From a candidate division WOR-1 bacterium RIFOXYB2_FULL_42_35 (GTDB lineage: Bacteria; Margulisbacteria; WOR-1; O2-12-FULL-45-9), in assembly GCA_001771545.1 (NCBI GenBank), contig MEUC01000022.1, positions 49,850 to 83,487 on the forward strand: a stretch of 33,638 nt of DNA. The letters run 5' to 3'. Positions 1 to 33,638 of the stretch are shown piece after piece. Position numbers and translations under genes: made by a program. A model generated the notes under the pieces. It was given only the letters and a program-made list of their open reading frames with translations, made no database searches and was not told where the DNA came from. The first letter of the stretch is position 1, and the number at the start of each line of letters is the position of its first letter.

Positions 1-2
1 AA

Positions 3-3000
3 ACCGGAACAGATACGTTGGAAGTAAATTACACTAGCAAGGTTTTAGGTCAAGAAAAAATTACGGCAGAAACTGCCGTAACTATTATTCACGGAGACTT
101 TGCCAAGTTAAGGATTAATCCTGCCAGTGCTTCGATGTCGTCGGGAGATAAGCTGACGTTAACGAGTGAAGCGACAGATGCCTGGGATAACCCGATAGAT
201 ATTGGTACAGTCGGTCATAGTTGGACATTGGCTGGAGGTACTCCATTAACCAGCACCGATAGGGTTGTTACCTATGAGGCAGGGGCAACCGCTGGTCAGT
301 ACACGATTAGCTTAACAGGGAATCTAAATACAACGAGTGTGAGTACTACAGCAGCAGTGCAAGTTGATGCAGTGCAAAGTATCTCTATCCAAAGTTTGAA
401 TAGTAGTCTGGTTTATGGTACAGGCGATGAGTTTGATGTTCGGGCCGTGTATCAATATGCATCTCCAGGGAAGGTGCAAGCCGGGGTAACATTTGAGGTC
501 ACGAATGGGATAGGGACAGTTATTACAGAGGGAGCAAGTTCGTTTAAATTTAATCCCTTGAAGTCCGGGACAGGGAATGTAATCGCTTACTATGCCGGTA
601 AAGTTAGTATAGAAGCCTTAACTGTAACAGCGACAGTCACAGCGATAAGTATCGTTCCGTCAACAGCCACAATTAGGGCAGGAGAATTAACGACCTTTGA
701 AGCGACGTTATATTACGCCGATGGCACTTTTACCACAGCAGGCCGAACCCTCTGTGATTGGAAACTGCCGATGTCCCCGTTTATATCAGTAAGCAATGGA
801 CAAGTAACCTTAACTACAACTGGAACAGGAACAATTGAGGCTAGCTATAGTAGTAAGTTACTGGGTCAGGCCAAAGTAATTACCAGCACTATTTTTGTAG
901 TTGGGGTTGGGAACTTAAATAGTTTGAATATAATCCCTCAAAATCAAATAGCTCAAACAGGGGGGACAATTCAATTTACCATTGAGGCTTTTGATGTCTG
1001 GAATAATAAAATAGATACTAAGACTCTTAACCAGGATTGGAAAACTACCGGTACTAATGCAATTACATCGGTAGGGACATTTACTGCTGGATCCTTACCA
1101 GGAACCTATCAGATTACAGTTACTGCTGAGGCAGATGGTTATTCTGCTGGTAATAGTACCGGTATTACTGTTTATAGTCCTGTTTATAGTTTAAATTCCA
1201 TTGCAATTTTACCCCAAGCTAACAAAATTGATATTAATCATAAAACAACGACTTTTGAGGTTTGGGGCAGCTATGCTGTGATTGGCCAAAGGCTAATCAC
1301 CACAGAAGTTTCTTGGCAAGTTATTCCTGCAGAAGTTGGCACTATTGAAGCCTTGGCTGGGAAATTTACTTTTATTCCCAATAAAGCAGGGCAATGTACT
1401 GTCGAAGTTACGCATAAAGGGATTTTAAAAGATATTGCTACGGTTGATGTAACAATTGATTTGCTAGCAGTTAGTCTAGAAGCCAGTTCTACAACTCTGC
1501 GAATTGGTGAAAAGAGGAAGTTTGATTTAATTGCCTATTATAATGATCAGACCAGTAAAAATGTTAGCAACTCTAGTGATTGTAACTGGCAGATACTACC
1601 ATCTTGGTCAACTTTAGCGAGCATTACTTCAACCGGAGAAGTGCTGGCTAAAGCAGCTGGAACACCAGCGCCAATTGTTCAAGTCAGCTATTCTTATAAT
1701 GGTACTGGTATTGTAACTAAGACCGCTACTGCGATACTTAATATTCTTCCTCCGGCTACTTTAAGCTCAATAAATATTGTGCCGGCTTCGGCCAGTCTTA
1801 TTGCCGGGACAGCCAGGACTTTTAAAGTTGTGGCTAGTTATTCAGATCAATCAACGCAAGAGGTTGCCGCTGCTTGTCAGTGGAGTTTAGATCCTGCTCA
1901 TGTTGGGAAGATTGTTTCAGGTGAGGTTCTAGTGACAATTGTTGGAAATGGCAAGGCTACTGTGACAGCAACTTATGAATATAAGAGTAAAAGCACTACT
2001 GCAACTGCGGCACTACAAATAAGTCCGGCTGTGCTTAATTCAATAACAGTTACTTCAGCAGCTACATCTGTTGCAGTTGGTGGGCAAGTTCAATTTACAG
2101 CGGCAGGAAGAGACCTTTATGGCAACATTGTTAGTGTTCCTCCTAGCTGGAAAACATCAGGTGGCTCGATCAGCAGTAGTGGTTTGCTAACTGCTCCAGC
2201 AGTCAAGGGTTCGGTTTCTAAAATTAGAGTTGAAGCAAATTCAGGATCAATTGTTGGCACTAGAGAAGTTACCCTTTTAGCTGGAGACTTAACTACAATT
2301 ACTCTTTCTTCTAGTACTACTGAAGTAGCTGCCGGGAAAACACTAATTTTTACGGTTGCTGGTCAAGATAGTCTAGGTAATCCAGCGGCAGTTGATTCTA
2401 ACCAATGTCAATGGACTGTATCTGCGGGAAAGATATTGCCCAATGGCATTTTAATCGCTCCAATTAACCCAGGGCAAATAACTGTTACTGCCAGCTATGC
2501 TGCTGGCGTTTTTGCTAATCAGCTGATTACTGTTGTTCCGGATATTTTGAGTTCTACAGAAGTTACACCCCTTAATCCTATTGTTTTACCGGCGCAGCAA
2601 ATTAATTTTGTTGCTGGTGGTTATGATCAATATAGTAATTTGGTCACTTTGGAAAGTTTTACTTACACCGCCAGCAGTCAGGCCGGAACATATAATGTGA
2701 CTAGAAACCTAGTTGATAGTCGCAATAATCTTACTAAGATTGCTCAAACCAGCCTAACTGTGCAGCCTGGTACGCTTAAGACTATTATCGTTACTCCTGC
2801 CGTTGTTACTATCGAAGCTGGAGGCTCACAACAATTTAGTGCTGTTGGTTATGATCAATATAATAATAAAATCTCTGGATTGATTTTTACTTGTAGTTCA
2901 AGCCTGGGCAATAGTTCTCTGATCAAAACAACCGGTAAAACGCAGGCAGGGAATTATACTTTAACTGTTTCCAGCCTAGGAGTTAGCGCTCAGGCCATGA

Positions 3001-3917
3001 TAGTTGTCAAGCAAAAATTAAAAGAAATCTATTATCCGGCAACTGTCTATAGTCATAATAAAAAATCCAGCCAAGCTCATCTAGGGCTTGTTCCCCAGGC
3101 TGTTGATATTAATGATCAGCCCTATGATTTAACCGGCCAAAAAATCACCTACTTTGTGACAGGCCAGCAGTACGGTAATTCAATTGATGAGCAGGGCAAT
3201 TTTACCGGTGGGATTAGTGAGGGGGCTTATACTGTTACCGCTACGCTGACGGTGGGGACACAAACTTATACCGCTTCAGCAAATGTTTATGTCAATATTG
3301 ATTCTCCCAAGATTACGTTGACTATAGATGGCAAGGAGCTTAAGGCAGGGGACATTATTGGTCAGCAGCCTAAAATTAAAATCGCAATCTCTGACGGGAA
3401 CCTGATCAAAGAAATTAATGTTAGTTTTGATGGGGTTGAAGCTAGCGCTGCTACTCTCAAAGCTTCAGCGCTTGACCAGGCAGAGGTTATGGCTACTTAT
3501 ACAGCGGCTAATGACTTGACACCAGGCGAGCATACAATTCTTGTTGTGGCCAAAGATTCCCTTGGCAGTGTGAGTAGTGTAAGTATTAGTGGGCTAAAAG
3601 TTTATTCGGCTTCGGTAATAAGCGGAACCCCCATGAATTATCCTAATCCATTTAAGCCTTCCTCTGAACAGACCACCATAAATTATACTCTGACCAAGGA
3701 TTCTGATATCAGAATATATATTTATGATTTAGCCAGAAGGCTGGTTTATAGTCAGGCCTATACTGCTGGAGTTAATGGGGGCAAATTAGGTGAAAATGAA
3801 ATCACTTGGAATGGCAAAGATACATTTAGTGAAATTGTTGCCAACGGTGTTTATGTTTATCTAATCACCTCGGATGGTAAGGTTATTGGTTCCGGCGAAA
3901 TTAGCGTCTTTGAGTAA
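3..3917 (+). CDS. Exported Ig-repeat surface protein with FlgD/type IX-like C-terminal domain (5' end cut by window edge)
   Basis: The frame is open to the left edge, so the N-terminus and any signal peptide lie outside. About 1,300 residues are visible. Some eleven repeats of roughly 90-110 residues each open with a strand such as LRINPASASM, ISIVPSTATI or IIVTPAVVTI, followed by a Gly-rich turn and a line like FTAAGRDLYGN; this is the pattern of bacterial Ig-like (Big) domains. The last ~290 residues form a different module. It ends in a domain starting at NYPNPFKPSSEQTTINYTL, continuing through IYIYDLARRLVYS and NGVYVYLIT, which resembles FlgD Ig-like folds and type IX (Por) type-A sorting domains. 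The same module ends the protein at 13354-15177. The next gene is a PorV-like protein. Role inferred: a long cell-surface or secreted adhesin or stalk. Family assignment is solid at fold level; the exact function is unknown. Confidence 0.85.
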   Translation, partial: TGTDTLEVNYTSKVLGQEKITAETAVTIIHGDFAKLRINPASASMSSGDKLTLTSEATDAWDNPIDIGTVGHSWTLAGGTPLTSTDRVVTYEAGATAGQYTISLTGNLNTTSVSTTAAVQVDAVQSISIQSLNSSLVYGTGDEFDVRAVYQYASPGKVQAGVTFEVTNGIGTVITEGASSFKFNPLKSGTGNVIAYYAGKVSIEALTVTATVTAISIVPSTATIRAGELTTFEATLYYADGTFTTAGRTLCDWKLPMSPFISVSNGQVTLTTTGTGTIEASYSSKLLGQAKVITSTIFVVGVGNLNSLNIIPQNQIAQTGGTIQFTIEAFDVWNNKIDTKTLNQDWKTTGTNAITSVGTFTAGSLPGTYQITVTAEADGYSAGNSTGITVYSPVYSLNSIAILPQANKIDINHKTTTFEVWGSYAVIGQRLITTEVSWQVIPAEVGTIEALAGKFTFIPNKAGQCTVEVTHKGILKDIATVDVTIDLLAVSLEASSTTLRIGEKRKFDLIAYYNDQTSKNVSNSSDCNWQILPSWSTLASITSTGEVLAKAAGTPAPIVQVSYSYNGTGIVTKTATAILNILPPATLSSINIVPASASLIAGTARTFKVVASYSDQSTQEVAAACQWSLDPAHVGKIVSGEVLVTIVGNGKATVTATYEYKSKSTTATAALQISPAVLNSITVTSAATSVAVGGQVQFTAAGRDLYGNIVSVPPSWKTSGGSISSSGLLTAPAVKGSVSKIRVEANSGSIVGTREVTLLAGDLTTITLSSSTTEVAAGKTLIFTVAGQDSLGNPAAVDSNQCQWTVSAGKILPNGILIAPINPGQITVTASYAAGVFANQLITVVPDILSSTEVTPLNPIVLPAQQINFVAGGYDQYSNLVTLESFTYTASSQAGTYNVTRNLVDSRNNLTKIAQTSLTVQPGTLKTIIVTPAVVTIEAGGSQQFSAVGYDQYNNKISGLIFTCSSSLGNSSLIKTTGKTQAGNYTLTVSSLGVSAQAMIVVKQKLKEIYYPATVYSHNKKSSQAHLGLVPQAVDINDQPYDLTGQKITYFVTGQQYGNSIDEQGNFTGGISEGAYTVTATLTVGTQTYTASANVYVNIDSPKITLTIDGKELKAGDIIGQQPKIKIAISDGNLIKEINVSFDGVEASAATLKASALDQAEVMATYTAANDLTPGEHTILVVAKDSLGSVSSVSISGLKVYSASVISGTPMNYPNPFKPSSEQTTINYTLTKDSDIRIYIYDLARRLVYSQAYTAGVNGGKLGENEITWNGKDTFSEIVANGVYVYLITSDGKVIGSGEISVFE

Positions 3918-3960
3918 AACCTGGCAGTCCTGCGGTCTGTAGTTATGAATTTAGAATTCC

Positions 3961-3996
3961 CCATGCAAGTTTTTCTCCTCTCATTACGATATATAT
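3961..3996 (+). promoter_or_regulatory. Bipartite promoter-like element shared with the second porV-like gene
   Basis: CCATGCAAGTT (3961-3971), eleven unconserved bases, then ATTACGATATATAT (3983-3996). The same two blocks with the same 11-base gap occur at 15270-15305 ahead of the paralogous gene. Two conserved blocks around a free spacer are typical of a promoter. GCAAGTTT and TACGATAT loosely resemble sigma-28 boxes (TAAAGTTT / GCCGATAA), but that reading is speculative. Confidence 0.45.
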
Positions 3997-3999
3997 ATT

Positions 4000-4088
4000 G
4001 AAAGGGACCCAAAGCCATCTGCAACTGCCCCTGGCAGTAAAAACCAGGAGACGATGTGGATGGCCTGTTAAAACAGGCTATTTTTTTA
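4000..4088 (+). promoter_or_regulatory. Candidate attenuator or riboswitch leader of the porV-like gene
   Basis: Downstream of the promoter-like element the leader can form a 9-bp stem, GCCATCTGC (4014-4022) with GTGGATGGC (4056-4064). This encloses a perfect 6-bp hairpin, ACTGCC/GGCAGT (4024-4038). A competing pairing is CCTGG (4030-4034) with CCAGG (4044-4048). The outer stem shares bases 4063-4064 with the following terminator stem, so the two structures compete. The terminator ends 14 bases before the ATG, leaving no room for another promoter. The ligand or signal is unknown, and I could not match a known riboswitch class. Confidence 0.4.
4063..4087 (+). terminator. Intrinsic terminator-like hairpin just before the porV-like start codon
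   Basis: GCCTGTTAAAACAGGC followed by TA and seven T. The stem is 5-6 bp with a small loop. Its position between the leader stem and the Shine-Dalgarno site suggests regulated read-through, not a gene end. Confidence 0.55.
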
Positions 4089-4101
4089 AAAGAGGAGTAA
4101 G

Positions 4102-5193
4102 ATGGGGACAAGAAGATTTAAAATCTCAGGTTTCAACTTCCTGTACATTATTATAGTGGTTGTTATAACCCTATCAGTACTAGTAGCTATTTCCGCACCT
4201 GCCCAAGCTAAAGATTCTCTGGATTTACGTGTTGTTGGTATCGGAGCCAGATCATTGGGTATGGGTAAGGCTGGGGTAGCGCTGGCAGATGATTCTAATG
4301 CTGTGTTTATTAATCCCGCCGGTTTAGCCTATCAAAAGAATTGGTCTGCAACTTGTATGTCAACAAAACTGATGGAACGGGTTGACTATAAGCTTGTGGC
4401 CGGTACTTACCATACAGATTACGGCACTTTCGGGATTGGTTATATTGGGGCAACTACACCGGGTGGATATTTAACTACTAATAAGGCCAGCTTGAGTAGC
4501 GCGGTACCTATCGGCTATGGTTCCAGTCAAATTATCGTTTCTTACGCCAGAAGTTTAAATGAACTGATCAGTGGGACTTCTATTTTAGGCGATTTAAGCC
4601 TTGGTGTTAGTGCTAAAGTCCTGGCTAATAATTTCAGTGGTTACAGTGCTGCTGCTTCCGGTCAAAGTTGTGACTTTGCCTTATTATTTAAACCGAGAAA
4701 AAATATTTCCTTCGGTCTTAATCTGATGAACCTGGGCGGCAATGTTAATTGGGCTAATGGTTCCAGTGAAGACTTGGCCAGCAAGAGTAAGGTTGGGACA
4801 GTAATTAAATTGCTTGACGACAAGTTATTGCTGGCCGTTGATGCAGACCTGGCAATTATCGGCAACAGCCCACTGCTTATTCACGGAGGGCTGGAATGGA
4901 CCCCCTTAAGCCTCATTGTGCTTCGGGCGGGGTTGGACCAGTCTGCCCTGGGTAGCTCTGCTGTCACGAATTTAACCGGTGGGCTTGGCATCAAACTGGC
5001 AGGTTTTTCTTTTGACTATGCCTATCAGCAAGACAGTAAACTTTCCGGCAATTCCAGTCATTATTTTTCCTTGTCTTTCCAACCAACTTTTGTTGAGGAA
5101 ATTGCCGCTAAAGAAATTAAAAGCGAGCTTAAAGTTGCCGGCAACCAAACCAACTCAAACAATTCATTTGGAGTTTTAACTTATTATAAATAA
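4102..5193 (+). CDS. PorV-like outer-membrane beta-barrel protein (copy 1)
   Basis: 363 residues, ATG with GAGGAG at 4092-4097. A hydrophobic N-terminal segment (about residues 13-36) ends at AQAKD, a likely signal peptidase site. Directly after it comes VVGIGARSLGMGKAGVALAD followed by NAVFINPAGLA, the hallmark N-terminus of PorV/UPF0164-type outer-membrane proteins; the rest is alternating beta-strand sequence. In Bacteroidota, PorV binds the C-terminal sorting domains of type IX cargo and shuttles them to the sortase. Here it sits next to a protein with such a C-terminal domain, which supports a similar job. It is closely related to the protein at 15358-16476. Expression probably depends on read-through of the hairpin at 4063-4087. 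Family call good; the type IX role is inferred. Confidence 0.8.
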   Translation: MGTRRFKISGFNFLYIIIVVVITLSVLVAISAPAQAKDSLDLRVVGIGARSLGMGKAGVALADDSNAVFINPAGLAYQKNWSATCMSTKLMERVDYKLVAGTYHTDYGTFGIGYIGATTPGGYLTTNKASLSSAVPIGYGSSQIIVSYARSLNELISGTSILGDLSLGVSAKVLANNFSGYSAAASGQSCDFALLFKPRKNISFGLNLMNLGGNVNWANGSSEDLASKSKVGTVIKLLDDKLLLAVDADLAIIGNSPLLIHGGLEWTPLSLIVLRAGLDQSALGSSAVTNLTGGLGIKLAGFSFDYAYQQDSKLSGNSSHYFSLSFQPTFVEEIAAKEIKSELKVAGNQTNSNNSFGVLTYYK

Positions 5194-5245
5194 TTGGAGT
5201 TAATTAGTGGGTTTAATAATTCGCAATGTTGATACCGTTACAAAG

Positions 5246-5269
5246 CCTGTTGTCAAACAGGTTTTTTTT
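5246..5269 (+). terminator. Intrinsic terminator after porV-like copy 1
   Basis: CCTGTT-GTCA-AACAGG (5246-5261) followed by eight T. It closes the upstream transcript. The loop region doubles as the -35 box of the next promoter. Confidence 0.75.
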
Positions 5270-5278
5270 ATGTATACT
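5250..5278 (+). promoter_or_regulatory. Promoter of the giant exported protein
   Basis: TTGTCA (5250-5255), 17 bases, TATACT (5273-5278). The predicted start near 5285 leaves a ~23-base leader with AAGGAG at 5294-5299 before the ATG at 5308. The -35 box lies in the loop and stem of the preceding terminator. Confidence 0.55.
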
Positions 5279-5307
5279 GAATCAGCTTTTAACAAGGAGA
5301 ACATGCC

Positions 5308-8300
5308 ATGTTCAAAATAAAAAAGAATCAGCTGGGATTGATGGTCTTGTTACTGGCCTTTATTTTTTCTCTCTCTTTTTCTTCGGTTAATTCTCAAACC
5401 AGATCCGTTAATAGTCTTGAACAAGCCCGCACAGAGCTCACCTCAATTGAGGCTAGAATAAAGGCTGTTGAAGCCAAAACTCAGGATCCAGAGATTTTAA
5501 CTGGACTTAGGTCTGTTAAAGAAGACCTATCTTCAGCTAAAACCTTTGCGGATACACTTAGAACCCCTACCGATGATGACCTAACTTATCTTCAAGGTAG
5601 TTTTGACTATATTACAGAAAATCTTCTGGCTTACGAATCAATGGTGGGCATTTCGCGTACAGATTCACCTATAAGTGATTTGTCTGATCAATTGGTGATT
5701 TTGACGGATAATAACTTACCTGCTGCCCAGGTTGGCAGGTATTTTGCTCAAAATTTCCAGGCTAGTGGAGGGGAACAACCTTATACTTGGTCTTTTGTCC
5801 CCCTTCCTAAAGGGTTAGCTAAACAACATGACAATATCTTATCGGGTACGCCCAATGTTGCTGGAACTTATACTATTAATGTTACGGTTACGGATCGAAG
5901 CGGCAATCAAGTGACCAAAAACATGTTGCTAATTGTTAATCCTGATGGAGGAGACAATCCCTCTCCTGAAAAAGTTGGCGAGTTTAAAATTTTAACCTAC
6001 CGTATTAGTAATTGGGGTGCTGTAGGTCGTCGATTTAAAACAGAGCTTCAAGCCATTGGTGCTTCTACTCCATATCGCTGGCAAGTAGTTGAAGGCAGTT
6101 TTCCTGCTGGTCTGAAAATAACAAACAGAGAAGATAGTTTTGTTTTAGAAGGTGTTCCTACTAGAAGTGGTAAGTACATTTTTACGGTTAATGTAACAGA
6201 TAGCAATGATCAAATAGTTACAAAACAAGTTCAAATTGTTATTGAACCAACAGAAGTTAAGGAATTAAAGCGAGTCCTTTGGTTTCTTAGCCAAGTCAAT
6301 GATGAAACCTTCAATAAAATAGCTGCTAAGTTTGTTGAACATCTTAAGACGCCAGAAGAGCAAATGGCAATGCAAAAGAAACTAGCTGCATTAAAAGTTA
6401 GGATAGAAAAACTTTTGGTAGCGGTTGCTGAGCGGGGGGGGATTGACAATTTAACTAAGGAAACTTTACTGGCATTAAAGGAACAGATCTTTGCTGTTAA
6501 ATATGACTATAAGAACACTTTAATTTACCTGCAAGAAGCTTCTGGTGACTACAAGTTCGAAAGAGCAGACACTCATCTTGTTTCCAGGCCATTAGAAATA
6601 GTTGGTTTAGGTAACTTTAACTATTGTGTTATTGGGCAGGAATATCAAGCTGCTTTATTAGCCAATGGGGGTAATCCGCTTTTTTCTTGGTCTTTAGTTG
6701 GTGATCGGCGTTTACCTTCCGGTCTGACTTTAACCCCTGATGGCAAGATCTCTGGTGTGGTAGAAAATATTGAGCCAAAAATATATTGGGTTGAAGTTAA
6801 AGTTGTTGATACCTATGGTGAAGTTGCCAAAAAGCAAATCTCTTTTATTGTTAATGAACCATTGCAAATTGTTGCTGATGATGTAGTTTCGATAACAGCT
6901 GGACAACCGTTTAGCTTGCAACTGAAAGATAAGGGTGGCTTACCTCCTCATACATGGAGTGTTGCTGGTGGTTTACCAGAAGGAGCTACTTTTTTCAAAG
7001 AAGCTGGGATCATCTCTGGTTTTATCCCTGCTGATCGTGGTGCAGGTAGCTATGTTATTAATGTTCGGGCTGAATCTGGTGCTAATCCAGAAATTGTTGC
7101 TAGCCAATCAATTATCTTAAAGGTTGACCCGGCTCCTGTTTACCATAGTCAAGCCGATAGTGATATACCTAAAGTTTCTTATAACTTACAAGAAGATGTT
7201 CAGCGCCTAATTAGCCTTTTATCTGCTTTAAAAGAGAGTAGTGTCTTACAGGTAATTAATAGGGAAAATCCAGAAGTGGGTTTGCCAATGCGTGTAACGC
7301 AACAGCTACGAGATTTACAGCAAGCCATTAATGATTTACCTAAAGAAGGAACAGCTTTCGGTGATCAACTTCATAGCCAAGTGCGTAAAGAGATTGGACT
7401 AATTGAAGAAATTTTGGGTGATGTCAGTCAATATTTTCCTAATATAAACGAAGGGTTCTTGACTGCTGGACCTAAGATTATATTTCCTAAACCTGGGCTT
7501 GCCGATTTGCTGCAGATAATGACAAAGATTAAGTTGACTTTAGAAAAATATACGCCTAAGAAACCGGGCAATTATCAAGATCCTGCCCTGACTGGAACAA
7601 TTGTTGGCTCTGCAGCGACTAATATTGGATTTCATCTAGACAAGAGCATCGCTAAAACTAAATGGGAAGAAGAAATTTTGGCAGAAGAGATTTTATCTGC
7701 TGTAACTGATGAGAAAGACAAAAATTTAGTGATTAAAAAAGGAGAAACACTAGAATTATCTGGAGTCTATTGGTTTGACTCTGTTTTAATTGAAGATGGT
7801 GGAGAGCTTGCTGTTAGACCCTGGATTGCACAATATAAAGATGAAACAGAGGGTCGGTTTGAGGGTAGGGGTAATTTGGAAATTCACGCTCGACGTTTTA
7901 TTAATAAGGGAATAATTAACGCTGTTGGTCGAGGGTATATGCCTATTACCGTGGTAGCTTCTGGTGGTGCTGCAGGTGACGAGGGTGCTGCAGGTGAATA
8001 TAGTTGTACTATTTCAACGGGCGGAACGGGTGGGTATGGACAGGAGGGTTTCTTTAATATAGCAGTACCACAACAGAGTGGTTATTGGGGCAAACGTGCG
8101 CTTAAGCAAAACAAGGTTGACCCTAAAAAGCTTTTAGCTGGCTTTAAACCAGAAGGGACAGTTAAAGATCAGGCTGAAAAAGATGTTTATTCTGCCTTAC
8201 AGAGTCAACTGGTTATTGACAGTTCTGGCAACATCAATACCAATCTTTTTGATGGCACTTGGGATAGTTTTGACTCTCTTATGAAAACTAAATTAGAAAG

Positions 8301-11300
8301 CATGAAGGGACCGTCCGGCCAAAGTATGTATGCTTATGCCCATGATATTTATGATGGTCTGATTCTCTGGGCTTTTTATCATCCAGCCCCTGGAGGGTTC
8401 GTTGGTAAAGGTGGCTATAACTGTGGTGGCCATACCCAGTATAAGGCTACTGGTGGGCTAGCTGGTTCTTGGTTTTATGGTTCGTCACAACCTTTTCAAT
8501 ATGGTGATGCACTTCCTAGTGGTGCCGGTGGCTATGGTCCTGATTTGAATTATATTTATGATTCTACAGCTAAGAAGAAATTTCTCAATACTCATGTTTA
8601 TCGTTATGATCCACCATTAATGAATGATCCAACTGCTGTTTATATGGGTTCTGCTGGAGGAGCTTCTTCAACCAGTGGTGGTGGTGGCGGCGGTGGTGGT
8701 GGTGCTGGTTCTTGTTGGGATAGTTCTGCTGATGGTGGTGCTGGTGGTAAGGGGGGACAAGGGATGGTGGGACTCCCAGGTGGTGCTGGTGGTGGTAAAG
8801 TTATAATTGTTGCTACCGATGTCTTAAAACTAGATGGGATTATTATTTCCCATGGTTCAAAGGGTGCTACAGCCATAAGTAATAATTCTAACAATGGAAA
8901 TAATGGTGAGGATGGTTATGATAATACTGGTCAAGGTGGTCAAGGTGGTTTTAGGGGTGTAGTCCATCCAGATACACAGCGAGGTTTTTATGGGGAGGGA
9001 GAACAAGGTGGAATTGGAGATGATTTCGATGGTAATGGTGGTGGTGGTGGTGGTTCTAGCGGCTATCAAATTTCTAACTTGGCGGCTGGTGGTGGTGGTG
9101 GTGGTATAAGTCTTAAGGTCTACAGGGATTATGAGCTTAATACCGATACTAGTGCAGGCTATGATTATGGCGCAACTTTAAGAAGCGACTATACCAAAAC
9201 TTCTTCTTTAACAATCAAAGATAATCCCATGTCGGTGCCAGAGAGTTATCCCGTGACTTCTTGGGGGTATCCTCATTATGATAAAACTGGTGGGGCTCTT
9301 AGATTTGTCTATGCTGGGGATGTTGTTAGGGGTCTGTCAGAATTGAAAACTTTAAAAAAGCAACCGGGTGGAACACTGGAAGAATATGTTTTGCCTTCAA
9401 TAACAATAAAGCAACCTATTGGGGGAGAGATCACTTCTTTGAATCAGGGAATGGATATTTTGTTTGAGGTTGCTGGTGGGACTGCCTGGAAACAAAAGGG
9501 GGAAGGGCAATTAGTCAAAATTTATTGTTGGGATCCAGGAGAAGACAAAACTAGAGACCTCCCTCACAGCTATAAGACAGGTGGAACCTGGAGAGAGTTA
9601 AAAACTATTACAATAAAGCAACTTAGTGAAGGTTTTGTTGGTTCTAAATATACCCGTCAATTTGTTGCTCAGGCCTGGGATACTACCTACGAGCCAAAAA
9701 CAACTTCTGCTTCCCAAGAAATGGTTAAAGATACCCAACAAGCACAGATAAGGATTATAGCTTTCGATAATAATCAGCAATATGGTTTAAGGATTAGTAA
9801 TCTTTTTACAATTGATAATACTGCACCAGGACAACCTTATGAAGTTGCTCTGACTCTTGATAGTAAGAAGAAGATCCTTGATTCTGATGGAAAAGAAACC
9901 TGGACAAGTGACCTTAACCCAACCTTAACCTGGAGAGCCAAGGATAACCTTACTGAAATTAATAAGGTTGAGATTGCTGTAAAGAAATATGATGGGACTA
10001 GCTATCAATGGAAGATTGCTTCTTTTGAGGTTGATGGAACAATTATTGTTGGTACTACTGTTGCTAGTAAAGATGCTTGGTTAAATGCTTTTGCCTTTTC
10101 TAATACCTATATTAAAAAAGACACAGTAATGGATAACGGTAAGCTAGTAACTTCCTATACTGGTGTAATTAACCCAAAATTCAGAAACTTGGAGCATGGG
10201 AGGTACCAGGTTTTAGTTAGGGTCTGGGATCAAGCTGATAATATTTCCGAACCCTCAGAAGGACAACTTTATAATGTCGATAAACAAGGCCCCTACATAG
10301 AATTTCTTGATGAGAGTGGTAAACCAACCACGTCAACCGGCTGGTATCGTACTCTTAGTGCTTTGGTAACCGATGAATCTGGTGTTGCCGATTTTGTCGT
10401 GACATTAGATAAGAACCAAGTCTACCAAAAGACACTATCTTCACCACAATATACTTTAACAGTTCCGCTTGGAACCTTTGATAAGTATTTAACTAATGGC
10501 AGTCACACTTTTGTTGGCACTGCCAATGATCTCTTTGTAAATCCTAATAGTAAAACAAGTTTAGTCAATGTGGATGTTAGCTCTCCAGAAGTGACAATTA
10601 ATTTCCCCGTTAACCAGCAAAAATATATTGATTCTATCAAGGTTATCAGTATCGAAGCGATTGATCTGCCTAAACCACCTAAAGATAAAACCCTTTCCGG
10701 CATGAATACTTCTAAGGTTGAATTACAGCTCTGGCGGGTAGTAAGTGAATACATGAAACCAGATTACAATGAGTATTATGATCCTACGGCTACAACTAAA
10801 TGGACCAAAGTGATTTCTGGTTCAAGCACTGTTTGGCTAACAACTAGCAGTCTTGGTAGTAAAAAATATCAATATGCTTTGCCAAAAGCTGATTATCTAA
10901 CTAAAGAAGCTGTCTATTGGGTGACAGTGCGTGGTTATGATAATGCCGGCAATTTTGGTACGGCGACAATCTCTTTTGAGGTGGATTTAACTCCACCGGT
11001 GGTTAACCTTGAAGTTGATGAAGTGGCTGTTTCTGCCGCTAAGAAAAAACAATGGTATACTGGCTTGATAGAAAAAGCTAAAACATCGGGAATAACTTTA
11101 ACCGCTCCGTTGCAGGCTAAGGTTAGCGAAGATGTAACCATGGAGTGTGAAATTATTGATACTGTTCTTTCCAGCAAAAGCCCTGGTAAGTTTAAAACAA
11201 CCCTTAAAGCAGGGGCAATGACAAAAGATCGTGAATTGTGGCCACTCCATAATAGTGAATTTAAATTTAGCTATACAGCCTGGGATGGAGCCGGTAATAG

Positions 11301-13341
11301 CACTAAAGAAGCTGACCTGAATATTTCTATAGATACATTAGATCCAACTATAGAAGTGACTAGCCCCGGCAGTGGGACAGAAGTATCCTTGCAAACAATT
11401 GAAGTAGTGGCCACAGATCCGCCGGCTAATGATACTAAAACTTTTTCCGGGGTAGACAGTGTCAAGATATCAATGACAGAAAAGGTTAGTGGTAATTGGC
11501 TGGATGTTAACTTTACTAAAGGTATTGCAGGGTCAAAAGTTGCTGCTGCGGATAAATATATATATGCAACCACCACGGTTAAGAACAAAGGTGATGCCAA
11601 TGGCAAGAAGAAATTTACAGCCACACTGCCAAAGATACTTAAACCAACCACGGCCACGGACTATCGCATTTATATCACAGCTTCTGACGAGGCAGAAAAT
11701 GAAGGTTCTTATGGCACAAATTTGTCCCCATATTATGAGCTAACGCTTGATCCAAGTGCAGGTACCAAGCCGAAGATTGATCTAAAAGACGGCAGTGGTG
11801 CAATTTATGATAGTGTTACGGATTGGTATCGTACTTCCTCAAAATGGAATCAATATGTTTCCTTTTATTTAGAGGCAGAAGAGCAGGGGACAGGCCAAGG
11901 GATTGGCCAGATAGTTCTAACTACTAAGGAAGCTGCAGCTAAGGCAGTCGTAACTAGTTATCCCTATACTTCTAATAATCCTAAAAGAACAGAGAGTTTT
12001 AACTTATATGACGGCAAGTATAGTGTAAGTTACTATGCTACTAGTTATAAAAATACGAAGGTTCAGAGTGATATAGGGACTAAATCAATTAATGTTGATA
12101 CCGGGAAACCGACCATTAAGGTCTCTTATCCGCCAAGCGATGACAAAAATCCTGAATTCTTGATCGATAAAATCACTTTTGAAGCTACTGATGCTCTTTC
12201 TGGTGTTAGGTCGGTAGAAGTTAAGGTTTATCAGTATAAGCATCCTAGTCAAGAATTGTATTATGATGGCAAGGGCAATTGGGTTGCCGATGATGGTAAA
12301 AACACCTTACCGGTGCTTAAAGCAAAATTGGTTAGTGGCAATGCTTGGGAGTTATCCTTAGTTAAACCCATAGAAGAAACAAAGGATTTTGATATTTATG
12401 CTACCGCCATAGATTATGCCGGCAATCAGGAGACCGCTAAAGAATATACCATTAGCGTTGATTCCAGCCAAAAGCCAGTTACACCCGAAGTGACTATTGC
12501 CTTGGATTCAGGGGCTGTCAAATTAAGCTGGCCTAAGATTAAAGGGGCGGCAAAATATAATATTTCCCGGGCAACAAATATCCCTAATGAGGCCAGTTAT
12601 TATAAATTCCTTAGTCCTGTGACAGATGATGGCAGTGCCAGCTATAGCTATTCTGATAGTGCAGTGGTTGGCACGACTGATAATTATTTCTACATTGTCA
12701 AGGCAGAGAGCAAAAATACTGTTTCTTCGGATGCATCCAACAAAGTTGGGATTATTAATTACAAGCTAATTCGTGGTGAAAACTGGATTGCTATCCCGCT
12801 AAAAAATGCCAGTTTAACAACAACAAATAAGCAGTTAACCGCTAAGCAGTTGGGTGATCTGATGGTGTTTGATATTACGAGCCCAACTGTTATGGATTTC
12901 ATCAAAAAAGGGAAAACTCCCCTTACCCACTATTACAAAGGTTCAGCCGATTATAACCTGGACTATGGCAATTGTTATCAGGTTGGACTCTTTACTAAAG
13001 TGCCTGGCTACACAAAATATTTCTCTTTAGTCGGTGATCTGCCCGAGGTTGAAAAGGCACTCTTTACCTTGCTGCCGTCTCCTGTTAAAAATTATATCTA
13101 TTTGCCGTTGTCGAAGATAAAAGATGTTAAGGTTGTTAGCGATCTTTATGGTAAGAGTAATCTTAGCCTATTATCACTTGATACAATTAGCTTAATCAAG
13201 GCGGGGGATCCAACGGCTGATACCTCAACTTGTAAATATATAGTTGATGGACTTCCCGGGCAGACAGATTTTATCATTCCTCGGTATCCTGACTGTTATA
13301 AAATAGAGACAACCAAAACCGGTTCTCCGACCTGGCCTTAA
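5308..13341 (+). CDS. Giant (2,677 aa) exported multidomain surface protein with glycine-rich core
   Basis: A signal peptide is evident (KIKKNQLGLMVLLLAFIFSL, then a Ser-rich stretch). Domains in order, by approximate residue: helical segment 35-115; putative-Ig (He_PIG-like) domains at 128-211, 227-313, 428-516 and 519-608, recognisable by SGGEQPYTW / LSGTPNVAGTYTI signatures; helical spacers at 317-418 and 620-750; a beta-rich region from about 805; glycine-rich tracts at 886-915 and 1112-1270, including nine consecutive Gly; then a long series of Ig-like domains, each introduced by D-x-x-x-P-x-(V/I) joints (DNTAPGQP, DVSSPEV, DLTPPVV, DTLDPTI, DTGKPTI); an Fn3-like domain near 2390-2480; and a C-terminal region beginning GENWIAIPL. 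No FlgD-like sorting domain is present, unlike its neighbours. AAGGAG precedes the start. It is probably a cell-surface adhesin, sheath or matrix protein; the precise role is unknown. Confidence 0.85.
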   Translation: MFKIKKNQLGLMVLLLAFIFSLSFSSVNSQTRSVNSLEQARTELTSIEARIKAVEAKTQDPEILTGLRSVKEDLSSAKTFADTLRTPTDDDLTYLQGSFDYITENLLAYESMVGISRTDSPISDLSDQLVILTDNNLPAAQVGRYFAQNFQASGGEQPYTWSFVPLPKGLAKQHDNILSGTPNVAGTYTINVTVTDRSGNQVTKNMLLIVNPDGGDNPSPEKVGEFKILTYRISNWGAVGRRFKTELQAIGASTPYRWQVVEGSFPAGLKITNREDSFVLEGVPTRSGKYIFTVNVTDSNDQIVTKQVQIVIEPTEVKELKRVLWFLSQVNDETFNKIAAKFVEHLKTPEEQMAMQKKLAALKVRIEKLLVAVAERGGIDNLTKETLLALKEQIFAVKYDYKNTLIYLQEASGDYKFERADTHLVSRPLEIVGLGNFNYCVIGQEYQAALLANGGNPLFSWSLVGDRRLPSGLTLTPDGKISGVVENIEPKIYWVEVKVVDTYGEVAKKQISFIVNEPLQIVADDVVSITAGQPFSLQLKDKGGLPPHTWSVAGGLPEGATFFKEAGIISGFIPADRGAGSYVINVRAESGANPEIVASQSIILKVDPAPVYHSQADSDIPKVSYNLQEDVQRLISLLSALKESSVLQVINRENPEVGLPMRVTQQLRDLQQAINDLPKEGTAFGDQLHSQVRKEIGLIEEILGDVSQYFPNINEGFLTAGPKIIFPKPGLADLLQIMTKIKLTLEKYTPKKPGNYQDPALTGTIVGSAATNIGFHLDKSIAKTKWEEEILAEEILSAVTDEKDKNLVIKKGETLELSGVYWFDSVLIEDGGELAVRPWIAQYKDETEGRFEGRGNLEIHARRFINKGIINAVGRGYMPITVVASGGAAGDEGAAGEYSCTISTGGTGGYGQEGFFNIAVPQQSGYWGKRALKQNKVDPKKLLAGFKPEGTVKDQAEKDVYSALQSQLVIDSSGNINTNLFDGTWDSFDSLMKTKLESMKGPSGQSMYAYAHDIYDGLILWAFYHPAPGGFVGKGGYNCGGHTQYKATGGLAGSWFYGSSQPFQYGDALPSGAGGYGPDLNYIYDSTAKKKFLNTHVYRYDPPLMNDPTAVYMGSAGGASSTSGGGGGGGGGAGSCWDSSADGGAGGKGGQGMVGLPGGAGGGKVIIVATDVLKLDGIIISHGSKGATAISNNSNNGNNGEDGYDNTGQGGQGGFRGVVHPDTQRGFYGEGEQGGIGDDFDGNGGGGGGSSGYQISNLAAGGGGGGISLKVYRDYELNTDTSAGYDYGATLRSDYTKTSSLTIKDNPMSVPESYPVTSWGYPHYDKTGGALRFVYAGDVVRGLSELKTLKKQPGGTLEEYVLPSITIKQPIGGEITSLNQGMDILFEVAGGTAWKQKGEGQLVKIYCWDPGEDKTRDLPHSYKTGGTWRELKTITIKQLSEGFVGSKYTRQFVAQAWDTTYEPKTTSASQEMVKDTQQAQIRIIAFDNNQQYGLRISNLFTIDNTAPGQPYEVALTLDSKKKILDSDGKETWTSDLNPTLTWRAKDNLTEINKVEIAVKKYDGTSYQWKIASFEVDGTIIVGTTVASKDAWLNAFAFSNTYIKKDTVMDNGKLVTSYTGVINPKFRNLEHGRYQVLVRVWDQADNISEPSEGQLYNVDKQGPYIEFLDESGKPTTSTGWYRTLSALVTDESGVADFVVTLDKNQVYQKTLSSPQYTLTVPLGTFDKYLTNGSHTFVGTANDLFVNPNSKTSLVNVDVSSPEVTINFPVNQQKYIDSIKVISIEAIDLPKPPKDKTLSGMNTSKVELQLWRVVSEYMKPDYNEYYDPTATTKWTKVISGSSTVWLTTSSLGSKKYQYALPKADYLTKEAVYWVTVRGYDNAGNFGTATISFEVDLTPPVVNLEVDEVAVSAAKKKQWYTGLIEKAKTSGITLTAPLQAKVSEDVTMECEIIDTVLSSKSPGKFKTTLKAGAMTKDRELWPLHNSEFKFSYTAWDGAGNSTKEADLNISIDTLDPTIEVTSPGSGTEVSLQTIEVVATDPPANDTKTFSGVDSVKISMTEKVSGNWLDVNFTKGIAGSKVAAADKYIYATTTVKNKGDANGKKKFTATLPKILKPTTATDYRIYITASDEAENEGSYGTNLSPYYELTLDPSAGTKPKIDLKDGSGAIYDSVTDWYRTSSKWNQYVSFYLEAEEQGTGQGIGQIVLTTKEAAAKAVVTSYPYTSNNPKRTESFNLYDGKYSVSYYATSYKNTKVQSDIGTKSINVDTGKPTIKVSYPPSDDKNPEFLIDKITFEATDALSGVRSVEVKVYQYKHPSQELYYDGKGNWVADDGKNTLPVLKAKLVSGNAWELSLVKPIEETKDFDIYATAIDYAGNQETAKEYTISVDSSQKPVTPEVTIALDSGAVKLSWPKIKGAAKYNISRATNIPNEASYYKFLSPVTDDGSASYSYSDSAVVGTTDNYFYIVKAESKNTVSSDASNKVGIINYKLIRGENWIAIPLKNASLTTTNKQLTAKQLGDLMVFDITSPTVMDFIKKGKTPLTHYYKGSADYNLDYGNCYQVGLFTKVPGYTKYFSLVGDLPEVEKALFTLLPSPVKNYIYLPLSKIKDVKVVSDLYGKSNLSLLSLDTISLIKAGDPTADTSTCKYIVDGLPGQTDFIIPRYPDCYKIETTKTGSPTWP

Positions 13342-13353
13342 GGAGGTGCTAAA

Positions 13354-15177
13354 GTGAGGAATTTAAATAAAATAAAAAATATAGTTACGGTCACTTTAGG
13401 CCTGCTGTTGTTGTGTTCCACAACTGCCAGAGCGGAAACTTTCTTTGGTCGTGTTTCCGGTTCTCCCGACCTCAAGAGCCTCAATTTTGTCAGCTATGTT
13501 GATAATGACGACAGCTTTATTATTACCGATCAAATCACTAACGGCTATCAGCTGCTGCAAGGGGCTGGTTGGTGGATTATTGATACCGATAGTTTCAGAA
13601 AGGGGCTAACAGCTAAACGTTTTGATATTGATTTTTACAATACCACCAATAAAACTATACAATCAGCTACTCTTGACATCAAAGGACTGCCGGCAGTTTT
13701 AAAGGACATTGACCAGTTAACCACAGCAAGCTTGGGAGTGCCCAAATTAGATACTCCGGCAGTTGGAGACAGTAAGGTTGGCTTAAGCTGGGATGCCAGC
13801 GGCAGTGTCAGTGAGTATAAAGTTTATCGCTCAAGCAGTAACGACGGACGCTATGATCGAATTAGGGATAATTTAAGCTCAACCACGACCAGTTATACCG
13901 ATAGCGGCTTACAAAATGGGGTTGCCTACTATTATACAATTGTTGCAGTGGATAGTAATGGCAATAGGGTGCATTCTAATCTAATCAGCGCTACCCCGCA
14001 AATCCCCGTTGTTGTGCCGGTTGTGAAACTAGAATCTATCGAGCTCAGTCCGCAGAATATTACGGTAAAAGTTGGTGAGAATAAAAACTTCAAACTTAAA
14101 GCCAACTACTCCGATAGCAGCAACAGTTATATTGACAGCGGAGCAACCTGGCAGATCATCGATGCCAGTCCCAAAGATCTGGGGAGTATCAATAACGGGG
14201 TTTTAAAAACTGCTAAAATAGGGACCGGTAAAGTTACTGCTAGTTATGGCGGTAAGACAGCCACAGCATTGCTAACTGTTGTCTCTCCTATTAATAAAGT
14301 GGCTTTTAATTACAAGGCCTACATGGTTGATAAGCAGAGCAAAGGCAAGACAGTTAAGATTAGCCCGGAGATTCTTGATTCAGAAGGGTTGCAGGTAGAT
14401 GCCTCTAAGTATCAAGTTGCGTATAGTGTTACCGGCAAGGAAAATATTATTGATATTAATGGCAATCTCAAACCGGGCAATACAGATGGTCAATTCCTCC
14501 TGACCAGCACTGTCAATGTTGGTGGTAAGGATTATGTTGATACGGCGACAGTATATATTAATGTCAATGATCCGAAGATAACAACTAACATTAAGGAGGG
14601 GCAAACCATTAATCCCAAGCATCCCCTTAAGGTTGAGGCCAGCGATGGTAACGGAATTGCCAGCATTACAGTCAAGGCGGATGGTAAAGAGTTGGCTTCA
14701 AAAGCCGGTGCCTCTGCTTTGGCAGCTGCGTTGGGACAAGAGAAGGTGGTAGCCAGTTTTGTGCCGGATAAAGAGTTAACAGCCGGCTCTCATACAATAG
14801 TTATTGAGGTGAAAGATAGTTTGGGCGGTACGACTAGTGTTTCCTATGGCGGTCTACAAGTTTATGGTGTTGCTGCTGTGACAGGGACACCGATGAATTA
14901 TCCCAATCCCTTTAAGCCCAGTAGTCAGCTGACTACGATAAATTATACTTTGACCCAAGATACCAATGTGAAGTTCTATATATACGATCTTGCCAGACAG
15001 ACGATCTATTCGGCTGATTATGCCGGTGGGACAACCGGTGGTAGTTTGGGAGAAAACGAAATTACCTGGAATGGCCGTGATGCTGCCAACAATCTTGTTG
15101 CTAATGGTGTTTATGTTTACTTTATTACCTTAGATGGTAAGATCTTGGGTTCCGGAGAAATCAGCGTCTACGAGTAA
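13354..15177 (+). CDS. Exported Fn3/Ig protein with FlgD/type IX-like C-terminal domain
   Basis: 607 residues starting at GTG, with AGGAGG overlapping the giant gene's stop region (gap 12 bases), so it is co-transcribed with the giant. A signal peptide ends near TARAETFFG. A unique N-terminal domain follows (about 28-120), then an Fn3-like domain (about 130-220; SEYKVYRSSSNDGRYD, YYYTIVAVDSNGN), a Big-like domain (about 225-310; LESIELSPQNITVKVGENKN), and a ~290-residue C-terminal module. That module contains GTPMNYPNPFKPSSQLTTIN, IYDLARQTIYS and NGVYVYFITLDG, and is the same module as at the end of the protein at 3-3917. A terminator follows and then the second porV-like gene. It is likely cargo recognised through its C-terminus, perhaps displayed with the giant. 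Function inferred from architecture only. Confidence 0.85.
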   Translation: MRNLNKIKNIVTVTLGLLLLCSTTARAETFFGRVSGSPDLKSLNFVSYVDNDDSFIITDQITNGYQLLQGAGWWIIDTDSFRKGLTAKRFDIDFYNTTNKTIQSATLDIKGLPAVLKDIDQLTTASLGVPKLDTPAVGDSKVGLSWDASGSVSEYKVYRSSSNDGRYDRIRDNLSSTTTSYTDSGLQNGVAYYYTIVAVDSNGNRVHSNLISATPQIPVVVPVVKLESIELSPQNITVKVGENKNFKLKANYSDSSNSYIDSGATWQIIDASPKDLGSINNGVLKTAKIGTGKVTASYGGKTATALLTVVSPINKVAFNYKAYMVDKQSKGKTVKISPEILDSEGLQVDASKYQVAYSVTGKENIIDINGNLKPGNTDGQFLLTSTVNVGGKDYVDTATVYINVNDPKITTNIKEGQTINPKHPLKVEASDGNGIASITVKADGKELASKAGASALAAALGQEKVVASFVPDKELTAGSHTIVIEVKDSLGGTTSVSYGGLQVYGVAAVTGTPMNYPNPFKPSSQLTTINYTLTQDTNVKFYIYDLARQTIYSADYAGGTTGGSLGENEITWNGRDAANNLVANGVYVYFITLDGKILGSGEISVYE

Positions 15178-15202
15178 CTATATTCAAATTATCTCGACTA
15201 TA

Positions 15203-15235
15203 AAAGCAGAGCCCCCAGGGTTTTGCTTTACTTTT
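15203..15235 (+). terminator. Intrinsic terminator after the Fn3/Ig protein
   Basis: AAAGCAGAGCCC-CCA-GGGTTTTGCTTT forms a 12-bp stem with two G-T pairs, then ACTTTTT. Confidence 0.75.
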
Positions 15236-15269
15236 TGACACAACTATCTTTTAGCCCTTTTTATATTTT

Positions 15270-15305
15270 CCATGCAAGTTCTCCCTCATTTATTACGATA
15301 TATAT
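15270..15305 (+). promoter_or_regulatory. Bipartite promoter-like element, second copy
   Basis: CCATGCAAGTT (15270-15280) and ATTACGATATATAT (15292-15305), separated by 11 bases, match the element at 3961-3996 in sequence and spacing while the spacer differs. The ~50-base leader that follows has no terminator hairpin, unlike copy 1. It retains GCCATCTGCAA immediately before the ATG. Confidence 0.45.
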
Positions 15306-15357
15306 TATAGAAGGGGCAAGTGGGATAGAGGGCAGCGGAAGGAAACGCCATCTGCAA

Positions 15358-16476
15358 ATGGAAATAAGAAGATTAAAAATCTCGAATAGTAACTTCAAGC
15401 GCCTATACATTATTATAGGGCTAACCCTCTTTTTACTTGTGACTGTTTTCAACTTTCCAGCCTTAGCCGCAAAGTCTGCTTTAGATATTGGGGTGGTTGG
15501 TGTCGGGGCCAGAAACTTGGGGATGGGTAAATCTGGGGTTGCTATCGCTGATGATGCTAACGCTGTTTTTGTTAATCCCGCCGGTTTAGCTGCGCAAAAG
15601 AACTGGACTGCTACTTGTATGTCTACCAAGCTTATGGATCGAGTGGATTATAAGTTGGTTGGTGGCTCATATCGAACTCAATATGGTACTTTAGGGATTG
15701 GTTATATTACTTTAAGCACTCCCGCTGGTTATTTAACTACTAATAAGGCTAGTTTGACTGGAGCGGCTCCAATTAGTTATGGTTCACAGCAATTAGTTTT
15801 ATCCTATGGTAGAAGCTTAAATGAGATCATATCAGGAACTTCTATCCTTGGTGGGTTGGACTTTGGTATTAACTTTAAGCTTTTAGCAAATAATTTTGGT
15901 GGCTACGATGGTTCTGCTTCAGGTACAAGTGTTGATATTGGTTTTATTGCTAAACCAAGGGATAATTTAAGCTTGGGGGTTGCCTTCCAAAATATGTTTG
16001 GATCGGTGAACTGGAACAATGGCTCTAGTGAGGACTTGGAGAGCAAAACCAAGTTAGGGGTGGCTGGTAAATTTTGGGATAACAAATTAACAGTCAGTCT
16101 TGATACTGATATTGTTATTGGCAGATCAAGTCCGATGTTGATTCATACCGGGGCAGAGTGGACCCCCTTAAGTGTCATTGTGCTTAGGGCCGGACTTGAC
16201 CAGGATCCCCTGGCCAGTTCAGCTATTACGAATCTCACTGCTGGTCTAGGCATCAAATTAGCCGGTTTTTCTTTTGACTATGCTTATCATCAAGACAGCA
16301 AACTTTCCGGTAACTCCAGCCACTACATTTCAATATCTTTTGTTCCAACAATTAATCAAGATGTTTTTGCCAACAAACAGTCAGACAATATCTCTGTTAC
16401 TCAAACTATAACAACAGAACCTTTACGAACAAATGTGAAAGACCAGGACTTTGGGATACTGAGCTATTACAAATAG
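15358..16476 (+). CDS. PorV-like outer-membrane beta-barrel protein (copy 2)
   Basis: 372 residues from the ATG at 15358. The frame is open further upstream, but this start aligns with copy 1 (MEIRRLKISN versus MGTRRFKISG) and lies after the terminator and promoter-like element. GGAAGG at 15337-15342 is a rather distant ribosome-binding site. A hydrophobic signal segment ends near LAAKSA; then come VVGVGARNLGMGKSGVAIAD and NAVFVNPAGLA, the PorV/UPF0164 signature. Identity with copy 1 is high along the whole length (for example FSFDYAYHQDSKLSGNSSHY), so this is a recent duplication or a tandem-cassette paralogue. The likely role is outer-membrane handling of the sorting-domain proteins encoded just upstream. 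Confidence 0.8.
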   Translation: MEIRRLKISNSNFKRLYIIIGLTLFLLVTVFNFPALAAKSALDIGVVGVGARNLGMGKSGVAIADDANAVFVNPAGLAAQKNWTATCMSTKLMDRVDYKLVGGSYRTQYGTLGIGYITLSTPAGYLTTNKASLTGAAPISYGSQQLVLSYGRSLNEIISGTSILGGLDFGINFKLLANNFGGYDGSASGTSVDIGFIAKPRDNLSLGVAFQNMFGSVNWNNGSSEDLESKTKLGVAGKFWDNKLTVSLDTDIVIGRSSPMLIHTGAEWTPLSVIVLRAGLDQDPLASSAITNLTAGLGIKLAGFSFDYAYHQDSKLSGNSSHYISISFVPTINQDVFANKQSDNISVTQTITTEPLRTNVKDQDFGILSYYK

Positions 16477-16485
16477 ATTAACAAT

Positions 16486-16591
16486 AATGAAAAATGAATA
16501 ATGTGGAATGAAGAATGATGGTGTCGCTACGCGACGGTAATATATAATAATTTTACATTCATTCTACATTTTTAATTCTTCATTTTTCATT
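16486..16591 (+). repeat. Quasi-palindromic low-complexity island
   Basis: AATGAAAAATGAA (16486-16498) is the exact reverse complement of TTCATTTTTCATT (16579-16591). The arms continue imperfectly inward with ATTCTTCATTC-type words, and the centre is GTCGC-TAC-GCGAC (16523-16535). No coding signal. Similar AT-rich inverted islands lie at 18900, 26832 and 31015. Confidence 0.7.
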
Positions 16592-16615
16592 AAACGATAA
16601 GTTAATTAGTTGTTT

Positions 16616-16659
16616 AAAAAGAGGGGGCTTTGTTATTGCAGATGGCGGGCCCTCTTTTT
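16616..16659. terminator. Bidirectional terminator between porV-like copy 2 and hisA
   Basis: AAAAAGAGGG (16616-16625) and CCCTCTTTTT (16650-16659) pair perfectly, giving U-tracts on either strand. The genes on either side converge on it. The loop contains TTGCAGATGGC, the reverse complement of the GCCATCTGCAA word found in both porV-like leaders. Confidence 0.8.
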
Positions 16660-16665
16660 CTTTAT

Positions 16666-17370
16666 CTAGAGGACTTCTTCCAGTTTGACTTTACCTTCGT
16701 AGAGGGCTTTGCCTACAATACAGCCGGCAGCACCAGTCTCTTTGAGTTTAATAATATCTTCTTGAGAAGAGATTCCACCGGCAGCAATAACAGGAATGCT
16801 GACTTCTGAGGCAAAAGCCTTGATGCCCTCAAAATTTGGGCCTTGAAGCATGCCATCGCGGCTAATATCGGTATAGATAAATCTTTTAACCCCTAATTCA
16901 ATGGCTTCTTTGGCCAGGGTTAAAATATCTTTTTTGGTAACTTCTGTCCAGCCGGCTGCAGCAACTTTTCCTGACTTGGCGTCAATTGAAACTGCAATGT
17001 GTTCGCCAAATTCCTGGCAGACTTGTCCCAGTAAATTAGCGTTTTTAATCGCCGTTGTACCAAGGATAACTCGATCTAAACCATATTCAATTAATTCTTT
17101 AATTTGGTCATAATTTCTGATGCCGCCGCCAGCTTGTATAGGCAAATCAAATTCTTTGATGATCTGTTTGAGAATATCAATGTTGGCGGGGGTGCCGGTT
17201 TTAGCTCCGTCCAAGTCAACTATGTGTAATCGTTTAGCTCCAAGCTCAAGCCATTTTCTGGCCATAACAATCGGATCATCAGAATAGATTTTACTGGCAT
17301 TGTAACGGCCTTGCGTCAGCCGTACACATTTACCGCCTAGGAGATCAATAGCTGGGATTACTTCAAACAT
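16666..17370 (-). CDS. hisA: Phosphoribosylformimino-5-aminoimidazole carboxamide ribotide isomerase
   Basis: 234 residues, the usual length for HisA, a TIM-barrel enzyme that performs the Amadori rearrangement of ProFAR to PRFAR in histidine synthesis. Visible are the N-terminal PAIDLLGGKCVRLTQG with the catalytic Asp, the phosphate-binding QAGGGIRN and AAGGIS loops, and YTDISRDGMLQGPN with the second catalytic Asp. Its start overlaps the end of hisH by 13 bases, so it is translationally coupled as the last gene of the ROK-hisH-hisA operon. It ends next to a bidirectional terminator. No hisF follows, which is unusual for this order. Confidence 0.95.
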   Translation of the reverse strand: MFEVIPAIDLLGGKCVRLTQGRYNASKIYSDDPIVMARKWLELGAKRLHIVDLDGAKTGTPANIDILKQIIKEFDLPIQAGGGIRNYDQIKELIEYGLDRVILGTTAIKNANLLGQVCQEFGEHIAVSIDAKSGKVAAAGWTEVTKKDILTLAKEAIELGVKRFIYTDISRDGMLQGPNFEGIKAFASEVSIPVIAAGGISSQEDIIKLKETGAAGCIVGKALYEGKVKLEEVL

Positions 17371-17984
17371 AACTTACCAAAATTCTCCAAGATTTTTAAT
17401 CCGACCGGGCCACTTTTTTCCGGATGAAACTGGATCCCAAAAACATTGTTTTTCCACACTGCCGAAGTAAACTCCGGACCGTAATCGGTTGCGGCGGTTA
17501 CAATCATATCATCTTTTGGCTTAACATAAAAGGAATGAGCAAAATAAACCATGTTGCCAGACTCAATTCCCTCAAAAATCGGCGCAGGGTGTTTGATTAA
17601 GAGCCTGTTCCAGCCCATGTGAGGAATGCTTTGATTATCCCAGGGAGTATTGGAAAAGTTGAATTTTACAACCTGACCTTTTAATATCCCTAAACCACGT
17701 TCTTTGCCTTCTTCAGATGATTCAAATAAATGTTGCAGCCCTAAACAAATTCCCAGGAAAGGTTTGTCCATTGCAATTGCTTCCTCAATGGCAGCCTCCA
17801 AACCATGAGCGCGTAATTCTTTTAGGGCGGAGTCAAAAGAGCCAACACCGGGTAAAACAACCCCTTTTGCCGATCGAATAGCTGAAGTATCTTTGCTGAT
17901 TTCTGCAGAGAACCCCAATTTTTCAAAGGCTTTTTGTACGCTGCGAAGGTTACCGGAACCGTAATCAATTATTACTATAGACAT
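17358..17984 (-). CDS. hisH: Imidazole glycerol phosphate synthase, glutamine amidotransferase subunit
   Basis: 208 residues, normal for HisH. The protein is a class I glutamine amidotransferase that supplies ammonia to HisF for imidazole ring closure. The triad is complete: Cys80 in GICLGLQ, and His187 and Glu189 in FHPEKSG. The N-terminus IVIIDYGSGNLRSV and the oxyanion loop LPGVGSF are typical. Its ATG lies within the last 10 bases of the ROK gene, and it overlaps hisA by 13 bases, so all three are one transcript. Its partner HisF is not encoded in the window. Confidence 0.95.
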   Translation of the reverse strand: MSIVIIDYGSGNLRSVQKAFEKLGFSAEISKDTSAIRSAKGVVLPGVGSFDSALKELRAHGLEAAIEEAIAMDKPFLGICLGLQHLFESSEEGKERGLGILKGQVVKFNFSNTPWDNQSIPHMGWNRLLIKHPAPIFEGIESGNMVYFAHSFYVKPKDDMIVTAATDYGPEFTSAVWKNNVFGIQFHPEKSGPVGLKILENFGKLCLK

Positions 17985-18865
17985 AGCGCTGCTGCACCCA
18001 ACATCCCGGCCTTGGTTCCCAGCTTGGCTTTAACGATTTTAACAGAGCGGGCAGGGAGTTTAAGGGCGTAGTTTTTAAATTCTTGGCGAATAGGATTAAA
18101 TAACAATTCTCTCATATTAGACAGACCGCCGCCAATTACCACCATTTCCGGGTTAAAAATGTTTACCAGGTTGCCAATGCCGATAGCTAAATAATGAGCA
18201 ATTTCAGCAATCGCCGCTTGGGCCTTTTTGTCTCCCTGGCGTGCAGCCAACTCGGCCGAAAGTGCATCCATACCCAGGAGATTTTTTAATGCAGTTCCTG
18301 AGGCCATTGCTTCTAGACATCCGGTATTGCCACAGCCGCATTTAGCACCGTTAGGATCAATAATGACATGACCAAACTCACCGGCAGAGCCAATTGCTCC
18401 ATGATAGAGCTTTTTATCAATTATTATTCCGCCGCCAATACCGGTGGAAACAGTCATATAAATAAAATTATGGGCTTCTTTACCGGCGCCAAACCAGGCT
18501 TCTGCTAGGGCCGCGCAGTTGGCATCATTATCAACAAAAACATCGGTCTTAAACTCTTTTTCCAGGATCTCTTTTAAATGGACTTTGTTCCAGCCGGGGA
18601 GATTTGGAGCGTCAATCACAATCCCTTTTTCGAACAAAATCGGGCCAGGCGCGCCAATGCCAATGGCTTTAAGCTTAACTTTACGGCTTTGCATCAGCAT
18701 GTGAATGGCCTTTTTTATGTTATGAATAACCTGTTTTTTCCCTTTTTTGGCTTCGGTGGGGATATTGACATCCATCAAGATTTTACCGGAAGGGGAGGTT
18801 AAAACACCGGCAATTTTTGTGCCCCCAAGGTCAATTCCTACAACCATTTCAATGCCTGTCATCAT
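17975..18865 (-). CDS. ROK-family sugar kinase, probably glucokinase
   Basis: About 296 residues, taken from the ATG at 18865 (a second ATG follows at once; the frame also extends upstream to 18895, but the -10 box lies inside that extension). ATP loop GIDLGGTKIAGV; DNDANCAALAEAWFG with the catalytic Asp; STGIGGGIIID; GEFGHVIID; and the ROK zinc motif CGCGNTGCLE, all intact. This fits a cytoplasmic glucokinase of the ROK type phosphorylating a hexose with ATP; the exact sugar cannot be read from sequence. It is first gene of an operon with hisH and hisA, overlapping hisH by 10 bases. It has no Shine-Dalgarno site and a promoter only 9 bases upstream, consistent with a leaderless mRNA. Confidence 0.9.
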   Translation of the reverse strand: MMTGIEMVVGIDLGGTKIAGVLTSPSGKILMDVNIPTEAKKGKKQVIHNIKKAIHMLMQSRKVKLKAIGIGAPGPILFEKGIVIDAPNLPGWNKVHLKEILEKEFKTDVFVDNDANCAALAEAWFGAGKEAHNFIYMTVSTGIGGGIIIDKKLYHGAIGSAGEFGHVIIDPNGAKCGCGNTGCLEAMASGTALKNLLGMDALSAELAARQGDKKAQAAIAEIAHYLAIGIGNLVNIFNPEMVVIGGGLSNMRELLFNPIRQEFKNYALKLPARSVKIVKAKLGTKAGMLGAAALCL

Positions 18866-18874
18866 ATTAATAAA

Positions 18875-18883
18875 ATTATAACA
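18875..18883 (-). promoter_or_regulatory. Extended -10 promoter of the ROK-hisH-hisA operon
   Basis: Reads TGTTATAAT on the minus strand, 9 bases before the first ATG. No clear -35 box and no ribosome-binding site follow. Initiation would fall within a few bases of the start codon. Confidence 0.55.
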
Positions 18884-18899
18884 TATAAAGAACATCAGT

Positions 18900-19026
18900 A
18901 CATCAGATCGATTATCAGGACAAGAATATCAGGATATTAGATAACCAGAAAATCAGATAATAATTTTCTGCTACTCTGTTATTCTGTTTTTCTGATACTC
19001 CAGTTCTGATATTCTAATATTCTGAT
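18900..19026 (+). repeat. Quasi-palindromic low-complexity island between ROK operon and groES
   Basis: Left side is built of ATCAG/ATATCAGGATATTAG words and right side of their complements (TTCTGATATTCTAATATTCTGAT), turning around near 18963. It fills most of the divergent spacer between the ROK and groES promoters and has no reading frame of note. Confidence 0.65.
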
Positions 19027-19067
19027 GGTCCAACTTTTCTTCCCCTTTTCTTCCCCTTTTCTTCCCC

Positions 19068-19097
19068 TTGACATCTTTCTGCCACCCATGCTATTAT
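19068..19097 (+). promoter_or_regulatory. groESL promoter
   Basis: TTGACA (19068-19073), 18 bases, TATTAT (19092-19097). The -10 box abuts the CIRCE operator, so HrcA binding would block initiation. Confidence 0.8.
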
Positions 19098-19123
19098 TAG
19101 CACTCGAGTTTGGTGAGTGCTAA
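19097..19123 (+). promoter_or_regulatory. CIRCE operator (HrcA binding site)
   Basis: TTAGCACTC (19097-19105), nine bases, GAGTGCTAA (19115-19123): a perfect match to the CIRCE inverted repeat. The operon is therefore expected to be repressed by HrcA and induced by heat or protein-folding stress. hrcA is not in the window. Confidence 0.97.
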
Positions 19124-19151
19124 TTAATTAATTTAGGAGGTGAGTTGTAAA

Positions 19152-19448
19152 ATGCCAGGAAAGAAGTTGAACCCCATTGGTGATCGTGTAGTCGTTAAAC
19201 CGGAACCGGAAGAACTAAAGACCAAGTCAGGGATCGTGCTCCCGGATTCAGCCAAAGAAAAACCCCAAGAAGGAACAGTTATTGCTGTTGGATCAGGCCG
19301 AGTTTTGGATAACGGGCAAAAGATTCCGGTCGAAGTTAAAATCGGTGATAAGGTTATTTATAGTAAATACGGTGGCACAGAAATTAAAATTGAAAAAGAA
19401 GACTATATTATCTTATCAGAACGAGACATTCTCGCTATCAAATCATAA
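19152..19448 (+). CDS. groES: Co-chaperonin GroES
   Basis: 98 residues from the ATG at 19152, with AGGAGG at 19135-19140; the upstream in-frame GTG at 19140 overlaps that site and is rejected. The N-terminus [16 protein letters not shown], the mobile loop [19 protein letters not shown], and [20 protein letters not shown] are typical GroES. It caps the GroEL chamber during ATP-driven folding. First gene of the CIRCE-controlled operon, 22 bases before groEL. Confidence 0.97.
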
Positions 19449-19464
19449 TTAAAAAGGAAGGTGA

Positions 19465-21129
<1,665 letters not shown>

Positions 21130-21136
21130 TCCTTTG

Positions 21137-21153
21137 TCCGCCTTAGGCGGACT
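21137..21153 (+). other. Palindromic hairpin after groEL
   Basis: GTCCGCCTTAGGCGGAC is a perfect inverted repeat 7 bases after the groEL stop with no T-tract. Possible mRNA 3'-end stabiliser upstream of the true terminator. Confidence 0.5.
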
Positions 21154-21176
21154 TCGGACTAAACAGTCTGTTGCAA

Positions 21177-21208
21177 GGGGTTCTGGCGTCAGTCAGGACC
21201 CCTTTTTT
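21177..21208 (+). terminator. groESL operon terminator
   Basis: GGGGTTCTG (21177-21185) pairs with CAGGACCCC over a loop of 8, followed by six T. Confidence 0.85.
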
Positions 21209-21209
21209 A

Positions 21210-21218
21210 TGATATAAT
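21210..21218 (+). promoter_or_regulatory. Extended -10 promoter of the NHL lipoprotein gene
   Basis: TGATATAAT, 8 bases before the ATG at 21227 and directly after the groEL terminator. No ribosome-binding site; a leaderless transcript is likely. Confidence 0.55.
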
Positions 21219-21226
21219 TAATGCAT

Positions 21227-22150
21227 ATGAGTAAATATTATTGGTTAATAGGGATATTGTTAAGTGCTTTTTTGGTGGTTAGTTGTGGGAAGGTGGTACC
21301 AACAACTACTAGCACTACAACTACTCTTGCTTCAAGGGCGTCAACCTTTGGATCGGGTTTTTTAGCTGATCCAACAGATGTTGTTGTAGACAGTTCTGGT
21401 AACATATTTGTTGCAAACATAGCGAATGATACAATTTCAAAATTTGATAGCAGCTTTACATTTGTAGCTACTATTGGGGCCACAGGAACTGGAGATGGGG
21501 AGTTCAGGTATCCTTTTTCAATAGCCTTAGATAGTAATGATAACCTATATGTAGCAGATTTTAATAATAATCGTGCCCAAAAATTTACCTACGCTAATGG
21601 GCAATACTCTTTTGCTTTTAAATTTTCCACAGTTCCTCGTGGCATTGTGGTTGATACTAGTGGGAATATCTATGTTTCTGCTAGTTCAGGTCTCGTTAAG
21701 TACGATAATACAGGGACTTTTCTCTCATTCTTGGCTACCCTCGGAGCAGGCTCTGGTGAGGTCAATAACCCTTATGGTTTAGCTAGGGACAGCTCAAATA
21801 ATATTTATGTGGCTGAAGTTAACAACAACCGTATCCAAAAATTCTCTGCCGGCGGAACCTCCCTCTGGACTTTAGGTTCTTTGGGCACAGGGGAGTCTCA
21901 ATTTCATTGGCCTAACGATGTTGCCGTTGATAGTGATGGCAATATTTACGTTACTGACAAAGGGAATAATCGCCTAGAAGTATTTGATTCGAGCGGTAAC
22001 TTTCTCTCGTCTCATGTTTCTTTCGAGGGGGTAGAGCAACCTCTTTTTTGGCCAATTGGAATTACAATTGATCAGAATAATAATATTTATATTGCAGAAA
22101 CTGGCCGAGATAGGATTGTTGTTGTTCCCCGCAGCTTAATAATTCCCTAA
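21227..22150 (+). CDS. NHL-repeat beta-propeller lipoprotein
   Basis: 307 residues from the ATG at 21227 (an in-frame ATG two codons earlier is also possible). The N-terminus LIGILLSAFLVVSCGK has a signal-peptidase II lipobox ending in Cys, followed by a Thr-rich linker. The body is about six NHL blades with repeats such as DPTDVVVDSSGNIFVAN, FSIALDSNDNLYVADFNNNR, YGLARDSSNNIYVAEVNNNR and NDVAVDSDGNIYVTDKGNNR. NHL propellers are ligand- or protein-binding scaffolds, so a surface or periplasmic binding role is inferred; no catalytic residues are recognised. It stands alone between the groEL terminator and the nusA promoter. Confidence 0.85.
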   Translation: MSKYYWLIGILLSAFLVVSCGKVVPTTTSTTTTLASRASTFGSGFLADPTDVVVDSSGNIFVANIANDTISKFDSSFTFVATIGATGTGDGEFRYPFSIALDSNDNLYVADFNNNRAQKFTYANGQYSFAFKFSTVPRGIVVDTSGNIYVSASSGLVKYDNTGTFLSFLATLGAGSGEVNNPYGLARDSSNNIYVAEVNNNRIQKFSAGGTSLWTLGSLGTGESQFHWPNDVAVDSDGNIYVTDKGNNRLEVFDSSGNFLSSHVSFEGVEQPLFWPIGITIDQNNNIYIAETGRDRIVVVPRSLIIP

Positions 22151-22176
22151 TATTCTGGCATATATAACTCAAATAT

Positions 22177-22205
22177 TTGACAGCCTGGTACTGGGTTGCT
22201 ATAAT
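22177..22205 (+). promoter_or_regulatory. Consensus promoter of the nusA-infB operon
   Basis: TTGACA (22177-22182), 17 bases, TATAAT (22200-22205): identical to the vegetative sigma consensus. Start expected near 22212, giving a leader of about 116 bases to nusA. Confidence 0.85.
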
Positions 22206-22215
22206 AAAAGATGAA

Positions 22216-22245
22216 AAAAGTGGGACGCCTGTTCCACTTTTCGTT
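22216..22245 (+). terminator. Hairpin at the 5' end of the nusA leader (terminator or attenuator)
   Basis: AAAGTGGGA-CGCCTG-TTCCACTTT is a 9-10-bp stem followed by CGTTTT. It begins only a few bases after the predicted start site. It may end the upstream lipoprotein transcript, attenuate the nusA operon, or protect the mRNA 5' end. Confidence 0.5.
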
Positions 22246-22327
22246 TTAAAAGGGACTTTGATAGGCACAGATCAGTATCTTTGACTTTGCTGTAAACAGC
22301 ATTGTTCAGGGCAGGGAGGTTTTTAGC

Positions 22328-23515
22328 TTGAAGATCGATAATTTTGAGGCAATGCTGGAAGAGATTGGCAGGGATCGTGGCATTAAGAAAGAAGCCCTAC
22401 TGGAAGCTATTAAAGCCGCCATGCTTTCCGCGGCTAAAAAGCACTTAAAAGAACCGGAAGAAGAGCTTGAGGCTAGGCTTACTAGTGCTGGTGAAGCAAA
22501 GATAATCCACAAAGTTGGAGATAAAGAAAAGGATGTTACCCCTAAGGATTTTGGCCGCCTGGCTGCCCAAACCGCCAAGCAGGTTATTATTCAACGCATC
22601 CGCGAGGCGGAAAAAGAAAAAATCTTTGATGAGTTTAATGCCAAACAAGGGGAAATTATTACAGGCATAGTTCAGCGTAGGGAGTACGGTGGTTATTTAG
22701 TTAATCTTGGAAAAATTGAAACTGTCTTAGCAGTAAGCGAACAAATTCCCGGTGAAACTTTCTCGGAACGAGAAAGAATTAAGGTTTATGTTGTAGAAAC
22801 CAGAAAAACCCCCAAAGGACCATTTGTGGTCATCTCTCGTGCCCACTCCGGTTTAATCAAGAAGTTATTTGAAATGGAAATTCCGGAAATAAAAGAAGGA
22901 ATTTTAGAGATTAAAGCCATTGCCAGAGAACCTGGGAAACGGACGAAGATTGCCATTCACTCGAATGATGAAAAAATTGGAGCGGTAGGAACCTGTGTTG
23001 GTCATATGGGAGCTAGAATTCAAAATATAGTTAGGGAGCTTGGTCAGGAAAGAATCGACATTGTTGAGTGGCAGGAACAGCCGGAGAAATTTATTACTAA
23101 AGCTTTGAGTCCGGCTAAAGTCAGCAAAGTTGAACTTAATAAAGAGGAAAAATCGGCCAGAGTCTTCTTGCCGGAAAAGGATCTATCTTTGGCAATTGGC
23201 AAAGAGGGACAAAACGTTCGTTTAGCCGTAAAAATAACCGGCTGGAAAATTGACATTGTTTCCCTGGAAAAAGCTGATGAAATAGCTGCTGGTAAAAAAA
23301 CAGTTAAAAAATTGGACCGGCTGGAAGAAGCCAAACAGAAGATTGCCAAAATAGAAGCAGCTGGAGCGAAAGAAAAAATTAAGGTTCATGAAAAAGCCAA
23401 AGAGATGGGGATTTCTAGTAAGGAATTAATTGAAAAGCTTAAAGGCTTAGGCTTTGAGGTTAAAGTTGCTACCAGTGTTATCCCTGAAGAAGCCTTGGAC
23501 AAACTTAAGGAGTAA
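22328..23515 (+). CDS. nusA: Transcription termination/antitermination factor NusA with extra C-terminal IF2_N-like domain
   Basis: 395 residues starting at TTG, with AGGGAGG at 22313-22319. The N-terminal RNA-polymerase-binding domain spans ~1-105. An S1 domain (about 107-175) contains GEIITGIVQRREYGGYLVNL. KH domains follow; GTCVGHMGARIQNIVRELG and LAIGKEGQNVRLAVKITGW are the GxxG RNA-binding loops. The last ~50 residues (IKVHEKAKEMGISSKELIEK onward) look like an initiation factor 2 N-terminal domain, not the acidic repeats of E. coli NusA. First gene of nusA-infB-rbfA-nrnA-truB, after a consensus promoter. The stop is one base before the infB ATG. Confidence 0.95.
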   Translation: MKIDNFEAMLEEIGRDRGIKKEALLEAIKAAMLSAAKKHLKEPEEELEARLTSAGEAKIIHKVGDKEKDVTPKDFGRLAAQTAKQVIIQRIREAEKEKIFDEFNAKQGEIITGIVQRREYGGYLVNLGKIETVLAVSEQIPGETFSERERIKVYVVETRKTPKGPFVVISRAHSGLIKKLFEMEIPEIKEGILEIKAIAREPGKRTKIAIHSNDEKIGAVGTCVGHMGARIQNIVRELGQERIDIVEWQEQPEKFITKALSPAKVSKVELNKEEKSARVFLPEKDLSLAIGKEGQNVRLAVKITGWKIDIVSLEKADEIAAGKKTVKKLDRLEEAKQKIAKIEAAGAKEKIKVHEKAKEMGISSKELIEKLKGLGFEVKVATSVIPEEALDKLKE

Positions 23516-23516
23516 A

Positions 23517-25529
23517 ATGGCAAGAATTAAAGTTGGTGATCTGGCTAAAGATTTAGAAATAAGCACTAAAGAACTGATTAAGGTTTTAAAGGATCTTGGG
23601 GTGGACGTTAAAACCTCGGCCTCTTCAATAGATGAGGAGTCTGCTAAGGTTGTCAAAGAGATGCTCAAGCCAGTTGCATCTGAGGCGGAAGCTGAAGAGG
23701 CGGCTGTTGTTGCCAAGGTTGAAGAGTCTGTTGCTGAAGAGAAAGAACCAGACCTAATAGAAGAGCCTGTGGAAACAGAGCAAGGTCCGGTGCTTAAAAC
23801 GGAAGATACCAGTGTTAAGGACTTGGCGGAAATAATCGAGGTTAGGGTTTCTGATGTAATCAAAGAATTAATGAAAAAAGGGATTATGGCTACGATTAAT
23901 CAGCGCATCTCTGCTGATATAGCCAAGGAAATTGCTGCCAATCTTGAGCGGCAATTAATTATCAAAAAGCCGCAAGCTGCTGCTACAAAAACCGGCTCTG
24001 CTACTGTAGCCGGAAAAAATCTTTTGCTTCGTTCACCAGTGGTGACGATTATGGGACACGTTGATCATGGAAAAACCAAGCTTCTGGACGCGATTAGAAA
24101 AACCAGAGTTGCGGAGGGGGAGGCCGGGGGAATTACTCAGCATATTGGGGCCTATCAGGTTACTGTTCAGGGTCAAAAAGTTACCTTTCTAGACACCCCC
24201 GGTCACGAAGCTTTTACTAATTTACGAGCCAGAGGAGCGAAGGTCACTGATATTGCTATTCTTGTAGTAGCTGCTGATGACGGTGTTAAGCCGCAAACAA
24301 TTGAAGCCATCGATCATGCTAAAGCTGCAGGGGTGCCAATAATTGTAGCTATTAACAAAATTGATAAACCAGGCGCAAATCCAGACAGGGTAAAACAACA
24401 GCTTTCTGATCTAGGCTTAATGCCGGAAGAGTGGGGCGGCAAAACCGTCACAGTTGCTACTTCAGCTATTAAGGGTAATGGTATTAATGATTTATTGGAA
24501 ATGATTCTCTTGGTTGCCGAAGTTTTGGAGCTTAAAGCTGATCCAGGGGTGCCGGCGGAAGCCGTGGTAATTGAATCAAGGCTGGATAAAGGCCGCGGAC
24601 CGGTTGCTTCACTTTTAATTAAAAATGGGACTCTGACTATTGGTGATGTTTTTACTCTAGGGATTACCTCTGGAAAAGTTAGAGCGTTATTTACTGACCG
24701 TGGAGCACGCATGCACAAGGCTGGGCCATCAACCCCGGTTGAACTGCTTGGTTGCGTTGAGGTGCCTACTGCCGGAGATATTCTTCATGTTGTTGGCTCA
24801 GAAAAAGAAGCCCGTGAATCCGCAGAGCAACAAAGGATGTTAATACAGACTCAATCTTCCAAACGTAATGTTTTATCTCTCGAAGACTTTTCCAGGTTTG
24901 TCAAAGAGGGGGAAAAGAAAGATTTAACTCTAGTCATTAAAGCTGATGTGCAAGGCTCTCTTGATGCGATTACTCAATCCTTGAAAAATTTGGCGGTGGG
25001 TAATATTCGTGTCAATATCATTCACGAAGGAGTTGGCTCGATTACGGAATCGGATATTATGTTGGCCAAAGCTTCTGGTGCGATTATCCTTGGTTTTCAT
25101 ATTGGTTGTGCCGGTAATGCCGAAGCTTTAGGATCAGATGAAGGCGTTGAGATTCGCACTTATACAATTATTTATAAAATGATCGACGATATCAAGTTAG
25201 CCATGGAAGGGATGCTTGAGCCGGAATATGAGGAAGTGGTTATTGGCCATGCTGAAGTAAGGAGCTTGTTTAAATTTTCCAAGGTTGGCATAATTGCCGG
25301 CTCTTTTGTCCTTGATGGTAAGATGCAGCGCGGTTGTAAAATTAGAATTTTTCGGGACAAAGAGCAGGTTTATGAGGGTAAACTAGAATCTTTAAAGCGT
25401 TTTAAAGATGATGTTAAAGCTGTGGAACAAAACTTTGAGTGTGGTATTGCCATTGCCGGTTACACCGATTTTAAAGTTGGTGACAGGGTTGAGGCCTTTG
25501 AAATAAGAGAGAAGGCCAGGGTAAAATGA
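23517..25529 (+). CDS. infB: Translation initiation factor IF-2
   Basis: 670 residues from the ATG at 23517, one base after the nusA stop with AAGGAG inside nusA; a frame extension to 23454 is rejected because it overlaps nusA and lacks IF-2 similarity. Two IF2_N-like modules (residues ~1-52 and ~110-165) precede the GTPase domain. G1 GHVDHGKT is at ~180-187, then GGITQHIGAY, G3 DTPGHEAFT and G4 NKIDKPGAN. The C-terminal domains include the initiator-tRNA binding region (YEGKLESLKRFKDDVKAVEQ). IF-2 brings fMet-tRNA to the 30S subunit and promotes subunit joining. Its last four bases overlap rbfA (ATGA). Confidence 0.97.
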   Translation: MARIKVGDLAKDLEISTKELIKVLKDLGVDVKTSASSIDEESAKVVKEMLKPVASEAEAEEAAVVAKVEESVAEEKEPDLIEEPVETEQGPVLKTEDTSVKDLAEIIEVRVSDVIKELMKKGIMATINQRISADIAKEIAANLERQLIIKKPQAAATKTGSATVAGKNLLLRSPVVTIMGHVDHGKTKLLDAIRKTRVAEGEAGGITQHIGAYQVTVQGQKVTFLDTPGHEAFTNLRARGAKVTDIAILVVAADDGVKPQTIEAIDHAKAAGVPIIVAINKIDKPGANPDRVKQQLSDLGLMPEEWGGKTVTVATSAIKGNGINDLLEMILLVAEVLELKADPGVPAEAVVIESRLDKGRGPVASLLIKNGTLTIGDVFTLGITSGKVRALFTDRGARMHKAGPSTPVELLGCVEVPTAGDILHVVGSEKEARESAEQQRMLIQTQSSKRNVLSLEDFSRFVKEGEKKDLTLVIKADVQGSLDAITQSLKNLAVGNIRVNIIHEGVGSITESDIMLAKASGAIILGFHIGCAGNAEALGSDEGVEIRTYTIIYKMIDDIKLAMEGMLEPEYEEVVIGHAEVRSLFKFSKVGIIAGSFVLDGKMQRGCKIRIFRDKEQVYEGKLESLKRFKDDVKAVEQNFECGIAIAGYTDFKVGDRVEAFEIREKARVK

Positions 25530-25915
25530 GCAGGGCAGAGCGTGTAGCCGCACTTATTAGGGAAGAAGTTAGTAAGATTATTCTCCAGGATGTTTCCGAT
25601 CCCCGCATCGGTTTTATCAGTGTTACCGGGGTTGATGTTTCTCCCGATTTAAAAAATGCCAGTATCTACATTAGTGTTTTTGGTGATGAAGAAAAGAAGC
25701 AAGAAGCTATGGCCGGTTTGTCTTCTGCGACAAGTTTTGTGCGGGGTAAGTTGGGGAACATGTTACAGTTGAGGTCTGTGCCGGAGATTCGTTTTGTCAG
25801 AGACGATTCACTTGAGCGTGGTGGTCGGATCTTAGGGATTCTTTCCCAACTGGATAAAAGTGATGACAAACAAGAAACTATTCGAGACAATAAAGAAAAA
25901 CCTGAAAAAAGCTGA
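25526..25915 (+). CDS. rbfA: Ribosome-binding factor A
   Basis: 129 residues. KH-like small-subunit maturation factor acting on the 5' end of 16S rRNA. Typical N-terminus RAERVAALIREEVSKIILQD, then DPRIGFISVTGVDVSPDLKNA and RSVPEIRFVRDDSLERG. The start overlaps infB by four bases (ATGA), and the 3' end overlaps the following nrnA gene by 53 bases, a deep overlap in the nusA operon. Confidence 0.95.
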   Translation: MSRAERVAALIREEVSKIILQDVSDPRIGFISVTGVDVSPDLKNASIYISVFGDEEKKQEAMAGLSSATSFVRGKLGNMLQLRSVPEIRFVRDDSLERGGRILGILSQLDKSDDKQETIRDNKEKPEKS

Positions 25916-26831
25916 TAATGCCATTGTGGCGGTTCATGTTGACCCTGATGGAGATACCATTGGTTCAGCCTTGACCATGGCGATGGTCCTGGAAAGTTTT
26001 GGAGTTGCCACCACTATTTATTCTGAAGATGGCATCCCGGAGATATATCATTTTCTGCCTTTAGCAGAAAAGGTAGTTAATAAGATTGCTTATAAGGTTC
26101 ACTTTGACTTAGCGATTGCTCTTGATGCCTCAGATATTTCACGGGTCGGCGAAAAAATTAACCTGCGAGAAGTTGCTTCCTTTTTGATTAATATTGATCA
26201 CCATCCGGACAACACTAATTATGCTGACATCAACTATGTGGAAAAGCGTTCTTCTACGGCCGAATGTCTTTACCAGCTTTGCAAATACTTGAAGATCAAG
26301 ATTAATAAAGAGATGGCAGCTTGTTTATATACTGCGCTGATTACCGATACCGGGAACTTTCGTTATGAAAACACTTCTGTGGACACTTTTTTAATGGCGG
26401 CTGATTTACTGCGGGCTGGACTTAATACTCATGAGATTACCACTAATATTTACGATACCAGGAGTATTCCTTCTCTTCGAATAGCTGCTCGGGCATTATC
26501 TCAAATGGAGTTTTCTGCTGATCACAAAGTTGGCTGGACAGTTATTACCAAAAAGATGATGGCAGAAACCCGGGCTAAGGGGGAAGACTTAATTGGGATT
26601 GTCGATCAACTGCGTTCTGTTAAAGGGATTGAAGTAGCCATCCTTTTCCGGGAAGAGAAGGGGAAAGTGAAGCTAAATCTGCGCTCAAAACATGATGTTA
26701 ATGTTAGCACTATTGCCAGTCTTTTTGATGGTGGTGGTCACAATAAGGCTGCCGGGGCTATTATTGAGGGTAATGTTGAAGATGTTAAGAATAGAGTCTT
26801 GACCGAAGTCTTAAAGCATGTTCGAGTTTAA
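25863..26831 (+). CDS. nrnA: DHH-family bifunctional oligoribonuclease / PAP phosphatase (NrnA-like)
   Basis: 322 residues from the ATG at 25863 (a GTG lies one codon earlier). DHH phosphoesterase motifs are intact: HVDPDGDTIGSAL (metal site), ALDASD, the namesake DHH in NIDHHPDNTNYAD, TALITDTGNFRYENT, and the DHHA1 signature GGGHNKAAGA near the C-terminus. NrnA-type enzymes degrade 2-5-nt RNA fragments and hydrolyse 3'-phosphoadenosine 5'-phosphate. The position between rbfA and truB is the common one for this family. It begins inside rbfA, so translation is coupled. Confidence 0.92.
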   Translation: MTNKKLFETIKKNLKKADNAIVAVHVDPDGDTIGSALTMAMVLESFGVATTIYSEDGIPEIYHFLPLAEKVVNKIAYKVHFDLAIALDASDISRVGEKINLREVASFLINIDHHPDNTNYADINYVEKRSSTAECLYQLCKYLKIKINKEMAACLYTALITDTGNFRYENTSVDTFLMAADLLRAGLNTHEITTNIYDTRSIPSLRIAARALSQMEFSADHKVGWTVITKKMMAETRAKGEDLIGIVDQLRSVKGIEVAILFREEKGKVKLNLRSKHDVNVSTIASLFDGGGHNKAAGAIIEGNVEDVKNRVLTEVLKHVRV

Positions 26832-26977
26832 AAAGATCAAAAGTCAAAGATCAAAGTACAAAACAAATCTCAAGATCAAATATCCAAGTTTAAAGTTTCT
26901 TGTTTTGATCTTTGTTACTTGCTCTTTGAGCTTGTTTATAACCTTTGATCTTGGTTCTTGGAGCTTTGGATATTTAA
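26832..26977 (+). repeat. Quasi-palindromic low-complexity island between nrnA and truB
   Basis: Left half carries words such as AAAGATCAAAAGTCAAAGATC and AAATATCCAAG; right half carries complements such as TTTTGATCTTTG and CTTTGGATATTT. It interrupts an otherwise compact operon. The word AAAAGATCAAAA recurs inside truB. Confidence 0.65.
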
Positions 26978-26981
26978 TAAT

Positions 26982-27713
26982 ATGGACGGCATTATAATCG
27001 TTAACAAGCCCCCAGGTTGGACCTCTTTTGATGTGGTGGCTAAAATCCGCAATCTTTCCCAAACTAAAAAGGTTGGTCATTCTGGCACCTTAGATCCCAT
27101 GGCAACAGGGGTTTTAGCTATCTTCTTAGGAACAGCCACAAAATCAGTGAATCATTTTATGGTTGGAGATAAGGGATATTTGGCTGAGATGACCTTGGGG
27201 GTGAGGACTGATACTTTAGATGCGGATGGAGAAAGCCAAAGCTCAAATATAAAAGATCAAAACAATTCCCAATTTCCAATGTCCAATTCCCAAATTGAGG
27301 CAATACTTCCTAAATATACAGGGGAAATTGAGCAAGTTCCCCCTATGTACTCGGCGATTAAGATTAAAGGCAAGAGGCTATATAAATTGGCTCGTCAGGG
27401 CATTGAGGTTAAACGTGAACCACGCAAGATTACCATTCACAGCCTAAAACTTTTGAGATACGGAGATGGTGAACATCCCAAAGCAACCTTGGAGCTATAT
27501 TGTTCCAAGGGAACCTATGTGCGGCAGTTGGTTTCAGATCTGGGTGATGATTTGGGTTGTGGTGCGCACCTGTCAAAATTAGAGCGAACCTACTCAAAAC
27601 CATTTCATATCTCTCAGGCGTTAACCATGGAGGCAATCATCACCTTGGCAAAGGTGGGGAAATTGCATACCGTTGTTATACCGGTTGAAAGTGTGCTTAA
27701 CAAAATCTCATAA
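26982..27713 (+). CDS. truB: tRNA pseudouridine(55) synthase
   Basis: 243 residues from the ATG at 26982, chosen because MDGIIIVNKPPGWTSFDVV is the family N-terminus; the upstream frame extension lies in the repeat island. The catalytic Asp is in GHSGTLDPMATGVL; EIEQVPPMYSAIKIKGKRLY and GTYVRQLVSDLG complete the fold. It makes the pseudouridine in the T-arm of nearly all tRNAs. No obvious Shine-Dalgarno site. Residues ~85-106 (Asn/Ser/Gln-rich) are unlike the family and coincide with repeat-like DNA. Last gene of the nusA operon, ending at a strong terminator. Confidence 0.95.
   Translation: MDGIIIVNKPPGWTSFDVVAKIRNLSQTKKVGHSGTLDPMATGVLAIFLGTATKSVNHFMVGDKGYLAEMTLGVRTDTLDADGESQSSNIKDQNNSQFPMSNSQIEAILPKYTGEIEQVPPMYSAIKIKGKRLYKLARQGIEVKREPRKITIHSLKLLRYGDGEHPKATLELYCSKGTYVRQLVSDLGDDLGCGAHLSKLERTYSKPFHISQALTMEAIITLAKVGKLHTVVIPVESVLNKIS
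27238..27297 (+). repeat. Repeat-like patch inside the truB frame
   Basis: Reads as AAAAGATCAAAA followed by CCCAATTTCC / CCAATTCCC words, the same kind of low-complexity DNA as the intergenic islands, but in frame. It encodes an Asn/Ser/Gln-rich loop between the DTLDADGE and IEAILPKYTGE segments of TruB. Confidence 0.45.
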
Positions 27714-27748
27714 AAAAGCACCCCAAGAAATCATTCTTGGGGTGTTTT
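27712..27748. terminator. Bidirectional terminator between truB and the Cys-repeat peptide gene
   Basis: CACCCCAAGAA-ATCA-TTCTTGGGGTG is a perfect 11-bp stem with TTTT on the + side and AAAAAA on the other, so it serves both convergent genes. Confidence 0.9.
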
Positions 27749-27780
27749 ACTCGTATCGAACACCAGAAAAAATTTAATTA

Positions 27781-28026
27781 TTATGAGGTGGTAGTCCCGT
27801 TTGTAATGCAATTAAAAGCCGATCCCCCGACAGTTATACAATCTCCAGTAGCAGTGTTTCCATATGTTGCGCAGTCAGGGTTTGCCGAGGAACCTTGAGA
27901 GGTACATTCAGGCTCAGCTGAAGCCCCATTACTTACACACGCCTCTCCTACGGCAGGAGCTGCGACTAAACCAAGAAGCTCTGGTCTTTTGTACTTAATT
28001 GTGACGTCTTTTTGTTCTTTTTTCAT
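27781..28026 (-). CDS. Cys-repeat peptide, candidate RiPP precursor
   Basis: 81 residues from the ATG at 28026, chosen for AGGAGG 8 bases upstream. The first ~27 residues are leader-like and contain TIKYKRPELLGL, resembling the Y-x-x-P-x-L motif of leaders read by RRE domains. After EACV come five near-identical units with Cys at each start: C-x3-G-x-(S/T)-(A/T), spaced 11, 11, 11 and 10 residues, the later positions being Pro/Gly plus Asp/Glu/Asn before the next Cys. There is no signal peptide and no membrane segment. This fits a ribosomally made, post-translationally modified peptide (for example thioether- or epimerase-type radical SAM substrates). No maturase, RRE protein, protease or transporter is in the window, so the class is unproven. 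The gene is monocistronic, convergent with truB and divergent from the MNT gene. Confidence 0.7.
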   Translation of the reverse strand: MKKEQKDVTIKYKRPELLGLVAAPAVGEACVSNGASAEPECTSQGSSANPDCATYGNTATGDCITVGGSAFNCITNGTTTS

Positions 28027-28070
28027 CTTTTCATCCTCCTTTTTTATTCTAGACTCTATAGACTGTTTTA

Positions 28071-28096
28071 ATTCTACCCCCCCCATTTTTTGTCAA
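28071..28096 (-). promoter_or_regulatory. Candidate promoter of the Cys-repeat peptide gene, with G8 tract in the spacer
   Basis: On the minus strand: TTGACA (28096-28091), a 14-base spacer containing eight consecutive G (28084-28077), then TAGAAT (28076-28071). The spacer is 3 bases shorter than optimal. Slippage in the G run would change it. Confidence 0.45.
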
Positions 28097-28118
28097 GCGG
28101 AATTTTGTGTGATATAAT
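28090..28118 (+). promoter_or_regulatory. Promoter of the first MNT/HepT-ligA cluster
   Basis: TTGTCA (28090-28095), 17 bases, extended -10 TGATATAAT ending at 28118. The ATG is 9 bases further, without a ribosome-binding site. The -35 box overlaps the -35 box of the divergent peptide gene on the other strand. Confidence 0.7.
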
Positions 28119-28127
28119 TTTCTTGTT

Positions 28128-28595
28128 ATGACAGAAATTTCTAAAGAAAATTTATTAAACCAAATCAAGGTTTTTTTTGAGTTAAAAGCTAATCAATACG
28201 GGATTGCCTTGGCTTTTCTTTACGGTTCCTGGGCCAGGGGAATTCCCAGACCAGATTCAGATGTTGATCTGGCTGTTGTTTTTTCCCGTAAAACAAAAAC
28301 ACTTTCTAATGAGCAAATTTTTGACGCAATCGGTGCGCTTACCATTGATCTGACCAGAACCATTAAAAAAGAAGTTAATATTATCCCGATCCTGGCTGAT
28401 TTCAAAAAACCAATGTTGTATTATAACGCAATTGTTTTGGGGCAGCCGGTTTACATAGAAAGCACTGATGACTATGCCCGCTTTTTTGTGGCAGCTATTT
28501 TTCAGATGGAGGATTTTAGTATTTTTGGCACAAAGTGGCAATTGCAAGCCGCGGCCAAAAATCTTGAAGGAATAAAAAAACATGACCGAATTTAA
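28128..28595 (+). CDS. MNT-type nucleotidyltransferase, antitoxin of a MntA/HepT-like pair
   Basis: 155 residues. The minimal nucleotidyltransferase signature GSX10DXD is present (Gly33-Ser34 ... Asp45-Val-Asp47 in LYGSWARGIPRPDSDVDLAV). MntA antitoxins use this fold to AMPylate and so silence the HepT toxin. At the expected third carboxylate position the sequence reads EVNII, with Asn84 where Asp/Glu is usual, so catalytic activity is uncertain. It overlaps the HepT-like gene by 14 bases. Probably expressed from a leaderless promoter. A second such pair is at 32561-33365. Confidence 0.85.
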   Translation: MTEISKENLLNQIKVFFELKANQYGIALAFLYGSWARGIPRPDSDVDLAVVFSRKTKTLSNEQIFDAIGALTIDLTRTIKKEVNIIPILADFKKPMLYYNAIVLGQPVYIESTDDYARFFVAAIFQMEDFSIFGTKWQLQAAAKNLEGIKKHDRI

Positions 28596-29007
28596 GTATG
28601 CTAAGGGACGGATTAATGAGTCGGTTCAATTTATTTCCAGGGAAATGAAGGAATTTGACCAGGAATACGCTGCAACAACGTGGGAAGAATATCAAAACGA
28701 CCTCAAGCAGCAAAAGTTGATTGATCGGACAGTGGAAAACATTTTAACCGCCTTTATTGAAATTTGCGGCACAATTATTGCTGAAAAAGGTCTGGCGGCC
28801 GAAAACTACAGTGAAGTCTTAAAAGAAGCCGCGAAAATATTTGGGCTTGGTTTAGACAAGCAAGAGGCGCTGGCCAAGCTGGCCGCGCAGCGTAATCGTT
28901 TGGCGCATCGCTATCTGGATTTTAAATGGCAGGCGATTAAGCTTTATATGGCGGAACAAGAAACCATTAAACTTGTTTTAAACGTTATATTAAAAGACGC
29001 AAATTGA
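28582..29007 (+). CDS. HepT-like HEPN-domain toxin (DUF86 family)
   Basis: 141 residues, all helical. It has the HEPN catalytic motif RX4HXY: Arg104, His109 and Tyr111 in RNRLAHRY. HepT proteins are RNases (tRNA or mRNA cleavage has been reported) whose motif Tyr is AMPylated by the partner MntA. The start lies inside the MNT gene, the standard order and overlap for this module. ligA starts 21 bases after the stop with no recognisable promoter, so toxin and ligase probably share a transcript. The toxin call rests on motif plus context. Confidence 0.82.
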   Translation: MTEFKYAKGRINESVQFISREMKEFDQEYAATTWEEYQNDLKQQKLIDRTVENILTAFIEICGTIIAEKGLAAENYSEVLKEAAKIFGLGLDKQEALAKLAAQRNRLAHRYLDFKWQAIKLYMAEQETIKLVLNVILKDAN

Positions 29008-31014
<2,007 letters not shown>

Positions 31015-31156
31015 AACTAGAAAATGGGTGTTGGGTTTGGATGCCTGTATAGATGTTTGAATTGGAAATAGAAGGATGATTGATCAAACTTCAGTATCTA
31101 TTTCTAGCTTCCATACCGGCTTCTAAACCTATAACCCTACTTCTCTTTCTAAGGGA
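31015..31156 (+). repeat. Quasi-palindromic island between ligA and pgi
   Basis: Left half words TAGAAAATGGGTGTTGGGTT and GGAAATAGAAGGATG are mirrored on the right by CATCC-less complements such as CTATTTCTAGCTTCCATACC and ATAACCCTACTTCTCTTTCTA. It fills the whole spacer between the two convergent genes and may serve as a terminator region, although no clean T-tract terminator is visible. Confidence 0.55.
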
Positions 31157-32557
31157 TCAAACAACAAATTCTTGACTCAAGGCCTTCTCAATCTTCTCCA
31201 TCTCCGCTAATTCTTTTTCAGTCCCAGGTTTGCCACTCTTTGCATTAGCCACAGCTTTATATTGTTGTACCCCTGGTTGGATAAAAGGATTAACACCTAA
31301 GAGCAAACCGCCCAAAGCAATCGTGTTCATTTCCAGTTGATAGAGTTGACCAATCGTAAAAGCGTCTAACTTAGGCAGGATCAGGCTCATGCAAGGCACG
31401 CCGCCATGATAGTGGGCGTCTCTTAAACCTTCGACAAAGGCCTGATTAACAAAGGAGAGTTTTTGGCCATCAAGATAATCTACAGGAGTGTCTTTGGCGG
31501 TAATAATTAAATCGTCACCAGGCTTTTCGACCATCAGAAAGGTTTCAATCATATTACGTTCGCCTTCCTGAATCATTTGACCGTTGGCATGTGCGTCCTG
31601 GGTATAAAATTCCGGTGAGATCCACAAGCCCTTACCATCTTTACCTTCTGTTTCAGGGCCTAATTGCTGCATCCAGCTGGTGACCATTTTAAGATTAAAG
31701 TTGCCGGTAGCCGCGACTTCAATTTTCTTCTGCCAGCTATCGTAAGCTATAAATCTCATTACGGCTCGCAGTAAAGCGGCATTTTTTTCAAAGGGATTAT
31801 TTCTGGTCTGTTCTTCGGCAAAGCGCGTGCCGGCAATAAATTCCTTGAGATCAATACCAGCAACTGCCAAGCCAAATAAACCGACAGGGCAGGTGACGGA
31901 ATAGCGGCCGCCAACGTTATCAGGCACAACATAGGTTTTATAGCCCTTTTCGTTGGCCAGTTTTTTTAAGGCCCCTTTATCTTTATCGGTGGTGACAATA
32001 ATTTTCTCGGCCGAATTTTTGGGGAATTTTCTTTCCATCATCCGTTCAATAATGGCAAAGGCAATGGCCGGTTCAACAGTACCGCCTGATTTGGAAATAA
32101 CATTGACGCCAACGCTGCTGCTTCTTTGCAGGATTTCCATTACCCTAACGGTGTAATTGGGATCCATGTGATTGCCTAGAAAGAAAACCCTCGGTTTGGT
32201 GCGTGGCAAAAGGTTGATGATCGACAAACTCCCTTTAACAGCTTCAATAGTAGCCTGGACTCCCAGGTAAGAACCGCCAATGCCAATAGAAACAAAATCA
32301 TCGATTTGGCTGGCAAAGTTTTTTGCAGTAGCTTGAATTTCTTCTAAAGCAGTATCAGCAACATAAGGGCTTTCTGTTTTCCAGCCGGTCATGACTACTT
32401 CTTTATCTTTGATCATCGGATCATCACCGGTTAAAAGTAGTTGTTGTAGATTCGTAATCTTTTTGGCTGTCTCTTCAAATTGGGGATGGCGGCTGATATG
32501 TTTTCCTTCGCAAGCAAAGTGGCGGTAATCGAGTTTAATGGGTTGGTGGTTTGGCAT
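31157..32557 (-). CDS. pgi: Glucose-6-phosphate isomerase
   Basis: 466 residues, in the compact bacterial range. Visible are FVSIGIGGSYLGVQA, ISKSGGTVEPAIAF (sugar-phosphate binding and catalytic region), VGGRYSVTCPVGLFGLA, and the C-terminal GLLLGVNPFIQPGVQQYK with the catalytic Lys region. It interconverts glucose-6-P and fructose-6-P in glycolysis/gluconeogenesis. The ATG is three bases after the stop of the HepT-like gene, with no ribosome-binding site or promoter between, so it is probably translationally coupled to the toxin-antitoxin pair. Confidence 0.95.
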   Translation of the reverse strand: MPNHQPIKLDYRHFACEGKHISRHPQFEETAKKITNLQQLLLTGDDPMIKDKEVVMTGWKTESPYVADTALEEIQATAKNFASQIDDFVSIGIGGSYLGVQATIEAVKGSLSIINLLPRTKPRVFFLGNHMDPNYTVRVMEILQRSSSVGVNVISKSGGTVEPAIAFAIIERMMERKFPKNSAEKIIVTTDKDKGALKKLANEKGYKTYVVPDNVGGRYSVTCPVGLFGLAVAGIDLKEFIAGTRFAEEQTRNNPFEKNAALLRAVMRFIAYDSWQKKIEVAATGNFNLKMVTSWMQQLGPETEGKDGKGLWISPEFYTQDAHANGQMIQEGERNMIETFLMVEKPGDDLIITAKDTPVDYLDGQKLSFVNQAFVEGLRDAHYHGGVPCMSLILPKLDAFTIGQLYQLEMNTIALGGLLLGVNPFIQPGVQQYKAVANAKSGKPGTEKELAEMEKIEKALSQEFVV

Positions 32558-32560
32558 TTC

Positions 32561-32980
32561 TTAGAGTAAATCCGCTGTTTTTTTAATTACTAGTTTGACA
32601 GTTTCTTGATGTTTAACAATAAAATCCTTAATCTTTTCAAACTTAATCTCCATATATTCATGAGCCAAGATATTTCTTAATTTTGACACCTGTACCAAAC
32701 TGCTTTTGTTTTGGTCGCTTAATTTTAAAACCCGCGCTATCTCTTCCATTATTCCGGCATAGCTATCGGGCATTTCAATGTTCTTTTCAGAGATGATGAT
32801 TTTGGCAAGATCAATTACTGCGTTGGTAATGTTTTCGATCATGCGGTCAACCAGGCGGCGAAGGTTTTTGTCGTCACAGTATTGTTTATAATTAAGATCA
32901 TTATAAGCAGTTAAGTCTTTTATTTCTGCTTGGGCAAAATCAAAAATTTGCATTAGCCTGATCCGATTACTACTGTGCAT
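32561..32980 (-). CDS. HepT-like HEPN-domain toxin, second copy
   Basis: 139 residues from the ATG at 32980, chosen for AGGAGG seven bases upstream (the frame opens two codons earlier at a TTG). The RX4HXY motif is intact (RNILAHEY; Arg102, His107, Tyr109). The overall helical pattern aligns with the HepT-like protein at 28582-29007, including LVDRMIENI versus LIDRTVENI, so the two are paralogues. It overlaps its MNT partner by 11 bases and is followed after three bases by pgi. Confidence 0.82.
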   Translation of the reverse strand: MHSSNRIRLMQIFDFAQAEIKDLTAYNDLNYKQYCDDKNLRRLVDRMIENITNAVIDLAKIIISEKNIEMPDSYAGIMEEIARVLKLSDQNKSSLVQVSKLRNILAHEYMEIKFEKIKDFIVKHQETVKLVIKKTADLL

Positions 32981-33365
32981 TGGCAAGCCTCCTTTTCATG
33001 GCCCAGATATCTTCCAAATCATTATTTAAATCCATGGCGGCAGAAGAAACTGAGAGCATATATTTGGTATAAAGGTTCCTGTCCCTGATAATTAAGGGGA
33101 TGCCCCTTATGGCTGACCAGGCAATTGCCTCTTTAGCGTCGTTTAAGACTAACAATTCCACATCTTTTTTAAGCAATGAAATCAGCTCATCCCAGATGGA
33201 GTTAAGTTCTTTTTTGGTGAATCCGTTTTCCAGGTATATTGCAATGTCGACATCAGAGTCAAAGAGAGGGGTTTTTCTGGCATAGGAACCGTATAAAAAA
33301 GCCATTTTGACCTTTGTTTGGCTAGAAAAATAATTAACCAGTTTTTCTTTAAGATTGTCAGCCAT
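32970..33365 (-). CDS. MNT-type nucleotidyltransferase, antitoxin, second copy
   Basis: 131 residues. GSX10DXD is intact (Gly26-Ser27 ... Asp38-Val-Asp40 in LYGSYARKTPLFDSDVDIAI). Here the third acidic position is Glu70 (DVELLVL), so the catalytic set looks more complete than in the first copy. It is predicted to AMPylate the HepT-like partner encoded next. An extended -10 box lies 7 bases upstream with no ribosome-binding site. Confidence 0.85.
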   Translation of the reverse strand: MADNLKEKLVNYFSSQTKVKMAFLYGSYARKTPLFDSDVDIAIYLENGFTKKELNSIWDELISLLKKDVELLVLNDAKEAIAWSAIRGIPLIIRDRNLYTKYMLSVSSAAMDLNNDLEDIWAMKRRLANAQ

Positions 33366-33372
33366 AAGTTAT

Positions 33373-33381
33373 ATTATAGCA
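33373..33381 (-). promoter_or_regulatory. Extended -10 promoter of the second MNT/HepT-pgi cluster
   Basis: Reads TGCTATAAT on the minus strand, 7 bases before the ATG. A -35 box is not clear. Initiation would fall on or next to the start codon. Confidence 0.55.
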
Positions 33382-33425
33382 TCAGGCGGCCTTCTTAAGG
33401 AAGTTGGTTTTCCTCTTTTTTATAA

Positions 33426-33536
33426 TTTATTGTTAGTGGTAATTGCTGGTTTACGGTTGACAGGAAAAGGCTCCAAGATCTTCTGTGTGCTCATGAGAAA
33501 TTTAATGAACTCATCGCGGAAGTTGTTTTAGCATAA
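33426..33536 (+). other. Short open frame, possible gene remnant
   Basis: 36 codons between stops encode a helical-looking peptide (CWFTVDRKRLQDLL and AHEKFNELIAEVV) with no ATG/GTG/TTG start in frame. TATAAT occurs at 33421-33426. It may be the tail of a decayed gene; I do not recognise the family. Confidence 0.2.
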
Positions 33537-33545
33537 GCTGGCAGC

Positions 33546-33611
33546 GTGTCAAATCATATAAGAACCTAACCCAAATGGATATCGTTAAATCAATTAAGAC
33601 CTAACCGAAAT
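33546..33611 (+). repeat. Two imperfect direct repeats with a 35-base period
   Basis: GTCAAATCATATAAGAACCTAACCCAAAT (ending 33576) and GTTAAATCAATTAAGACCTAACCGAAAT (ending 33611) match over about 29 bases with a few changes. Could be a paired protein-binding site upstream of a gene beyond the right edge. The rest of 33382-33638 shows no convincing gene. Confidence 0.45.
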
Positions 33612-33638
33612 CACCTCCCTCCTTGGCAGGGTTCTTTT

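Follow-up and report, generated by a model that had tools for sequence, protein, structure and literature searches.

The window, meaning the whole stretch of 33,638 nucleotides that was analysed, belongs to contig C22 of a WOR-1 bacterium (genome G000), whose assembly is fragmented into 51 contigs. On its minus strand, positions 28026..27781 translate as a single open reading frame of 81 amino acids, while the plus strand is non-coding there. The features of this candidate precursor gene are listed below.

27719..27744, minus strand: terminator-like hairpin of 11 bp with a T-run (read on the gene's strand), downstream of the candidate precursor gene, between it and a convergent truB-like gene
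27781..28026, minus strand: candidate precursor gene, 81 amino acids plus stop, MKKEQKDVTIKYKRPELLGLVAAPAVGEACVSNGASAEPECTSQGSSANPDCATYGNTATGDCITVGGSAFNCITNGTTTS (translation; homologues in other genomes)
27784..27810, minus strand: core unit 5, CITNGTTTS (translation)
27811..27840, minus strand: core unit 4, CITVGGSAFN (translation)
27841..27873, minus strand: core unit 3, CATYGNTATGD (translation)
27874..27906, minus strand: core unit 2, CTSQGSSANPD (translation)
27907..27939, minus strand: core unit 1, CVSNGASAEPE (translation)
27940..28026, minus strand: inferred leader, residues 1-29 (in alignments the conserved part stops just before the first core Cys; cleavage site approximate)
27976..27993, minus strand: leader motif YKRPEL (Y-x-x-P-x-L), putative binding site of the RRE protein ScmD (family conservation; lasso analogy)
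28035..28040, minus strand: ribosome-binding site AGGAGG, with the ATG 8 nt further on (direct sequence reading)

The truB-like gene converges on the candidate precursor gene, and at the opposite flank a nucleotidyltransferase/HEPN pair is oriented divergently. The candidate precursor gene lies approximately 5.6 kb from the end of its contig. No promoter-like site was found upstream of it. A sequence-only reading of this DNA had described a strong ribosome-binding site and the lack of an adjacent modifying enzyme, and both descriptions hold: AGGAGG precedes the ATG by 8 nt, and the CX3CX2C motif of radical SAM enzymes is absent from all window ORFs of at least 100 amino acids, so that no modifying enzyme adjoins the gene.

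Elsewhere in the window, two pairs of nucleotidyltransferase (MNT-like) and HEPN-like genes, named by their appearance, occupy positions 28128-29007 (plus strand) and 32561-33365 (minus strand); they may represent modules resembling typical toxin-antitoxin systems. Two duplicated modules were recognised by eye at 18-5193 and 13354-16476, in which a large repeat protein with a sorting-type tail at its end, NPFKPSS...TINYTL, is paired with a PorV-like membrane protein.

The peptide and its family

The 81-residue peptide begins with a basic segment, followed by YKRPEL, a hydrophobic stretch and five core units. Its core cysteines are residues 30, 41, 52, 63 and 73, with glycine at position +4 of each. 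The five C-x3-G-x-(S/T)-(A/T) units reported in the sequence-only reading are thus present, while the 11-residue period claimed for them applies to the first three spacings and gives way to 10 at the last. The pattern is far from chance, as not one of 1,000,000 core shuffles combined Gly +4 at five cysteines with the 10-11 spacing, and the two features taken singly arose at rates of 6e-6 and 5.4e-5, respectively. In an AlphaFold2 (AF2) model based on 21 homologues, the leader is predicted with confidence (pLDDT 75-89), without helix or strand, and the core is unordered (pLDDT 44-49), with no solenoid. Such a core would be weak evidence for a substrate rather than a folded repeat protein.

Neither Pfam nor NCBIfam models match the window peptide, and PHROGs gave nothing better than an E value of 0.02. 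A single-sequence scan of the genome contigs revealed no relative, since patterns that are short and degenerate do not work for this precursor family. A tblastn search over 57 relatives uncovered many copies in three genomes, and the loci read afterwards contain small ORFs, often in tandem pairs, that have in common a YxxPxL leader and at least three Cys units in varying number. Across the family, members possess from 2 to 20 cysteines and glycine stands at +3 or +4 from the cysteine in 223 of 225 core units, most commonly in the form C-x2/3-G-x-S-A. The leader tyrosine is placed about 18 residues ahead of the first core cysteine in most members. In the first family collection the Y/P invariance arises by construction, since the regular expression used required Y/F..P/T. 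A held-out set was formed from 15 profile-search matches in genomes outside profile building; YxxP occurs in all 15 leaders, and glycine follows at +3/+4 after 99 of 99 core cysteines (36% expected from composition), in a search whose profile itself favours such features. The sequence-only reading had proposed testing whether homologues keep the leader motif while varying in repeat number, and this is what the family does, with the Cys/Gly register also retained.

Two young paralogue pairs show dN/dS of about 0.4, with every cysteine kept. Two genomes, G002 and G029, each encode approximately 17 or more precursors (lower bounds, as only part of the candidates was scored), scattered over many contigs, together with a single ScmF match each. 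A third precursor-like ORF of the WOR-1 genome is situated at the start of C22, the window's own contig. In G152 (L227, contig C26, 2990-3733), a single, very long ORF of the family contains about 20 Cys units and directly follows ScmE-like and ScmF-like genes. Certain candidates were discarded: the tblastn match on contig C10 of the WOR-1 genome (L002) is not a gene of this kind, and weak matches in G053 and G013 disappeared in the profile search.

SynChlorMet enzymes and their linkage to the precursors

The genome that carries the window also encodes a SynChlorMet (SCM) enzyme set, scoring well above the curated NCBIfam cut-offs for ScmC, ScmD, ScmE and ScmF (TIGR04249, 04248, 04250 and 04251). 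Contig C12 contains ScmD (125 bits, cut-off 100), ScmE (565, cut-off 400) and ScmF (578, cut-off 400), and contig C35 contains ScmC (272, cut-off 125), where a second precursor adjoins ScmC, an S26 peptidase and an NTP_transf_5 gene. A search for radical SAM/SPASM and RRE genes in the same genome, suggested in the sequence-only reading, thus led to a RiPP cassette with both; YcaO and LanC-like proteins gave no match in G000 (PF02624, PF05147). ScmF is about 75 bp from the end of C12, and the precursor gene is also near a contig end.

ScmE matches both Radical_SAM and SPASM models (37.4 bits, cut-off 21.5), and the SPASM match of ScmF, at 20.2 bits, is slightly below the cut-off. The radical-SAM cysteines and the invariant SPASM-type cysteines are kept in both enzymes. 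Their nearest solved relatives include SkfB and PqqE and, for ScmF, also cytosylglucuronate decarboxylase. ScmD is a PqqD/RRE protein with a weak match to lasso RRE models. ScmC bears a GxTGKST P-loop, and its AF2 model (pLDDT 84) matches the PEPCK and HPr kinase/phosphatase folds (Foldseek probability 1.00, with low TM-scores).

The order PqqD, radical SAM, radical SAM recurs in G000, G002, G005, G006, G019 and G029, and sibling precursors sit within the SCM cassettes of relatives. Precursors adjoin Scm genes in Aminicenantes (L110, three copies), Desulfobacteraceae (L111), Omnitrophota (L112) and a deltaproteobacterium (L113, three copies); in Chloroflexi (L117) a precursor is found beside more distant Scm-like genes, and others lie within the cassettes of further distant genomes. 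The tree of ScmE is weakly supported and neither proves nor excludes transfer.

Co-occurrence was assessed in 383 genomes, with thresholds of E <= 1e-60 for ScmF and E <= 0.01 for the precursor profile. ScmF is present in 18 genomes and the precursor profile in 14, all 14 of them among the 18 (Fisher p = 2e-22). After removal of the seven training genomes, the precursor is found in 7 of 11 ScmF genomes and in 0 of 365 others (p = 1.7e-12). Three of the four ScmF genomes without a profile match (G118, G192 and G260) have weaker precursor-like ORFs beside the cassette. SPASM enzymes in general occur in 40 of the 57 relatives, and the precursor link is therefore specific to SCM rather than to radical SAM enzymes at large. 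In the 25 kb that were read of the cassette contig of G029, no precursor was seen, which makes action in trans the rule in that genome. The sequence-only reading had implied a maturase acting in trans, a proposal supported by the location of ScmD, ScmE and ScmF on another contig and by the restriction of the family to ScmF genomes.

Taken together, the window gene is very probably an orphan radical-SAM RiPP precursor, matured in trans by the SynChlorMet enzymes of its own genome. As the gene lies away from the cassette, its putative pairing with SCM is drawn from leader similarity and co-occurrence. Maturation by a different PqqD/radical-SAM cassette, on contig C16 of the same genome, or by another SPASM enzyme, is improbable. 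The genome does hold two PqqD genes and six SPASM matches, and at the C16 locus (L102) a PqqD gene is accompanied by three radical-SAM ORFs and one S26-like ORF; against this, no such precursor occurs in G024, which has a set of the C16 type, the SCM PqqD is the only one in the precursor-bearing genomes G002, G005 and G006, and precursors adjoin ScmD/E/F in many taxa. This second RiPP-like set spans approximately 6784-17103 of C16 and is likewise found in G024 (L103) and G029 (L100/L101).

The chance that the peptide is an unmodified structural or metal-binding Cys-repeat protein, in the manner of a solenoid or metallothionein, is small. Repeat solenoids with cysteines exist, and the regular period and the glycines would suit one; however, the family is confined perfectly to ScmF-bearing genomes, its conserved YxxPxL leader is of the RRE-bound type, the modelled core lacks order, and no Pfam or NCBIfam family accounts for it. 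It is also very doubtful that the gene is a silent or decaying paralogue, the relic of a former precursor. Its solitary position without a recognisable promoter upstream, and the extreme copy number in some relatives, which suggests birth and death, would be in line with decay, but the ORF is intact, the ribosome-binding site is strong, a terminator is present, all Cys and Gly residues are in register, and other family pairs are under purifying selection.

Proposed maturation and comparison with known systems

From family membership, genomic linkage, co-occurrence and the enzyme families, we infer all the biochemical steps of the following scheme. ScmD, a stand-alone PqqD-type RRE, would bind the YKRPEL leader and hand the peptide to ScmE and ScmF, the radical SAM/SPASM enzymes predicted to act on the C-x3-G-x-(S/T)-A repeats. 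In the most likely modification, each cysteine sulfur would form a thioether with a carbon atom in a residue close by, with a change of -2 Da per link; such S-C crosslinks from cysteine are a best guess, made by analogy. ScmC, a P-loop protein of the HPr-kinase/PEPCK fold, and the NTP_transf_5 protein may phosphorylate or otherwise decorate the Ser/Thr of the units. Kinase and nucleotidyltransferase genes are included in some lasso clusters and decorate some lasso peptides (PMC8498205), so that phosphorylation or sugar addition on these residues is possible. The S26 peptidase would then remove the leader, and an ABC exporter would secrete the product. In expanded genomes, a single enzyme set could serve many dispersed precursors.

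A known counterpart is ScmA (TIGR04252), the named precursor of the SynChlorMet system. Siblings of the window peptide match this model below threshold (best score 28.2 bits, cut-off 35), with alignment from the YxxP tyrosine onward, the window peptide does not match it, and none of the 18 ScmF genomes reaches the cut-off of 35 bits. The genome encodes ScmC, D, E and F, on C12 and C35, as expected for an ScmA-type precursor, but the window gene lies outside the cassette, whereas siblings elsewhere lie inside. Unlike ScmA, the window peptide is longer, with five units, and belongs to a family whose members have 2-20 cysteines and which reaches about 17 or more copies in some genomes. It is not classed here as ScmA proper, but would work like it, within a broader family that appears to include ScmA. 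As a short ORF with a conserved leader and a variable core, tied to a modifying enzyme set, it has the general attributes of a RiPP precursor. The evidence supports a diverged orphan precursor of the SynChlorMet cassette, a kind known by name only. The orphan precursor of the sequence-only reading is therefore supported, and a new RiPP class is not called for; that reading did not recognise the exact repeat among named Cys-repeat families, but family members are partly recognised by TIGR04252. We know of no described SynChlorMet product. A search of non-subscription literature by name and accession found no paper, and the RRE-Finder paper makes no mention of SCM.

The leader resembles those of lasso peptides, whose recognition by the RRE depends on Tyr -17, Pro -14 and Leu -12 at the same spacing (PMC10368454). 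The YxxPxL motif, its similar distance to the core and a stand-alone PqqD-type RRE are common to both systems; in contrast, the SCM core consists of Cys-Gly repeats, the maturases are radical SAM/SPASM enzymes, and G000 is without a lasso B2-type domain. A lasso precursor, with the leader feeding a lasso cyclase, is hardly credible, since the likeness of the leader, the kinase-like and nucleotidyltransferase genes and a PF13471 peptidase adjoining the PqqD gene in G029 are outweighed by a core of at least five Cys units, by the radical SAM/SPASM cassette and by the lack of PF13471 matches in G000, G002, G006, G019 and G030.

Sactipeptides (ruminococcin C, thuricin CD) and ranthipeptides (PapB, freyrasin) also combine a Cys-rich core with SPASM maturases, a maturase type present here, with the slightly sub-threshold ScmF score already given. 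For ruminococcin C and thuricin CD, two radical SAM enzymes per pathway are reported. The SCM unit differs, being C-x2/3-G-x-S-A and not Cys/Asp pairs, ScmE and ScmF are separate equivalogs, and the crosslink here is putative; against the NCBIfam model of the PapB maturase, ScmE reaches 88.6 and ScmF 57.6 bits, far from the cut-off of 340. In organisation, the closest parallel concerns the prochlorosins, for which one enzyme set (ProcM), many dispersed precursors, a kept leader and a variable core are described (PMC10783134); those peptides, however, have lanthionine chemistry and Nif11 leaders, and the genomes considered here are without a LanC-like protein.

A wider and tentative proposal, with somewhat less than an even chance of being correct, is that SynChlorMet constitutes a combinatorial RiPP system, in which an RRE and two radical SAM/SPASM enzymes would act in trans on scattered, diversifying C-x2/3-G-x-S-A repeat peptides, of which some bacteria encode about 17 or more. 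These enzymes would install a novel repeat-wise Cys crosslink, possibly with kinase/nucleotidyltransferase decoration. With radical SAM enzymes acting in trans, the system may parallel the prochlorosins, in phyla that are mostly uncultured. The findings offer a substrate rule for SynChlorMet enzymes, namely a Y-x-x-P-x-L leader followed by C-x2/3-G-x-S-A units, and indicate that substrates commonly lie at a distance from the enzymes and escape the present model (TIGR04252). They also point out genomes in which a single enzyme set is paired with about 17 or more substrates. The chemistry thus becomes directly testable in E. coli.

Two further observations concern relatives. In G029 (L100, contig C85, 24601-24816), a lasso-B2-type transglutaminase-like peptidase domain (PF13471) immediately precedes the PqqD gene of the SCM set, a hint that lasso and SCM systems may have exchanged leader peptidases. 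In G019 (L105, contig C49, 5527-8579), tandem small ORFs with another conserved start (FEITKVKLNPEQAVLSCC...) are found beside PqqD and radical-SAM genes, and they represent another candidate family of RiPP precursors.
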